DNA of 64,000 bases, from NCBI RefSeq assembly GCF_001446935.1, contig NZ_LKKK01000002.1, positions 620,001 through 684,000 of the forward strand, read 5' to 3'. The notes under the pieces were generated by a model. The model made no database searches. It saw only the letters and a program-made list of their open reading frames with translations, and had not been told where the DNA came from. This stretch comes from Pseudomonas sp. TTU2014-080ASC. GTDB lineage: Bacteria; Pseudomonadota; Gammaproteobacteria; Pseudomonadales; Pseudomonadaceae. This document shows positions 1-64,000 of the stretch, in pieces (within the stretch, counting starts at the first letter, position 1; the number at the start of each line of letters is the position of its first letter). Position numbers and translations under genes: made by a program.

Positions 1-70
1 GCAGGCTGTCAGCCATTGTCAGCTCTAGGGGGGCGGATGTGCCGTCGGTACGGATCAACTGGTGTTTCAT
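1..70 (-). CDS. 5' end of a gene downstream of tadC, cut by the window edge
   Basis: An ATG at 70-68 overlaps the tadC stop codon in an ATGA arrangement and opens a frame of 23 residues that runs off the window. The visible start (MKHQLIRTDG...) has no lipoprotein or signal-peptide look, so it does not clearly match a typical TadD lipoprotein, although tadD is the usual gene at this position. The tight overlap says it is translated as part of the Tad operon. No function can be given from this fragment. Confidence 0.5.
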   Translation of the reverse strand, partial: MKHQLIRTDGTSAPLELTMADSL

Positions 71-948
71 CAGGCTTCCCCGAGGAACTTAACCACGATC
101 GGGAACAGCAGGATCACGAAGGTCAGCGGGAAGATGAAGGTGATCAGCGGGATGATCAGTTTGACCGGTGCCTGCATGGCGGTTTTCTCTGCGCGCTGGA
201 AGCGTTCTTCCAGACGCTGCTGGGCTTGAATCTGCAGGGTGTTGCGCAGGCTGCTGCCCATTTTTTCCGCTTGAATCACTGAGCGCACGAAGGTGGACAG
301 GTCTTTGAGGTTGACCCGCTCATCCATGCGGTTGAGTGCTTCGGCGCGGGGCAGACCGGAACGGATGTCACGCAGCACGATACGAAACTCGTTCTTCATG
401 GCGCCGTCAGGGCCTTTGTCCACGGCCTGTTGCAATGCGCCGAGGAAGTTCAGACCGGCATCCACGCACATGGTCAGGTATTCGAGGAACACCGGCAGGT
501 TGCGGACAATGTCGCGGTCGCGGCGTTTATGCATGTCGGTGATCCACATCCACGGCAGCGCTGCACCGAGAAACATCATCACCAGCACCACGGGCCAAAT
601 AATGCCGCTCTTGCCACTGGCCATCGGCAGGATGGAAATCAGTGGGAACAGCACCGCCATGGTGATGCACAGGGCGAGAAATTCTTCGGCCGTGAGCACA
701 TACAGGGCACCGGTTTTTTGCAGGCGCACGTCCAGTTTGTCCATCAAACGCGGTGGCATGTTGCTGCAAAAGTGATGGCTGACCAAACGCACCAGCGGCC
801 AGATCGGACGAATCCACCCGGGCACCGGGTCCATGTAGGCGCGGTTTTCGTCAGGCAGTAGCGACAGCAGAGAGATGATCAGCAGCAGCGTGCAGGTGAC
901 GGTAACGCCGAGGCTGGCGCTGCTGAGCAGGACAAGGATCTCGTTCAT
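70..948 (-). CDS. tadC: TadC-like inner-membrane platform protein (type II secretion F family)
   Basis: This is a 292-residue integral membrane protein of the GspF/TadC family. It should form the inner-membrane platform of the Flp pilus machine together with TadB. Hydrophobic segments lie near residues 8-30, 95-135 and at the C-terminus (about 265-288), with a cytoplasmic T2SSF domain between (including EYLTMCVDAGLNFLGALQQ). The gene follows tadB after two bases and overlaps the next gene by four, so it is in one operon. TadB and TadC are paralogues; assignment here rests on order (tadA-tadB-tadC) and family features. Confidence 0.85.
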   Translation of the reverse strand: MNEILVLLSSASLGVTVTCTLLLIISLLSLLPDENRAYMDPVPGWIRPIWPLVRLVSHHFCSNMPPRLMDKLDVRLQKTGALYVLTAEEFLALCITMAVLFPLISILPMASGKSGIIWPVVLVMMFLGAALPWMWITDMHKRRDRDIVRNLPVFLEYLTMCVDAGLNFLGALQQAVDKGPDGAMKNEFRIVLRDIRSGLPRAEALNRMDERVNLKDLSTFVRSVIQAEKMGSSLRNTLQIQAQQRLEERFQRAEKTAMQAPVKLIIPLITFIFPLTFVILLFPIVVKFLGEA

Positions 949-950
949 GA

Positions 951-1808
951 TTAGGCGTCGATCGTGGTGATTTTACGAATGAACAAGAAGCCCAGAACTT
1001 CCATGATGACCATGACGGTCAACACGATCAGGCCGTTGCGTGTGGTGTACAGCTGGCTCATGGCTTCCGGCTCAATCACGCTGAGAATGCCGGCGAGAAA
1101 GATCGGCAACATCGCCATGAACGTACCTTGCGCTTTCCCCTGAGCAGTCAGGCTGTCGATCTTGCCTTCCATCACCCGTTTACGGCGCAGCATGGCGGCC
1201 ATGGAGTTGATGGTTTCTACCAGGTTGCCACCCACTTCACGGCTGATACGAATCGCCGAACTGGCCATGATGAAGGAGGGCAGCGGCAGACGTTGTTCCA
1301 GCTTGAGCAGGGCGTCTTCGAGGGTGATACCGAGGCGGATGTTTTTGATCAGCAGGCCGAACTCCTGATTCAGCGGAGCAGGTGATTGCTGCACCACGTT
1401 CTCCAGCGCCATGTTCAGGCTGGCACCGGATTGCAGGCTGCTGGAGAGCAGCATGAAGGCGTCGGGCAGCTGTTCTTCGAACTTCTTCAGGCGGGTTTTA
1501 CGCATCTGATTGATGATCAGCTTCGGTACAAACAGCATCAGCACCGCACCGGCAATGGTGACCACCAGGATGTTGAACACCACATGCAGAAACAGCGGGA
1601 CCAGCACCATCAGCATGGCGTTGACGATAAAGAACTGTTTACCGCTGGCGAAGATGAACATATCCGCCATTTCCAGTTCGGTACTGCGGGAGAACTGGCT
1701 GCGGTAGAAGGCCAGGTGATCGCTGACCTTGTCCGTGAGCAGCATGGCGGCGGCAAAACCCGCCACCGCCAGTAACAACGCGCAGAGATAGAGCAGCAAC
1801 TCAGACAT
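951..1808 (-). CDS. tadB: TadB-like inner-membrane platform protein (type II secretion F family)
   Basis: This 285-residue protein belongs to the same T2SSF family as TadC. It has an N-terminal membrane helix (about 4-26), a pair of helices around 58-95, a cytoplasmic domain with the typical LPDAFMLLSSSLQSGASL stretch, and two C-terminal helices. With TadC it is expected to couple the TadA ATPase to pilin extraction from the inner membrane. Its ATG lies inside the 3' end of tadA (8-nt overlap), which suggests translational coupling. Confidence 0.87.
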   Translation of the reverse strand: MSELLLYLCALLLAVAGFAAAMLLTDKVSDHLAFYRSQFSRSTELEMADMFIFASGKQFFIVNAMLMVLVPLFLHVVFNILVVTIAGAVLMLFVPKLIINQMRKTRLKKFEEQLPDAFMLLSSSLQSGASLNMALENVVQQSPAPLNQEFGLLIKNIRLGITLEDALLKLEQRLPLPSFIMASSAIRISREVGGNLVETINSMAAMLRRKRVMEGKIDSLTAQGKAQGTFMAMLPIFLAGILSVIEPEAMSQLYTTRNGLIVLTVMVIMEVLGFLFIRKITTIDA

Positions 1809-3447
1809 GGCGGGGGTCCGTACGGAAAATGTCCATGTTCACCGGAATGCCACGATCTCTCAGCTCTTCGTAGAACTCAGGGATCAGGCCGGTGGCCTGG
1901 TAGTAACCCTTAACCCGTCCGTTCTCATCGAAACCTTGCTGTTGGAAGCTGAAGATTTCGTTGAGTTGGATGGTGCTTTGTTCCATGCCGGTGATTTCGG
2001 TGATGCTGGTGATGCGACGGGAACCGTCACCGAAACGTGTTTGCTGGACGATGATCTGCACCGCCGAGGCGATCTGTTCACGGATCGCCTGTACCGGCAG
2101 GTCCATACCGGCCATCAGCACCATCACTTCAAGACGACGCAGCATGTCCCGTGGTGAGTTGGCGTGGCCGGTGGTCAGTGAGCCGTCGTGACCGGTGTTC
2201 ATCGCCTGCAGCATGTCCAGGGCTTCACCGCCCCGGCACTCGCCGACCACGATACGGTCAGGTCGCATACGTAGACAGTTACGCACCAGGTCACGGATGG
2301 TGACCTGACCTTTGCCTTCCATGTTCGCCGGGCGGGCTTCCAGCGCCACCACGTGTGGTTGCACCAGTTTCAGTTCGGCGGCGTCTTCCACCGTCACCAC
2401 CCGTTCTTCCATGGGGATGAAGTTGGAGAGGATGTTCAGCAGTGTGGTTTTACCGGAACCGGTACCACCGGATACCACGATGTTCATGCGCTGCTCTACC
2501 GCTGTGCGCAGGAACTCCACCATCGGTTCGTTGATCGAGCCGTACTTGAGCAGGTCGTCGGTGGTGAGCTTCTTTTCGGAGAACTTACGAATGGTCAGGC
2601 ACGGGCCGCGTAAGGCCAGCGGCGGGATGATGGCGTTGACCCGTGAGCCGTCTTTAAGGCGGGCGTCGACCATCGGCGAGCTTTCGTCAATACGGCGACC
2701 CAACGGCGAGATGATCCGCTCGATGGTGGACAGAACCGCTGCGTTGGAGCTGAAGTTGATCGGTGTGCGTTCCAATCGGCCTGCGCGTTCAACATAAATA
2801 TCGTTGTGGGCGTTGACCATGATCTCGCTGACGGTTTTGTCGGCCAGCAAGTCTTCCAATGGACCGAGGCCAACCGCTTCATCCAACACGATCTTGCGCA
2901 GCACATCGGTGCTGATGTTGGACGGCAGGCGTGTGACGACTTGTTCGATGATGCCGTCGATCAACTCGGACAGTGTTTCGCGGACTTCATCCGGGCCCAA
3001 ATCATCCAGATTCATCCGGCGCAAATCGAGCGCACGGAACAATTCGGTGTGAATGAACTGCGACCACTCCATGTAGGGCAGCTCGTCCTCTGGCTCAAGT
3101 TCCAGCGTGTCGTGCTCATGGACTTCAGGCAGCTTTTCTTCGCTGACCTTCTGTTCCAGAGAATTCACGCGGATGTGGTAGCCGCCGATGGCGATGACAT
3201 CGGTGGGGGCCAGCGGGCCGTGGCGATTGACGATCTGGCCGTTGACCCGTACTTCGTAGCCGCGGCTGACGTCTTCGACAAATAGCCCGGCAAGGCACTG
3301 CTCGATCCGGGCGTGGACAGGCGCGACTTTCCAGCCGCGCAGTCTGACCAGTCCGGTTCGTGCTTTGCCCAGCTCGCATGTGGCGCTGGCGCAGCTCAGT
3401 TTGTCGACTGGCTGACCATCCTTGTAAGTGACTTCTATCTCAAACAT
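1801..3447 (-). CDS. tadA: TadA/CpaF secretion ATPase with N-terminal FHA domain
   Basis: This 548-residue protein is the assembly ATPase of the Flp/Tad pilus. Residues about 1-96 look like a forkhead-associated (FHA) domain: GK near 27, a GWK-x4-H stretch, [13 protein letters not shown] and an IGGYHIRV end. Residues about 125-530 are a CpaF-type type II/IV secretion ATPase with Walker A GGTGSGKT at 327-334, a Walker B/Asp-box region ([16 protein letters not shown]) and a His-box ([14 protein letters not shown]). A Shine-Dalgarno sequence GAGG precedes the ATG. FHA domains bind phosphothreonine, so localisation or activity may depend on phosphorylation. No tadZ lies next to it; the FHA domain could take over polar recruitment, but that is inference. 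Confidence 0.93.
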
Positions 3448-3454
3448 GGACGCC

Positions 3455-4942
3455 TCAGTCGATCAGCTCGATGTTGCTGTAGGATTTCTGGTACTTACGG
3501 ATCATCTCGTCTTGCTGTTTCAGGGCTTCTTCATTAACCGAGCCTGGGCCGTTGGTCAGCAGGCGTGGGGTGATGAAGATCACCAGCTCGGTGCGCTTGC
3601 CCTGAGCACTTTTGTTACGGAACAGGCCACCGATCAGCGGCAGGTCTTTGAGGAAGGCGATACCTTCAACGGTGACTTGGCTGTCTTCGGATACCAGACC
3701 CGACAGCACCAGAGTTTCGCCGACTTTCAGCTGAACTTCGTTCTCGGTGCGGCGGGTTTTAAAGGCCGGATAGCCCTGCACCTGGTTGGCTTTGTCGACC
3801 TGGCTGATTTCCGCTTTCACGTGGGTGGAAACCATCTCACTGCCGTACAGCTGCGGGGCAATGTTGAGCAGCACACCGTAGTCTTTGTACTCAACGGACG
3901 GGCCGTTCATGCTGCTGGTAACCACCGGGACCTGACCACCCACGGTCAGTTCGGCTTTACCGCCGCTGCGAGCGCTCAGGCGTGGTGAGGCGAGGGTTAG
4001 GGCGGAGCCGTTTTTCTCCAGCAGGTTGATGCGGGAAGTCAGCTCACTGGCGATGCCCCAGTAAGCGTGTGAGCCTGCATCGCCAACGGTGGCGTTGAGG
4101 CCTTTGAAGGTATCCCCGGCGAACTGGCTGCGGTACAGGTTGTTGGTGCCGCCATCGGCGTTAAACGCCAGGCTCGGACCATTGATAGTGGTGCTCCAGT
4201 TAACGCCCAGCTCTTCCACTTCGTCTTTAGCGAACTCAGTGATGCGCACATCGAAGTAGATCATCGGCGCGAGGAATTCGGACATCTCCTGAGCTAGAAC
4301 CAATACATCCGGGTAGCGCTCTTCGAGCAGACCGATACGGGCCATGTCGATTTCGTGCAGGTCGCCGTCAATCACGATCTGGCGACCTACCGGTTTGATC
4401 TTGATACCGGGAATATGGCTGAGCATGGCCTGCACTTCAGCCAGGATTTCTGCTGAGTCGACCTTGGTGGCTGCGCCACCTTGTTCTTCTGCCAGAACCA
4501 AGACGTTGTCATAGAACTTGGCGGCTTCTTTTACGCGGTTCAGGTACTCCGGGCTCAGACGACCTTCGAGCACAACCTGGCGGCCGACAGTGCGGATTTT
4601 CAGGCCCGGGATGTTGGACAGCATGGCTTTGAGTTCTGCCTGTTGGCGGTAACCGTTGGCTTTGGCGACGACCACGCTCATCTTGTGGCGGGTACCGTCA
4701 TCGAACCAGAAGTGCACAGTGGTTTCGCCGTCTTTCTGCGCGGTTACGACCACTTCCTCGTTCTTCAGCATGGTAGCGCTGATGATCTCGACGTTACCCA
4801 CGGCAACACGCTCGACGCCCGGTGCTTCAAGCACACTGACGTCGCCGTCATACAGGACGATGGAAGGTGGGAGGTCATAGGCCTGGGCACTCACTCCCCA
4901 GGCCGTGGCGCAGAAGAACCCCAAAGCTTTTTGAATATTCAT
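3455..4942 (-). CDS. rcpA: RcpA/CpaC outer-membrane secretin of the Tad pilus
   Basis: This 495-residue protein begins with a signal peptide (cleavage likely after SAQA, residues 18-21). It continues with a pilus-assembly N-terminal domain, two BON-like segments that resemble each other (around 108-140 and 170-205, each containing IPGxKIxxVGRQxVxxG), and a C-terminal secretin domain with VPVV and the conserved LSGL..FLKDLPLIGGLFRNK region. It should form the outer-membrane pore for the Flp fibre. A GGGG ribosome-binding site precedes the ATG. It lies 7 bp upstream of tadA and 67 bp downstream of rcpC. The length fits the CpaC family. Confidence 0.92.
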   Translation of the reverse strand: MNIQKALGFFCATAWGVSAQAYDLPPSIVLYDGDVSVLEAPGVERVAVGNVEIISATMLKNEEVVVTAQKDGETTVHFWFDDGTRHKMSVVVAKANGYRQQAELKAMLSNIPGLKIRTVGRQVVLEGRLSPEYLNRVKEAAKFYDNVLVLAEEQGGAATKVDSAEILAEVQAMLSHIPGIKIKPVGRQIVIDGDLHEIDMARIGLLEERYPDVLVLAQEMSEFLAPMIYFDVRITEFAKDEVEELGVNWSTTINGPSLAFNADGGTNNLYRSQFAGDTFKGLNATVGDAGSHAYWGIASELTSRINLLEKNGSALTLASPRLSARSGGKAELTVGGQVPVVTSSMNGPSVEYKDYGVLLNIAPQLYGSEMVSTHVKAEISQVDKANQVQGYPAFKTRRTENEVQLKVGETLVLSGLVSEDSQVTVEGIAFLKDLPLIGGLFRNKSAQGKRTELVIFITPRLLTNGPGSVNEEALKQQDEMIRKYQKSYSNIELID

Positions 4943-5009
4943 TGTTGCCCCAGCGTATTACGCAGATAAATTGTGTCCCGTGCCGGTAGCCCGGCACGGT
5001 ATTGCCTTG

Positions 5010-7049
5010 TTATTCCTGACGCAGGGTCTTAACCGGAAGAACCCCTTCTTTACCGGTACCGCCAGGGATGAACTGGATCATCCGGGCAGCTTCGGTGCGC
5101 TTATTGGCTGTTGTGTCAGTGGCTTTTGGCGGTTCCAGACCGATGGTTACGCCGCGGTACAGCACGTTGCCATTGGCATCGACAATCTTGCCGTCGACCA
5201 GCTTGCCGATCAGCTTGCCGTCCATGCCGTAGACCGAGTCACCACGCAGCACGCCGATGATGTTGCCGCTGGCGTCGCGCACCACTTGCACCATGTCTTT
5301 TTCGACACCGACTTCAGCGCCCTGAATGGTGTTACCGGAGAGGTCCTGAATCTGGCCATCTTTTACGGTACCGACCTTGCGGCCCTGGGCGTCGATGATG
5401 TCGTTGCCGGAAACAGTGCCAATGACATTGCCCTGGGCGTCACGGACGACGCGGGTGTTGTCAGCCACCGGGCGACCGTCTTTATCGAGCATGGTCTGCT
5501 CGACTTTGCCGATGACTTTGCCGCTGCTGTCGACGACCTGACCGTCTTTGACCGTGCCCAGGACTTTGCCGTTGGCATCCACCAGCTTGCCGTCTTTAAC
5601 GGTGCCGATGATCTTGCCGTCCTTGTCACGGACGACTTCGCCCATTTCGCTGACCACTTTGTTGTTGGCGTCGAGAACAACAGTGCTCACTTCGCCCATC
5701 TTCTTGCCGTCCAGGCCGATGGCTTGTCCGTCACGGTAATGACCGACCAGGTTGCCCTTCTCGTCATGGATTTCATCACCCACGCGGTAGCCGGTGATGT
5801 TGCCGTTGGCATCACGTACAACCTGACGTTCACGGTTGGTTTCAGTGGTGGTGGCCGGCTGTACTTGTGAGGTGCTCATGTCGATGACACGGCCGTGCTC
5901 ATCCAGTGCCACGTTCTTCTGGATACTGCCCAGGGTGCTGCCGTCCAGACCAACAGCTTTGCCGTCAACAATAGTGCCGATGGCATTGCCGGAGGCATCC
6001 ACTACTTTGCCGTCGACTACGCGGCCAATGACGTTGCCCTGTGCATCACGCACTACGGTGGCTTTTTCGCGCATGCGCAGGATCGGGTCATCCGGCGACA
6101 AACCGCGAACGATACGTCCCATCACTTTGCCGTCCAGGCCAATTGCCTGACCGTCAACGATCTTGCCGATAATCTTGCCGTTGGCATCAACAATGTTGTC
6201 GCCGACGATGCGCCCCAGCAGGTTGCCTTCGGCATCCAGCACCACATCCACGGTTTCAACCGGTGGTGGATCAAGCAGGTTGGCCACAGTGACCTGGCCG
6301 AGGCTGGCATTGCTGGTGTCTTTCGGGTGACGCAGTACCGCTACCAGATCGCCTGACTTCTCTGCCAGCTCGACCCGTGCCACTTGTGCAGGGGTGAGCA
6401 TCAGCGACAGGGTGGAGAAGTTCATGTTGAAGCCGTCTGGCGTGGTGCGGTCGTAAAAGTTCTCGTATTTACGGCCTTTGGAGTCTTCGCGGCCCGCTGC
6501 CAGTACGGCCACGTCTTCGAGGACCGTCATCACCACATCGTCGGCATAATTCGGCTGGGCCTGCAGGCCCACATCTGCTGCCGAGAAGGTGCCGAGCAGG
6601 TCGATGCGATCACCCGGACGCAGCATGCCGTCGAACGAGTTGATCTTGCTGACCTTGACGGTTTTAACCCGTTTACCCAGCTCGACGTTTTCCGAGAAGC
6701 GGGTAACGCCGTCACGCTCAACCGCATCCCAGGTAATCGGACGGCCCTTTTGCAGTTCCATCAGGGTCATGCGGCCTTCCAGGCGTGGCCAGTCTTCGGC
6801 CATCACTGCGTTGGAGGGCAAGTACTCGCGCGGAACATCCAATACGGCAACCAGCTCGCGTTTGATCGTCTGCGATTTGCCGATGTTGTTATTGGGGACA
6901 ATCACCGACAACTTGACCTGGTTGGCCGGGCGGTAGGCGGCTTTGTACTGAGATTCTTTGGCCTTCAGATAGGCCCAGCCCAGTAGTGCTGCAAGCACGC
7001 CACACGCGATGGCGATGATCAGCAGTTTTTTTCCTGAAACAGATGACAT
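5010..7049 (-). CDS. rcpC: RcpC/CpaB Tad pilus protein with a giant C-terminal repeat domain
   Basis: The first 260 residues are a normal CpaB/RcpC protein: an N-terminal membrane anchor (about 8-25), an SAF domain and the RcpC domain with LRPGDRIDLLGTF. Usual family members end near 260-320 residues; this one has 679. The extra part is a tandem array of about 16-residue units of the form V-x-D-x-x-G-(N/K)-x-(I/V)-G-x-V-x-(D/G)-G, arranged in about six groups of three. The third unit of a group often carries GLDGK. The start is set at the third in-frame ATG because GGGGAG stands five bases before it. RcpC is thought to sit in the periplasm with the secretin; the repeats probably form an extended beta structure. 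Confidence 0.9.
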   Translation of the reverse strand: MSSVSGKKLLIIAIACGVLAALLGWAYLKAKESQYKAAYRPANQVKLSVIVPNNNIGKSQTIKRELVAVLDVPREYLPSNAVMAEDWPRLEGRMTLMELQKGRPITWDAVERDGVTRFSENVELGKRVKTVKVSKINSFDGMLRPGDRIDLLGTFSAADVGLQAQPNYADDVVMTVLEDVAVLAAGREDSKGRKYENFYDRTTPDGFNMNFSTLSLMLTPAQVARVELAEKSGDLVAVLRHPKDTSNASLGQVTVANLLDPPPVETVDVVLDAEGNLLGRIVGDNIVDANGKIIGKIVDGQAIGLDGKVMGRIVRGLSPDDPILRMREKATVVRDAQGNVIGRVVDGKVVDASGNAIGTIVDGKAVGLDGSTLGSIQKNVALDEHGRVIDMSTSQVQPATTTETNRERQVVRDANGNITGYRVGDEIHDEKGNLVGHYRDGQAIGLDGKKMGEVSTVVLDANNKVVSEMGEVVRDKDGKIIGTVKDGKLVDANGKVLGTVKDGQVVDSSGKVIGKVEQTMLDKDGRPVADNTRVVRDAQGNVIGTVSGNDIIDAQGRKVGTVKDGQIQDLSGNTIQGAEVGVEKDMVQVVRDASGNIIGVLRGDSVYGMDGKLIGKLVDGKIVDANGNVLYRGVTIGLEPPKATDTTANKRTEAARMIQFIPGGTGKEGVLPVKTLRQE

Positions 7050-7138
7050 GTTTCTCCCCATCAAGCAAAGGCGCCCAGGGCGCAGTTCGAGCTCTTATTA
7101 ATGTGTGTATTGCCGTTTCGCGATTCTTAGGCTGGTGA

Positions 7139-8134
7139 TCAGAGGATCTGCCAGTCACCGTTAGCCAGACGTCGTACCGTTTTGCCTCCATTGCAGTCAG
7201 CACTGCTGGAGTCGACATAGCTGCTGGGGTTCAGGAATAGCTGGTCCCCAAAACCAAACGTATTCAGCATTCCGCTGGTCGTACCCGTACTCCAGTTGTT
7301 CTTGGTCACCACGCAGGGTTTGTATTTGTTAGGTTCGGAGATCGGCAGTTGCGGGTTCTCGTATTCGAGGGTGACCAGTTCACCCTCGATTTTTTTGGTC
7401 TGTGAGAAATCCTGGGTACTTTCTTGAACACTGCCTTCGCTGTAGATGTAGCCGCTGGCTTCGCGGCCGGATATAAACGGCTTACCGTTTTCATCCAGGC
7501 TGATTACCGGACGTGTTGCCACACCCGTGAGATTGGTGGGCTGCGGGTCAAGGCGTTTACGTGATACGGCGTCGTAGTAGTTGTCGTTGTAGAAGTAGGC
7601 AAAGCCGACCACGGCACCGTTGCGGCTCAGGGCGTGCAGCTGTAATGGGTTGCCTTGGTCGTCAGCCCACTCTGATCCGGTGGTGTAACCCGGAATGACT
7701 TCATTCGTCTCAAGGTCGACGAATTCGCACTGACCCACATCAGGACCTTCAGTTTTGCGCCGGCACCAGGCGATTTCTTTGCCGTTTTCGTCAACCAGTT
7801 TGTCATTGCGGTCGAGTGTGCCAACGGCCTGGCCGGTGGAATCAAATACGGTCGTTATGACGGGCGGATAGTCAGCAACCGGGTTGTTGACCGGTACTTC
7901 CGGTGTGTCGTCACCGTCGTCGCCATCACCCTCGTCGCGGGTGGGCGTACCTGTCTGGAACTTGGGGCTGCCGTAGATCTGCACCTTGTTCATTTCACTG
8001 GACTGGATGCGGTAGCTGTCCTGAACATTGCCAAACAGTTCGGTGACATCGGTGGTGGCGGCCAACAGCGCTGCGCCGGTTACGCCCAGCACTACCAGGT
8101 ATTCAGTCATGGACTGGCCAAGTTGCTTTTTCAT
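7139..8134 (-). CDS. Large TadE/F-like pseudopilin with a C-terminal secreted domain
   Basis: The 331-residue product starts with a type IVb pilin signal: G6 followed by QSMTEY, which puts Glu at +5 and Tyr at +6 after cleavage, then a hydrophobic helix (about 13-30). The rest is polar and extracytoplasmic, with an acidic linker near residues 70-85 and cysteines at several points. Residues about 95-125 (VFDSTGQAVGTL...LVDENGKEIA) match the repeat unit of the RcpC protein encoded next door. It is much longer than normal minor pilins. The ATG overlaps the upstream stop codon by one base (TGATG). It could be a minor pilin or tip adhesin; the exact role is not known. Confidence 0.75.
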   Translation of the reverse strand: MKKQLGQSMTEYLVVLGVTGAALLAATTDVTELFGNVQDSYRIQSSEMNKVQIYGSPKFQTGTPTRDEGDGDDGDDTPEVPVNNPVADYPPVITTVFDSTGQAVGTLDRNDKLVDENGKEIAWCRRKTEGPDVGQCEFVDLETNEVIPGYTTGSEWADDQGNPLQLHALSRNGAVVGFAYFYNDNYYDAVSRKRLDPQPTNLTGVATRPVISLDENGKPFISGREASGYIYSEGSVQESTQDFSQTKKIEGELVTLEYENPQLPISEPNKYKPCVVTKNNWSTGTTSGMLNTFGFGDQLFLNPSSYVDSSSADCNGGKTVRRLANGDWQIL

Positions 8135-8805
8135 CAACGATCCATCCTGTTGAGTAGCACTTGGGTTTTTTCTGCGTGACGCAGCAGGCCCACGGTCATC
8201 AGCTCGCGGCCTTTGGCGAAGTTAAGAACGGTGGCATTTTCCTGCTGGCTGCGCTGCTCCAGCTTCCAGCCCTGGTTGAGCAGTTCGGCTTCATACCAAG
8301 CGCGGGTAGCATGCATGGTGTCGTGGCTGAGGATCAGCACCATGCGGCCTTTGCGGATCTTGTCGTCGCTGCGCATGTCGCTGACCACCTCAGCATCCGG
8401 CGGAACCGGCATGCCGCTGCCAAGCTCAAGCGTCGCACCGCCGTTCTCGGGCGGATTGGTGATGGTCATGCGGCCATAACTGAAGCGGTCATTCTGTGCT
8501 TTGACCTGAACCATCATCATGCAGTCTTCGTTGATGTGCAGGATCTGGTCCCAGCCGTCGAACTCGGTGAAGTCGACGGCGTCAGCCCATTCGCCGGCGT
8601 AGAAGTCTTTAACGCCTGTTACCGAATTAGGCACACGGAATGCGCGGGCGTTGATCGGTGCGTGGTTCCACTGAATGTTTTCGCCGATGCTGCTGACGAG
8701 CATGTCGTCCATGCGTGGGAAATCGTCAAAGTCGCAGTCTGCCTGGGCTTGCAGGCAGATGCTCAGCGCCATCAGAGGCAAATAAGTGCGTATTAACTTA
8801 TTCAT
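8134..8805 (-). CDS. Secreted protein of unknown function in the Tad operon
   Basis: I do not recognise this family. The likely start is the ATG at 8805, which gives a 223-residue protein with a signal peptide (MNKLIRTYLPLMALSICLQA, cleavage near QA-D). An in-frame upstream extension exists but is Arg/Ser-rich and overlaps the previous gene, so it is not believed. The C-terminal 80 residues (an ARAWYEAELLNQGW stretch, then a FAKGRELMTVGLL stretch) look like a small alpha/beta domain. The gene overlaps both neighbours, so it is co-translated with the pseudopilins and is probably periplasmic. Confidence 0.65.
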   Translation of the reverse strand: MNKLIRTYLPLMALSICLQAQADCDFDDFPRMDDMLVSSIGENIQWNHAPINARAFRVPNSVTGVKDFYAGEWADAVDFTEFDGWDQILHINEDCMMMVQVKAQNDRFSYGRMTITNPPENGGATLELGSGMPVPPDAEVVSDMRSDDKIRKGRMVLILSHDTMHATRAWYEAELLNQGWKLEQRSQQENATVLNFAKGRELMTVGLLRHAEKTQVLLNRMDR

Positions 8806-9748
8806 CGAAGTAGCAGAAGCCAGTGGTGACGTTGCATTTAGGAGAGCTGTCATTGATCGGGGCGGTATCCACCGGTGCCAGATCCAGCGTGTTGAATGAC
8901 GGCTCGAAGATGCCAATGATGGTTTGCACCGTTTCGAAGATCGGGTTTTCGTCAATCAAGGTGCCCAGAACAAAATCGTCTACTTTTTCGTCGAAGTGGC
9001 TGCCTTCTCCACCTTCAGTCTGAGCCACCCAGCCATCAGCCAGAACCGCTGAGCGGGCACCGACATTCAGCTGGTTAAAACGGTCACCAAACAGTGGCTG
9101 GTTGCCCAGCTGGCTGCTGCCGGTCATTGGTACTGGAATGTTCACGGCAGTGGTGTAGAAATTGCGGGTCGGGTGGGCGATCTGCATAAAGTCCTGATCA
9201 CCGCGGCCGAAGCTGATGACGTTGAGAACATCAGCAACAAAGCCCATAACCTCGTTGTAGCCGTCGACAATCTCGTAAGCGATGGAAGGTGTCGCCCGGT
9301 TAGCGATAGCTGAGGACTCCGCCATATCGCCAGGGGCTGTCATGGGTTGTCCGCCATTGCCGTGGGTCCAGCGCCAGAAGTTGTTGGCCTGTGTAGCGGT
9401 CTGCGGGTCAATGTCTTGCGCATCAAATGCCTGTGGCATCTGGTTAAAACTGAGCACGCGACGTTCGGCGGTATTGAGGATGTCATCGTCGCTGCGAACA
9501 GCCAGGTAGCCATCTTGCAGATTCATCTGGCTGGGTATCGTCTCGCCCTCAACACCATTGCGTTGATACCAGACCGTGCGCTCCCAAGCGGTGTAGCGGG
9601 CTGCTTCCTGGGCCTTGTAGGACATGTCAGAAAGCTTGGCGACGACCGGAACCAACACAAACAGAATCAACAGGAAGCCAGCTGTCATGACCACGAATTC
9701 GGTCATGGCCTGACCGTATTGGTGGGTTTTGGTCTGTGGCGCGATCAT
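8798..9748 (-). CDS. TadE-like minor pseudopilin
   Basis: This 316-residue protein carries a type IVb prepilin-like signal: G followed by QAMTEF (Glu +5, Phe +6), then a 20-residue hydrophobic helix, as in TadE/TadF proteins. The sequence KAQEAARYTAWERTVWY after the helix is typical of TadE-like proteins. The remainder is a large periplasmic region with two cysteines near the C-terminus. Its ATG overlaps the stop of the upstream tadG-like gene (ATGA). It likely needs a prepilin peptidase, which is not encoded in this window. Confidence 0.75.
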   Translation of the reverse strand: MIAPQTKTHQYGQAMTEFVVMTAGFLLILFVLVPVVAKLSDMSYKAQEAARYTAWERTVWYQRNGVEGETIPSQMNLQDGYLAVRSDDDILNTAERRVLSFNQMPQAFDAQDIDPQTATQANNFWRWTHGNGGQPMTAPGDMAESSAIANRATPSIAYEIVDGYNEVMGFVADVLNVISFGRGDQDFMQIAHPTRNFYTTAVNIPVPMTGSSQLGNQPLFGDRFNQLNVGARSAVLADGWVAQTEGGEGSHFDEKVDDFVLGTLIDENPIFETVQTIIGIFEPSFNTLDLAPVDTAPINDSSPKCNVTTGFCYFDE

Positions 9749-11790
9749 TGTGGTATCGCCCCGATGATGCCGTCTTTAGCCTGATCCAGAACCTTGTCAG
9801 TGATGTCTTCGATCGGGCCTCTGGCAAAGGTATTGAGTGGTGCCGGCATCTTGTCGAGCAGGACATCGCGGCCGGGCTTGACCACGTTGTCGAAGGCCAG
9901 ATCAATCAGGAAGCCGGCCACGTAGGATGGCGTGATGCTCATCATGCCCAGCAGCTCCTGAATATCGATCTTGCCCGAGGCAATAAACTCGATAAACCGG
10001 CTGGGTTCACGCAGGCGGGCATCCCAGAATGGGCTGTACTGGTTGGCTGATTCTTCGCGGCCGGAGGGCGGGGCAAAATAGGTTTCAGCGGAAGATACGG
10101 TCATCATCCGCTCGCCATCTCCCCACAAATCAATCAGTGGGTTGTCGTCCACACCGTTGGTTTCCAGGGCAAAGCGGCCTTGGCGAATATTCAGGCTGTC
10201 CTGGTTGTCGCTGGTACGAATGCTTTCCAGTGGTTTGGAGACGGCGACGGTGAATTCTTTACTCACACCGCTATCGGCATGGTCAGCCCCCAAGGTGAAG
10301 AACGAAGGGGAACCGCTGTAGCCGACGGTCACGTCTGAAGGCATATGCCCGTGAGAGGTGGGTACGATGGGCATGTGGGCCCAGCCCCAAGTGGTAGCGT
10401 GCACAGGGCGCATTGCATCGCCATAGGGCACATTCTTTTTGTACAGCATGGCATCGGCGGGTGTGCCCCACTGTGTGGGGAACAGCTTCTGATCCCCTTG
10501 GTTTGTAACCAACTGATGCGTACCGGCACCCAGAGGCAGGCCAAAGCCGAGACCGAATTCGCCGTCAAATAAGGTCAAGCAACCGGCCAAAGGCATACAG
10601 ATTTCTACGGCCAGGGAAATATTGAATTCCGCACCCATGGAGCTGTAATCCAGGGACGACCAGCCGTATACCGGGATGGCCTTACTCGCGTTGGCGATGC
10701 TCAGGGGGTTGTAAACAAAGGCTGTGCCGCCGTTGTTGAACACACCGACTTCAAACCTGAAGCCCAGCTTGATGTTGATAAAGCCCAGATAGATCGGGAT
10801 TTCCGGGATACCAAAACCAACAGTCGCATTGAAGTTACGCTTGCTCAGCCAGTCATTCCGGCTGCCGTTGAGTAGCGCGGCAAAATGCCGGGCAGAGTTG
10901 CGCGCATCAATGCTGCTCAAACTGTTGGGCGTTTTGTTGTGCATCTCCGGGGAGTTGTTGACCAGCATTGAGGCCGGTCCACCACCGAGAAAGTCCGAGA
11001 CAATGCTGCCGGGGCTGGGGTCGCTTTCTTCCGTCTCCAGTTGCACAGGAGAGGGGCCGGGCGGTGTACCGGGTGTCGGAGCCGTGGGTTCGTTACTGGC
11101 CCCGGTTGCTGCATCAATCAGGCTCGACAGCGGCAGGTAGTCAGCGAAATAAGTGAGGATGAAATTCTGAATCAGGAACAGGTGCGACATGGTCGCCACT
11201 TCAAGCATGTCGTCTGTTCGGTGAGCCATCCGGTGCTGAGCGACAACCTCTTCAGGAACTGAAATCTGGGCTTCAAAGGTCGCAATGGAAAAGGCTTTCT
11301 GGAAAAAGCCCATGATCATGTTGAAGCTGGAAACCACACGCGGATAGATCGACACAATCGGTGTCGCAGCAGCCTGTACGCCCATGCCGATGATTTGATA
11401 CGGCAATGTGACGATCGACAGGATGTCGCTGATCATCGGCTTGGGGGCCGGTGGCGCGACTGGAATCTGGTACGCCGGGAAGGAGTTCACCCAGCCTGGA
11501 ATATTGGCGTAGCGCTTGGACCAGGACATCAACGCAACCACCTGCGCAACCGACAGCTCATTAGCGATGATGGCCCGGTTGGTGTAAGCGATCAGATTCT
11601 GGTGCCGGGCAAAGAGTTTTGCCTGCGAGTAAACGGCGGCGTCAGCAGCGTTTTCCAACTGCACACGGTCACGCGTGAGAACGCCCTGATTGAACATGAC
11701 AATCAGGGCGATCAGCGTAATGCCAACAAAGAGCAGACCAAAGACCATGGCCTGCCCCTGCTGGAGCTTCCGGTTCATGACGCCGCGCAT
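9745..11790 (-). CDS. TadG-like pilus assembly membrane protein
   Basis: This 681-residue protein has one N-terminal membrane helix (about 13-34) in the context GQAMVFGLLFVGITLIALIV. A TadG-type LENAADAAVYSQAKLFARHQN segment follows, then a large periplasmic domain rich in Gly, Pro and Asn. It lacks the Glu +5 of true pseudopilins, so it is probably a membrane-anchored Tad component. An alternative ATG five codons in is possible; neither start has a strong ribosome-binding site. It follows the flp-like gene by 3 bp and overlaps the TadE-like gene by four. Confidence 0.72.
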   Translation of the reverse strand: MRGVMNRKLQQGQAMVFGLLFVGITLIALIVMFNQGVLTRDRVQLENAADAAVYSQAKLFARHQNLIAYTNRAIIANELSVAQVVALMSWSKRYANIPGWVNSFPAYQIPVAPPAPKPMISDILSIVTLPYQIIGMGVQAAATPIVSIYPRVVSSFNMIMGFFQKAFSIATFEAQISVPEEVVAQHRMAHRTDDMLEVATMSHLFLIQNFILTYFADYLPLSSLIDAATGASNEPTAPTPGTPPGPSPVQLETEESDPSPGSIVSDFLGGGPASMLVNNSPEMHNKTPNSLSSIDARNSARHFAALLNGSRNDWLSKRNFNATVGFGIPEIPIYLGFINIKLGFRFEVGVFNNGGTAFVYNPLSIANASKAIPVYGWSSLDYSSMGAEFNISLAVEICMPLAGCLTLFDGEFGLGFGLPLGAGTHQLVTNQGDQKLFPTQWGTPADAMLYKKNVPYGDAMRPVHATTWGWAHMPIVPTSHGHMPSDVTVGYSGSPSFFTLGADHADSGVSKEFTVAVSKPLESIRTSDNQDSLNIRQGRFALETNGVDDNPLIDLWGDGERMMTVSSAETYFAPPSGREESANQYSPFWDARLREPSRFIEFIASGKIDIQELLGMMSITPSYVAGFLIDLAFDNVVKPGRDVLLDKMPAPLNTFARGPIEDITDKVLDQAKDGIIGAIPQ

Positions 11791-11793
11791 GAC

Positions 11794-12051
11794 TTACTGG
11801 CGTTCTTCTTGCTGGAAGCTGCCGAGGTTGTGAGCCGTGGTACCGGCTGCTTGGGCGTCTGCGCCAGTTTGCAGGGCGCTTTGCTGCGCCTGACCGCCAC
11901 CCAGCTCGGCGGCCATGTCACCCACCTGCTCACGAACGGTGCTACCGAACAGGTTGTAAACCACGATGGCGGAAATGGCGATCAGCGCCACGATGATGAT
12001 GTATTCGGTCATGCCCTGACCTAACTGGCGTGCGCGCGACTTAAGCGACAT
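11794..12051 (-). CDS. flp: Flp-type type IVb pilin
   Basis: This 85-residue protein has a short basic leader and the canonical prepilin site G11-QGMTEY (Glu at +5, Tyr at +6 after G11). A hydrophobic helix follows (IIIVALIAISAIVVYNLFG), with a hydrophilic tail rich in Gln, Ala and Gly. Flp pilins are the major fibre subunit. It is the first gene of the Tad operon, and GGGGAG lies six bases before its ATG. The Gly-Gln-x-Met-Thr-Glu start is shared with two larger proteins of this operon. The tail of about 45 residues after the helix is longer than in the shortest Flp pilins. Confidence 0.85.
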   Translation of the reverse strand: MSLKSRARQLGQGMTEYIIIVALIAISAIVVYNLFGSTVREQVGDMAAELGGGQAQQSALQTGADAQAAGTTAHNLGSFQQEERQ

Positions 12052-12801
12052 GGAGCTCCCCTTTGACTCTTGTGAGTCTTATGTTGGCTAAGTGACAGAT
12101 CATGCTTTGGCTCACAGGGCAGGCTGTGGGCAAAGCGCGTAAGCAACGCATGCCTTTCTCTTGTACGAACGGTCAGGTTGCCTAGTGGGGGGACATTAGC
12201 CGAGGGGCGGGGAGCAGTGCCCCGTTTGTTTGAATAGGTAGGAGGTTCTATGGTACAAAAAAATACTTATTTTCAGGTACTCGCTGATTTTTTGCCTGAA
12301 TGAGTCGCATTTATGAGGAATTTTGCGACTTAGTTTGATTGGCGATGATGCCCGGTTTAGAGCGCTTTCAATGCCAGATAGGGTGGCGGGAAGGGCTTTG
12401 GGTGGCACTGACTCTTGTCAGTAAAATGGCCATGTTTTTTTGGCGCGTATATTTTTATTTGTGGCCGACTCACGCTGTTTGCGTGGCTGAAAATGTGTAT
12501 TTCGTGACGAAATTTACTAAACGAGCGGACTGCTAAGGCTCCGCTTAGCTCTCTGTGATGCCCAGTGCTCTGTTATGGGCGGCAGTGTGGCCAGTTTCAG
12601 GAAAGCTGTTGTTGCTGAGTGTCTGCAGACGCTGCCTATAAAGTTTTTCAGGCGCCCAGCTAGCGATTCAAATTGAACTCTGCCAATAACAAGAAGGGGC
12701 CTCCAAATGACTGGCCAGGCTCCCTCGCATTCAGGGGTATTGCTGTGTCTTATACATGTTTAGTCGGAACAGATGGTGCTGTTCAAAGGATTGGCTCGCC
12801 T
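12052..12801. promoter_or_regulatory. Regulatory gap between the Tad operon and the divergent two-component trio
   Basis: About 750 bp without a convincing gene separates the minus-strand flp gene from the plus-strand oxidoreductase-like gene, so it must hold both promoters. Part of it (about 12235-12520) is visibly AT-richer than its surroundings. It contains an inverted repeat AGTCGCA-N14-TGCGACT (12303-12330) and, on the minus strand, a near match to an AlgR site at 12164-12173. I could not assign clear -35/-10 boxes. Confidence 0.5.
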
Positions 12802-13302
12802 TTGAAAAACCGCCACCAAACCTTCACTTCTCTGGTCACCGGCCTGTTACTGAGTTTGGCCCTTATGCTGACCAGCTGGCCCGCTAAGGCAGAAGTACTG
12901 CTCACGTTAGAGTTTGGTGAGAAGCGAGTTGACCTTAGCCGTGAGCAACTGTTGTCATTGCCTCAGCATGAGATAAAAACCACCACTGTCTGGACCGATG
13001 GTGTCCGGCAGTTCAAAGGGCCCTTGGTGCGTGACGTTCTCGGCTTGCTCGATGCGCCTCTCAGCGATTCGGCCAACGCCAGGCTGATTGCACTCAATGA
13101 ATATGAAGTAAAAGTGGCAGTGCAGGATTACCTGACCTGGGATGTCATTCTGGCGTGGGAGCAGGATGGGCAGGTCATGACGCGCCTTGATAAGGGGCCG
13201 TTGTGGGTGGTGTATCCACGTGACAAGCATGTCGAGCTACAGGACTCTCGCTTTGACCACCGTTGGGCATGGATGCTGCGGACTATTAGCATCGAGCCCT
13301 GA
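12802..13302 (+). CDS. Periplasmic protein with molybdopterin-oxidoreductase-like fold
   Basis: The mature sequence resembles the small sulfite-oxidase-fold family (COG3915-like): FKGPLVRDVLGLL, ALNEYEVKVAVQDY, then DKGPLWVVYP and a C-terminal WAWMLRTISI. I see no conserved cysteine to bind molybdopterin, so it may bind another ligand or act as a sensor partner rather than an enzyme. The start is uncertain. I chose the TTG at 12802 because it yields a clean signal peptide ending at AKA; upstream in-frame TTG/GTG codons would add up to 43 residues. It is 9 bp upstream of a response regulator and probably in one operon with it. Confidence 0.65.
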   Translation: MKNRHQTFTSLVTGLLLSLALMLTSWPAKAEVLLTLEFGEKRVDLSREQLLSLPQHEIKTTTVWTDGVRQFKGPLVRDVLGLLDAPLSDSANARLIALNEYEVKVAVQDYLTWDVILAWEQDGQVMTRLDKGPLWVVYPRDKHVELQDSRFDHRWAWMLRTISIEP

Positions 13303-13311
13303 GGTATGGTC

Positions 13312-14355
13312 ATGTCTGCATGCATTCTATGCATCGAAGATGAGTCGACTTTGCTGCGCGACCTGTGTGAAGAGTTGACCATTGCGGGCTACTCGGTGCT
13401 TGCGGCCAGTACGGTCGATGAGGCTTTGGCGCATCTGGAAAATACCCGGCCTGACCTGATTCTCAGCGATGTGATGCTGGGAGGAGAGGCGCACCGTGAT
13501 GGCTACTTTATCCATGAATTTCTGCGAGAAAACCGCCCTGATCTGGCGGAAACCCCTTTCCTTTTTTTGACGGCGTTAGGCCATCGTAATGCGTTGCTTG
13601 AGGCCAAACGCAAAGGGGTGGATGACTATTTGGTTAAGCCTGTGGACTACGACATGCTGCTGGCTACTGTCGAAGCCCGACTGGCTCAGGTTACGCGTTT
13701 CAGGAGTCATGCGCAGCGGGAACGTCCTGATCTACTGCAACGCTTGAAAGGTGTTTTCGATCAGTTGCCAGGCGCTGCACTGCTGTGTGATCAGCACGGC
13801 CAGTTGCAGTACGCGACACCCAAGGCGCAACAGATAGCTACGGAAGAAAAACTCTGGCGCAGCAGTGTTGGCGGTACGCTGACTTGGCCGGTTCTGAAGG
13901 CGAGCGCCCACGAAAAAATTGCCTCTGCGTTGCAGGAGCTATGCAGCGCAGGTGCCCGCAAATTGCTGACACTGGAACGGAGCGACTGTTCTGCAGCGGT
14001 TGCTGCCAGCGTTGTGTGCCTTGAGGCTGAGGACAGTGCAGGGGCACGGTTGTTGGCGATCTTCCTGTCGTCGACACAAACCCGGCAAATGCCGGATGTG
14101 GGGGCGTTGCGGGAAATGTTCGGGTTGACGCCAACGGAGGCTAACGTGGCCTTGCTGTTGGCTCAGGGCAAACGATCCGAGGATGTGGCGCAAACGCTGG
14201 GCGTGTCGGCCACTACAGTGGCTTTCCACTTGCGCAACCTGTTTTCCAAAACCGGCGTTACCCGTCAATCGGAGCTAGTGGCGTTGATATTGTCCACCGG
14301 TTGGGCGATTCCCAGCTTGCCAGACAGTGCCCCTGAGCCCCGGGTCGGTAGCTGA
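13312..14355 (+). CDS. Response regulator: REC domain plus LuxR-type helix-turn-helix
   Basis: This 347-residue protein has an N-terminal receiver domain with acidic residues at 10-11, phospho-acceptor D53 (LILSDVML) and K109 (YLVKP). A middle segment (about 135-250) looks PAS-like, and a C-terminal LuxR-type HTH follows (FGLTPTEANVALLLAQGK...AFHLRNLFSKTGVTRQ). The ATG at 13312 is preferred over 13306 because GAGG lies seven bases before it. Its stop overlaps the kinase start (TGATG). As the only DNA-binding regulator beside the Tad operon it is a candidate controller of pilus genes, comparable in role to PprB of P. aeruginosa; this is inference. Confidence 0.88.
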   Translation: MSACILCIEDESTLLRDLCEELTIAGYSVLAASTVDEALAHLENTRPDLILSDVMLGGEAHRDGYFIHEFLRENRPDLAETPFLFLTALGHRNALLEAKRKGVDDYLVKPVDYDMLLATVEARLAQVTRFRSHAQRERPDLLQRLKGVFDQLPGAALLCDQHGQLQYATPKAQQIATEEKLWRSSVGGTLTWPVLKASAHEKIASALQELCSAGARKLLTLERSDCSAAVAASVVCLEAEDSAGARLLAIFLSSTQTRQMPDVGALREMFGLTPTEANVALLLAQGKRSEDVAQTLGVSATTVAFHLRNLFSKTGVTRQSELVALILSTGWAIPSLPDSAPEPRVGS

Positions 14356-15704
14356 TGCCCAATCGTGTGCGGGTCCGAAATCTGGCGGGCTTTGCGGTGC
14401 TGGGGTTTGTGCTGATGCTGGGGTGGGCGCTGTATAAGCTGCTCGATCTGCAATCGGAAATCAGTACCGATGTGGGCGAAAACATGGTCTGGGCCATCAG
14501 CCAGAGCATTTACCAGAGCACCCAGCTGGCCCATGTTGCCCGGGTGGCTCCGGTCACGCCTGAGTCCCAGGCGGAACATGACCTGCACTTGGATCTGTTG
14601 AAGTCCAGCGTGCAGATGCTCAATCAAGGTCCGCAACTGCGCTACATGCAACGCAGCGGTGTGGATAAAGATATTCAGCAGATCCTCGCACGCCTGGAGC
14701 AGGTGCCGATTGCCTATACGGAAATCACCCGGGCGCTGCGCATGGTGAGCAACTCGGTCATGCTGGCTGAGCGTGAGGATGCCGGCCTGAGACGCGATGC
14801 TAACCGGCATCTGATTTTTCAGGTAATTGCGACAGTGGTGGGCATCCTGCTTGCCGGTGCTCTGCTGTGCTGGCAAATGTTAATGAGCCTGCGCATGGCC
14901 ACTCGGGCCAAGGAAGAGCTGCAGATCCAGCACGTGCAAACCCAGCGCCTGCTTGAGGTGCTGCAGCAGGAGCGTTTGGTACGCTTGCGCTACCGGGATT
15001 TTGTGTCGCTGATGTCCCATCAGCTACGCACGCCGTTGGCGGTGATCGACTCCACGGCCCAGCGCCTGAAAAGGCAACTGAGTGAGCCTGTCTCGGAGGT
15101 TAGTCTTGAGGAGCGCTCGCAGCGTATCCGCAGTTCGGTCAATCACCTCAATCATCTGATCGGGCGAGTGCTGGAAGGCCTGCGCCTGGATGAAGGCGTG
15201 AGCAGCAGCGAAAGCGAGAGGCGTCTCGAATTGCAGGTGCATGATTGGGGGCGTTTGGTGGCATCTGCGCTGGAGCGTTTTGGCGACTTGCTGAACGAGC
15301 GCCCCGTACGCCTGAATTGGCCTGAAGGTACCACAGGTTTGCAGGTTGAATGTGATCAGACATGGACCATCGAGATCCTCTGCAACCTAATCTCCAATGC
15401 GCACAAGTACAGCCCGCCGGGTAGGGCGATTGAAATCACCATGAGCTTGCGCGAAGAGGTGTTCGAATGTGTCGTTCGTGACCATGGTTGTGGGGTAGAA
15501 GAGGCCGAAGCAGAACTGATTTTTGAGCGTTTCTACCGGGCAGGAAACAATCCCAACGTCGTGGGAATTGGTCTCGGCCTGCCTATTGCCAGGACCTTGG
15601 CCGAGTGGCATGGCGGCACACTTACTGTGGTAAATGCGGCAGATGGTGGTGCCATGTTTACCCTGACACTTCCTCAAAATAAGCACTGTTCTAAGGCTGA
15701 ATAA
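14355..15704 (+). CDS. Membrane sensor histidine kinase
   Basis: This 449-residue kinase has two membrane helices (about 10-30 and 153-178) around a periplasmic sensor of about 120 residues with no recognised domain. A coiled segment, a HisKA domain with phospho-accepting H222 (SHQLRTPL) and a HATPase domain follow, with N-box N348 (NLISNAHKYS), G1 DHGCG and G2 GIGLGLPIA. It is translationally coupled to the response regulator. The oxidoreductase-like periplasmic protein encoded first in the operon could feed its sensor domain; that is a guess from context. Confidence 0.9.
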   Translation: MPNRVRVRNLAGFAVLGFVLMLGWALYKLLDLQSEISTDVGENMVWAISQSIYQSTQLAHVARVAPVTPESQAEHDLHLDLLKSSVQMLNQGPQLRYMQRSGVDKDIQQILARLEQVPIAYTEITRALRMVSNSVMLAEREDAGLRRDANRHLIFQVIATVVGILLAGALLCWQMLMSLRMATRAKEELQIQHVQTQRLLEVLQQERLVRLRYRDFVSLMSHQLRTPLAVIDSTAQRLKRQLSEPVSEVSLEERSQRIRSSVNHLNHLIGRVLEGLRLDEGVSSSESERRLELQVHDWGRLVASALERFGDLLNERPVRLNWPEGTTGLQVECDQTWTIEILCNLISNAHKYSPPGRAIEITMSLREEVFECVVRDHGCGVEEAEAELIFERFYRAGNNPNVVGIGLGLPIARTLAEWHGGTLTVVNAADGGAMFTLTLPQNKHCSKAE

Positions 15705-15737
15705 GGCCGTTCAGGTTCAGATCATCACTTGCGTGCT

Positions 15738-15764
15738 GAGGCTGAAGGCAGTGCTGTCAGCCTC
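15738..15764. terminator. Hairpin between convergent genes, no T-tract
   Basis: An 8-bp inverted repeat (GAGGCTGA / TCAGCCTC, 11-nt loop) lies in the 86-bp gap between the kinase gene and the convergent DUF2790 gene. It lacks a T-run on either side, so it is a weak terminator candidate. Confidence 0.3.
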
Positions 15765-15790
15765 TGCATTTGCCGCCCGGACCAAACGCT

Positions 15791-16039
15791 TCAGTTCTTG
15801 TTGTAGCAGTTGTCAGCCAAGACCTGATACGACAGTTTGCGAACTTCGCCGTTCGAATTCTGATAAGTCATTACGGCTGTGACCGGTTGGCAGATCTGCT
15901 CGGTTTTAGGCAGTTTGATGGATAGCACGCGGGCGATGTCCAGTTTGGTGCCATAGCGATACTGATCGATCTGAGTGTCGTTCGCTTGAGCCAGGCCAAC
16001 GAAGGCGAACAGAGAAAAAGCAAGAGTGAAAAGGCGCAT
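15791..16039 (-). CDS. DUF2790 small periplasmic protein
   Basis: This 82-residue protein has a signal peptide (first 19 residues, ending in AQA). The DUF2790 pattern follows: YRYGTKLDIARVLSI, a cysteine, VMTYQNSNGEVRKLSYQV and a final cysteine near the C-terminus. These small proteins are multiplied in Pseudomonas and have no established function; the two cysteines probably pair. The gene stands alone, convergent with the kinase gene, and has an inverted repeat 48 bp upstream. Confidence 0.8.
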   Translation of the reverse strand: MRLFTLAFSLFAFVGLAQANDTQIDQYRYGTKLDIARVLSIKLPKTEQICQPVTAVMTYQNSNGEVRKLSYQVLADNCYNKN

Positions 16040-16086
16040 GAGTGATTACCTGTTTGCAGTGCATGTTGTTTGCCCTGTTGACGAGG

Positions 16087-16106
16087 GCCGAATAACCCTA
16101 TTCGGC
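16087..16106. repeat. Perfect inverted repeat upstream of the DUF2790 gene
   Basis: Two 8-bp arms (GCCGAATA and TATTCGGC) flank the 4-base spacer ACCC. The element lies 48-67 bp before the DUF2790 start codon, where an operator would act on its promoter. It is not followed by a T-tract on either strand. Confidence 0.45.
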
Positions 16107-16226
16107 GTCGCTTATGCGGTTGTTGTCAGGAGCAGGTGTAATGCTAAGAACATGCCTGTTTCAGGTGAAATTGCCTTTAGTGATCGTGCCCATTGCTGGA
16201 AACGATAGCTTGCTTATGATATTGCC

Positions 16227-16841
16227 TCAGTTCCTTTCCCCGGTCGCCAAGGCGGATGATCCGCTTGCCAGAGCCCACGCCACAATCTGCTGGCTCAGCG
16301 CATCAGTTGCATGACCAAATGCTTGCACCACGGACGCTATCTCGCTGTTGACCGCCGGTTTTATGCTGGTGAAGCGCTGGCTGGCTACGATGCTCTTGTC
16401 GCGGACATTGACCAGTTGCGCATCAAGCTGAATGTGCACCTGAACCTGGCCATCCTGATACTGACTGTTGAAGCGACGTAGGCTGCTGACCAGCTCCAGA
16501 TCAGCCTGCAGATTCTGCTCATCGTTGCTCAGGGCCTGGATACGCCCGTCATCGCGGAACGCATCGAGCAAGCGGTTGCGCAGCAGTTTCGGTGTGCGCT
16601 CACTCCAGCGCACACCTTGATATGCATTGACCACACCAGCTTGCGGGAGCACCACGATCCGCGTGCCATCGAAGAGCTGCTCGCTGTCTGGTCTATTGAT
16701 ACGTAACGACCAGCTCACCGCCGGGCTTTGCACAGGCAGTGCTGATGCGGGTAGCAGGTAAATATCCAGAGGTTCGCTTTTCGGCAGAATTGAGCAGCCG
16801 CTGAACAGGCTTAAGCACAGCAGCAGAAGAAAGGGCTTCAT
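16227..16841 (-). CDS. ABC-type transport auxiliary lipoprotein (PqiC-like) of an MCE system
   Basis: This 204-residue lipoprotein has a lipobox LFSGC (Cys near 16) and an ABC-type transport auxiliary lipoprotein domain (YLLPAS near the start, GTRIVVLP, RWSERTPKLLRNRLLDAF). PqiC/LetB-type partners sit at the outer membrane and help MCE proteins bridge the periplasm. Its ATG overlaps the stop of the MCE gene (ATGA), so the four genes form one operon. The equivalent Pseudomonas operon resembles PA3211-PA3214 in order, from memory. Confidence 0.82.
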   Translation of the reverse strand: MKPFLLLLCLSLFSGCSILPKSEPLDIYLLPASALPVQSPAVSWSLRINRPDSEQLFDGTRIVVLPQAGVVNAYQGVRWSERTPKLLRNRLLDAFRDDGRIQALSNDEQNLQADLELVSSLRRFNSQYQDGQVQVHIQLDAQLVNVRDKSIVASQRFTSIKPAVNSEIASVVQAFGHATDALSQQIVAWALASGSSALATGERN

Positions 16842-17755
16842 GGTTGGAACTCCTTAATGCTGTCATTGCGCAGCAGGTATCCGGCAGGATCTTCTTCAAG
16901 GCGGCGGGAGAACGAGTTGAGGTTACCCAGGGTTTCGCGCAGCTCACTTATGGCTGGAGCCAACTCTCCCAAGCCCTGCATACCACCGTTGATAGCGGCG
17001 CTGTTGTCATTCAACAGATGCTCAATCAGCGTACTGCTGCGCTCCAGCGAGGCGAGGGTGCGCTGAGCGTTATCCATAGCGTCACGACCTTGTTGGCTGA
17101 GCAGCGAGTTGGCGTTACGCATCAATTCGGCAGCCTCTCGGCTTGCGCTGCTCATCTGCTGCAGGGCTGTGCGCAGCTCTTCGCGCTGGCTGGCTATGCT
17201 GGCAGTTGTTTGCTCGATGTTGGCCAGCGTGTGGTTGATGTGTTCGATGTTGGTATCGGAGAACAGATCATTGGCCCGGTTAAGCAGGCGGGTGACGGTC
17301 AGCACCAGGTCTTCACCGTTGGACATTAGGCGCGACAAGGGTGATGGGTCGGCCACGATCTCCGCAGGTTGGCCATCTTCGCCCTTCAGTTTGGGGCTGT
17401 GGGGCGTACCGCCGTGCAGCTGAATCAATGCCGCGCCGGTGATGCTGGTGATGGACAGGCGCGCACGGGTATCACGACGGAGCGGTGTGGAGGCCGAGAC
17501 GCGGATGGCGGCGCGGACTTTGCGCGGGTCATTCTTGTCCAGCGACAGGCTCTGCACGTCGCCGACCTTGATGCCGCTGTACTGCACCACGCTGCCGGGC
17601 GTCAGCCCCGTGACGGCTTCATTGAAGATCACCACGTAGTCGTGCATTTCTTCATCCGAACTGGACTGATTCAGCCACAGGGCAAAGCCCAGTGCCGCCG
17701 CAAATACAACCACGGTAAACAGACCGATCAGGACATGATGGGCGCGGGGCTCCAT
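16838..17755 (-). CDS. MlaD-family MCE protein
   Basis: This 305-residue protein has one N-terminal membrane helix (about 8-28), a single MCE domain (about 40-120; AVTGLTPGSVVQYSGIKVGDV, then LIQLHGG) and a long helical C-terminal region with many Asn, Ser and Gln (about 150-290), likely a coiled coil. MCE proteins form hexameric rings that carry phospholipids between membranes. It is encoded right after the ATPase with no gap and before the auxiliary lipoprotein. Confidence 0.88.
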   Translation of the reverse strand: MEPRAHHVLIGLFTVVVFAAALGFALWLNQSSSDEEMHDYVVIFNEAVTGLTPGSVVQYSGIKVGDVQSLSLDKNDPRKVRAAIRVSASTPLRRDTRARLSITSITGAALIQLHGGTPHSPKLKGEDGQPAEIVADPSPLSRLMSNGEDLVLTVTRLLNRANDLFSDTNIEHINHTLANIEQTTASIASQREELRTALQQMSSASREAAELMRNANSLLSQQGRDAMDNAQRTLASLERSSTLIEHLLNDNSAAINGGMQGLGELAPAISELRETLGNLNSFSRRLEEDPAGYLLRNDSIKEFQP

Positions 17756-18544
17756 TCAGCTTCTCCTTGATACGTTACTGGCGGCCAGCCCGGCGGCACG
17801 TCCGCGCGGGCCGTGAAAATACTCGTGAATCCACGCGTTGTCATAATCGGCGACCACCTCCAGACGATCCGCCACCAGCACCCGCTTCTCCGCCAGCACG
17901 GCAACGCGGTCACAGATGGTGTACAGAGTGTCCAGATCATGGGTCACCAGAAACACACTCAGGCCCAGCGCGTCGCGCAGGGTCAGAATTAGCTGATCGA
18001 ATGCCGCCGCGCTGATCGGGTCCAGCCCGGCGGTGGGTTCATCCAGAAACAGGATGTCCGGCTCCAGCGCCAGAGCGCGGGCCAGCGCAGCCCGCTTGAC
18101 CATGCCCCCAGAAAGTTCAGTGGGGTATTTATCACCGGCTTCGGGTGGCAAGCCGACCAAAGCCAATTTGACCAATGCAAGGTGTTCAGCGCTTGAGCGG
18201 CTGAGACCTGCGTGTTCAATCAGTGGCAGGGCGATGTTTTCAGTCACCGTCAGCGAGGTGAACAGGGCGCCGCGTTGATACAGCACGCCAAAGCGTCGCT
18301 CCAGTTCGGAGCGGCGCAGAGCGGGCAACTCAAGCAGTTCTTCGCCAAACACATGCACCGTGCCTGCGTTGGCCCGGCGCAGGCCGAGGATGCTGCGCAG
18401 TAGGACCGACTTGCCTGTGCCCGAGCCCCCCACCACGCCGAGAATCTCACCGCGATAAAGGTCCAGGTCTAGGTTCTGGTGCACGGTCTGGCTGCCGAAG
18501 CGATTGACCAGTTGGCGGACTTCAATAATTGCTTCTTTCGTCAC
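17756..18544 (-). CDS. MlaF-family ABC transporter ATP-binding protein
   Basis: This 262-residue ATPase has Walker A (GGSGTGKSVLL), a Q-loop region, the signature LSGGMVKRAALARAL, Walker B with DEPTAGLDP and the switch His (LVTHDLD). It powers the MlaE-type permease encoded just upstream, which it overlaps by four bases. The sequence fits a lipid-asymmetry or lipid-transport ATPase rather than a nutrient importer. Confidence 0.9.
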   Translation of the reverse strand: MTKEAIIEVRQLVNRFGSQTVHQNLDLDLYRGEILGVVGGSGTGKSVLLRSILGLRRANAGTVHVFGEELLELPALRRSELERRFGVLYQRGALFTSLTVTENIALPLIEHAGLSRSSAEHLALVKLALVGLPPEAGDKYPTELSGGMVKRAALARALALEPDILFLDEPTAGLDPISAAAFDQLILTLRDALGLSVFLVTHDLDTLYTICDRVAVLAEKRVLVADRLEVVADYDNAWIHEYFHGPRGRAAGLAASNVSRRS

Positions 18545-19701
18545 CAGCCCATCTCCATCAGGAACAAAGCAGCCAGCGCGTCGAGCAGAATCACCACAAA
18601 AATCGATTGCACCACACTGCTGGTGGTGCGCTCACCGACCGACTGAGCACTGCCGGTGACTTTGAACCCTTCCAGGCAACCGATCACGGCAATCAGAAAG
18701 GCAAACAGCGGCGCTTTGCCAAGCCCGACATAGAAGTGCCGCAACTCAATGTCTTCCTGGAGCATGGCCAGGTACATGGCCGGTGAAATATCCAGACTCA
18801 GGGCGCTGACCACTGCGCCGCCCAGCAGGCCGCTGATCATGGCAATAAAGGTCAGAATCGGCAGGGCGATCAGCAGGGCGAAGACGCGCGGTAAAACCAG
18901 CAACTCCAAAGGATTCAGGCCGAGGGTGCGGATTGCGTCGATCTCTTCGTTGGCTTTCATCGAGCCGATCTGTGCCGTGAAGGCGCTGGCTGTACGCCCG
19001 GCCATCAGAATGGCAGTGAGCAGCACGCCGAACTCCCTTAGGAACGAGTAAGCGACTAAATCCACCGTGTAGATGCTGGCACCAAAGTCGGCCAGCACCG
19101 TTGCGCCGAGAAACGCCACCACTGCGCCCACCAGAAAGGTCAGCAACGCCACGATCGGCACAGCATTCAACCCACTCTGCTGGAGGTGTGCGACCAGTGA
19201 TGTCATGCGCCAGCGCTGGGGTTTCAGGAGAATGGCGAACATCGCGCCCAGGGTCATGCCGATAAAGCCGATCAGGGCTACAGCCTGCTTCCATAACTCG
19301 TCAATCGACTCGCCGATCTGCCCGAGAATTTCCCGCCAGATCGGAACAGGTCTGGCGGGCGGCATCTCGCACTTGTCCGCCATCGCTGTACCTACTGCCA
19401 GCAACAAACCCCGTCGCTCTTTGCTAACGCTGTTATCGACTAATTCGGCCAGTCGCTTACTGCCAAGCAATTCCACCAACAGTGCCGCGCCTGCTGTATC
19501 CAAAGCACCGAGTTGGCTGAGATCGATTGCTGTGCTGGCACTCAGATGCTGGCGCTGCTCCTTGACCAGCGACTCCAGAGCGCAGTAGTGAGCAAGCGTC
19601 CAGTCACCGCCAATCTGCAAACGGGCGGATGAGGCTGCCGGGTTGGTATCGGCTGTTGTGATATAGGGGGCTGTCATGGCTGAACAGCTTACATCGCCCA
19701 T
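18541..19701 (-). CDS. MlaE-family permease with an N-terminal STAS-like domain
   Basis: This protein of about 386 residues has an N-terminal STAS-like half (about 20-110; DLSQLGALDTAGAALLVELL) fused to an MlaE permease of about 250 residues with five to six helices (EFGVLLTAILMAGRTASAFTAQIGSMKANEEIDAI). In the main Mla system STAS is a separate protein (MlaB); here it is part of the permease, a known alternative layout. The start is unsure: ATG 19701 is used, TTG 19704 lies just before, and ATG 19677 would remove eight residues. None has a strong Shine-Dalgarno sequence. Confidence 0.87.
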   Translation of the reverse strand: MGDVSCSAMTAPYITTADTNPAASSARLQIGGDWTLAHYCALESLVKEQRQHLSASTAIDLSQLGALDTAGAALLVELLGSKRLAELVDNSVSKERRGLLLAVGTAMADKCEMPPARPVPIWREILGQIGESIDELWKQAVALIGFIGMTLGAMFAILLKPQRWRMTSLVAHLQQSGLNAVPIVALLTFLVGAVVAFLGATVLADFGASIYTVDLVAYSFLREFGVLLTAILMAGRTASAFTAQIGSMKANEEIDAIRTLGLNPLELLVLPRVFALLIALPILTFIAMISGLLGGAVVSALSLDISPAMYLAMLQEDIELRHFYVGLGKAPLFAFLIAVIGCLEGFKVTGSAQSVGERTTSSVVQSIFVVILLDALAALFLMEMGW

Positions 19702-19871
19702 CAATCATGCGCCCATACAATTGGCACAAGAATTCAGCTAGCAACTACTGTTACGCCGGCTGTTTGATTCTGTGCGGAATAAAGCAGATCAAGGTCGAGA
19801 TCAGAACAGTGCACGCCAGCTTCCAACCATAGGCTGAGGGCTGCTGATTTGAACCTCATCCGGAGTTGCCT

Positions 19872-20213
19872 GTGAAACCGATAACTGTTCTGCGTGATAC
19901 CACCCCTGTTCCTGTGCTGGATGCCTGCAAATGGACCCGGATTGAAGGTGAGCCCCACACCGTCAACTTGAATGCTTACACCTCGGAGGATGGCAGCAAG
20001 ATTATGGGGACTTGGATCTGCACGCCAGGTAAGTGGCAAGTTGCGTATGAAAAGTGGGAGTACTGCCACTTTCAGGAGGGCTACTGCATCATCACCCCTG
20101 AAGGCCAGGAGCCGATTCATCTGCGGGCTGGCGATATCTTTATCGTCGAACCCGGGATGAAGGGCACCTGGGAAGTGGTGGAGACCGTACGCAAATACTT
20201 TGTATTCGCCTGA
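19872..20213 (+). CDS. Cupin-domain protein
   Basis: This 113-residue single-domain cupin shows the pattern W-x-Y-C-x-F-x-E-G-Y-C...G in the first motif and LRAGDIFIVEPGMKGTWEV in the second. This matches small (S)-ureidoglycine aminohydrolase-type or DUF861-like cupins. The usual metal-binding histidines are not evident in the first motif (EKWEYCHFQEG has one His), so catalysis is uncertain. The GTG start is chosen because CGGAG lies six bases before it. It stands alone and converges on the DUF3313 gene with a 6-bp gap. Confidence 0.72.
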   Translation: MKPITVLRDTTPVPVLDACKWTRIEGEPHTVNLNAYTSEDGSKIMGTWICTPGKWQVAYEKWEYCHFQEGYCIITPEGQEPIHLRAGDIFIVEPGMKGTWEVVETVRKYFVFA

Positions 20214-20219
20214 GACCGT

Positions 20220-20873
20220 TCAGGGCTTGAAGTTACGAATATCCTGCGCCCACTCGTCCAGCACTGGTTTGATGTCTTTCAGCGTGAGCTGTGTACTGTC
20301 GTTCTCCAGTTGCTGGCCGTGACCTTTGCGCACTACGCGGGTAACTGGTTTTCGGGTCGCTCCGTCCAGCGCTTCAACTTCAACATAGACGTTGGTGTCC
20401 AAATCGCGTGTGCCGGCCGCAGTACTGGCCGCCGCCGCAACCAACGCGATGGGAATCACTTCGTACACTTTGAGCCCTTCCGGCGTCAGCTCTACCGCGC
20501 TGATGGCCGTACGCACGATCAGGCTGTTGGCGTCCGGGTGATGGGCAATATTCATGGAACTGGCCAGCTCGCGCTGGATGGCTTGCTGGAAGTAGTTGGC
20601 AACTTCATCCAGGGTTTGCTGGCTAACCTGCTCATTCGGCTTCGGGGCCGGATAGAACACTGGCTTCTCTACATAAACAGATTGATAGCGCTGTGGTTGG
20701 AAATCAGGCGCAACCCAACGTAGTACGGGCACTCCGCTGGCCGACTGTGCAGGCCTGAGTTGGGAGTAATCACTGAGAAAGCCAGAGTACTGGTCCGGTG
20801 ATGTGGTCTTGCTGGCGCAGCCAGTGAGAAACAGGGCAACCGATAAAGCAATGGCGGAAGGCAGGCGCGTCAT
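20220..20873 (-). CDS. DUF3313 lipoprotein
   Basis: This 217-residue lipoprotein has a signal peptide with lipobox LTGC (Cys 19). A DUF3313 domain follows (QYSGFLSDYSQL, then VRTAISAVELTPEGLKVYEVIPI and VYVEVEALDGATRKPVTRVVR). It is predicted to be membrane-anchored in the periplasm; the function of the family is not established. A 15-bp palindrome ends 16 bases before its ATG. Confidence 0.82.
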   Translation of the reverse strand: MTRLPSAIALSVALFLTGCASKTTSPDQYSGFLSDYSQLRPAQSASGVPVLRWVAPDFQPQRYQSVYVEKPVFYPAPKPNEQVSQQTLDEVANYFQQAIQRELASSMNIAHHPDANSLIVRTAISAVELTPEGLKVYEVIPIALVAAAASTAAGTRDLDTNVYVEVEALDGATRKPVTRVVRKGHGQQLENDSTQLTLKDIKPVLDEWAQDIRNFKP

Positions 20874-21257
20874 TTCGGTGATCTCAGCAGTGAATGATTC
20901 ACTAACTGTAGTTCAGCCCGGAATAGTCACACACATACTTAAGTGTTATCTCGCTGCGAAAAGCTAAGAGAATGTACGGCCACTTCAACGGGGGCGGTCA
21001 GGCTGCCTGTTTGGTCGCCTTTGGACGGCAATTTTAACCAGTCGGTAGTTACGGTGTTTGGCGCATGCCAGCGATAAAACGCCATGAGCCGAGGGTAAAA
21101 ATGATCGTCACATATTGCCCTACGGCACGGCTGCTCTATCCCTCTCCTCTGGACTTGTACCCTATCAAACCAAAGCGAAAATGGGACAGATTGAACTACC
21201 CCTCGATATTTCGGACGCGCGATGAAAGCGATCCGTTCCGCGGACGCTGGTATACCA
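20874..21257. other. Intergenic stretch between the DUF3313 and methyltransferase genes
   Basis: These 384 bp hold the promoter side of the DUF3313 gene with the palindrome AGTGAATGATTCACT at 20889-20903. The rest lies downstream of the methyltransferase gene. A plus-strand frame at 21065-21340 has no recognisable protein and runs into the methyltransferase, so I do not call it. I see no terminator hairpin with a T-run here. Confidence 0.4.
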
Positions 21258-22193
21258 TTACCCCTGAAAAACCAACGTCTTCAACGCACTGTCCGGATTG
21301 CTATCCGGGAACTCCGGTGGGTTCTCCAGGCGCTCGATAAACTTGAGTTGTGGGGCCTGTTCGTTCATTGCGTTGATCAGATAATCCGGGCCGATTTCAG
21401 GGTCGTTGCAGCAAGCCAGTACGATGCCGTTCTCGCTGAGTAGCTCAGGAAGGCGGCGCAGGACTTTGGGGTAGTCCTTGCTGAGGACAAAGCTGCCGCG
21501 CTGGAAGGAGGGCGGATCGATGATGATCAGGTCGTACGGGCCCGATTTTCGCAGTTTGCCCCATGAGTTGAACAGGTCGTGGCCGAGGAATGAGACCTTG
21601 CTCAGGTCATGATTATTCAGGCGGTGATTATCGCGGCCACGGGCCAGTGCTGATTTGGCCATGTCCAGATTGATCACCTGCTGAGCTCCACCGGCAATCG
21701 CTGCTATCGAGAAGCCACAGGTGTAAGCGAACAGGTTGAGGACGCGTTTGCAGGCTGATTGCTGCTGTACCCACTGGCGGCCAAGGCGCATGTCGAGGAA
21801 CAGGCCTGTGTTCTGCTTTCTGCCCAGATCAAGCCGGTAGTGCAGGCCGTGTTCGCAAATGTCCCACTGTTCTTTGGGCTCGCCTAAAAGCCACTCGCTG
21901 GGGCTGTCCGGTAAATAGCGCAATTGCAGGATCAGGCTATGGGCCTGGCTGTCTCGCCAGATATCGCTGTCAGTCAGCTCCAACAGCATGCTTCGCAGGG
22001 CTGCAAGCTCTTCATCTGTCACCGGCTTGAACAGGGTTATCAACAACACGCCTTGCAGCCAGTCAGCGGTGATTTGCTCCAGTCCTGGCCAGCAGCGCCC
22101 TCGGCCGTGAAATAGCCGTCGGGTCTCGTTGGGGGCAGGGGTTAAGGCAGTGAGCAGGTGTTGTTGCAGTGTGAGCAGGCTGGCAGGGTTCAT
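21258..22193 (-). CDS. Class I SAM-dependent methyltransferase (RlmI-like)
   Basis: This 311-residue enzyme shows motif I VLNLFAYTCGFSIAAIAGGA, an acidic motif INLDMAKSAL, and the catalytic motif DPPSFQRGSF typical of the RlmI/RlmK group of 23S rRNA cytosine-5/guanine methyltransferases. Compared with RlmI, the N-terminal PUA domain is replaced by another region of about 125 residues. The substrate is likely rRNA, but I cannot name the position. It is a single gene, transcribed away from sutA. Confidence 0.8.
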   Translation of the reverse strand: MNPASLLTLQQHLLTALTPAPNETRRLFHGRGRCWPGLEQITADWLQGVLLITLFKPVTDEELAALRSMLLELTDSDIWRDSQAHSLILQLRYLPDSPSEWLLGEPKEQWDICEHGLHYRLDLGRKQNTGLFLDMRLGRQWVQQQSACKRVLNLFAYTCGFSIAAIAGGAQQVINLDMAKSALARGRDNHRLNNHDLSKVSFLGHDLFNSWGKLRKSGPYDLIIIDPPSFQRGSFVLSKDYPKVLRRLPELLSENGIVLACCNDPEIGPDYLINAMNEQAPQLKFIERLENPPEFPDSNPDSALKTLVFQG

Positions 22194-22565
22194 AGTGGTA
22201 AATCAGGTTTGCGGACGCCAATGTTAGCAGGTGCAGCAGGCGCTTATGTCGTATCCGGGCCGGCTGCGCAGTGAGGGTACATAAGCAAATTATCGCTTGA
22301 GGTCGGTGAAAGGTGCGTTCGAGACGGGGGCGTTGAAACTTATGGTCAGCAATGACCTCTCAGGTTCAGATATTTTTGGTCGATCAACCAAATGCTGGCC
22401 TGTGTTTTTTTTTACAGCACGCTAGAATGCGCGCCGTTGAGCACGGAGCTGTGTTTTTTGTAACGCCAGTCCTTGTTCGGCTGACAAGATTTTTCCAGCG
22501 ACGTTAGAAAGCTGACGCAGCTGGGCTATAACTATTTTGCTTTTCGCAAGTCATGAGGTTGGGAC
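22194..22565. other. Divergent promoter region of the methyltransferase gene and sutA
   Basis: This 372-bp stretch without a gene contains a near-perfect 18-bp palindrome (22375-22392) followed by a T-rich run and a TAGAAT box at 22423-22428, probably the sutA promoter. It leaves a sutA leader of about 130 nt. Nothing else is recognised. Confidence 0.45.
22400..22428 (+). promoter_or_regulatory. Putative sutA promoter
   Basis: A TAGAAT -10-like box (22423-22428) lies 17 bp after a weak -35 (CTGTGT, 22400-22405), with a run of nine to ten T in the spacer. The 18-bp palindrome just upstream would place a regulator in an activating or blocking position. Confidence 0.4.
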
Positions 22566-22898
22566 ATGAGCGACGAAGATCTGGAACACGACGAGTTAGA
22601 CGGCGCTGACGAAGACGAAGGCGAAGAACTGGCGGCTGCTGCCGATGACGTTGATGGCGCTGATGACATCGATGGTGACGACGAAGTCGTGCCTGCTGCC
22701 AAGGCTAAGAAAGCTAAGGCCGTTGTTGATGTCGACGAGCTGCCGAGCGTTGAGGCCAAACAGAAGGATCGTGATGCACTTGCCCGTGCCATGGAGGAGT
22801 TCCTGTCCCGTGGTGGCAAGGTGCAGGAGATCGAGCCGAATGTTGTGGCTGATCCGCCCAAAAAGCCTGACAGCAAGTACGGCAGCCGCCCTATCTAA
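22566..22898 (+). CDS. sutA: SutA, RNA-polymerase-binding regulator
   Basis: This 110-residue protein has a strongly acidic N-terminal half (Asp/Glu-rich, residues 1-55), a short Lys/Ala segment and a conserved C-terminal half (ELPSVEAKQKDRDALARAM, then a FLSRGG stretch and a KYGSRPI end). The C-terminal half agrees closely with SutA of P. aeruginosa as I recall it. SutA binds RNA polymerase and raises expression of rRNA and other genes in slow-growing cells; it has no DNA-binding domain. It is monocistronic, with a promoter-like element upstream and a strong bidirectional terminator after it. Confidence 0.9.
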   Translation: MSDEDLEHDELDGADEDEGEELAAAADDVDGADDIDGDDEVVPAAKAKKAKAVVDVDELPSVEAKQKDRDALARAMEEFLSRGGKVQEIEPNVVADPPKKPDSKYGSRPI

Positions 22899-22910
22899 GC
22901 TGGCTTGAAA

Positions 22911-22944
22911 AAAACCCGCATACCCAATGGTTGCGGGTTTTTTT
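22911..22944. terminator. Bidirectional intrinsic terminator between sutA and the HAD gene
   Basis: A 9-bp stem (AAACCCGCA / TGCGGGTTT) is flanked by an A-run on the left and a T-run on the right, so it can stop transcription from both convergent genes. Confidence 0.85.
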
Positions 22945-22957
22945 CTGTTCTGGCTGG

Positions 22958-23653
22958 TTAGCGCCAGCTCTGCAAAAGGGCTGGTAATTGGGCGAGGCTG
23001 CGGATTTCAGCATCGGGGCGATGCTCTGCGTCCCAGATTTTGCCTTGTGGGTTGAACCAGATGGCGCGCAACCCAGCTCCTTGAGCTCCGGCAATATCAT
23101 CTATGGGATGGTCGCCGATGTGTACGCTCAATTCGGCTTTGCTGCCGCTGCGCTTCAGGGCTTCATTAAACGGGATTGGATCGGGTTTACCGATGCCTAA
23201 CTCTTCCGCGCTTAGGGCGAACTGAAAATACGCGTCTATCCCGATTCGGCGCACGTCTGCGTTGCCATTGGTAATCACGCCCAGTTGGAACTGCTGTGAA
23301 AGTGCCTGCAATGTCGGCAGTGCATCGCTAAACAACTGAACGCGATTACGTGCTTCAAGGAAGGCTTCGAACGCTGCTTCGGCCAAGGTTTGAGCTTGAG
23401 AGGTGGCGTAACCCGCCTCACGCATGGCATGGGTCAAGGCTCGCCTGCGTAGCTCACTGATGCGGTGTTTCAGGCCTGGTTCCTCAGCCAGCAGAGCGCT
23501 GCGAATGGTCCAGTAGTCCTCAAATGAGAGTTCACCCAGGCGTGGTGCGTGGTTGGCCAGCCATTCGCGCAGGACGACCTCAGCTGTTTCAATCGCGGGT
23601 GCAACATCCCACAGAGTGTCATCAAGGTCGAAGGTGATCAGTTGAATGCTCAT
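22958..23653 (-). CDS. HAD-family hydrolase
   Basis: This 231-residue HAD-IA phosphatase has the nucleophile motif DLDDTLWDV near the start, motif II (VITNGN), and motifs III/IV ([24 protein letters not shown]). It probably dephosphorylates small metabolites; the substrate is not known. It is the last gene of the lptM-lysA-dapF-DUF484-xerC operon, and its ATG overlaps the xerC stop (ATGA). The same gene follows xerC in other pseudomonads. Confidence 0.88.
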
Positions 23654-24546
23654 TCGCTGCTGCCTTTGCGCTTGGCCCGTGGGTGGGCCTGATCGTAAAC
23701 CGCTGCCAGGTGTTGGAAGTCCAAGTGGGTATAAACCTGAGTCGTGGCAATGTCGGCATGGCCAAGGAGTTCTTGCACGGCACGTAGGTCTTGGGACGAC
23801 TCCAGCATATGGCTGGCAAAGCTGTGGCGCAGCATGTGCGGGTGAAGGTGTTGCCCGAGTTCGCGAACGCCAGCCTGGCGCACGCGCAATTGTACGGCGC
23901 GAGGGCCTATGCGTCGGCCTTGCTGGCTGATAAAAACAGCACCATCGGCAGGTTTAGCCAACGCCCGCAGCGGTAACCAGCTCTCCATGGCTTGGCGTGC
24001 TTTACTGCCAACCGGCAGCTCGCGGGTTTTATTGCCTTTACCCAGTACGCGGACCAGGCCGGCAGGCAGGTCCAGATCCTCGATATTCAGATTGACCAGC
24101 TCTGACAGGCGCAGGCCTGATGAATAGAAGAGTTCAAGCATGGCTTGATCACGCAGGGCAATAAAGTCGTCTTCCAGTGCGCCGTCGAGCAATTGTGCGG
24201 TGCGATCGGTATCCAGCGTTTTGGGCAGGCGGCGCTCACCCTTGGGGGGCGTCAGGCCGCTGGCCGGATCACTTTTGCAATGCCCTTCACGGATTAGGTA
24301 GCGATACAGCCCGCGTGTGGCTGAAAGCAGGCGTGCCAGGCTGCGGCTGGATTGGCCCTGCATGTGCAGGCGACCGATCAGACGGCGCAACTGAGCGCTG
24401 TCCAGCTCACGCCAGTGCTGCATCTGCTCGCTCTGGCAGAAGCTCAGCACTTTGCTCAGGTCTTGGTTATAGCCGCTCAGGCTGTGGGGCGAGAGCTGAC
24501 GCTCACTGCGCAGGTGTTCGAGGTAGGCGTCCAGTAGGTCTTGCAT
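23650..24546 (-). CDS. xerC: Tyrosine recombinase XerC
   Basis: This 298-residue recombinase has the full catalytic set: R146, K170, H237, R240, H263 and Y272. An N-terminal SAM-like core-binding domain occupies residues 1-90. With XerD it resolves chromosome dimers at dif. Length and motifs match XerC (called Sss in some pseudomonads). It lies 56 bp after the DUF484 gene and overlaps the HAD gene, in the conserved dapF-DUF484-xerC order. Confidence 0.95.
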
Positions 24547-24602
24547 GGAAGCTCCTGCTAAGGGTGCAGCAGTAGCCGGGACGCTGCCGCCCCGGCTGTG
24601 GC

Positions 24603-25301
24603 TCAGCGTACTGAGCGAAGAGGTGTCGCGTAGCTGGGGACAACACGGGCCAGCACTTCGGCAATGTATCCGAGGAACAACGTACCAATGGAGCTCTTGT
24701 AGTGCTGTGGGTCAGCGCTGCCAATAGCCAAGACACCATGGCTACCTTGGTGGTTGATGTCGACGACGGCCACTGATCCGATCTGGCTGGCGTCTTCAGT
24801 GCCGAAAAGGAACTCCAGCTCGTGCTCACGCAGGCTGCCGCAAATGGTTTTGCCGCCGTTGAGTAAGCCGCCAATAGCTTGTTGAGCCTCTGCGCTGGTG
24901 ACTGAGCGGCCGACCGGCAGTGGCGATTCACTGAAGAGAATGAGGCTTACGAAAGGCACCTGAAACTCTCGGCGCAGGCTGTCTTCAACGCAGCTGACCA
25001 CTTCTTCCAGGCTGTTGGCATCCAGCAGATCGAGAATCAGTCTGCGGGTTTTTTCGAACAGGCGGTCGTTGTCGCGGGCCACGTCCATCAGTTGTGATAG
25101 CCGATGGCGCATCTCGATATTACGGTCGCGCAGCAGTTTGACCTGACGCTCCACCAGCGAGACTGTATCGCCGCGCTGGTGCGGAATACGCAATTCGGGG
25201 ATCAGCTCGTCGTGGTCAATAAAGAACTCCGGATGCAGGCGCAGGTAAGCGGCTACGGTCTCGGAATCCAATACTTGAGGGGCATCCTGTTTGTCGGTCA
25301 T
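24603..25301 (-). CDS. DUF484 family protein
   Basis: This 232-residue protein of the DUF484/YigA family starts with [15 protein letters not shown], then has a coiled segment ([13 protein letters not shown]) and a GAF-like C-terminal half. The start is set at ATG 25301, which overlaps the dapF stop codon (ATGA); a longer frame would lie inside dapF. Its function is not established, but it sits between dapF and xerC across gammaproteobacteria. Confidence 0.88.
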
Positions 25302-26128
25302 AAGCGAACCTGTCCTTCGTACACGCGAACTGCCGGGCCGGTCATCATAACGGGCTGACCCGGACCTGCCCACTCGATGTTCAATTTGCCACCGGGCAAC
25401 TCGATCTGCACGGGCGAGTCCATCCAGCCCTGACTGATAGCCGCGACGGCAGCGGCGCAGGCACCGGTGCCGCAGGCTTGAGTCTCACCAACGCCGCGCT
25501 CCCAAACACGCAGGCGCGCGTGGCGACGGTCCAGTACTTGTAAGAAACCGATGTTGGCCCGCTGCGGAAAGCGCGGGTGGTGTTCCAGTTTCGGGCCCAG
25601 GCTATGCACCGGCGCGCTGTCGACATCATCTACACGCAGCACACCATGGGGGTTGCCCATGGAGATGGCGGCCAGCTCAACCTGCTGCCCTTCGACGTCT
25701 ACCGTGTAGTTAAGTGCTTGCTGTTGGGCCTGGAACGGTACCTGCTCCGGCTGCACACGCGGCGCGCCCATGTCCACGGTAATTTGGCCGTCAGGACGGA
25801 CGTTCAGTTCGATGATGCCGCTTTTGGTCTCGACACGAATCTTCTTTTTCGCAGTCAGGCGCTTGTCCAGTACGAAACGGGCAAAGCAGCGCGCACCGTT
25901 GCCGCACTGCTCAACTTCCGAACCATCCGCATTAAAGATGCGGTAGCGGAAGTCCACATCTGGATTGCTCGGCGGCTCCACGATCAACAGTTGGTCGAAG
26001 CCAATACCGGTGTGGCGATCACCCCAGTGTTTGACGTTCTTCGGCTGGATATGCGCGTGCTGGCTGATCAGGTCAAGGACCATGAAGTCGTTGCCGAGGC
26101 CGTGCATTTTGGTAAAACGCAGAAGCAT
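25298..26128 (-). CDS. dapF: Diaminopimelate epimerase
   Basis: This 276-residue enzyme converts LL- to meso-diaminopimelate for lysine and peptidoglycan. The two catalytic cysteines are C75 (EQCGNGARC) and C219 (QACGTGAC), one in each pseudo-symmetric half. Length matches the family. It is 11 bp downstream of lysA, which consumes its product. Confidence 0.97.
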
Positions 26129-26139
26129 AGGCAGGTCCT

Positions 26140-27387
26140 TTAACTCGGCAGGCAGCTCTCGCCGGCGAACAGCTCGGTGAGGGTTTCGCGGCGGCGCACT
26201 TCAAAGGCCTCGTCGCCATCCACCATCACCTCTGCCGCACGGCCGCGAGTGTTGTAGTTGGAACTCATGACAAAACCATAGGCGCCAGCCGAACGAACAG
26301 CCAGCAGGTCCGCTTCGGCCAGTACCAGATCACGGTCCTTGGCGAGGAAGTCACCGGTTTCGCAGATCGGGCCGACGATGTCATAACGGCGGGCTTCGCC
26401 GTCGCGCGGCTGTACCGCAGACACATCCATCCAGGCTTGATACAGCGCCGGACGGATCAGGTCGTTCATGGCTGCATCGACAATGGCGAAGTCTTTGTGC
26501 TCGGTGTGTTTGAGGTATTCGACGCGGGTCAGCAATACGCCGGCGTTGGCGACGATATAGCGGCCCGGCTCAAACACCAGCGCCAGATCACGACCATCCA
26601 GACGCTGGCGGATCGCCTGCACGTAATCGCCTGCAACCGGTGGTTGCTCATCGCGGTACTGCACGCCAAGGCCGCCACCGAGGTCCAGGTGCTTGATGGT
26701 GATGCCGCGCTCGGCCAGGCGGTCGATCAGAACCAGTAAGCGGTCCAGTGCGTCGAGGAATGGCGGCAGGGTCGTCAGTTGCGAGCCGATATGGCAGTCA
26801 ACACCGATGATGTTCAGGTTCGGCAGCTCGGCGGCGCGGGCGTATACGGCCTCGGCCTGCTCGATGTCGATGCCGAATTTGTTCTCTTTCAGCCCGGTGG
26901 AGATGTACGGGTGAGTACCGGCGTCCACGTCTGGGTTAACGCGCAGGGACACGGGGGCCTGCTTACCCATTTCGGCTGCAACCAGCTGCAGGCGCTCCAG
27001 CTCCTCACGGGACTCGACGTTAAAGCAGTGCACGCCCACTTCCAGCGCGCGGCGCATGTCGTCACGGCTCTTGCCCACACCGGAGAACACCACTTTGCCC
27101 GGATCGCCGCCGGCGCTGATGACGCGCTCCAGCTCACCACGGGAAACGATGTCGAAACCGGCACCCAGGCGCGCCAGTACATTCAGTACGCCGATGTTGG
27201 AGTTGGCTTTGACCGCAAAGCAGACCAAATGCGGCATGCCTTGCAGTGCATCGGTGTAACTGCGGTACTGCGCTTCGATGTGGGCGCGGGAATAAACGTA
27301 GGTGGGGGTGCCGAAACGCTGAGCAATCGCGGACAGGGCTACACCTTCCGCGAACAGTTCACCGTCGCGGTAGTTAAAAGCGTTCAT
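26140..27387 (-). CDS. lysA: Diaminopimelate decarboxylase
   Basis: This 415-residue PLP enzyme performs the last step of lysine synthesis. The Schiff-base lysine is K60 (FAVKANSN). The catalytic Cys lies in the [11 protein letters not shown] motif and the C-terminal SSNYNTRGR is present. It is encoded 9 bp after the small lipoprotein gene lptM and before dapF, as in other Pseudomonas. Confidence 0.97.
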
Positions 27388-27396
27388 GAAAGGTCC

Positions 27397-27522
27397 TTAT
27401 TCGGCTTGCGCTTCAGCTGGTTTGCTTTCGTCAGGCAGGTACAGAGGACCTTTCTGGCCGCAACCTGCAAGCAGGGTGCTGACGGCAAGCATCGCGATAA
27501 AGGCTGTGAACAGGCGCTTCAT
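27397..27522 (-). CDS. lptM: Small lipoprotein LptM (LppL)
   Basis: This 41-residue protein has a lipoprotein signal and lipobox LLAGC (Cys 21), followed by GQKGPLYLP, the diagnostic motif of LptM/YifL (older name LppL). LptM assists maturation of the LptD-LptE complex of the LPS transport machine. AAGGA stands seven bases before the ATG. It is the first gene of the lysA-dapF operon. Confidence 0.93.
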   Translation of the reverse strand: MKRLFTAFIAMLAVSTLLAGCGQKGPLYLPDESKPAEAQAE

Positions 27523-27557
27523 GGTGAAATCCTTGAAAAAATGCGTAATTGCACCGG

Positions 27558-27586
27558 AGTATACCGAGCGCCAGACGCCTTGCCTA
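27558..27586 (-). promoter_or_regulatory. Putative lptM-lysA promoter
   Basis: On the minus strand a TATACT -10 box (27563-27558) is preceded by 17 bp and a 4/6 -35 box TAGGCA (27586-27581). One arm of a 10-bp inverted repeat (27568-27577) falls in the spacer and the other (27601-27610) lies just upstream of the -35, as an operator or cruciform would. Confidence 0.55.
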
Positions 27587-27610
27587 TTCGCCAGGCATCC
27601 CGTCTGGCGC
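27568..27610. repeat. 10-bp inverted repeat around the lptM -35 box
   Basis: Arms GCGCCAGACG (27568-27577) and CGTCTGGCGC (27601-27610) are perfect. The 23-base loop contains a smaller GCCT/AGGC repeat. No T-run follows on either side, so it does not look like a terminator. Confidence 0.6.
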
Positions 27611-27668
27611 GGCTTTGCCTGTATTGTTACAGGTCTGTTCAGGGTAACTCCGGGATTTGGGAGTCAGG

Positions 27669-28718
27669 ATGGAAGAGTCGGTCAACCTCAGCAGTTCGGT
27701 TTCGGTCGCGTATGTGCAGGGCCTGCTGGATTACCTTGCGCGGCAAGGGTTGGACATTGCTGAGCTGCTGGAGCAGGTGCGACTGAGTCCGCAGATCATC
27801 AGCCAGCGTGAGCGGCGCATTGCTGCCAGCACGTATCTGGACTTGGTCGAGCTGGGCGTAAAAGGTACTGCTGATGAGGACCTGGGGTTGCACATGGGGG
27901 AGGCGATCCGGCCTGGGCATTACGGTGTGCTTGGGTATCTGATTATGAGCTGTGCGACGCTGGCTGATGCGTTGCACCGTCAGGCGCGTTATGCCCGCTT
28001 GGTGGGCAGCTTGGGGCAGATTGATCTGGCCGATGAGCCGCCTCGAGAGGGCTGGGAGGCGCATGTCGTGCACAGCTGGCAGCCTTATCAGCCTCAGTTA
28101 CAGCGGCAGTTGAGCGAAGAAACGCTGGCGGGCTGGGTGACGTTCGGGCGCTGGATCAGCGGTATCGATGCGTCACCCAGTGAAGTGCGCTTTCAGCACA
28201 GCGCACCCGCTGATACCCGAGTACATGAGCGGATTTTTCGCTGCCCAGTTTTGTTTGATCAGGCGGATAACGCCTTGGTTTACCCCAAACGCTTGCTCGC
28301 CGTGCCTTTGGGGCAGGCCGATGCGCAAGTGCGCCTAATGCTGGATGCCTACGCAGAACGCTTGCTCAATCAGCTTCAGCAAGGTAACAGCGTACTGGAT
28401 CGCGCCCGCATGGAGCTGTCGCGCCTGTTGCCGGAGAACGGTGCAGATTTGCAGCAGGTGGCCGAACGCCTGGCCATGAGTCCGCGCACGCTGCAGCGTC
28501 GTCTGAGCGAGGCGGGCATGTCGTTCAATCAACTGGTTGAGGACACACGTCGGCAACTGGTACTGCATTACCTACGTGATCCGGCTCTGGATCTGGCTGA
28601 GATTGCGTTTCTAGTGGGGTTCAGTGAGCCGGGCTCTCTGGCCCGCGCCTTTCGTCGCTGGACTGGACAGGCTCCGGGGGAATATCGCCGTCAGCTGATG
28701 CCATCAGGGCATTTCTAA
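27669..28718 (+). CDS. AraC-family transcriptional regulator
   Basis: This protein of about 349 residues has an N-terminal Arabinose_bd domain (DUF4066-like; YLDLVELG, HMGEAIRPGHYGVLGYL) and a C-terminal AraC HTH with two helix-turn-helices (VAERLAMSPRTLQRRLSEAG and LAEIAFLVGFSEPGSLARAF). The ATG is taken at 27669, after a GGGAG-like site. Its target is unknown. It sits between lptM and cyaY, which are directly divergent in P. aeruginosa as I recall, so it may be an insertion; the gene shows no mobile-element remains. Confidence 0.88.
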   Translation: MEESVNLSSSVSVAYVQGLLDYLARQGLDIAELLEQVRLSPQIISQRERRIAASTYLDLVELGVKGTADEDLGLHMGEAIRPGHYGVLGYLIMSCATLADALHRQARYARLVGSLGQIDLADEPPREGWEAHVVHSWQPYQPQLQRQLSEETLAGWVTFGRWISGIDASPSEVRFQHSAPADTRVHERIFRCPVLFDQADNALVYPKRLLAVPLGQADAQVRLMLDAYAERLLNQLQQGNSVLDRARMELSRLLPENGADLQQVAERLAMSPRTLQRRLSEAGMSFNQLVEDTRRQLVLHYLRDPALDLAEIAFLVGFSEPGSLARAFRRWTGQAPGEYRRQLMPSGHF

Positions 28719-28949
28719 GATCTGCCTGCGTTTTTAAACAGGCTCGTGCGCGAGTCCGGCCAAAAGCTCATTTATGACCTGTAAGCTGCGTGTTCTCGTC
28801 TGTTCTTGTCTTACGCTGACTGCCTCGCCTACGTTTTTAAAAGTGCCCGCAAAAGGTGTTTATGTTTTGTGCCTTGCTTAACCGCTGACGGCAGGCTTTC
28901 ATAGCGCGATATTTGGTTTTGTCGTGCTGATTTTTTTGAGGTAGCCGTA

Positions 28950-29282
28950 ATGAGTTTGACTGAAGCCCGCTTTCACGATTTGGTCGATGCCACCCAGCAG
29001 GCGGTGGAAGATATTTTCGATGACAGCGATCTGGATCTGGATCTTGAAAACTCCGGCGGTATTTTGACTGTACGTTTTGAAAACGGCACACAACTGATTT
29101 TCAGCCGTCAGGCACCGCTGCGTCAGCTGTGGTTGGCGGCTCGCTCAGGCGGTTTCCACTTCGACTATGACGAGGAGTCCGAGCGCTGGATCTGCGACAG
29201 TAGCGATGAGGGCCTGGGCGAGATGCTGGCGCGTATTACCCTGGAGCAATCCGGTGATGAGCTCGACTTCGAGGACCTCTGA
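28950..29282 (+). CDS. cyaY: Frataxin homologue CyaY
   Basis: This 110-residue protein has the acidic first helix of frataxins (an EDIFDDSDLDLDLENSGG stretch) and the beta-sheet motif TVRFENGTQLIFSRQAPLRQ, ending in WICDSSDEGLGEML. CyaY binds iron and the IscS desulfurase and modulates Fe-S assembly. GAGG precedes the ATG. A DUF1289 gene overlaps its 3' end. Confidence 0.95.
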   Translation: MSLTEARFHDLVDATQQAVEDIFDDSDLDLDLENSGGILTVRFENGTQLIFSRQAPLRQLWLAARSGGFHFDYDEESERWICDSSDEGLGEMLARITLEQSGDELDFEDL

Positions 29283-29469
29283 GGTTGAGCCGGTAGGATC
29301 GCCTTGTCGGCGACGCTGCTGCTTGAGTGATGAGGATATTTGTCTGGGTTGCGGGCGTACGTTGCAGGAAATTTTGCAGTGGTCGACTCTAGACAGCGGC
29401 GGACGTGCTCAGGTACAGGCAGCAGCCGAGGAACGACGCAAAGCGATTGAACAGGCACATAACCGGTAG
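29257..29469 (+). CDS. DUF1289 small Cys-rich protein
   Basis: This is a short protein of the DUF1289 family with four cysteines in the pattern SPC-x3-CCLSDEDICLGCGRT, followed by the helix EILQWSTLD. Such proteins probably bind a metal ion; function unknown. The only plausible ATG (29257) lies 26 nt inside cyaY, with GGAG about ten bases before it, giving 70 residues. A non-ATG start near 29280 cannot be excluded. Confidence 0.75.
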   Translation: MSSTSRTSEVEPVGSPCRRRCCLSDEDICLGCGRTLQEILQWSTLDSGGRAQVQAAAEERRKAIEQAHNR

Positions 29470-29513
29470 GGTCTTGTTTATTTAAGTAGCTGTGGTAGGG
29501 TCGTTCCAAATTC

Positions 29514-29548
29514 TGCAAAAACCCCATCTTCGCGATGGGGTTTTTGCA
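29514..29548 (+). terminator. Strong intrinsic terminator after the DUF1289 gene
   Basis: A perfect 15-bp stem (TGCAAAAACCCCATC / GATGGGGTTTTTGCA) closes on a 5-base loop containing TTCG. The T-run forms part of the stem. It separates the cyaY-DUF1289 unit from rnk. Confidence 0.85.
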
Positions 29549-29584
29549 TTTATTGCGATCTATATAAGGAGATGTAATCACACC

Positions 29585-29995
29585 ATGAGCAGCGCACCTT
29601 CCATCACAATCACCCGCCTGGACTTGCAGCGTCTTGAGCAGATGCTGGACGACCTGGACGATTTCGGGCCCAGCGCCGAAGCGCTGCAGGCGGAACTTGA
29701 TCGCGCTGAAGTGGTTGGCCATGACGAAGTTCCGGCCGGTGTGGTTACCATGAACTCGCGTGTTCACTGCCGTGAAGAGAGCAGCGGCAAGGATTACAAC
29801 CTGACCCTGGTTTACCCGCACGAAGTGGGCCCGGAAGGCACTGTGTCTGTGCTGGCTCCGGTCGGTACGGCGTTGCTGGGGCTGAGCGTAGGCCAGGAGA
29901 TTGACTGGGCAACGCCGTCTGGCAAGGTCCTCAAGCTGCGCCTGCTGGCAGTTGAATATCAGCCAGAGGCTGCAGGCGAGTATTCCCGCAGCTGA
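29585..29995 (+). CDS. rnk: Nucleoside diphosphate kinase regulator Rnk
   Basis: This 136-residue protein of the Rnk/GreA-type family has a short coiled N-terminus (ITRLDLQRLEQMLDDLD) and an FKBP-like C-terminal domain (YPHEVGPEGTVSVLAPVGTALLGL...IDWATPSG). Rnk binds RNA polymerase in the secondary channel region and can suppress nucleoside diphosphate kinase defects. In Pseudomonas it has been linked to alginate control together with AlgQ and AlgR. The ATG at 29585 follows an AAGGAG site. Confidence 0.9.
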   Translation: MSSAPSITITRLDLQRLEQMLDDLDDFGPSAEALQAELDRAEVVGHDEVPAGVVTMNSRVHCREESSGKDYNLTLVYPHEVGPEGTVSVLAPVGTALLGLSVGQEIDWATPSGKVLKLRLLAVEYQPEAAGEYSRS

Positions 29996-30005
29996 TTGCT
30001 CGGCG

Positions 30006-32861
30006 CTAGGATTTCTCCAGCGCCAGGTTTAAGGCCGCCTCCAGGCGGCTTTTGTAGCGCAGATAATGCACGCTCTGCACCGGCCCCTCGCCATACAGCG
30101 CTGACAGATCAAGGTCGGTGATATAGCAGGGGTAGCGGGCGTTATCGCGGCGTTGGGCCAAGATGTGGCGGGCTACAGCGCTGAACAGTTCGCTGGTGTA
30201 TTCCAGTTCGGAAAACTCCCGGTGGTTGCAATACAGTGTGAGGTGCGCAGGCTTGCCATCCACCGCATCCACAATGGCTTGCACGTCATAAAACGGGTGA
30301 CTCAACGGCGCTGAAGGTGCCTGACGTAGCTCCAGGCGCTGCGCCCGCTGGGCGCCGTCCGGGAATATCCGGTAATACTGCACCTCCAATGTCTCCCCGG
30401 CCTCGCTGTTATCCAGTGGCAGCAGCGCATTGCGTCGGTACAGCAGGGAGTTCAGGAAGCGTTGCAGTGGTGTCAACAGGCTCTGCTCGTCACGGAACGG
30501 CAGCGACTGTTGCCACAGTGAGTTGTGCTCATCCAGCACGCTGAGTTTGGCCTGATCCCCCGCCTCGTTAAGCCGGTAAAACACCTGGATGCTGTTGGCG
30601 CGTCCGGCTGGAAGGATCAGTCCCAGGTCTTCTCCTTGTAATGCACCTCTGTCCAGGTTGAGCGTGCTGTACTCGCTCTGGCCTTCACTGAGGTAATCGG
30701 TCAGCGCTTGCAAGTCTTTCAGGCTGGAGTGGCTGACCTGGCCCGGTTTGATGCTGAGCAGGTGATACTGCTGCTTGATTTGCAGCAGGTAGCGCGTGAA
30801 TTGCTGGGTGCTGTAACTGTGCATGGCGTCGTGGAACAGTTCATCAACCCGCTCGGCAATCGCAGTGGCGCGGTTGCGACAAAAACACCTGACATTCAGT
30901 GTGGGCATCTGGCCGTCGGCTGGCAGGCTGTTGAGGTAGTCACGCAGGCATTCGAGCAGGGCATTGGGCCCGGAATAGCGGCTGACGTGCAGTTCGTTCC
31001 AACTGTTGAGCATGACTTGGTCGAGGGTCAGGATGAGGTTCTCCCGAACCCCCGAGTAGCTCAGGGCATCCGTGCGCTGAGTGGTCATGTGCACGTTCAT
31101 CTGGCTGAACTGTTTGAGCGGGTCAATCCCGACGTTAACCAGTAACAGGACTTCGACCGGCTCGCTGGGGCGTAAGAGTGCGTTCTCGTCCGCAGGTGGC
31201 AGTGGCAGAGGAACGGTTTGCTGCAGGCTGAGGATCAGGTTCGACAGCTCGTAGTCGGTCAAGTCGCTGCTGCCGGGATGCAGTGACAGTCGGGTGCTGG
31301 CATCGATCACGCCGTTGCGATGGCACCAGGCAAGTAGCTCGGTCAGTTCGCGGCAGCGGCGCAGCGGAGCAAAGTTTTCCAGATCACGGGCACCCAGACT
31401 ACCGCTGTAAAAGGCCCAGGTGGTGTCTTTGGGGGATTCCGGGCTGGGAATCTGGGCCAGCGTCAGGGTGTCTTCGCCAAGATCCGGGGCGATGCCTGGG
31501 TTAATAAATTCAACTTTGCCGGACTTGCGTTCGAAGGCGGCATACAGCCTGCGTCCGAGAATCCCCATATCGCGTGCGCTGATGCTGTTATTCAGACGCT
31601 GGGTGCGGGCGAACTGGGACAGAAAGCGGTAGCTGTAATTCAGCTCGTTCACCAGCATGCGACGCTCACTGCTGACCTGTCGTAGCTTCCACTGGCTGCG
31701 GCTGTCGAGCATGGCCAGCTGGCGGTTATCCCAGCCCCATTCGAGGGTGAGGCGCTCCAGTAGCAGGCGTTGCCAGCTTTTGTGCGAGCTGCGTGGCGGG
31801 CGGCTGAGTTTTTTGTCCACCTTCAGGTACAAGCAGCGGCGCACCAGCTCAAGGCGCTCATGCTCGCCGCGGGCTTTGAGGTATTCCTCCAGACGCCGGT
31901 AGATCACTACGTAAGGGTCCAGCTCATCAATGTTCAGTTGGTTGCTGAAGACCGCCTGCTTGAAGCGCAGTGACAGGCATTCGACGTTCGGTTGCTCGCT
32001 GGCATAGACCTCAGTCAGAAGCAGCTTGAGCACGGATTTATAGGGTGACTCAATGCCTTTGAACAGCTGCCACATGCCCGCGCCGATGAACTCTTCAGGC
32101 GGGATATGGGACAGGTTGCCAAGGTCGAGCACATCCTCGGCCCGGATAAACCGCTTAGCCAGCAAGGTTTCGGTGTAATGCTCGTAGCGATGTTCTTCGT
32201 AGGCGGGCACCAACCACCACAGTGGTGTGCGGCCCCCTAGCCAGATGGCGGTGCGGTAAAACTCATCCAGCAGCAGATAATGCTGGGTTGTGCCGCAGTC
32301 GTCCGAGGTCAGCTGTGTGTCGCGTATGCCTTGGGTGAAGCGCTTGGGGTCGATCAGAAAGAAATGCGCTTCCGCGCCCAGCGTAGCGGCCCAGCCTTCA
32401 AGGAGGTCGCATTTCTTACGCAGTTCACGCAGTTGCTGCTCATTCAGGTCGCTGGCGTGGCACAGCCACAGGTCCATATCGCTCTGTTCAGCCTGGGCCA
32501 CGGTTCCCAAGCTGCCCATCAGAAACAGGCCATGAATCGGCAGCATCTGGTGGCCGCGGTAGGGTTTGTAGGAAAAGGAACGGCTGAATCGCTGTGCTTC
32601 GGCGAGCAAGTCATCATCCGGCTCAAAATGGCTGAGCCCAGCGGGAGTCAGGCTTGAGACATAACCAGGCAATAGCGGGTGATTAACGTGGAACAGCAGC
32701 GGTAGCAGTTTGAGCACCAACTGCTGGCGTGTGGAGAGTGCCTGTATGGCTCGTCCCAGTCGGCCTTGATTGACCTTTAAAAAGCGCGCGCGTAACTGCG
32801 TCAGCACTTTACGATCAATGCCGTCTTCGATGTCCGGGCGTATTTCGTCCATACGTCTCAT
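30006..32861 (-). CDS. cyaA: Class I adenylate cyclase
   Basis: This 951-residue enzyme makes cAMP from ATP and would supply the CRP-like regulator Vfr. The N-terminal half is the class I catalytic domain, with the GSLGTVAQAEQSDMDLWLCH nucleotidyltransferase motif (metal-binding acidic pair near 124-126). The C-terminal half is the regulatory domain. Length is close to the P. aeruginosa enzyme. The first ATG is used; another lies three codons later. It converges on rnk with a 10-bp gap. Confidence 0.95.
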   Translation of the reverse strand: MRRMDEIRPDIEDGIDRKVLTQLRARFLKVNQGRLGRAIQALSTRQQLVLKLLPLLFHVNHPLLPGYVSSLTPAGLSHFEPDDDLLAEAQRFSRSFSYKPYRGHQMLPIHGLFLMGSLGTVAQAEQSDMDLWLCHASDLNEQQLRELRKKCDLLEGWAATLGAEAHFFLIDPKRFTQGIRDTQLTSDDCGTTQHYLLLDEFYRTAIWLGGRTPLWWLVPAYEEHRYEHYTETLLAKRFIRAEDVLDLGNLSHIPPEEFIGAGMWQLFKGIESPYKSVLKLLLTEVYASEQPNVECLSLRFKQAVFSNQLNIDELDPYVVIYRRLEEYLKARGEHERLELVRRCLYLKVDKKLSRPPRSSHKSWQRLLLERLTLEWGWDNRQLAMLDSRSQWKLRQVSSERRMLVNELNYSYRFLSQFARTQRLNNSISARDMGILGRRLYAAFERKSGKVEFINPGIAPDLGEDTLTLAQIPSPESPKDTTWAFYSGSLGARDLENFAPLRRCRELTELLAWCHRNGVIDASTRLSLHPGSSDLTDYELSNLILSLQQTVPLPLPPADENALLRPSEPVEVLLLVNVGIDPLKQFSQMNVHMTTQRTDALSYSGVRENLILTLDQVMLNSWNELHVSRYSGPNALLECLRDYLNSLPADGQMPTLNVRCFCRNRATAIAERVDELFHDAMHSYSTQQFTRYLLQIKQQYHLLSIKPGQVSHSSLKDLQALTDYLSEGQSEYSTLNLDRGALQGEDLGLILPAGRANSIQVFYRLNEAGDQAKLSVLDEHNSLWQQSLPFRDEQSLLTPLQRFLNSLLYRRNALLPLDNSEAGETLEVQYYRIFPDGAQRAQRLELRQAPSAPLSHPFYDVQAIVDAVDGKPAHLTLYCNHREFSELEYTSELFSAVARHILAQRRDNARYPCYITDLDLSALYGEGPVQSVHYLRYKSRLEAALNLALEKS

Positions 32862-32914
32862 TATTTGAGCTCTGCTCGACTACTGAATTCCAGGCAGGTA
32901 CTTCTGTTGTTTCT

Positions 32915-32966
32915 GCCGGATCGTGTGTCCGGCTTGGTCCCGAATGCCGGGCGGTCGGCATTCGGG
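32915..32966. terminator. Two tandem hairpins upstream of cyaA, no T-tract
   Basis: Between the TIGR02647 gene and cyaA lie a GCCGGA/TCCGGC hairpin (6 bp) and a perfect 10-bp hairpin CCCGAATGCC/GGCATTCGGG (32939-32966). Neither is followed by a T-run, so termination or attenuation is only possible, not shown. Confidence 0.35.
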
Positions 32967-32978
32967 GGCGGTTATGCA

Positions 32979-33224
32979 TCAGGCGCTGGCGGTGACCTTA
33001 AGAATGGTTAAAAGGCCTTGCGCGTGTTCTGCAGCGTCGAGGCCAAGGCTGGTCAGGTAGCCACCGTCGGGCTGACTGATCAGGCCTTTGTCATGCAGGC
33101 GTTGAGCTGCGGCAATTGCTGTTGCTGCGGCGGTGTGGTGAACCTTGATGCCTTCCTGTGTGCTGTCGAGGTTGAACAGGGCAAGAATTTCCAGTTCGGC
33201 AACCAAATCGGGGGTAAAGGCCAT
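32979..33224 (-). CDS. TIGR02647 family small protein
   Basis: This 81-residue protein matches the TIGR02647 family (TPDLVAELEILALFNLDSTQEGIKVHH...AQRLHDKGLISQPDGGYLT), a helical cytoplasmic protein typical of Pseudomonas and relatives. The function is unknown. GGAG lies five bases before the ATG. It stands next to cyaA on the same strand with a hairpin-rich gap between. Confidence 0.85.
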   Translation of the reverse strand: MAFTPDLVAELEILALFNLDSTQEGIKVHHTAAATAIAAAQRLHDKGLISQPDGGYLTSLGLDAAEHAQGLLTILKVTASA

Positions 33225-33368
33225 ATGAACTCCAACTTATAAGTAAGTGAGCTGCGTTTGCCTGGCACTGCCGTGCGCGGTGCATGCTGGCAGTGTAGGG
33301 CACCTGACACTTTGTTGCCCCCTGATGCTGCCAGAAGTTTTCAAGATGCGGGGAAATATCCTGCGCGA

Positions 33369-33638
33369 CTATTCGCCCTGCTCAGGTAATTGGGGCAATG
33401 CGCGCAGCCCTTGCTCGTAGCGGGCCAGATCAAAGGCGCGGTCGGCAGCCAACATCTGCTCGATTTCATCGGCCAACACCAAGGCCATCATTTCGATGAT
33501 TTCTTCGCGCTCAATGCCGACCAGCGTCAGCTTGTTCATAACCGCCTGAACAAACGGCGGGTCGCCTGCTTCAAGTTGGTTCTCGATCGCCTGGCTCAGG
33601 GTGTCCTGGGCAAAGTCTTCGTCTTCCTGTTCGCTCAT
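33369..33638 (-). CDS. Conserved small acidic protein of unknown function
   Basis: The start at ATG 33638 gives an 89-residue, mainly helical, acidic protein (MSEQEDEDFAQDTLSQAIEN...). It has no signal peptide or membrane segment and is probably cytoplasmic. I do not recognise a named family. It is 17 bp downstream of a GNAT gene and likely co-transcribed with argH and the GNAT gene. Confidence 0.7.
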   Translation of the reverse strand: MSEQEDEDFAQDTLSQAIENQLEAGDPPFVQAVMNKLTLVGIEREEIIEMMALVLADEIEQMLAADRAFDLARYEQGLRALPQLPEQGE

Positions 33639-33655
33639 ATCTGCTCCGTTGGCAT

Positions 33656-34135
33656 TTAGCCCTGTGCAAAGTCTTGCAGGGCCTGACCGGTTAGGCGGTA
33701 AGTAGTCCACTCATCCTGCGGGCGAGCGCCGAACGATTCGTAAAACTCAATGGCGGGCGTGTTCCAGTCCAGCACGGACCATTCAAAGCGGCCACAGCCT
33801 TTGCTGACGGCAATTTGCGCCAGATGACGCAGCAACGCTTTGCCTGCTCCAGCGCCACGGCTTTGCGGGCTGACGTAAAGGTCTTCCAGATACAGGCCGT
33901 GTTTGCCCAGCCAGGTGGAGTAGTTGAAGAAGTAAACCGCGTAGCCAATCGGCTGGCCTTCATGTTCACAGATCAAGGCGTGAGCTGTGCTGCCTTCGGC
34001 GAACAGGCTGGATTCAATACCGGCTACATCGGTTTTCACCTCATGCTCGGCTTTTTCGTAAATCGCCAGTTCGGTAATGAAGCGGAGGATGAGTGCGGCG
34101 TCAGCACGGGTAGCAGGGCGGATGTGCAGGGACAT
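33656..34135 (-). CDS. GNAT family N-acetyltransferase
   Basis: This 159-residue protein begins MSLHIRPATRADAALIL and carries the acetyl-CoA motif YLEDLYVSPQSRGAGAGKALL followed by WSVLDWNTPAIEFYESFGA, like spermine/spermidine-type or diamine acetyltransferases. The substrate is unknown. The start is set at ATG 34135 with GGAG five bases before it. It follows argH by 48 bp on the same strand. Confidence 0.88.
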   Translation of the reverse strand: MSLHIRPATRADAALILRFITELAIYEKAEHEVKTDVAGIESSLFAEGSTAHALICEHEGQPIGYAVYFFNYSTWLGKHGLYLEDLYVSPQSRGAGAGKALLRHLAQIAVSKGCGRFEWSVLDWNTPAIEFYESFGARPQDEWTTYRLTGQALQDFAQG

Positions 34136-34183
34136 AAGGTCTCCAGTGGAGCGTGGCCGGGTGACCACGCTCGGATCGCTTAA

Positions 34184-35578
34184 TTAGCGGCTTGTCAGCA
34201 GTTCACGGCCACGTACAACGGCTTTGCGCACCTGATTCGGTGCGGTGCCGCCGATGTGGTCGCGGGCGTTGACTGATCCTTCCAGCGTCAGCACGGCGAA
34301 TACGTCCTGCTCGATCTGATCACTGAACTGGCGCAGTTCGTCCAAGCTCATTTCGGCCAGGTCTTTGCCAGTGTCGACACCATATTTCACCGCGTGGCCG
34401 ACGATTTCGTGGCAGTCACGGAACGGCAGGCCTTTGCGCACCAGGTAATCCGCCAGGTCGGTGGCGGTGGAGAAGCCGCGCAGGGCCGCTTCACGCATGA
34501 TGGCGTGTTTCGGTTTGATGGCCGGAACCATGTCGGCAAAGGCGCGCAGGCTGTCGCGCAGGGTGTCGGCGGCATCGAACAGCGGCTCTTTGTCTTCCTG
34601 GTTGTCCTTGTTGTAGGCCAGCGGCTGGCCTTTCATCAGGGTCAGCAGGCCGGTCAGTGCGCCGAATACGCGACCAGTCTTGCCGCGAACCAGCTCCGGT
34701 ACGTCCGGGTTCTTCTTCTGCGGCATGATCGAGGAGCCGGTGCAGAAACGGTCTGGCAGGTCGATGAACTGGAACTGGGCGCTGGTCCACAGCACCAGTT
34801 CTTCGGAGAAGCGCGACAGGTGCATCATCGCCACAGAAGCAGCGGCACAGAATTCAATGGCGAAATCGCGATCTGAAACGCCGTCCAGCGAGTTACCGCC
34901 GACTTGCTCGAAGCCCAGCAGCTCTGCTGTGATTTCACGCTGAATCGGGTAGGTGGTACCGGCCAGCGCGGCAGAGCCCAGTGGCATGCGGTTGGTGCGT
35001 TTGCGGCAGTCAACCAGACGCTCATAGTCGCGGCTGAGCATTTCGAACCAAGCCAGCAGATGGTGGCCAAAGGTTACCGGTTGAGCGGTTTGCAGGTGCG
35101 TGAAGCCCGGCATGATGGTGTCGGCTTCGCGTTCGGCCAGGTCCAGCAGGCCCTGTTGCAGGCGGGTGATCTCGGCCAGAATCAGGTCGATCTCATCACG
35201 CAGCCACAGGCGGATGTCGGTCGCGACCTGGTCATTACGGGAGCGGCCGGTGTGCAGTTTTTTGCCGGTGATGCCGATGCGGTCGGTCAGGCGTGCTTCG
35301 ATATTCATGTGCACGTCTTCCAGATCAACGCGCCACTCAAATTGGCCGGCTTCGATTTCGCTCTGGATGGTTTTCAGCCCATCGATGATGGTGTCGCGCT
35401 CGCTGTCGGTCAGTACGCCGACTTTGGCCAGCATAGTGGCGTGGGCGATGGAGCCCATGATGTCGTGGCGGTACAGGCGCTTGTCGAACTCGACGGAAGC
35501 GGTGAAGCGGGCCACAAAGGCATCGACGGGTTCGCTGAAGCGTCCGCCCCAGGATTGATTGGTTTTTTCAGTGCTCAT
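34184..35578 (-). CDS. argH: Argininosuccinate lyase
   Basis: This 464-residue enzyme performs the last step of arginine synthesis, splitting argininosuccinate to arginine and fumarate. It carries the signature [12 protein letters not shown] and conserved [13 protein letters not shown] and [16 protein letters not shown] stretches. The length fits. It is divergent from fimS-algR, the conserved arrangement in Pseudomonas. Confidence 0.97.
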
Positions 35579-35787
35579 GGGTTTCGCTCGGCTGGTGCGC
35601 TAAAACGGGCTGGCCGCATTCCGCGACCGGCAGACAAAAAAGTGTGCCGATAATAACAGGCTGGCCAGTAAATTCGCCCTGCACATTACGTGCGGTCGGC
35701 GTCTGCAGCATTGAAAGGGCTGAATTCAGCCACTTTGTGGGCTTTTCACGCAGAACCTTAAAGGCATCACAGTTTAAGGAGGGCAAA

Positions 35788-35949
35788 GTGCCTGCTCTTC
35801 TTTACTATTGCTTAATTAATGGTCGTGAGCGGGATCGGCGCGTGGGGGCGCTATGGGAATGGCGGCATTCAGACTTCATAGCAGTAAGAAACCAGCAGCG
35901 GATGACGACTTCTTTGTGCCCGAGCTGTGTGAGCCGGAAGCTCTGCTGA
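35788..35949 (+). other. Possible leader ORF overlapping the fimS start
   Basis: A GTG at 35788 is preceded by a very good Shine-Dalgarno sequence (AAGGAGG, five bases away) and opens a 53-codon frame. The frame crosses the fimS ATG out of frame and ends at 35949. The peptide has no recognised features. The fimS ATG itself has only a G-run before it. Coupled translation or a leader role is possible; it may also be chance. Confidence 0.3.
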
Positions 35950-36941
35950 GCATGCTCCTGTTGGCGGAGTTGTTGGTGCTGGTGCTGGTGCTGTCGGAGC
36001 CGATGCGACCTGGTTTTGACTGGGTGAAGCTGGCGCTGACATCGCTGTTTGTGCAATGGAACGTCTTACTTTCGGCCGCCACGCTGTGCCGGTTGCGCCC
36101 TTTACTGGCCCAGTTGCCCGCGCCTGTAGCCGGTGGTTTGTGTTGTGCGATTGTGGTTGCGCTGTGTCTGGGGTGTACGGCGGTCGCGGACTATTTTGAG
36201 CTGGGCGGGCCGTTGCCGCACCCGGGCGAGGTCAATCTCTATCTGCGTCATGGCTTGATCAGCCTGATCATGTCAGCACTGTTGCTGCGCTACTTCTATT
36301 TGCAGAGTCAATGGCGCAAGCAGAAACAGGCGGAACTCAACTCGCGTATCGAGGCCTTGCAGGCGCGAATCCGGCCACATTTTTTGTTTAACAGCCTGAA
36401 CAGTATTGCCAGCCTTGTAGTGGTCGACCCGCACAAGGCCGAGCAAGCTGTATTGGACCTTTCGGACTTGTTCCGTGCCAGTTTGGCCAAGCCCGGCAGC
36501 CTGGTGGCGTGGCGTGAGGAAGTTGAACTGGCGCAACGTTATTTATCAATTGAGCGCTATCGTCTTGGAGAGCGTCTACAGTTGCAGTGGGAGATCGGCG
36601 AAGTGCCGGATGATCTGCCCATACCGCAATTGACCTTGCAGCCTTTACTGGAAAACGCAGTTGTTTATGGCATTCAGCCCCGGGTTGAGGGTGGACTGGT
36701 CAAAGTGGAGGGGCATTATCAGGGCGGAGAGCTGCATCTGTGCGTCAGCAGTCCGTACGAACAGGAGCAGCAGGTACAACCTTCGCGGGGAACCCGGCAG
36801 GCGTTAAAAAATATTGAGGCGCGATTGGTGGCACTTTTTGGAACAAAGGCCAGTCTTAGCGTAGAGCGCCGTGAAGGTCGCCATTTCACCTGTCTACGCT
36901 ATCCTTGTGCAAGAACAAAGCAGGAAGCCCGTGCACTATGA
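35853..36941 (+). CDS. fimS: FimS (AlgZ) sensor kinase of the LytS/YehU type
   Basis: This 362-residue protein has about six membrane helices in the first 150 residues, then a His_kinase domain with H176 in RIRPHFLFNSLNS. The N-box-like LLENAVVYGI is present, but the usual DNG G1 box is replaced by VSSPYEQ, a known oddity of FimS. With AlgR it controls twitching motility and alginate genes in P. aeruginosa. The start is ATG 35853 (or 35859). The stop overlaps algR (ATGA). Confidence 0.92.
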   Translation: MGMAAFRLHSSKKPAADDDFFVPELCEPEALLSMLLLAELLVLVLVLSEPMRPGFDWVKLALTSLFVQWNVLLSAATLCRLRPLLAQLPAPVAGGLCCAIVVALCLGCTAVADYFELGGPLPHPGEVNLYLRHGLISLIMSALLLRYFYLQSQWRKQKQAELNSRIEALQARIRPHFLFNSLNSIASLVVVDPHKAEQAVLDLSDLFRASLAKPGSLVAWREEVELAQRYLSIERYRLGERLQLQWEIGEVPDDLPIPQLTLQPLLENAVVYGIQPRVEGGLVKVEGHYQGGELHLCVSSPYEQEQQVQPSRGTRQALKNIEARLVALFGTKASLSVERREGRHFTCLRYPCARTKQEARAL

Positions 36942-37681
36942 ATGTCCTGATTGTCGATGATGAACCGTTAGCGCGTGAGCGATTGAGCCGCATGGTCGGC
37001 GAAATCAATGGTTATCGCGTGCTTGAGCCCGCTGCAAGCAATGGCGAAGAGGCCTTGAGCCTGATCGACAGCTTGAAGCCGGATGTAGTGCTTTTGGATA
37101 TCCGCATGCCTGGCCTGGATGGCCTGCAGGTTGCGGCGAAACTGTGTGAGCGCGAAGCGCCCCCGGCAGTGATTTTCTGTACGGCCTATGACGAGTTTGC
37201 CGTGGAAGCCTTTCAGGTGAGCGCGGTGGGGTATCTGGTCAAGCCGGTACGGCCGGAGAGTCTCGCAGAGGCGCTAAAGAAAGCTGAGCGGCCCAATCGG
37301 GTTCAGCTTGCGGCGTTAACCCGTCCCGCTGCAAGCGGAGGTGTGCCACGCAGTCATATCAGCGCCCGTACCCGTAAAGGTATTGAGCTGATCCCGCTGG
37401 AGCAGGTCATCTACTTTATTGCGGATCACAAGTACGTCACCCTGCGTCACACCGGCGGTGAAGTGCTTCTGGACGAGCCGCTGAAGGCGCTTGAAGATGA
37501 ATTCGGCGAGCGTTTTGTGCGGATTCACCGCAATGCGCTGGTGGCCCGGGAGCGTATCGAGCGTCTGCAGCGTACGCCACTCGGGCATTTCCAGCTGTAC
37601 CTCAAAGGCATGAACGATGAGGCCTTGGTTGTCAGTCGTCGTCATGTCGCCGGGGTGCGCAAACTGATGCAGTCGCTGTAA
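36938..37681 (+). CDS. algR: Response regulator AlgR
   Basis: This 247-residue regulator has an N-terminal receiver with D7/D8 and phospho-acceptor D54 (VVLLDIRMPG), and a C-terminal LytTR DNA-binding domain (YFIADHKYVTLRHTGGEVLL...FVRIHRNALVARERIERL). In P. aeruginosa it binds CCGTTCGTC-type sites at algD and other promoters. The ATG overlaps the fimS stop. A CCGTTCGTC sequence occurs upstream of algQ in this window. Confidence 0.95.
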   Translation: MNVLIVDDEPLARERLSRMVGEINGYRVLEPAASNGEEALSLIDSLKPDVVLLDIRMPGLDGLQVAAKLCEREAPPAVIFCTAYDEFAVEAFQVSAVGYLVKPVRPESLAEALKKAERPNRVQLAALTRPAASGGVPRSHISARTRKGIELIPLEQVIYFIADHKYVTLRHTGGEVLLDEPLKALEDEFGERFVRIHRNALVARERIERLQRTPLGHFQLYLKGMNDEALVVSRRHVAGVRKLMQSL

Positions 37682-37813
37682 GTCGTTTTTGGGTCACGGC
37701 TCTGATGCCACCTGTTTTCCAGCCATTAGGCTGGCAGCAGGATGGCGGTCAGGGCAGGCCTGATTGCGGCTAGCCTGTTATCATCCGTGGCAGTTTGTTT
37801 TCTGGAATTGCCC

Positions 37814-38752
37814 ATGTCTCGTGAAATCCGCATCGCAACCCGCAAAAGTGCGCTTGCTCTCTGGCAGGCTGAACACGTCAAAGCGCGCCTGGAACAGGCT
37901 CATCCGGGCCTGAGCGTTACTCTGGTTCCCATGGTCAGCCGCGGCGATAAGCTGCTGGATGCGCCGTTGGCAAAAATTGGTGGAAAAGGCCTGTTCGTTA
38001 AAGAACTGGAAACAGCCATGCTGGAAAACGAGGCCGACATCGCTGTGCATTCGATGAAGGATGTGCCGATGGATTTTCCTGAGGGACTGGGGCTTTATTG
38101 CATCTGCGAACGCGAAGACCCGCGTGATGCTTTCGTTTCCAACACCTATCAAAGCCTTGATGAGTTGCCTGCTGGCAGCATCGTCGGCACGTCCAGTTTG
38201 CGTCGTCAGGCACAGCTGCTGGCGCGCCGCCCAGATCTGACCATCCACTTTCTGCGCGGCAACGTGAATACCCGTCTGGCCAAGTTAGATGCGGGGGAAT
38301 ATGACGCGATTATTCTGGCGGCAGCCGGTTTGATCCGCTTGGGCTTCGAATCCCGAATCCGCTCTTCAATCAGTGTTGAAGACAGCCTGCCAGCTGGAGG
38401 CCAGGGCGCAGTTGGTATTGAGTGCCGTACTGCGGATACTGAGATTCATGCGCTGTTGGCTCCGCTGCATCACCGTGAGACGGCTCTGCGCGTCACGGCT
38501 GAGCGTGCCCTGAACAAGCACCTCAATGGTGGTTGTCAGGTGCCAATTGCCTGTTATGCCGTGCTGGAGAATGAGCAGTTGTGGCTGCGTGGTTTGGTCG
38601 GTCAGCCGGATGGCTCGCAGCTATTGCGTGCTGAGCAGCGCGCCGTTGCGACAGATGCTGAGCAGTTGGGGATTAGTGTGGCTGAGGCGCTGCTGGCACA
38701 GGGTGCCGGGCAAATCCTGCAAGCTGTTTATGGCGAGGCAGCGCGCGAGTGA
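37814..38752 (+). CDS. hemC: Hydroxymethylbilane synthase
   Basis: This 312-residue enzyme polymerises four porphobilinogens. The dipyrromethane cofactor attaches to C241 ([12 protein letters not shown]), and D83 (VHSMKDVP) is the catalytic Asp. The start is set at the ATG beginning [10 protein letters not shown], the usual family start, which leaves a 132-bp gap after algR. The stop overlaps hemD (GTGA). Confidence 0.96.
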
Positions 38753-39522
38753 ATGGCTGGCGCTTGCTGCTGACCCGTCCGGCACAAGACTCTGCTGAGC
38801 TGGCGCAGACCCTGGCGTTGCAGGGGATTTACAGTAGCAGCCTGCCGCTATTGTCGATTGAGCCGCTGGCCGCACTTGAAGAACAACGCCACTTGCTGGC
38901 CGGTCTGGACGGTTATGCGGCAGTGATCGTGGTGAGCAAGCCCGCAGCAACGCTGGGGCTTGAATTGATCCGGCAGTGCTTGTCGGAAGTGCCAGCCGGA
39001 CCTGTCTGGTTCACCGTTGGTGCTGCTACAGCAAGAATTCTGTCAGCCCAGCAGTTGCCAGTGCATTATCCCGCGCAAGGGGACGACAGCGAGGCGTTGC
39101 TGGCGTTGCCGCAGTTGCAGCAGGTTGTGGCCAGTCGCCCGAATCCGCGTGTTTTGATCATGCGTGGTGACACCGGGCGTGACTGGTTAGCAGAGACGCT
39201 GCGCAGTCAGGGCGTGCATGTGGATTACCTGCCGTTGTATCGTCGGGTTTTGCCGGTTTATGCGCCGGGCGAGTTAGCCCGACGAGTGCGTGAAGAGTCA
39301 CTCAATGGGCTGGTTGTCAGCAGCGGGCAGGGTTTTACTCACCTGTGCGAGCTGGCGGCTGAAGCATGGCCTGAGTTGTCTCAGCTAACCTTGTTTGTAC
39401 CGAGCCCGCGGGTCGCCGCTATGGCGAAATCTGCCGGTGCTCACCGTGTAGTGGATTGTCGTGGTGCCAGCGCCACGGCTTTGCTGGCAGCGCTGCAAAC
39501 GCAGGCTGCCGCCGATCTCTGA
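38749..39522 (+). CDS. hemD: Uroporphyrinogen-III synthase
   Basis: This 257-residue HemD begins with a GTG that overlaps the hemC stop codon. The family features [12 protein letters not shown] at the start, a middle FTVGAATA and a C-terminal [10 protein letters not shown] region are present. The family is poorly conserved, but position in hemC-hemD-hemX-hemY fixes the identity. Confidence 0.93.
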
Positions 39523-39538
39523 TGTAAAGGATGAACTC

Positions 39539-40720
39539 GTGAGCGAAGCAAGCACCCCGAAAGAGCAGTCCCTGGAACAACCTGTGGTTGAACAGGTCAC
39601 GACTCCCGAACCCGTTGCTGCAAAGCCCGCCGCAAGTGGCAAAGGACTTGCCGCCATGGCGCTGTTGATTGCCCTTGGCGGAGCAGCTGCAGGCGGATGG
39701 AGTGCCTGGCAGACCTATCAGGGCGGTACCCACACGCAACAGCAGCTGTCCCAGATTGGAGAAGTTCAGGCTCAGCTTTCAACCCTGAGTCAGAGTGTTC
39801 AGGGGGCCGAGCAGCAGCGTCAGACCTTGCAGCAGCGTCTTGATCAGTTGCCTTCAAGCGCTGAACTGGAAACCCAGCGGCGGTTGGTGAGTCGTTTGCA
39901 AGGCGATCAACAGTTGCTCAATGAGCGCCTTGAAACCGTTCTGGGGGCCAGCCGTCAGGAGTGGCGAATTGCTGAGGCTGAGCACCTGCTGCGCCTGGCC
40001 AGTTTGCGCCTCTCCGCGTTGCAGGACATTCCCAGTGCAACAGCGTTGGTAAAGGCTGCTGACGACATCATCACTGAGCTGGATGATCCGGCCGCGTATG
40101 CCGCGCGGGAGCAATTGGCGAAAAGCCTGGTGGCTCTGCGTTCAACCCATAATCCAGATCGTCTGGGGCTGTTCCTGCAGATCAGTGCCCTGCGCGAGCA
40201 GGCCGCCCAGTTGAATGCGCTGGCTCCGGTGTTTGACGGTGAAGGTGGCGCATTGCGTGAATGGGCACAGGAGCCTGGCGGCGAGCAGCAATGGTGGCAG
40301 CGTGCGCTGGAAACCCTGTCCGAGTACTTCCGTCTTGATTTTGATGCTGATCGCAACATCAAGCCGATGCTGGCCGGGCAGGAGTTGGGGCAGGTGCGAT
40401 TGGCTCTGAACCTGGCACTGGAGCAGGCACAGTGGGGCGCTTTGCATGGACAGGCCGGAGTTTTCCGCCAGGCAATGGATCAGGCACGTGGCACGCTGGA
40501 TACCTATTTCGATGCGGATCACCCTAACAGCCGTACGCTGCGCACGCAGATTGTCGAACTGTCGCAGCGCCCTATTGAGGTCTCGGCTCCTGATCTGACG
40601 CCGGCCCTGAATGCTGTTCAGGCCTATATCGAAGCCAAGCTGAGCGCTCGTGCTCAGGCAATTGCGCCTGCTGTCAGCGCGCCTGAACAAGCGGCTCCTG
40701 AGCAGCAGGAGGCACAGTAA
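39539..40720 (+). CDS. hemX: HemX, membrane protein of the hem operon
   Basis: This 393-residue protein has one membrane helix (about 38-60; AAMALLIALGGAAAGGWSAW) preceded by a short cytoplasmic tail. A periplasmic coiled-coil region (QQLSQIGEVQAQLSTLSQSV...) and the HemX-type domain with WRIAEAEHLLRLASLRLSALQD follow. The GTG start at 39539 has AAGGA upstream. Its exact role in heme synthesis is not clear. Its stop overlaps the hemY ATG (TAATG). Confidence 0.9.
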   Translation: MSEASTPKEQSLEQPVVEQVTTPEPVAAKPAASGKGLAAMALLIALGGAAAGGWSAWQTYQGGTHTQQQLSQIGEVQAQLSTLSQSVQGAEQQRQTLQQRLDQLPSSAELETQRRLVSRLQGDQQLLNERLETVLGASRQEWRIAEAEHLLRLASLRLSALQDIPSATALVKAADDIITELDDPAAYAAREQLAKSLVALRSTHNPDRLGLFLQISALREQAAQLNALAPVFDGEGGALREWAQEPGGEQQWWQRALETLSEYFRLDFDADRNIKPMLAGQELGQVRLALNLALEQAQWGALHGQAGVFRQAMDQARGTLDTYFDADHPNSRTLRTQIVELSQRPIEVSAPDLTPALNAVQAYIEAKLSARAQAIAPAVSAPEQAAPEQQEAQ

Positions 40721-41970
40721 TGAAACGATTGCTGTGGGTCCTGCTGGCGCTGTTGGTTATTACCGCTGTGGCGAGTCTGCTGATGTTTGGCGTGCCTGTC
40801 GCTGGCCAAAAAGGTTATGTACTGATTGCTTTTGAAAGCTTTCGCTATGAGTCGACCCTGTGGAGCTTTGTGCTCCTGCTGCTGGGAATCTGGCTGCTGG
40901 TTTACGTGGTTCGTCTGAGCCTGCGTGTGCTGATTGCCTCGGGGGGGCTGGTCAACCCCTGGTCGCGCTTACACAACAACCGACGGGCGCGTATTGCAGC
41001 CCGTCGTGGTTACGTTGAGCTGGTTGAGGGGCACTATCCTTCTGCCCTTCGCCATCTTAAACGTGCGGCTAAAACCGGTGATGAGCCGTTGGCGTACTAC
41101 TTGGGCGCAGCCAGGGCAGCACACAATCTGGGGCGCCATGAAGAGTCGGATGAATTGCTCGAAACGGCGCTGAATCAGCATCCTCAGGCCGAGCTGGCAA
41201 TTGCCCTGCAACATGCAGAAATGCAGCAGGAGCGTGGGGAGTCTGGACAGGCCTTGGAAACCTTGCAGGCCATGCAGTCGCGTTTCCCCCACCATCAGCA
41301 GGTGTTGCGGCAACTCAAACAGGTCTATCTGCAACGTGAGGACTGGTCCGGTTTGGTCGGCCTGTTGCCTGAGTTGAGCAAAGCCAGTGTGCTGGGCAGC
41401 GCGGAGCTGGGTGTGCTTGAGCAGATGGCTTGGCGTGGGCGTTTGCTGCAAAGCGTTGAGCATGCTGCTGGTACAGCGGAGTCCACGCCAAAAGCCCTGC
41501 AAGAGGTGTGGAATGCCATGCCTTCTACGCTGCACAAAAGCCCAGAGATTCTTGCTGTTTATGCCGATCAATTGCGTAAAGCGGGCGCAGATGCACAGGC
41601 AGAGGAGTTGTTGCGTCATGCCATGAAGCAGCACTACGACACCACATTGGCGCGGATGTACGGTCTGCTACAAGGCAGTGATACGGGCAAGCAGCTGAAG
41701 ACAGCGGAGGGTTGGCTTAAGGAGCATCCCGAAGACGCCGGCTTACTTCTGACCCTGGGGCGTTTGTGTCTGCGCAATCAGTTGTGGGGAAAGGCGCGGG
41801 ATTATCTGGAGTCGAGCCTGCGCTTTCAGCGTCATCCTGAAACCTGTGCGGAGCTGGCTCAGCTGTTAGCGCAGCAGGGCGAGCTGGAAAGAAGTAATGA
41901 GTTGTATCAGGAAGGGCTGGGGCTAATTGATGCTCGGTTGTCACAGCAGCTGGTCGTTGCTGCCCCCTGA
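40720..41970 (+). CDS. hemY: HemY-type TPR membrane protein
   Basis: This 416-residue protein of the enterobacterial/pseudomonad HemY family is not a protoporphyrinogen oxidase. Two N-terminal membrane helices (about 5-25 and 43-64) and the HemY_N domain are followed by TPR-like helical repeats to the C-terminus. It is the last gene of the hemCDXY operon. Confidence 0.9.
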   Translation: MKRLLWVLLALLVITAVASLLMFGVPVAGQKGYVLIAFESFRYESTLWSFVLLLLGIWLLVYVVRLSLRVLIASGGLVNPWSRLHNNRRARIAARRGYVELVEGHYPSALRHLKRAAKTGDEPLAYYLGAARAAHNLGRHEESDELLETALNQHPQAELAIALQHAEMQQERGESGQALETLQAMQSRFPHHQQVLRQLKQVYLQREDWSGLVGLLPELSKASVLGSAELGVLEQMAWRGRLLQSVEHAAGTAESTPKALQEVWNAMPSTLHKSPEILAVYADQLRKAGADAQAEELLRHAMKQHYDTTLARMYGLLQGSDTGKQLKTAEGWLKEHPEDAGLLLTLGRLCLRNQLWGKARDYLESSLRFQRHPETCAELAQLLAQQGELERSNELYQEGLGLIDARLSQQLVVAAP

Positions 41971-42404
41971 TTTTCCAAACTGCTAGCGAATCGGCACAGT
42001 CTATGTGTGCCGGTTCGCAGTCATCAAACTAGCGGCTCCGTTCGTCGGCATTTTCCGGCTTCTCCGGCGTTTAGCCCCTGTAAACGCTGCGATGTGGAAG
42101 GTTTTTATTTGCTGTCGGTCGACTGTATTTCCATTCACTTACCGTTGATCTAGAGCTGTAGAAACCTCTACTGCCCTCATAGCAAGTGCTTGTTAGGTTA
42201 TGGGATACGCGTGCTTTATGTTTCAAACGGTCGTATGAATTTAGGCTTGGGCTGATATTGATGCTGGCATGCACCAAGCCTACTCTCGGGTTGGCTTACA
42301 TTGAAAAACCGCATAGACGCGCGGGGACGGGCCCTTGATCATCAGTGGTATTTAACGTGCCACGAGTAAGTGCCTGAGAAACATAAAGGGAGAGGTGCAG
42401 CACT
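41971..42404. other. hemY-algQ intergenic region with a candidate AlgR site
   Basis: This 434-bp region has no convincing gene. In P. aeruginosa, as I recall, dsbH lies here; it is absent. The region carries CCGTTCGTC (42038-42046), an exact copy of the core AlgR recognition sequence, about 360 bp before algQ. The right half is AT-richer. The algQ promoter must be here, but I cannot define it. Confidence 0.45.
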
Positions 42405-42878
42405 ATGCTTGAGAGATGTCGCAACGCTCAGGAGCGCTGGGGTGGTGTCAGCAAGATCATCGACCGCTGGTTGGGTGAGCGTAAAGAACTGATCAGCGCT
42501 TACGTGGATATCAGTGGCTCGGGGCGTGAGCTCAGTTGCAATGATCAGCAGCTTCAGCGCTTCTGCGAAGTGCTCGTTGATTACGTATCCGCAGGGCATT
42601 TTGGGGTGTACGAACAACTGACCAACGAGGCGAAGGCGTTTGGGGACCTGCGCGGTCTTGAACTGGCCAAGCAAATCTACCCGCGCTTGCAGGCCATTAC
42701 CGAAGCATCTCTCGCGTTCAATGACCTTTGCGATAACGGCGACTGCCGTGATGCCAGCTGTCTCAGCGATGAACTGAAGCGCCTTGGGCAGTTGCTGCGC
42801 GAGCGTTTTGAATTGGAAGACTGCCTGATCGAAGTGCTGCATAACGATCACAAAAATCACGCTGTGGCAGCCGTTTAA
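42405..42878 (+). CDS. algQ: AlgQ/Rsd, anti-sigma-70 regulator
   Basis: This 157-residue all-helical protein of the Rsd/AlgQ family has the start [23 protein letters not shown] and a C-terminal [13 protein letters not shown] region. AlgQ binds region 4 of the vegetative sigma factor and modulates alginate and stationary-phase genes. It follows the hem operon after 434 bp and converges on an FKBP gene. Confidence 0.93.
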
Positions 42879-42887
42879 AATCCTGCT

Positions 42888-43532
42888 TCAGTCTCTGGTG
42901 TCGATCAGCTCCAGGTCGAACACCAGAGGCGTGTAGGGCTCAATCACATCACCCGCACCTTCTTCGCCATAGGCCAGCGCTGACGGAATAATGATTTTCC
43001 AGTGCGAGCCAACCGGCATCTGAATCAGCACCTTCTGCCAGCCTGCGATGACACTTTCCAAGCTGAACCATTGTGGCGTTTGTGTTTCATCGAACTGACT
43101 GCCGTCAGGCAGCAGGCCAATGTAGCGCACTCGTACTTTGCTGTTGGGCGATGGTTTGGGACCGTTACCGGTGCGCAATTGCCAGAGCAAGATTCCATCA
43201 GACAGTACGGTTACGCCGGGTCTGCCTTTTTCCAGGGCGAGAAAGCGGCGCTCGGCTGCTTGCGCTAGATCTATTTGGAGTGACGGCTGTGCCAGGCTGG
43301 CTTCATGCTCATTGAGAAGGGCTTCGATGCGGTTGCGACTCAACGCCAGAGGCTCATTTTCATACGCTTGACGTAAACCCTCGATGAGGGCGTTAAGCTC
43401 CAGTCCGGGGACCTCATCACGCAGGCGATCGCCCAGTTTTACACCTAAGCTGTATGCCAGATCGTGCGAATTTTCAGTGCCTTGCGCCAAGGGCGTCAGC
43501 AGGCAAAGAAACAGCATATAAATACGTGGCAT
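42888..43532 (-). CDS. FKBP-type peptidyl-prolyl isomerase, periplasmic
   Basis: This 214-residue protein has a signal peptide (about 18 residues, ending near AQG), an FkpA-like N-terminal helical domain (YSLGVKLGDRLRDEVPGLELNAL) and an FKBP domain (VRVRYIGLLPDGSQFDETQTP, AGWQKVLIQMPVGSHWKIIIPSALAYG with a short loop). It should catalyse proline isomerisation or act as a periplasmic chaperone. It is divergent from algP. Confidence 0.9.
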   Translation of the reverse strand: MPRIYMLFLCLLTPLAQGTENSHDLAYSLGVKLGDRLRDEVPGLELNALIEGLRQAYENEPLALSRNRIEALLNEHEASLAQPSLQIDLAQAAERRFLALEKGRPGVTVLSDGILLWQLRTGNGPKPSPNSKVRVRYIGLLPDGSQFDETQTPQWFSLESVIAGWQKVLIQMPVGSHWKIIIPSALAYGEEGAGDVIEPYTPLVFDLELIDTRD

Positions 43533-43658
43533 GGAGGTTCTCCGTCTGAAGTTGCGGCGATTATGCCAGTCAGGCGGACAAGCTCAATGCATGAGGTGGA
43601 AAGGGAGGGGGAAGGCGGTCTAGTATGGACGCCATCTTCACACGCCCGGAGGCGAGCC

Positions 43659-44927
43659 ATGTCGTCAGTCAAAAACGCAAAGAAGAAGTCTGTGAGCACA
43701 CCACTGCATCTGTTACAGCAACTTTCCAGTAGCCTCCTCGAGCATCTTGAAGATGCTTGCAGCCGTGCACTGGTAGATGCAGAAAAACTGCTAACCAAAC
43801 TGGAAAAGCAGCGCGGTAAAGCACAGGAAAAACTGCACAAGGCCCGTACTAAAATTCAGGCTGCGGCCAGTGCCGGTAAGACTAAGGCTCAGGCTAAGGC
43901 TAAAGACGCCGCTGCTGAGCTGGAACAGCTGCTGGACACCCTCAAGGCTCGTCAGACTGAAACACGTGATTACATTGCAAGCCTCAAGCGTGATGCCCAA
44001 GAAAGCCTCAAGCTAGCCCAGGGGGTTGGCAAGGTGAAGGAAGCCGCAGCTAAAGCGCTGGATAACCGCAAACCAGCTGCTGCCAAAACTGCCGCCAAGC
44101 CAGCGGCTAAACCTGCTGTAGCCAAAGTTGCCGCCAAGCCAGCGGCTAAACCTGCTGTAGCCAAAGTTGCCGCCAAGCCAGCGGCTAAACCTGCTGTAGC
44201 CAAAGTTGCCGCCAAGCCAGCGGCTAAACCTGCTGTAGCCAAAGTTGCCGCCAAGCCAGCGGCTAAACCTGCTGCTGCCAAAGCTGCTGCCAAGCCAGCG
44301 GCTAAACCTGCTGCTGCAAAAGCTGCCGCCAAGCCAGCGGCTAAGCCTGCTGCTGCGAAAGCTGCTGCCAAGCCAGCGGCTAAACCTGCTGCTGCAAAAG
44401 CTGCTGCCAAGCCAGCGGCTAAACCTGCTGCTGCAAAAGCTGCCGCCAAGCCAGCGGCTAAACCTGCTGCTGCAAAAGCTGCCGCCAAGCCGGCCGCTAA
44501 GCCTGCTGTTGCCAAAACTGCTGCCAAGCCAGCGGCTAAACCTGCTGTTGCCAAAACTGCTGCCAAGCCAGCGGCTAAACCTGCTGCTGCCAAAGCTGCT
44601 GCCAAGCCGGCCGCTAAGCCTGCTGCTGCGAAAGCTGCTGCCAAGCCAGCGGCTAAACCAGCTGCAGCCAAAGTTGCCGCTAAGCCTGCTGTCGCCAAGC
44701 CAGCGGCTAAGTCTGCTGTTGCCAAAACTGCTGCCAAGCCAGCGGCTAAACCTGCTGCTGCCAAAGCGGTAGCTAAGCCAGCGGTCAAACCGGTAGCTGC
44801 AAAACCGGCGGCACCTGCAGCTGCGGCTAAACCTGTAGAAAACAAAGCGGTTGATGCTAAGCCCGCAGCTACCGAAGCTGTTGCACCGGTAACCAATAGC
44901 AGCACTGCACCTACTTCGGGTGTTTAA
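43659..44927 (+). CDS. algP: AlgP (AlgR3), histone H1-like repeat protein
   Basis: This 422-residue protein has two parts. Residues 1-130 form a helical, partly coiled-coil N-terminus (LLEHLEDACSRALVDAEKLL, KLEKQRGKAQEKLHKARTK). Residues about 140-390 are Lys/Ala/Pro-rich tandem repeats of 13 residues (consensus AAKPAAKPA-x-AK-x, about 15 units) resembling the eukaryotic H1 tail. In P. aeruginosa AlgP is a DNA-binding regulator of alginate synthesis. The ATG is at 43659 with GGAGG seven bases before it. Its last codons overlap the convergent TIGR02444 gene by four bases. Confidence 0.92.
   Translation: MSSVKNAKKKSVSTPLHLLQQLSSSLLEHLEDACSRALVDAEKLLTKLEKQRGKAQEKLHKARTKIQAAASAGKTKAQAKAKDAAAELEQLLDTLKARQTETRDYIASLKRDAQESLKLAQGVGKVKEAAAKALDNRKPAAAKTAAKPAAKPAVAKVAAKPAAKPAVAKVAAKPAAKPAVAKVAAKPAAKPAVAKVAAKPAAKPAAAKAAAKPAAKPAAAKAAAKPAAKPAAAKAAAKPAAKPAAAKAAAKPAAKPAAAKAAAKPAAKPAAAKAAAKPAAKPAVAKTAAKPAAKPAVAKTAAKPAAKPAAAKAAAKPAAKPAAAKAAAKPAAKPAAAKVAAKPAVAKPAAKSAVAKTAAKPAAKPAAAKAVAKPAVKPVAAKPAAPAAAAKPVENKAVDAKPAATEAVAPVTNSSTAPTSGV
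44095..44690 (+). repeat. 39-bp tandem repeat array in algP
   Basis: About fifteen in-frame copies of a 39-bp unit encode AAKPAAKPAxAKx. The first four copies (about 44092-44247) are nearly identical at the base level; later copies differ mainly in GCT/GCC/GCA wobble positions and in a Val/Ala switch. Copy-number change would keep the frame. Confidence 0.85.
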
Positions 44928-45388
44928 ATAGTCAGCGTTGCCGCCGCGCTTCTAAGCAGTTGTACGGCGGTAGGGTTGAGAGGCTCGGGTGCTATTTTTC
45001 CGAGCCAGTCTTGCGGCGTCGTGTCGGGCTCATTCAGCCACTGCTGAGCGAGTTCGCCCAGGCGCCGTAATTGTTCGTACTCAGCTTCAAGTTCTAACTG
45101 TTTAACCTGTTCGCGCAGTGGCAGCAGAAGCGTGTCCTGTTGGGCAGGCTGACGCCAATTCTGTCTAAGCTGGCGTAGTGGTCGCACCACCTGTTCGTGC
45201 CAGTCACGCGTGTGTGCCTGCAGCGCCGTGAGCCGTTCAGGGCAGCAACGTACACGTTTTATTTCCAGCCAGATGGCACATATCAGCACGCAAACGTCAG
45301 CACCCTGAGCCTGAAGTTGCAGGCAGGCGTGCTCCGCGCCGGGTTTCTGGTACAAAGCGATGGCGAATGGCCGCAGGTCTGTTGTCAT
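44924..45388 (-). CDS. TIGR02444 family protein
   Basis: This 154-residue cytoplasmic protein matches TIGR02444 (FAIALYQKPGAEHACLQLQAQGADVCVLICAIWLE). The function is unknown. The same family follows algP in other pseudomonads. Its ATG lies 51 bp from the divergent ABC-F gene. Confidence 0.83.
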   Translation of the reverse strand: MTTDLRPFAIALYQKPGAEHACLQLQAQGADVCVLICAIWLEIKRVRCCPERLTALQAHTRDWHEQVVRPLRQLRQNWRQPAQQDTLLLPLREQVKQLELEAEYEQLRRLGELAQQWLNEPDTTPQDWLGKIAPEPLNPTAVQLLRSAAATLTI

Positions 45389-45438
45389 TGTGCTTTCCGC
45401 GTAAGTAAAAAAGGACTCTGGTAGACTCCGCCGCCATT

Positions 45439-47352
45439 ATGATCCGACTACAAAATCTCACACTACAGCGCGGTCCTCAGCGTCTCTTGCAAGACGCCGA
45501 GATGACTTTGCATCCCGGCCACAAAGCCGGTCTGATCGGTGCCAACGGTGCCGGTAAATCTAGCCTTTTTGCCCTGCTGCGCGGTGAGTTGGTCGCCGAT
45601 GCGGGGGACTGCCTGATTCCTGCTGACTGGCGAGTTTCGCATATGCGTCAGGAGATCGAGGCGGTTGAGCGCATCGCGGTTGATTATGTGCTTGATGGCG
45701 ATGTGCGTCTGCGCCGGGTGCAGGCTGATCTGGCCGACGCCGAAGCTGTCCACGATGGTGCTGCAGTGGCCCGTTTGCACATAGAGCTAGATACGCTGGA
45801 CGGTTACAGCGCCGATGCCCGTGCGCGTAAGCTGTTGGCCGGTCTTGGCTTTGACAGCGCGCAAATGGATCGTCGCGTTGGCGATTTCTCCGGTGGTTGG
45901 CGGATGCGTCTTAACCTGGCCCAGGCATTGATGTGTCCGTCGGATCTTCTCCTGCTCGATGAACCCACCAACCACCTGGATCTGGACGCGATCCTGTGGC
46001 TGGAAAGCTGGTTGAAAGGTTATCCCGGTACTTTGCTGCTGATTTCACATGACCGCGATTTTCTGGATGCTGTAGTGGACCACGTTGCCCATCTTGATCA
46101 GCAAAAGCTCACGCTCTATCGCGGTGGCTATTCAGCATTTGAGCGCACCCGCGCCGAGCGTCTGGCGCAACAGCAACAGGCCTACGAGAAGCAGCAGGCG
46201 CAGCGTGCGCACATGGAAAAGTACATCGCCCGCTTTAAAGCGCAGGCGACCAAGGCCCGCCAAGCCCAGAGTCGGATCAAGGCCCTGGAGCGTATGGAGG
46301 AGCTGTCCGCTGCTCACGTTGATTCACCGTTCGATTTCCGCTTCCGCGAAGCCGATAAAATCTCCAGTCCTCTGTTAAGCCTGAGTGAAGGCCGCCTCGG
46401 CTATGGCGACAAAGTGGTGCTGGAGAAGGTCAAGCTGAGCTTGGCACCTGGCGCTCGGATTGGTTTGCTGGGGCCCAACGGTGCCGGTAAATCGACTCTG
46501 ATCAAAAACCTCTCCAACGAGTTGAAGCCCCTTGCCGGAGAATTGCAGCGCGGCGAGAACTTGGTAGTTGGCTACTTTGCTCAGCATCAGTTGGATGCGC
46601 TCGATGATCACGCCAGTCCACTGCTGCACCTGCAACGGTTGGCCCCGACTGAGCGTGAGCAGACGCTGCGTGATTTTCTCGGTGGCTTTGACTTCCGTGG
46701 ACCGCGTTGCGACGAGCCCGTGCAGAATTTTTCCGGTGGTGAGAAGGCCCGGTTGGCGCTGGCACTGATTGCCTGGGGCAAGCCGAACTTGTTGCTGCTT
46801 GACGAACCGACCAACCACCTGGATCTGGAAATGCGTCTGGCCCTGACCATGGCCTTGCAGGAATTCAGCGGCGCTGTGGTGGTGGTCTCTCACGATCGAC
46901 ATTTACTTAAAAGTACTACGGACGAGTTTCTGCTGGTGGCGGATGGCCGCGTGCAGCCGTTCGATGGTGATTTGGATGACTACGCGCGCTGGCTGGTGGA
47001 TTACCGCGCTCGTCAGCAGCAGCCGACGGCTCCTTCCGAAAGTGCCCCAGACAAGTCTGATAAACGCGTACAGCGTCAGGCTGCCGCTGCGTTGCGCCAG
47101 CAACTGGCACCGTACAAGCGTGAGACGGAAAAGCTGGAGAAGGAGCTGGGGCAGGTTCAGGAAAAGCTTGCTGGAGTTGAAGCAAAGCTGGGGGACAGTG
47201 ATCTGTATGACCCTGCCCGGAAGGACGAGCTACGGGACTTGCTAGCTGAGCAAGCTACGCTGAAAGGACGAGAAGGCGATCTTGAGGAGCGCTGGATGGT
47301 GGCGCTGGAAGCTCTGGAAACCTTGCAGGCCGAACTGGAGGCAGCCGATTGA
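45439..47352 (+). CDS. ABC-F family ATPase, YheS-like
   Basis: This 637-residue protein has two ABC domains on one chain: Walker A GANGAGKSS and GPNGAGKSTL, signatures FSGGWRMRLNLAQAL and FSGGEKARLALAL, and Walker B DEPTNHLDLD twice. A charged linker (about 230-290) and a C-terminal coiled coil (about 545-635; QQLAPYKRETEKLEKELG) follow the YheS plan. ABC-F proteins act on ribosomes as translation factors; they have no membrane part. Confidence 0.92.
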   Translation: MIRLQNLTLQRGPQRLLQDAEMTLHPGHKAGLIGANGAGKSSLFALLRGELVADAGDCLIPADWRVSHMRQEIEAVERIAVDYVLDGDVRLRRVQADLADAEAVHDGAAVARLHIELDTLDGYSADARARKLLAGLGFDSAQMDRRVGDFSGGWRMRLNLAQALMCPSDLLLLDEPTNHLDLDAILWLESWLKGYPGTLLLISHDRDFLDAVVDHVAHLDQQKLTLYRGGYSAFERTRAERLAQQQQAYEKQQAQRAHMEKYIARFKAQATKARQAQSRIKALERMEELSAAHVDSPFDFRFREADKISSPLLSLSEGRLGYGDKVVLEKVKLSLAPGARIGLLGPNGAGKSTLIKNLSNELKPLAGELQRGENLVVGYFAQHQLDALDDHASPLLHLQRLAPTEREQTLRDFLGGFDFRGPRCDEPVQNFSGGEKARLALALIAWGKPNLLLLDEPTNHLDLEMRLALTMALQEFSGAVVVVSHDRHLLKSTTDEFLLVADGRVQPFDGDLDDYARWLVDYRARQQQPTAPSESAPDKSDKRVQRQAAAALRQQLAPYKRETEKLEKELGQVQEKLAGVEAKLGDSDLYDPARKDELRDLLAEQATLKGREGDLEERWMVALEALETLQAELEAAD

Positions 47353-47936
47353 ATCTGACTTTGCCGTCTCTTGAATGGCTGCTGACCTGGCGCGAGCCAT
47401 TGCTTCGCGCTGGGCAGGTAATTCTGATCCTGTTCCTTGCATGGTTGTGCCAACGCATTCTGACTCGTGCAATCAGTCGACTTGCTGAGCGTTACCCGCA
47501 GCTACCGCCGGAGTTGATGATGCCCGTGCGCGGTCTGGTGCGTTGGCTGATTCTTGGCAGTGCATTCATGTTGGTGCTGGAGCGGCTTGGGGTTTCTGCT
47601 CAGGTTTTGTGGACGGCGCTGACTGGCTTTGCGGCAGTCGCTGCGGTGGCGTTTTTTGCCATTTGGAGCGTGCTCTCGAACATGTTCTGTTCGCTGCTGA
47701 TCTTCGCCCTTGGGCCGTTTCGCATTGGTGAATATGTCGAGGTGATGGAGAGCGCCGACAAACCGGGTGTCTGCGGCCGTGTGATTGCTATCAATCTGTT
47801 CTATACCACTTTGGAAGATGCCACCGGCGATGCGCCGGGTGCCTTGCTGCAAATTCCCAACAGTCTGTTTTTTCAAAAAGCCGTGCGCCGTTGGCGCAGT
47901 GGCGATCAACCCAAACCGCGTAACAAAGAGGTTTAA
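47349..47936 (+). CDS. Small MscS-family mechanosensitive channel protein
   Basis: This 195-residue protein has three membrane helices (about 15-38, 62-85, 88-113), the last being a glycine/alanine-rich pore helix, and a short MscS beta domain (FRIGEYVEVMESADKPGVCGRV...ALLQIPNSLFFQKAVRRW). It lacks the large C-terminal domain of MscS (286 residues in E. coli). The start is a TTG that overlaps the ABC-F stop (TTGA), so the two are co-translated. Confidence 0.85.
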   Translation: MNLTLPSLEWLLTWREPLLRAGQVILILFLAWLCQRILTRAISRLAERYPQLPPELMMPVRGLVRWLILGSAFMLVLERLGVSAQVLWTALTGFAAVAAVAFFAIWSVLSNMFCSLLIFALGPFRIGEYVEVMESADKPGVCGRVIAINLFYTTLEDATGDAPGALLQIPNSLFFQKAVRRWRSGDQPKPRNKEV

Positions 47937-47942
47937 ATACAT

Positions 47943-48707
47943 ATGGAATGGCTGGCTAACCCGGAGATCTGGGTTGCTTTTCTGACGTTGACTGCTCTGG
48001 AAATTGTTCTGGGGATCGACAACATCATCTTCATCTCGATCTTGGTCAGCCGTCTGCCCAAGGCTCAGCAGCCGAAGGCGCGTTTCTTCGGACTTGCGCT
48101 GGCTATGGGTACGCGGATCCTGCTGCTGCTGTCGATTAGTTGGGTGATGCGTCTGACGACCGACCTGTTCACGGTTTTGGGGCAGGGCATTTCTGGTCGT
48201 GACCTTATCCTGTTCTTCGGTGGCCTGTTCCTGCTGTTCAAGAGTACGGCGGAGATCTACCACAGCCTGGAAGGTGAAGAGGAAGGCCCGCAGGCTGGGG
48301 GCAAGACATATGGCTTTATGGGCATCATCGTGCAGATCGCCATTATCGACATCATCTTCTCGCTGGATTCGGTGATCACTGCTGTAGGTATGGTCAACAA
48401 CGTGCCGGTGATGGTGGCTGCGATTGTGATCTCGGTTCTGGTGATGATGCTGTGCGCCGGTACCATCAGTAACTTCATCGACAAGCATCCAAGCCTGAAA
48501 ATGCTGGCGCTGTCGTTCCTGATCGTGGTGGGTACCGTGCTGATTGCCGAGTCGTTCGATGTGCATGTGCCGAAGGGCTATGTGTACTTCGCCATGGCCT
48601 TCTCCTTGGCTGTTGAGGCGATCAACATCCGCATGCGCACCTTGCGTGCCCGTGCCAGGAAAGAAGAGCTGGCACCGGTGCAACTGCGTAAAGGCTCGCC
48701 GGACTGA
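47943..48707 (+). CDS. TerC family integral membrane protein
   Basis: This 254-residue protein has seven to eight helices and the TerC signature ALEIVLGIDNIIFISILVSRL, with a second acidic motif IDIIFSLDSVITAVGM. TerC/Alx-type proteins move divalent metals such as Mn2+ across the inner membrane; the substrate here is not shown. It starts 7 bp after the channel gene and probably shares its transcript. Confidence 0.9.
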   Translation: MEWLANPEIWVAFLTLTALEIVLGIDNIIFISILVSRLPKAQQPKARFFGLALAMGTRILLLLSISWVMRLTTDLFTVLGQGISGRDLILFFGGLFLLFKSTAEIYHSLEGEEEGPQAGGKTYGFMGIIVQIAIIDIIFSLDSVITAVGMVNNVPVMVAAIVISVLVMMLCAGTISNFIDKHPSLKMLALSFLIVVGTVLIAESFDVHVPKGYVYFAMAFSLAVEAINIRMRTLRARARKEELAPVQLRKGSPD

Positions 48708-48733
48708 TTACAGTCTGTGCGTTGTTGCAAGAC

Positions 48734-48762
48734 AGGGGTAGGCTAAGGCCTACCCCTTTTTT
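48734..48762 (+). terminator. Intrinsic terminator after the TerC gene
   Basis: A 10-bp stem (AGGGGTAGGC / GCCTACCCCT) with a 4-base TAAG loop is followed by a run of T. Confidence 0.85.
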
Positions 48763-48789
48763 GTGTGTTCGTAAGTGGAGTTGATCAGC

Positions 48790-49416
48790 ATGGCAATTGA
48801 GACATGGCTGGCGTTTTTTGTGGCCTGTTGGGTAATCAGTTTGTCGCCAGGTGCGGGTGCGATTGCATCGATGTCGGCTGGTTTGCAGTACGGATTTCTA
48901 CGTGGTTACTGGAATGCGCTGGGCCTGCAAATAGCGTTGGCTGTGCAAATCGCCATTGTGGCTGCAGGCCTGGGGGCGGTGCTGTCGGCCTCTGAACTGG
49001 CCTTCAGCCTAATCAAGTGGTTTGGTGTGGCGTACCTGATGTACCTCGGCTATGTACAGTGGAAAGCCCAGCCCAGTGAAATGTCGGCTGATACTGAGCG
49101 TCCCATTGGCCGCCCGCTGACGCTGGTAATGCGTGGTTTTCTGGTGAATATCAGCAACCCCAAGGCCATCGTTTTCATGCTCGCGGTATTGCCGCAATTT
49201 ATTGATCCGAAGGCACCGTTGCTGATGCAGTACCTGATCATGGGGGTGACCATGATCACCGTCGACCTGATCGTGATGGCCGGTTACACCGGGCTGGCTG
49301 CGCGGGTGTTGGGCGCTCTACGCTCGCCGCGTCAGCAGCGACTGCTTAACCGAACCTTTGGTGGCCTGTTTGTTGGGGCAGCGGCCTTGTTGGCCACTGT
49401 GCGCCGCGCCGGTTGA
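48790..49416 (+). CDS. LysE family amino-acid exporter
   Basis: This 208-residue protein has six helices and the LysE/RhtB pattern SPGAGAIASMSAGLQYG, KWFGVAYLMYLGYVQWK, MRGFLVNISNPKAIVFMLAVLPQF. It probably exports an amino acid or a derivative; the substrate is unknown. ATG 48790 is used because GGAG is nine bases before it. Confidence 0.9.
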   Translation: MAIETWLAFFVACWVISLSPGAGAIASMSAGLQYGFLRGYWNALGLQIALAVQIAIVAAGLGAVLSASELAFSLIKWFGVAYLMYLGYVQWKAQPSEMSADTERPIGRPLTLVMRGFLVNISNPKAIVFMLAVLPQFIDPKAPLLMQYLIMGVTMITVDLIVMAGYTGLAARVLGALRSPRQQRLLNRTFGGLFVGAAALLATVRRAG

Positions 49417-49536
49417 GTGTTGACGGTGGACGCCTGAAGGTTTCTGTCGTCGTCTATTTGTAACCAATTATTGCCGGATTGGGGTGTGGGCGCTCATAAT
49501 CGAACGCTAAACATTCCTATCTGGTACTAATTCCTA

Positions 49537-51432
49537 ATGAATGCCCTTTCACGAATCTGCAGCTGGCTGCTGATCCCGGCTCTGGCGTTGTGCTGCCTGA
49601 GTGCTACCGCCGAGTCTCGCGATGATGCGGCTCGGGCCCTGCATTTGCTGGGTTATCTGAGTGTCGACTATCCCGCGACTGTCGCGGATGGGCAGGTGGT
49701 TGATGCGGGTGAATACAACGAGCAGGTTGAGTTTCTCAACGTGCTAAAGGGGCTGATCAGCGGATTGCCGCCGCAACCCGAGCGGGTGACGCTGGAGCAG
49801 GGCGTCGTTGAGCTGCATCAGGCCGTGGCGCAACGCCAGGATGGCGCTCAAGTCGCCTTACGCGCCCGTCAGCTGGCGGCGATTTTGGCTTCGGCCTATG
49901 GCGTTTCTCAGACCCCCGCGATCACCCCTGATCCTGCCCGTGGAGCCACGCTGTTTGCTGAGAATTGCAGCGTGTGCCATGGCCCCAACGGCGCTGGTGA
50001 CGGCCCGGCGGGCATGGGCATGGAGCCTGCGCCCGCCAATCTGCGCGATCCGGCGCGTATGGATCACCTGAGTCTGTATGACATGTTCAATACCATCGGA
50101 CTGGGGATTGAGGGCACGGACATGGCTTCGTTCGCCGACCAGTTGGACGAGCGCCAGCGCTGGGATATCGCCAGTTACATTGCCGGTTTTACGGCGAATG
50201 CTGGCCTTAAGGGGGAGCCGATCGCGCTGAGTGAGTTGGCCAGCCTGACGCCAGCGCAAGTGGCCGAGCAGCGTGGCGATGATGCGGCCGCGCTGTTTCG
50301 TGCTCAGCGTGCGCAGCCAGTGGCACAAAAGCGTGCACCCAAGCAGCTGATTGAGCATACCCGTCAGACCCTTGAGCAAAGCCTGGCGGCTTACCGGGCC
50401 GGCGATTCGGCGCAGGCCTATGACCTTTCAGTCGGGGCCTATCTGGAGGGCTTTGAGCTGGTCGAAAGTGCGCTCGATAACGTCGATGCTGATCAGCGCA
50501 AGAGCACCGAGCGGGCGTTGATGGCCTATCGTCAGGCGTTACAAGACAGTCTGCCGCCCGAAGAGGCCGCCCAGCGTTTGGAGCATGCTGCGCTCGAGTT
50601 GGAAAAGTCCGCCAAGTTGCTGGACACAGATGGTATGTCCGCCTCGCTGAGTTTTATTTCCAGCCTGCTGATCCTGCTGCGGGAGGGGCTCGAGGCGATT
50701 CTTGTGCTGGCGGCGATTCTGGCGTTCCTGCGTAATACCGAGCAGCACCATGCGGTACGCAGCGTACATGTGGGCTGGGGCTTGGCGCTGGTGGCCGGTG
50801 TCGCTACATGGGCGCTGGCGGCTTACTTGATTGATGTCAGTGGTGCGCAGCGCGAGCTGCTGGAGGGTGTTACAGCGCTGTTCGCCAGTGTCATGGTGCT
50901 GTGGCTGGGTGTGTGGATGCATGACCGTCGTCATGCAGCAGCCTGGCAGGATTACATTAAAAGCAGCCTGGTCAGTGGCGGTGGGCGTTTGGGTTTTGCC
51001 GTGCTGGCCTTCTTCTCGGTTTACCGCGAGCTGTTCGAGGTCGTCCTCTTCTACGAAACACTTTGGCTGCAGGCAGGTCCGCAAGGCCATAGCATGGTTC
51101 TGGCCGGGGCGGCGGCAGCGCTGGTTCTGTTGCTGGGGCTGGCCTGGGTAATTCTGCGTGGTTCGCGCAAGTTGCCCCTGGCTACCTTCTTTGGGCTCAA
51201 TGCTGTGCTGCTCTGCGTGCTTTCGGTGGTATTTGCCGGGCATGGCATAGCGGCCCTGCAGGAGGCGGGTGTGCTGGGTACCCGACCGGTCGCTTTCTTT
51301 GAGTTCGACTGGCTGGGCATTCACGATGATGCGTACACCTTGTCTGCTCAGGCACTGGTACTGCTCGCCATTGTCGTGTTGTACGGACGTAGCTGGCTGT
51401 CGGCGCGACGCAAGGCTGCTGTCAGCGTCTAA
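49537..51432 (+). CDS. Cytochrome c / FTR1 fusion iron permease
   Basis: This 631-residue protein has a signal peptide (about 1-25) and an N-terminal helical region. A class I cytochrome c domain with C144-x2-C147-H148 (CSVCHGP) and a distal Met-rich region follow. The C-terminal FTR1 permease has seven helices and two R-E-x-x-E iron-binding motifs: R382-EGLE and R497-ELFE. FTR1 proteins import iron after oxidation of Fe2+, and the fused heme domain may supply the electron step. No multicopper oxidase is adjacent. I see no clear Fur box upstream. Confidence 0.9.
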   Translation: MNALSRICSWLLIPALALCCLSATAESRDDAARALHLLGYLSVDYPATVADGQVVDAGEYNEQVEFLNVLKGLISGLPPQPERVTLEQGVVELHQAVAQRQDGAQVALRARQLAAILASAYGVSQTPAITPDPARGATLFAENCSVCHGPNGAGDGPAGMGMEPAPANLRDPARMDHLSLYDMFNTIGLGIEGTDMASFADQLDERQRWDIASYIAGFTANAGLKGEPIALSELASLTPAQVAEQRGDDAAALFRAQRAQPVAQKRAPKQLIEHTRQTLEQSLAAYRAGDSAQAYDLSVGAYLEGFELVESALDNVDADQRKSTERALMAYRQALQDSLPPEEAAQRLEHAALELEKSAKLLDTDGMSASLSFISSLLILLREGLEAILVLAAILAFLRNTEQHHAVRSVHVGWGLALVAGVATWALAAYLIDVSGAQRELLEGVTALFASVMVLWLGVWMHDRRHAAAWQDYIKSSLVSGGGRLGFAVLAFFSVYRELFEVVLFYETLWLQAGPQGHSMVLAGAAAALVLLLGLAWVILRGSRKLPLATFFGLNAVLLCVLSVVFAGHGIAALQEAGVLGTRPVAFFEFDWLGIHDDAYTLSAQALVLLAIVVLYGRSWLSARRKAAVSV

Positions 51433-51443
51433 AGGCTGAGACG

Positions 51444-51471
51444 GCCGGCATGGAGTAACATGCCGGCTTTT
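51444..51471 (+). terminator. Terminator after the FTR1 gene
   Basis: A 9-bp stem GCCGGCATG / CATGCCGGC with a 6-base loop is followed by TTTT, 12 bp after the stop codon. Confidence 0.75.
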
Positions 51472-51485
51472 GCCGAGTTAGAACC

Positions 51486-51953
51486 ATGCGAGTCTGGATT
51501 GATGCAGATGCCTGCCCTAAGGCGGCGAAGGATCAGGTGGTCAAATTTGCCCTGAAACGTGGTTTTGAAGTGGTGCTGGTGGCGGGGCAGTCGCAGATCA
51601 AACCTGCATTCAACTGTGTGCGGCTAATTGTTGTGCCGAGCGGGCCGGATGCTGCCGATGATTATCTGGTTGAACATGCCGTACCCGGTGAACTGGCGAT
51701 CTGCAGCGATATTCCTCTGGCGGATCGCTTGGTGAAGAAGGGCGTGGCTGCATTGGACCCTCGCGGGCGCGAGTTTGATGAGCGCAACATGGCTGACAAG
51801 CTGGCGACTCGCAACCTGTTCACTGAGTTGCGTGAGCTGGGCCAGGTGGGTGGCGGTCAGGCTCCGTACAGTGACCGTGATAAGCAGGCGTTCGCCAACG
51901 GTCTGGATCGCATTCTCACCCGCCTGCTGCGCGAGCAGGCTGGGCGTTCATAA
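51486..51953 (+). CDS. YaiI/YqxD family (DUF188) protein
   Basis: This 155-residue protein begins MRVWIDADACPKAAKDQVV, the DUF188 hallmark, and includes AICSDIPLADRLVKKGVAALDPRG. It has a PIN-like nuclease fold with clustered Asp residues, so it may be a nuclease; the role is not proven. It follows the FTR1 terminator and converges on a thioesterase gene. Confidence 0.88.
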   Translation: MRVWIDADACPKAAKDQVVKFALKRGFEVVLVAGQSQIKPAFNCVRLIVVPSGPDAADDYLVEHAVPGELAICSDIPLADRLVKKGVAALDPRGREFDERNMADKLATRNLFTELRELGQVGGGQAPYSDRDKQAFANGLDRILTRLLREQAGRS

Positions 51954-51954
51954 C

Positions 51955-52425
51955 TTAACCGCAGAGATACGTGCCGGTGCCGACGGCGACCAGCGTGCCG
52001 TCATCGCTATGCAGTTCACTGCGCACCACAGCAACTTTGTTGCCACTGCGTAACAGCACGGCACTGGCGGTAAACAGCTGACCCCGCCCCGGACGCAGAT
52101 AGTCCACGCGCAAATCGATGGTGCCCAGCTTGGAGAGGCGGGTCATGCGCTCGCTGGGGGACAGGTGCTGGTGTTTATCGAAGGCTCCGATCAGCGCCAT
52201 AGCGCCACCGGCGACATCCAGCAGGGAGCTGATGGCACCGCCGTGGAGAATGCCGTGGACAAAGTTACCGATCAGCTCAGGCTTCATCGGCAGGGTCATC
52301 GTCACTTTTTCAGCGCTCAACTCGCCCATTTGGATACCCAGCGCCTGGTTGAAGGGAATACGCTGGAAAAAATTGATCACAGCTTCGCGCTGTTCCGGGG
52401 AAAGTTCGAACGGTTGCTTGGTCAT
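51955..52425 (-). CDS. Hotdog-fold thioesterase (PaaI-like)
   Basis: This 156-residue protein contains the PaaI motif NFVHGILHGGAISSLLDVAGGAMAL and a second beta element TIDLRVDYLRPG, matching acyl-CoA thioesterases. The substrate is unknown. It converges on the YaiI gene with a 1-bp gap. Confidence 0.85.
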   Translation of the reverse strand: MTKQPFELSPEQREAVINFFQRIPFNQALGIQMGELSAEKVTMTLPMKPELIGNFVHGILHGGAISSLLDVAGGAMALIGAFDKHQHLSPSERMTRLSKLGTIDLRVDYLRPGRGQLFTASAVLLRSGNKVAVVRSELHSDDGTLVAVGTGTYLCG

Positions 52426-52470
52426 AGCGGCCCTGCCTCAAGTTAATGGTGCAAACTGCCGCACTCCATG

Positions 52471-52548
52471 CGGTCTGACCAGAGGCCAGACCGGAGTAGC
52501 CTAAGCATTGTCACGATAGCCTTGCTAGCCAGGCATGACCGCCTGGCT
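52471..52548. terminator. Two tandem hairpins downstream of elbB, no T-tract
   Basis: CGGTCTG/CAGACCG (52471-52493) and AGCCAGGC/GCCTGGCT (52527-52548) form two hairpins between elbB and the thioesterase gene. The second starts 18 bases after the elbB stop on the minus strand. Neither has a T-run. Confidence 0.35.
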
Positions 52549-52566
52549 GCAGCGCTCGAGAGCTGC

Positions 52567-53235
52567 TCAGTGGGCAGGCGGGGCGCACAGTTCGAGAACG
52601 CGATCGACCAGCTTGTTGATACCTGAAGCCGCCTCGCTGATGGACTGAGCCAGCATGTAGGCCGGTGTGGTAACCAGCTTGCGTTGCGTGTCTTCGATAA
52701 TTTCGGAGACTTCACATTCTTCGTGCTGAGCACCCATTTGAGTCAGGGCCGCAGCGGTATCTGCATCCTTGCCGATGGTGCAGATGACGCCAGAGCCGTA
52801 AATCTTCGCGGCCAAGGCCGGCGCAATGCACATCAAGCCGACGGGCTTGCCTGCACTGGCAAAGGACTGCACCGCCTGCAGTACATCCGCTTGTACGGAG
52901 CAGTTAGCACCGCTGGTGGCGAAGTCAGAGAGGTTCTTGGCCGCGCCGAAGCCGCCCGGCAGGATCACTGCGTCAAAGTCCTGGGCATGCAGCTCTTTGA
53001 CATCCTTGATGTTGCCGCGGGCAATCCGGGCCGACTCCACCAGTACGTTGCGCGTGCCGTTCATCTCATCACCGCTGTAGTGATCCACCACATGCAGCTG
53101 AGGGATATTCGGCGCAAAGCACTGCACCTGAGCGCCACGCTGGTCCAGGCGCAGCAGGGTAATCACGCTTTCGTGGATTTCTGCGCCGTCGTAGACGCCG
53201 CAGCCGGAAAGAATCACCGCGACTTTTTTGTTCAT
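52567..53235 (-). CDS. elbB: Glyoxalase ElbB (isoprenoid biosynthesis-associated DJ-1 family)
   Basis: This 222-residue protein of the DJ-1/PfpI superfamily has ElbB features: VAVILSGCGVYDGAEIHESV at the start, GAAKNLSDFA and PVGLMCIAPALAAKIYG with the nucleophile-position Cys. ElbB has been described as a glyoxalase III-like protein. The start is ATG 53235 with AGGAG upstream. Confidence 0.9.
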   Translation of the reverse strand: MNKKVAVILSGCGVYDGAEIHESVITLLRLDQRGAQVQCFAPNIPQLHVVDHYSGDEMNGTRNVLVESARIARGNIKDVKELHAQDFDAVILPGGFGAAKNLSDFATSGANCSVQADVLQAVQSFASAGKPVGLMCIAPALAAKIYGSGVICTIGKDADTAAALTQMGAQHEECEVSEIIEDTQRKLVTTPAYMLAQSISEAASGINKLVDRVLELCAPPAH

Positions 53236-53457
53236 CACTATCTCCTGATAAATGCAGGGCGAGGGTGCATCGCCTTATAACGAATCTGTCGCCAAACGCT
53301 ACCTGGCTTGGCACAGTTGGCCATGAGGCCGGACAAACATTGAATTAAGCTTAATTAAGTAATCCTAGCTGCAAGCCGGTTCTCGCGATACGGCATAACA
53401 ACAATTGAACAGTCATTTACATGACGCCGGATGTACGTATGCATTTCGGGGAGAAAC

Positions 53458-54693
53458 ATGGACTACATACTCTATGCGGTACCGTTCTTCTTTGTGTTGA
53501 TTGCCCTTGAGTTGCTGGCTGATCGGTGGCGGGGCGTCAGCACCTATCGTTTTTCCGATTCGATCAACAGCCTGAGCGCTGGCGTGTTGTCTACAACGCT
53601 GGGCTTGCTGACCAAAGTGGTAGGGCTGATCACCTATACCCTGGCGTGGGAATACATCGGGATATTTGAGTTGTCGGCAGACAGTCTCTGGGTCTGGCTG
53701 TTTGCTTTTGTCTTTTATGACTTCTGCTACTACTGGAACCACCGCATGGGGCATGAGCGCAATGTGCTCTGGGCGGCCCATTCGGTGCATCACCAGAGTG
53801 AGGACTACAACCTCAGCACCGCGTTGCGGCAAACCAGCAGTGGCTTTCTGTTCAGCTGGATCTTTTACCTGCCGATGGCCGTAGTCGGTGTACCGCCACT
53901 GGTATTCCTGACCGTTGCGGCGATGAACCTGCTCTATCAGTTCTGGGTACATACGCGGCATATCCCCAAGCTGGGCTGGTTGGAATGGGTACTGATTACG
54001 CCCTCTAACCACCGTGTTCATCACGCGCAAAATCCACGCTATATGGATCGCAATTACGGTGGTGTGTTCATCGTCTGGGATCGTGTTTTCGGCACCTTTC
54101 AGGAGGAGTTGGATGATGAGCCGGCCATCTTCGGTGTGACTACACCGCTGGCCAGCTGGAACCCACTGTGGGCCAATATCCAGTTCTATGTGGTGTTGTG
54201 GCGCGATGCAGTACGCGCTGCGTCCTGGTGGGACAAGGTGCGTATCTGGTTTATGCCGACGGGCTGGCGACCGGCTGATGTGGCAGCGAAATATCCAGTT
54301 GAGAAACCCGATCTGAGCCGTTTCGTGAAGTTCGACGTGCCGCTAACGCTGGCTCAAAAGGTCTATGCAGGCGTCCAGTTCGCGCTGTATGTCGTCCTAG
54401 GCAGCGCATTGTTAGGGCTTGGCGATGCACTGACGCTGGAGCAGGCGCTGGTGGGGTCGGTGTGGATGGCGTTCGGCCTGTACTGCATCGGTATCTGGCT
54501 GGAGAACCGACCGTTGGCTAAGACCCTTGAGCTGCTGCGTCTGCTATTTAATGCAGGATTTCTCTGGTTGGCGATCGTGACACAAATCATTCCACACAGC
54601 GCATTGCTGTGGTGGGCGCTACTGAGTTACAGCCTGATCAGTCTGATTGCCCTTTATTGGACACCCCGTCCAGTTGAGGCACGTACTGCCTGA
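53458..54693 (+). CDS. Sterol desaturase / fatty acid hydroxylase family protein
   Basis: This 411-residue membrane protein has several helices and the three histidine boxes of the di-iron family: HRMGH (about 96), HSVHHQSEDYN (about 107) and HRVHHAQN (about 191). Such enzymes hydroxylate or desaturate lipids; bacterial members are poorly defined. The start is ATG 53458 with GGGGAG five bases before it. Confidence 0.88.
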   Translation: MDYILYAVPFFFVLIALELLADRWRGVSTYRFSDSINSLSAGVLSTTLGLLTKVVGLITYTLAWEYIGIFELSADSLWVWLFAFVFYDFCYYWNHRMGHERNVLWAAHSVHHQSEDYNLSTALRQTSSGFLFSWIFYLPMAVVGVPPLVFLTVAAMNLLYQFWVHTRHIPKLGWLEWVLITPSNHRVHHAQNPRYMDRNYGGVFIVWDRVFGTFQEELDDEPAIFGVTTPLASWNPLWANIQFYVVLWRDAVRAASWWDKVRIWFMPTGWRPADVAAKYPVEKPDLSRFVKFDVPLTLAQKVYAGVQFALYVVLGSALLGLGDALTLEQALVGSVWMAFGLYCIGIWLENRPLAKTLELLRLLFNAGFLWLAIVTQIIPHSALLWWALLSYSLISLIALYWTPRPVEARTA

Positions 54694-56012
<1,319 letters not shown>

Positions 56013-56028
56013 CTCACCAGGAGCATCC

Positions 56029-58227
56029 ATGAATACCGAAGGACTCACGAATACTGAGTTGCAGGACAGCACCGTTGCAGCCCCGGAGGAGGTTGTGGTT
56101 GAGACACCCTGTGTCGAAACATCCGCTCCGGTTGTGGCTGCGCCAGTGCCTAGCCTGGATGACAGCAGCCTGTACATCCATCGCGAGCTGTCGCAGCTGC
56201 AATTCAATATCCGCGTGCTGGAACAGGCGCTGGATGAGTCCTATCCGCTTCTGGAGCGACTGAAGTTCCTGCTGATCTTTTCCAGCAACCTGGATGAGTT
56301 TTTCGAAATTCGCGTTGCCGGACTGAAAAAGCAGATCAACTTTGCCCGTGAGCAGGCTGGTGCGGATGGCTTACAACCCCACCAGGCCCTGGCCCGTATC
56401 TCCGAGTTGGTGCATGAACAGGTTGAACGTCAGTACGCGATTCTCAACGACAACCTGTTCCCGGAGATGGCCAAGCACAACATCAACTTCATCCGCCGGC
56501 GTTTCTGGACCCCCAAACTGAAAACGTGGGTGCGTCGCTACTTCCGCGATGAAATTGCACCGATCATCACGCCGATCGGCCTTGACCCGACGCACCCGTT
56601 CCCGCTGTTGGTTAACAAGAGCCTGAACTTTATTGTTGAGCTTGAAGGGGTTGATGCGTTTGGCCGTGATTCCGGTCTGGCGATCATCCCTGCACCACGC
56701 TTGCTGCCGCGCATCATCAAGGTGCCGGAAGAGGTTGGTGGGGCCGGCGATAATTACGTATTTCTGTCTTCAATGATTCATGCCCACGCAGACGACCTGT
56801 TCCAGGGCATGAAGGTGAAGGGCTGCTATCAGTTCCGTCTGACCCGTAACGCTGACTTGTCAGTGGATACCGAGGATGTTGAGGACTTGGCCCGTGCGTT
56901 GCGCGGCGAACTGCTCAGTCGTCGTTATGGTGATGCGGTGCGTCTGGAGGTTGTCGACAGCTGCCCGAAACCACTGGTGGATTACCTGCTCAAGCAATTC
57001 GGCTTGAGCGAGAGCGAGCTGTACCGGGTAAACGGCCCGGTGAACCTGATTCGCCTGTTCAGCATCACCGGGCTCGAAAGCCATCCGGAGCTGCAGTACA
57101 CCCCGTTTACGCCAGTGATCCCCAAACTGCTGCAAAATGCAGAGAACATCTTCAACGTGATCAGCAAACAGGATGTCCTGCTGCTGCATCCGTTTGAGTC
57201 CTTCACGCCAGTGGTTGACCTGCTCCGTCAGGCCGCCAAAGACCCACACGTGTTGGCCATCAAACAGACGCTGTACCGTTCCGGGGCTAACTCGGAAATC
57301 GTTGATGCACTGGTTGAGGCAGCCCGCAACGGTAAGGAAGTAACAGCGGTCATTGAGCTGCGCGCGCGCTTTGATGAAGAGTCCAACCTGCAATTGGCCA
57401 GCCGCTTGCAGGCTGCGGGTGCTGTAGTGATTTACGGTGTGGTGGGCTTTAAGACCCACGCCAAGATGATGCTGATCCTGCGCCGCGAGAACGGCGATAT
57501 CGTCCGTTATGCGCACCTGGGAACTGGCAACTACCATGCCGGCAACGCCCGCCTGTATACCGACTACAGCCTGCTTACCGCCGATGTGGCGCTGGGGGAG
57601 GATGTGGCCAAACTGTTCAGCCAGTTGATCGGTATGGGTAAAACCCTGCGCATGAAAAAGCTGCTGCATGCGCCGTTTACCCTGAAGAAAACCCTGCTGG
57701 ATATGATCGCCAAAGAGACGGCTCTGGCGTCTGAGGGCAAGTCCGCACACATCATTGCCAAATTCAACTCCCTGACCGATCCGAAGGTGATCAAGGCGCT
57801 CTACAAAGCCAGTCAGAGTGGGGTGAAAATCGATCTGGTGGTGCGTGGTATGTGCTGTCTTCGTCCGGGCATTCCGGGGGTTTCGCACAATATTCAGGTA
57901 CGTTCGATCATCGGGCGATTCCTTGAGCACACGCGGGTGTTCTACTTCCAGAATGACGGCGAGGAAAAAATCTACCTCTCCAGTGCTGACTGGATGGAAC
58001 GCAACCTCGATAAGCGCGTGGAAACCTGCTTCCCGGTTGAGGGCAAGAAGCTAATCCTGCGGGTCAAGAAGGAGCTGGAAAGCTACCTGACCGACAACAC
58101 CCAGGCCTGGCTGCTGCAGCCTGATGGCCGCTACGTGCGTTGTTCGCCAAGTGGTAACCAAAACCCGCGCAGTGCACAGGCGGGGTTGCTGGAGAAGCTG
58201 ACCGCGCCACAGATCAGCGTTCGCTGA
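56029..58227 (+). CDS. ppk: Polyphosphate kinase 1
   Basis: This 732-residue PPK1 makes polyphosphate from ATP. After an extended acidic N-terminus of about 45 residues comes the family start ([20 protein letters not shown]). The phosphorylated His is H496 (AHLGTGNYH) and the second conserved His is H634 ([10 protein letters not shown]). It follows hemB by 16 bp on the same strand and is convergent with ppx. Confidence 0.95.
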
Positions 58228-58250
58228 GTCTCAGTTTGTTCTGCGTGATG

Positions 58251-58285
58251 CAAAACCGGCAGCCTTAGGCTGCCGGTTTTGTTTT
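58251..58285. terminator. Bidirectional terminator between ppk and ppx
   Basis: A stem AAAACCGGCAGCC / GGCTGCCGGTTTT closes on a TTA loop and is followed by further T. The A-rich left arm lets it act on the other strand too. It serves both convergent genes and overlaps the ppx stop codon. Confidence 0.8.
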
Positions 58286-59786
58286 AGCTGATGCGCAGAT
58301 CAAGATTGATGCGTCTGAGCCATTCAGCTTCAGCCTCGAAGTCAGCCTGAGTCAGCGGATTCTTCTCGAGCCAGCCGCTTGGGAAGATGATTTCCAGGCT
58401 GTGTTCGCCGGCTTTGAGTTTCACCTCGGGCATTTCCTGATTGCCTCGGATGTGGTGGAACAAAATGGCAAAGCGCAGTAGCACGCAAAGACGAATCAGT
58501 GCAGTGCCTTCTTCGGCGAACACGGCGAACTTGTCTTTAGGTATGTTGCGGCGATGGCCACGAACCAGCAGTGCAAGCATCTCCTGATCACGGCGGGAGA
58601 AACCGGCCAGGTCGGAGTGCTCAACCAGATACGCGCCATGTTTGTGATAGTGATAGTGGGCTATGTCCAGCCCGACTTCATGCACCTTCGCGGCCCAGCG
58701 CAGCATGTCACTGTGCCATTCCTCTTCCAGTTGCCAGTCTTTAGCTACCTTCCTCAGGGCTGAAAGGGCTTTGGCTTCGACTCGAGCCGCCTGATCCTGA
58801 TCAACGTGGTAGCGCTCCATAAAGGAGTGCAGGGTGCGTTCGCGCACATCTTCATGTTGGTAGCGGCCCAGCAGGTCATACAGCACGCCTTCGCGCAGCG
58901 CGCCTTCTGAGTGACTCATTTGCTGGATGTCGCAGGCATCAAAGATGGCTTCAAGGATGGCCAGGCCGGACGGGAAAATTGCCCGGCGATCCGGTTTGAT
59001 TCCATCCAGATCAAGCTTTTCAACATCCCCTACTTTGAACAGCTTGCGCTTGAGCCAGGCCAGCCCCTCGCTGTTGACTTCACCATTGCTCAGACCTGCT
59101 GCCTTAATGGCCAGGCCAACGGCTTTAATCGTGCCAGAGGCACCGACGGCTTCGTCCCAGCTGATACGGCGCAAAGCATTCTCGATCCCCATCAGCTCCA
59201 GGCGAGCGGCGGTGTAGGCCTGAGCATAGCGGGCAGCGGTGATCTTGCCGTCTTTAAAGAAACGTTGGGTGTAACTCACGCAGCCCATTTGCAGGCTTTC
59301 GCGCATCAGCGGTTCAAACAGCTGGCCGATGATGAATTCGGTACTGCCGCCGCCAATGTCGGCCACAAGGCGTTTATTGGGCGTGTCGGCGATGCTGTGG
59401 GACACGCCCAGATAAATCAGGCGGGCTTCTTCACGTCCGGAAATGACTTCAACCTGATGGCCGAGAATCTCTTCCGCCCGGCGGATAAAAGTGGCGCGGT
59501 TATGCGCTTCGCGCAGAGCGTTGGTGGCTACCACCCGCACAGCACCTTCGGGCAGTCCGGCGATCATCTGGGCAAAACGGCGCAAGCAGTCTAGGCCGCG
59601 GGTCATGGCCTCTTCGTTGAGCTGGTGCTGTTCATCAAGGCCTGCGGCCAGCTGAACCTTTTCTCCGAGGCGCTCGAGGATACGGATCTCGCCGTAGTCG
59701 GCTTTGGCCAGGACCATGTGGAAGCTGTTTGAGCCTAGGTCGATGGCTGCAATCAGAGGAAAGGATTCGGCAGATTTATGCGGCAT
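58284..59786 (-). CDS. ppx: Exopolyphosphatase
   Basis: This 500-residue Ppx/GppA phosphatase has the ASKHA fold: [15 protein letters not shown] at the start, the second phosphate loop [15 protein letters not shown] and an HD-like C-terminal part ([20 protein letters not shown]). It degrades polyphosphate and may hydrolyse pppGpp. It opposes ppk across a shared terminator. Confidence 0.94.
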
Positions 59787-59991
59787 AACAGATTATTCTC
59801 GAAGCTGAACCGCGCCATCCTGCCACGATAGGGCAGCCTAGCCAACGCATTCTGATGCCGCAGGGGTACACCTCAGTGAAGTTCACAAGTGTGACAGTTT
59901 CAAGTCGCCCCGGCTGTCTGAAAGCCTGAAGTCAGCCCGACATTAACGTCTTTCTTGATAGTCTTTATAGATAAGCTCAATGGTGACTGCC

Positions 59992-60020
59992 TTCCTGTAC
60001 GGGGGTAAGACGGCTATCAT
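59992..60020 (+). promoter_or_regulatory. Putative trxA promoter
   Basis: A TTCCTG -35 box (59992-59997) and a TATCAT -10 box (60015-60020) are separated by 17 bp, 38 bp before the trxA ATG. GGAG at about 60047 is the ribosome-binding site. Confidence 0.4.
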
Positions 60021-60058
60021 GTCGGTCATCTTTTGCTTCCGTAAACGGAGATTTTTCC

Positions 60059-60385
60059 ATGAGCGAATTCATCACCAATGTCAGCGACGCCAGCTTCGAG
60101 CAGGATGTTATTCAGGCTGACGGTCCGGTTCTGGTCGATTACTGGGCTGAATGGTGCGGGCCTTGCAAAATGATCGCGCCGGTGCTGGATGAGATCGCTC
60201 AGGCTTACCAAGGCAAACTCAAAGTCTGCAAACTGAACATTGATGAGAACCAGGAAACCCCGCCGAAGTTTGGCGTACGTGGCATCCCGACTCTGATGCT
60301 GTTCAAGAATGGCAATGTTGAAGCTACCAAAGTTGGTGCACTGTCCAAGTCGCAGCTGGCTGCGTTCATCGACGCCAACATCTGA
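60059..60385 (+). CDS. trxA: Thioredoxin 1
   Basis: This 108-residue thioredoxin has active site W32-C33-G-P-C36, the conserved D27 (VLVDYWA) and the cis-Pro in GIPTLMLF. It is the main disulfide-reducing thioredoxin of the cytoplasm. It is monocistronic between ppx and rho and followed by a terminator. Confidence 0.97.
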
Positions 60386-60395
60386 TCTGCTTCTT

Positions 60396-60423
60396 AAAAG
60401 CCCCGCTTCATGCGGGGTTTTTA
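60396..60423 (+). terminator. Intrinsic terminator after trxA
   Basis: A 6-bp CCCCGC/GCGGGG stem with a 5-base loop is followed by a T-run and preceded by AAAAG. Confidence 0.8.
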
Positions 60424-60621
60424 TTTGAAGATACTAGACGCGATAAATATTCAAGTGTTACATTCGCAGCCGCTGCATTTTCTATGTAGCCCTCTGCAAG
60501 CCGTCGCCGGCAACTTCTACTCGATCTATCGATAATAAAGCAGGCGTCCAGCCGTTCTCAGCGGCACGGCTTATCAAGCTGAATAGCTTATTTCCCTCCT
60601 TACAATGATTACGTCATTCCT

Positions 60622-61881
60622 ATGAATCTGACCGAACTCAAGCAAAAGCCGATCACAGAACTGCTGGAACTCGCCGAGCAACTTGGCCTGGAAAACATGG
60701 CCCGTTCGCGCAAGCAGGACGTGATTTTCTCCCTGCTGAAAAAACATGCGAAAAGCGGTGAGGAAATCTCCGGTGATGGCGTGCTGGAGATACTCCAGGA
60801 CGGTTTCGGCTTCCTCCGCTCCGCGGATGCCTCGTATCTTGCTGGCCCTGATGATATCTACGTATCGCCGAGCCAGATCCGTCGTTTTAACCTGCGTACG
60901 GGCGACACGATTGTCGGCAAGATCCGTCCGCCGAAGGAAGGCGAGCGTTATTTCGCGCTGCTTAAAGTTGACTCGATCAACTTTGACCGTCCGGAAAACG
61001 CAAAGAACAAGATTCTGTTCGAGAACCTGACGCCGCTGTTCCCCAATGAGCGCCTGCTCATGGAAGCCGGTAACGGTTCCACTGAGGACATCACCGGTCG
61101 TGTGATTGACCTCTGTGCCCCGATCGGTAAAGGCCAGCGCGGCCTGATCGTGGCACCGCCGAAAGCGGGTAAAACCATCATGCTGCAGAACATTGCAGCG
61201 AACATTGCCCGTAATAATCCTGAGTGCCACCTGATCGTTCTGCTGATCGACGAGCGCCCTGAAGAAGTGACCGAGATGCAGCGCACCGTGCGCGGCGAAG
61301 TGGTTGCCTCGACTTTCGACGAACCGCCAACCCGCCACGTGCAAGTGGCTGAAATGGTGATCGAGAAAGCCAAGCGCCTGGTTGAGCACAAGAAAGACGT
61401 GGTCATTCTGCTCGACTCCATCACCCGTCTGGCGCGTGCCTACAACACCGTGATCCCGAGCTCCGGCAAGGTGTTGACTGGTGGTGTGGATGCTCATGCG
61501 CTGGAGAAGCCGAAGCGTTTCTTCGGTGCTGCCCGTAACATCGAAGAAGGCGGCTCGCTGACCATCATCGCCACCGCGCTGGTTGAAACCGGTTCGAAGA
61601 TGGATGAAGTGATTTACGAAGAGTTCAAAGGCACCGGTAACATGGAGCTGCCGCTGGACCGTCGTATCGCTGAGAAGCGCGTATTCCCGGCCATCAACAT
61701 CAACCGCGCCGGTACCCGTCGTGAAGAGTTGCTGACTGCCGAAGACGAGCTGCAGCGCATGTGGATTCTGCGCAAGCTGCTGCATCCGATGGATGAAATT
61801 GCTGCGATCGAGTTCCTCATCGACAAGCTCAAAGCTACGAAGACCAACGACGAGTTCTTCCAGTCGATGAAGCGCAAGTAA
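60622..61881 (+). CDS. rho: Transcription termination factor Rho
   Basis: This 419-residue hexameric RNA helicase has an N-terminal Rho_N domain (residues 1-45), a cold-shock-like RNA-binding domain (GFGFLRS) and an ATPase with Walker A APPKAGKT (K181/K184) followed by [17 protein letters not shown]. Length and motifs match the family. The 236-bp gap before it is likely an untranslated leader; Rho often controls its own expression there. Confidence 0.97.
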
Positions 61882-61898
61882 CAGCTTCATGCTGTTGA

Positions 61899-61933
61899 AA
61901 GCCTCCCGTGGCAGCGCCCGGGAGGCTTTTTTA
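61899..61933 (+). terminator. Intrinsic terminator after rho
   Basis: A stem built on AAGCCTCCCG / CGGGAGGCTT with a 10-base loop is followed by a T-run. Confidence 0.85.
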
Positions 61934-62049
61934 TTTCTGAAGATTGGTAAAGCTGTCTTTCATATAAGCCTTCCGGCGATATGCTGTTGGGGAATCTCCC
62001 AGCTAAGCGGTAAACTTTACAGTCCGCTCGCCATCACGAGACCCCCAGC

Positions 62050-63516
62050 ATGCAGTATCGCGACCTGCGCGACTTCATCCGCGAATTGGAAAAACGCGGT
62101 GAACTCAAGCGCGTTCAGACACCGGTTTCGCCGGTGCTGGAAATGACCGAAATCTGTGACCGCACCCTGCGCAAAGGCGGGCCGGCACTGCTGTTTGAAA
62201 ACCCTACGGGTTATGACGTGCCGGTGCTCGGCAACCTGTTCGGCACACCCAAGCGCGTGGCGCTGGGTATGGGCGCTGAAGAAGTATCGGAGCTGCGCGA
62301 AATCGGCAAGCTGCTGGCCTTTCTCAAGGAGCCGGAGCCGCCCAAGGGCTTGAAAGACGCCTGGAGCAAGCTGCCGATCTTCAAAAAGGTCATCAACATG
62401 GCGCCGAAGGTCCTGAAGGATGCGCCGTGTCAGGAAGTGATCGAAGAAGGCGATGATGTCGACCTGAGCAAACTGCCGGTGCAAACCTGCTGGCCGGGCG
62501 ACGTTGGTCCGCTGATCACTTGGGGCCTGACCATCACCAAAGGGCCGAACAAAGAGCGGCAGAACCTTGGTATCTACCGCCAACAGGTGATTGGCCGCAA
62601 CAAGGTCATCATGCGCTGGCTCAGCCACCGTGGCGGTGCGCTGGATTACCGTGAGTGGTGCGAGAAATTCCCCGGTAAGCCGTACCCGGTTGCGGTTGCG
62701 CTGGGCGCGGACCCGGCGACCATTCTCGGCGCGGTGACGCCGGTCCCGGACAGTCTCTCCGAATATGCGTTTGCTGGTTTGCTGCGCGGCCACAAGACCG
62801 AGTTGATCAAGGCCCGCGGCAGTGATCTGCAAGTGCCGGCCAGTGCTGAAATCGTCCTTGAAGGTGTTATTCACCAAGGCGAGATGGCCGATGAAGGCCC
62901 GTACGGCGATCACACCGGATACTACAACGAAGTGGACCGCTTCCCGGTGTTTACCGTGGAGCGCATCACCCGCCGGCAAAAGCCGATTTACCACAGCACC
63001 TATACGGGCCGTCCGCCAGATGAACCGGCGATTCTCGGTGTGGCGCTGAATGAAGTGTTCGTGCCGATCCTGCAGAAGCAGTTCCCGGAGATCACCGATT
63101 TCTACTTGCCGCCGGAAGGCTGCTCCTACCGCATGGCCGTTGTGACCATGAAGAAGCAGTACCCTGGCCACGCCAAGCGCGTGATGCTCGGCGTGTGGTC
63201 GTTCCTGCGGCAGTTTATGTACACCAAGTTCGTTATCGTGACCGATGACGATATCAATGCGCGTGACTGGAATGATGTGATCTGGGCGATCACTACGCGC
63301 ATGGACCCTAAGCGCGATACGGTGATGATCGACAACACGCCGATCGACTACCTGGACTTCGCGTCGCCGATTTCCGGTTTGGGTTCCAAGATGGGCCTGG
63401 ATGCCACCCACAAGTGGCCAGGTGAGACCAGCCGCGAATGGGGACGGGCAATCGTCCAGGATGAAGCGGTTAAGCAGCGCGTTGATGCGTTGTGGTCTGA
63501 ATTGGGAATCGATTAA
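62050..63516 (+). CDS. ubiD: 3-octaprenyl-4-hydroxybenzoate carboxy-lyase UbiD
   Basis: This 488-residue prenylated-FMN decarboxylase removes the carboxyl group in ubiquinone synthesis. UbiD features include [39 protein letters not shown] and the catalytic E-D-E region [24 protein letters not shown]. The length fits. Its stop overlaps the start of the reductase gene (TAATG). Confidence 0.95.
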
Positions 63517-64000
63517 TGAAGGTCACCCTGAATCCTTCAGGTGCGGTACTTGAAGTACAACCCCGCGAACGCATCCTCGATGCAGCCCGCAGGTTGGGTT
63601 ATGACTGTCCGCAAAGCTGTCGCAATGGTAACTGCCATATCTGCGCTGCGTTGCTGGTTGAAGGTAAGGTGTTGCAAGACGGCGTCGAACTGGAGCAGGG
63701 CGAGCTGTTCACCTGTCTGGCTGAGCCGCTGGAAGATTGTGTGCTGCATTGGGATGGTGTGCTGGCGCCGGGCGAATTGCCGGTGCGGGACATGGCCTGT
63801 CAGGTGCTGGCCTGTGATGACGTTGGCGGTGATGTATTTCGCGTGCGTTTGCAGGCTCCGGCTGGCAAACGTGTGCGCTATCACGCCGGGCAATATCTGC
63901 TGTTAGAGCGCCGCGAGGATTACTCGGCGTTTTCACTGGCGTCAGCCCCGCACAGTGGCCGCGAGCTGGAGCTGCATGTGCTGGCCCGGGAAGACTCGGC
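63516..64000 (+). CDS. 2Fe-2S ferredoxin-linked flavin reductase, 5' part
   Basis: The visible 161 residues have a plant-type ferredoxin domain with C35-x4-C40-x2-C43 and C67 as iron-sulfur ligands, followed by the start of a FAD-binding reductase domain. The typical Arg of the flavin R-x-x-S motif is not seen in ...DYSAFSLASAP. It is similar to CDP-6-deoxyglucoseen reductase/AscD-like proteins and lies downstream of ubiD as in P. aeruginosa (PA5236-type, from memory). The gene runs off the window. Confidence 0.85.
   Translation, partial: MKVTLNPSGAVLEVQPRERILDAARRLGYDCPQSCRNGNCHICAALLVEGKVLQDGVELEQGELFTCLAEPLEDCVLHWDGVLAPGELPVRDMACQVLACDDVGGDVFRVRLQAPAGKRVRYHAGQYLLLERREDYSAFSLASAPHSGRELELHVLAREDS

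What the first reader, a model, noticed from the sequence alone, without database searches (positions are those of the whole stretch)
5145..6265. RcpC/CpaB carries about 400 residues of a new-looking beta repeat
After a normal SAF-RcpC core the protein continues with about 18 units of roughly 16 residues (V-x-D-x-x-G-N/K-x-I/V-G-x-V), grouped in about six triads whose third unit often has GLDGK. CpaB/RcpC proteins usually stop near 260-320 residues. A long array on a periplasmic, secretin-associated protein could span the periplasm, bind peptidoglycan or gate the pore. The units resemble DUF3659-type motifs of fungal LEA-like proteins, which I note from memory only.
Basis: partly seen in the sequence, partly recalled or inferred. 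Interest (0 to 1): 0.7.

Follow-up and report, generated by a model that had tools for sequence, protein, structure and literature searches.

The report
Repeat arm on pilus-assembly ring protein
A Pseudomonas-type pilus-assembly ring protein carries 18 copies of a small repeat, in six modules predicted to fold as beta-sheet, which likely act as an arm linking the ring near the inner membrane to the pore in the outer membrane; the repeat belongs to a known family, but our paper searches found no description of it on a pilus machine.

Summary
ORF 5010-7064(-), 684 aa, is a CpaB/RcpC protein (TIGR03177, PF16976) of a Tad pilus locus. Residues 275-642 hold 18 units of 16 residues in six triads (0 of 1000 shuffles reach the lag-16 or lag-62 identity). 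The repeat is not new: Pfam beta-flower models (PF21784, PF21785) and DUF3659 match well above cut-off. AlphaFold2 gives an ordered all-beta array (pLDDT 88). New here is the arrangement. In 120 of 120 listed relatives the array is followed by the same ~24-residue C-terminal tail. Array length varies widely, in part by recent module duplication, while the two ring-proximal triads and the tail stay conserved. The 31 array-bearing cores tested form one clade (100/98). The form occurs in 9 of 298 genus genomes and in Gilvimarinus, Methylophaga, Halieaceae and others, with an FHA-like TadA wherever the script found TadA (23 of 23). In P. aeruginosa the same two places are the ring and the secretin-docking hairpin. 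Best reading: a modular arm connecting alignment ring and secretin. Docking by the tail is not shown: a profile test failed. Closed-flower geometry, oligomer and function are untested.

The parts
5010..7064 (-). CpaB/RcpC with beta-flower-type repeat array, 684 aa
   Evidence: TIGR03177 113.5 bits (cut-off 71); PF16976 58.6 bits (cut-off 28.8)
6936..7034 (-). predicted N-terminal membrane helix, residues 11-43
   Evidence: helix in model; its place in the membrane is inferred from RcpC
6705..6917 (-). D1, SAF-like domain, residues 50-120
6330..6698 (-). D2, RcpC domain, residues 123-245
   Evidence: PF16976 at 123-245; 9gzr RcpC by Foldseek, 1.7e-11
6255..6329 (-). L3 linker region, residues 246-270
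5865..6254 (-). triads T1 and T2, the conserved ring-proximal part of the array, residues 271-400
   Evidence: identity to 17 distant relatives 0.61 and 0.58, against 0.56 for D2
5130..5831 (-). triads T3-T6, the more variable part of the array, residues 412-645
   Evidence: identity to the same relatives 0.40, 0.46, 0.38, 0.50
5013..5084 (-). conserved C-terminal tail, residues 661-684 (RMIQFIPGGTGKEGVLPVKTLRQE)
   Evidence: tail pattern within the last 45 residues of 120 of 120 listed relatives
3455..4942 (-). Tad secretin RcpA/CpaC with two BON-like stretches
   Evidence: PF00263 8.5e-40, PF13629 1.4e-10, PF21934 23.3 bits just under its cut-off of 24.3; the two BON-like stretches were read from sequence
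7139..8137 (-). pilin-like neighbour with a few repeat units of the same type (residues 94-236)
   Evidence: hhalign of its family to the array family: probability 97.2, pairwise E 3.9e-11; Pfam Bflower 0.027, under cut-off
1801..3447 (-). TadA/CpaF ATPase with N-terminal FHA-like domain
   Evidence: T2SSE 3.5e-65; FHA 20.3 bits, just under its cut-off of 20.7; N-terminus shared by 23 of 23 array-locus TadAs, the window included
951..1808 (-). TadB-like platform protein
   Evidence: T2SSF 2.9e-15
70..948 (-). TadC-like platform protein
   Evidence: T2SSF 1.1e-20
11794..12051 (-). small Flp-like pilin, 85 aa
   Evidence: GQGMTEYIIIVALIAI signal read from sequence; no Pfam match at E up to 0.01

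Best explanation
This is a Tad-pilus alignment-ring protein (CpaB/RcpC) that carries six modules of a known beta-flower-type repeat between its ring-protein core and a conserved C-terminal tail, and the modules likely serve as an arm, adjustable in evolution by adding or losing modules, that reaches from the inner-membrane ring to the outer-membrane secretin. Shown by sequence: core, array, tail, their order, variable module number, conserved first two triads, one clade. Predicted: the array is folded and all-beta. Inferred from P. aeruginosa RcpC: twelve copies form a ring, so about twelve arms would surround the pilus path, and the tail would dock on the secretin N-domain as the RcpC C-terminal hairpin is modelled to do. 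T1 and T2 would be a fixed neck on the ring, and T3-T6 a spacer whose length varies between lineages.
For: Position: the core aligns with solved RcpC up to its L3 region (9gzr), the array follows, and the tail is in 120 of 120 listed relatives. In P. aeruginosa the C-terminal hairpin is needed for Tad function and is modelled as completing the RcpA N-domain sheet (PMC12307814, section 9; first part of the results, sections 10 and 12). Module number: proteins of 485-924 aa with about 6-30 regex-counted units (the regex undercounts, 17 for the window's 18). Recent module copies: 10 of 118 arrays hold a stretch of 40 aa or more repeated at 85% identity or more, with a perfect 75-aa copy in P0093. 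Conserved ends: identity to 17 distant relatives is T1 0.61, T2 0.58, D2 0.56, tail 0.49, against 0.38-0.50 for T3-T6. Fold: array-only model with pLDDT 88.4, all beta. Composition: aromatics are 0.7% of the array (range 0-1.9%) against 5.6% of the core in 118 proteins, which I take to suit a structural rather than a sugar- or lipid-binding surface. In L035/L036 a differently sequenced repeat fills the same place; L036 keeps an FLAGG-type tail, while L035 runs off its contig. Single clade: 100/98, 100% of 200 bootstrap trees.
Against: A profile of 19 short-CpaB C-termini does not recognise the array-family tails: 0 of 118 exceed the 99th percentile of 2360 shuffles, and their median is that of shuffles. 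Adding the tail to the core raises TIGR03177 only from 116.3 to 119.3 bits. So docking by the tail is inferred from position alone. The tail (648-684) and residues 256-267 have pLDDT under 50 in the full model. T6, next to the tail, is about as conserved as the tail (0.50 and 0.49). The P. aeruginosa complex already nearly spans the periplasm without any array (21 of about 24 nm, PMC12307814), so an extra spacer is not obviously needed. The hairpin alone is not required for RcpC-RcpA co-purification. Arm length was not measured: no coordinates were available. An inverse relation of array-protein and secretin length (Spearman -0.53, p 0.022, 18 of 24 loci with a secretin found) is confounded by kinship, and L074 (short array, secretin of 449 aa) does not follow it. 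One protein, P0121, has the core without units.
Confidence: 0.5

Rival explanations
1. The array is a cell-wall anchor: the modules likely bind peptidoglycan and hold the Tad machine in place where it passes the wall.
For: [quoted passage not shown] the RcpC paper names RcpC as the likeliest Tad component to recruit wall enzymes (PMC12307814). A LysM-like Pfam model gives a faint hit inside the array (PF04225, 11.2 bits, E 0.41, cut-off 22.3).
Against: Arrays are almost free of aromatics (0.7%), which many sugar-binding surfaces use (general knowledge); they are slightly acidic (K+R 12.0%, D+E 14.9%); no wall-binding Pfam domain reaches its cut-off.
Confidence: 0.18
2. The array is a docking partner for the neighbouring pilin-like protein: like repeats on both would pair, feeding the pilin-like subunit into the ring or holding it there.
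For: The adjacent pilin-like gene carries similar repeat units (hhalign 97.2; Bflower-type Pfam hits, all under cut-off, in the window protein and 5 of 10 relatives). A pilin-like gene lies just upstream of rcpC in 19 of the 20 loci where the script placed rcpC (29 given), and one search shows it in the twentieth, L010.
Against: L074 has an array-CpaB but no such gene between rcpC and the next upstream gene; the other 5 of 10 relatives gave no beta-flower hit; nothing here shows that the repeats pair.
Confidence: 0.15
3. The array forms a lid that gates the ring or the secretin and opens when a pilus is made.
For: The RcpC hairpin region has been proposed as a lid (PMC12307814, discussion).
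Against: About 375 residues per subunit in a highly variable number of modules is more than a lid seems to need (inference).
Confidence: 0.07
4. The array is a tolerated repeat expansion without a specific role.
For: Modules have been copied recently in 10 of 118 arrays.
Against: T1-T2 are about as conserved as the RcpC domain over distant relatives; arrays are kept across several families.
Confidence: 0.08

Closest known systems
RcpC of Pseudomonas aeruginosa, Tad alignment complex (PDB 9gzr; PMC12307814)
   Same: Membrane helix, SAF-like D1, RcpC D2 and L3 region in the same order; matched by fold.
   Different: 303 aa, no repeat array; phmmer of the window core against PDB sequences finds nothing, even at E up to 10, so they are distant.
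[quoted passage not shown]
   Same: Sequence models match far above cut-off (110.9 and 105 bits); [DNEQ]xxG tip motif in 14 of 18 units; all-beta prediction.
   Different: A long array of triads with a 62-residue superperiod instead of one 4-, 5- or 6-petal flower; no central hydrophobic helix predicted; almost no aromatics.
DUF3659, PF12396
   Same: 66.1 bits against a cut-off of 24.8.
   Different: No paper in the library mentions DUF3659, so it offers no function.
Dot/Icm-type DotG-like protein with the same repeat type (L071/L073)
   Same: Bflower_2 at 1.1e-20, over cut-off, on what looks like another envelope-spanning machine protein; gene order read by eye as IcmL-IcmK-IcmE.
   Different: Different machine and protein family; open frame cut at the contig end.

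Membership tests
CpaB/RcpC | Match to TIGR03177 and PF16976 over curated cut-offs | tested here: met
   113.5 over 71 bits; 58.6 over 28.8 bits
CpaB/RcpC | N-terminal membrane helix plus SAF-like D1 | tested here: met
CpaB/RcpC | Tad operon with secretin, TadA, TadB, TadC | tested here: met
   Secretin and Tad/TadG, TadA, TadD-like TPR and TadE, two T2SSF platform proteins
CpaB/RcpC | C-terminal hairpin that docks on the secretin | tested here: inconclusive
   A conserved tail stands in that place; profile test negative; weak gain
CpaB/RcpC | Dodecameric ring | not testable with these tools
   No complex prediction available
Beta-flower (PF21784/PF21785) | Match over curated cut-off | tested here: met
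   110.9 over 25 and 105 over 38 bits, six stretches each
Beta-flower (PF21784/PF21785) | [DNEQ]xxG motif at the hairpin tip | tested here: met
   14 of 18 units have D, 4 have G at that place; the second Gly in 18 of 18
Beta-flower (PF21784/PF21785) | Closed barrel with 4-, 5- or 6-fold symmetry | tested here: inconclusive
   All-beta model, pLDDT 88.4, pTM 0.59, but strand pairing could not be read; VIA ranges suggest ~52-residue triads as units
Beta-flower (PF21784/PF21785) | C-terminal hydrophobic helix inside the barrel (reported in many, not all) | tested here: not met
   Only one helix of 4 residues or more listed in the array model, 4 residues long; said of many members only, so not treated as defining
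DUF3659 (PF12396) | Match over curated cut-off | tested here: met
   66.1 over 24.8 bits
PRC-barrel (PF05239) | Complete PRC-barrel domain | tested here: inconclusive
   28.0 bits over 21.2, but the best stretch covers only 25 of 78 profile positions, inside the repeats

The most novel reading that the evidence does not exclude
The Tad alignment ring in this clade wears about twelve beta-flower arms whose module number sets the reach and tension of the ring-to-secretin link, and which pair with the like repeats on the neighbouring pilin-like protein to guide it into the conduit: a module-counted, self-recognising conduit wall not known from any pilus machine we found in print.
Probability: 0.12. 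Interest if true: 0.8.

Novelty: new variant of a known kind. Interest (0 to 1): 0.5.

Why it matters
How the inner-membrane ring of the Tad pilus meets the outer-membrane secretin is only partly solved: the linking hairpin is unresolved in the RcpC cryo-EM map (PMC12307814), and in Caulobacter a separate protein, CpaI, is proposed as the bridge (PMC13170226, passages). A clade that carries a long, predicted-ordered array at this joint offers a natural, larger marker for electron tomography and a way to vary the joint's length. It would also give beta-flower repeats, for which the passages that I read report no tested function (PMC10584680), a testable mechanical role.

Tried and rejected

Tail homology: a profile of 19 short-CpaB C-termini failed on array-family tails; the likeness of FIPGG to the short-type [IV]IRG end is by eye only.

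Teredinibacter TrbI/VirB10 (27% identity): no beta-flower Pfam match at E up to 0.1, and DUF3659 0.048 under cut-off; dropped as evidence.

Array-only scan of the class: 4 of 369 genomes matched, namely the window's own genome, one more CpaB (L069/L074), one DotG-like protein (L071) and one protein whose sequence looks like a peptidase (L070, called spurious by eye). Frames of 752 aa and more printed for some short RcpC do not seem to be real lengths: the one checked (G220, L064) is a 269-aa ORF.

Core without array: P0121 (354 aa, one member, 6113-base contig) has the whole core followed by about 90 residues without units. I take it for a frameshifted or chimeric end, but did not check its DNA.

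Array-secretin length compensation: dropped as evidence, for reasons in the Against line. Linkage of FHA-like TadA to array CpaB across the genus: the scan did not complete; only loci already held were checked, so there is no control with array-free loci.

Locus script: 24 of 33 inputs (32 loci and the window) passed its pattern. Of the nine that did not, L022, L030 and L033 are cut by the contig end, L023, L024, L025 and L027 carry arrays and tail by eye, and L035 and L036 carry another repeat.

Tree: 31 rows labelled array, of which L035 and L036 carry the other repeat and L033 is cut early in the array, and 21 without; long branches are present (L074, L052, P0128), L025 was lost by a pattern filter, and the root is drawn at the midpoint only.

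Full report
What was checked. ORF 5010-7064(-) encodes a 684-aa CpaB/RcpC. Eighteen 16-residue units in six triads lie at residues 275-642. Self-identity peaks at lags 16 and 62 and is beyond all of 1000 shuffles.

What the repeat is. It is not a new repeat. Pfam PF21784 (5.8e-32), PF21785 (2.6e-30) and DUF3659 (2.5e-18) match above their cut-offs. In the window's own genome the only PF21784 matches at E <= 0.001 are four stretches, all inside this array. The beta-flower fold was named in 2023 from AlphaFold models (PMC10584680, passages read). AlphaFold2 on the full protein gave pLDDT 74, and on the array alone 88.4 with pTM 0.59, all beta. Strand pairs could not be read from the output. The triads behave as modules of about 52 residues in the VIA alignments, themselves weak, and are joined by longer strands. 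Whether a triad closes as three petals or shares a fourth linking hairpin is open. Canonical features that are missing: a central hydrophobic helix, and aromatics, which are 0.7% of array residues on average in 118 proteins against 5.6% in the core.

Where the array sits. The core matches solved RcpC (9gzr) by fold up to its L3 region, though not by sequence in PDB. After the array comes a tail with an [FY][IL][PASG]GG core and a following G[IVLT], present in 120 of 120 listed relatives (257 relatives at E <= 0.001 among 7996 scored candidates, best 120 listed). In P. aeruginosa RcpC the corresponding places are L3, which is needed for oligomerisation, and the C-terminal hairpin, which is needed for Tad function and is modelled as completing the secretin N-domain sheet (PMC12307814: abstract and outline, part 1 of 3 of the results, sections 9, 10 and 12). 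The step from 'same place' to 'same job' is inference: a profile of short-CpaB ends did not recognise the array-family tails, and adding the tail gained only 3 bits on TIGR03177.

How it varies. Relatives with a complete array have lengths of 485-924 aa; the distant L074 has about six units and the tail in a 430-aa protein, in the same kind of operon. Ten of 118 arrays hold a recent module copy (40 aa or more at 85% or more), one of them perfect over 75 aa; the window's own array has none. T1, T2 and the tail stay conserved in the 17 distant relatives of alignment A1, T3-T6 less so, with T6 near the tail's value (0.61, 0.58, 0.49; 0.40, 0.46, 0.38, 0.50). In two related MAG loci (L035, L036) another repeat, not matched by beta-flower models at E up to 0.01 in L036, fills the same place, and L036 keeps an FLAGG-type tail. 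A search with the core alone, without the array, found 9 proteins among 7998 scored candidates: P0121, P0122, P0123, P0127 and P0082, which are cut, foreign-ended or array-bearing pieces at 67-84% identity, and four array-free proteins of 264-271 aa at 27-32%. Of these only P0121 holds the whole core of this close type without units, and its last 90 residues look foreign. So loss of the array from this core is rare at most, within that search's word-sharing limit.

Who has it. 222 of 298 genomes of the genus have an RcpC, and 9 of 298 have the array form, each with one RcpC match only. The contig scan gave 32 loci, from Pseudomonas, Gilvimarinus, Methylophaga and Piscirickettsiaceae, Halieaceae, Cellvibrionales and Immundisolibacteraceae by their record titles; three of them are cut by contig ends inside the gene (L022, L030, L033). 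The 31 array-labelled cores form one clade, 100/98, in 100% of 200 bootstrap trees (21 other rows; long branches noted). Where the script found a TadA next to an array CpaB (23 of 24, the window included), it carries the FHA-like N-terminus (23 of 23). An FHA-fused ATPase is known from the Kil system of Myxococcus (PMC8460266, passages).

Second carrier. The pilin-like gene upstream (7139-8137) carries a few units of the same type: profile-profile probability 97.2, a pairwise value; Pfam only under cut-off. This makes a repeat-to-repeat contact between ring and pilin-like subunit worth a test.

Mechanism and novelty. The best-supported reading is a modular arm between ring and secretin (0.5). 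The next ones are wall anchoring (0.18) and docking of the pilin-like protein (0.15). Novelty is of arrangement: known protein, known repeat family, a union not found in print. Searches behind that: 'beta-flower'+'pilus' 0 papers; DUF3659 0 papers; CpaB+'C-terminal extension'+repeat+Tad 0 papers; Pfam names, 12 papers, of which by title only the naming paper is about proteins of this kind. The library holds open-licence papers only, and automatic Pfam labels on these proteins already exist in databases.

Noticed in passing
L071 1045-1776; L073 4275-5004: A DotG/IcmE-like open frame of a Dot/Icm-type system carries beta-flower repeats over the Pfam cut-off (Bflower_2 1.1e-20). Possibly a second envelope-spanning machine with the same repeat type; cut at the contig end. 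Gene names were read by eye. DotG of Legionella is listed with 30-bp repeats in PMC2639597 (passages); not compared.
   Followed up: partly
window 1801-3447(-): The TadA/CpaF ATPase has an N-terminal FHA-like domain (20.3 bits, cut-off 20.7), as reported for KilF of Myxococcus.
   Followed up: partly
window 3455-4942(-); L018, L019, L031, L034: By eye the secretin has two BON-like stretches in Pseudomonas and Methylophaga loci but one in Gilvimarinus and L034, which also have long arrays (755-790 aa proteins). L074 breaks the pattern.
   Followed up: partly
L035 3' end of the rcpC frame: The last residues of the frame (SLIHISEPTRPLYIS) look like translated sequencing adaptor at the contig end (by eye, recalled).
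   Followed up: no
L065 2383-3012(-): A 209-aa protein of about ten-residue [LV].[ND]..G..[LI] repeats in an unrelated locus of G017; its kinship to beta-flower repeats was not tested.
   Followed up: no
window 8134-8955(-): Small protein with a likely signal peptide (by eye) between tadE-like and pilin-like genes, without a Pfam match at E up to 1; a similar-looking gene is in L074 at 4729-5409.
   Followed up: no
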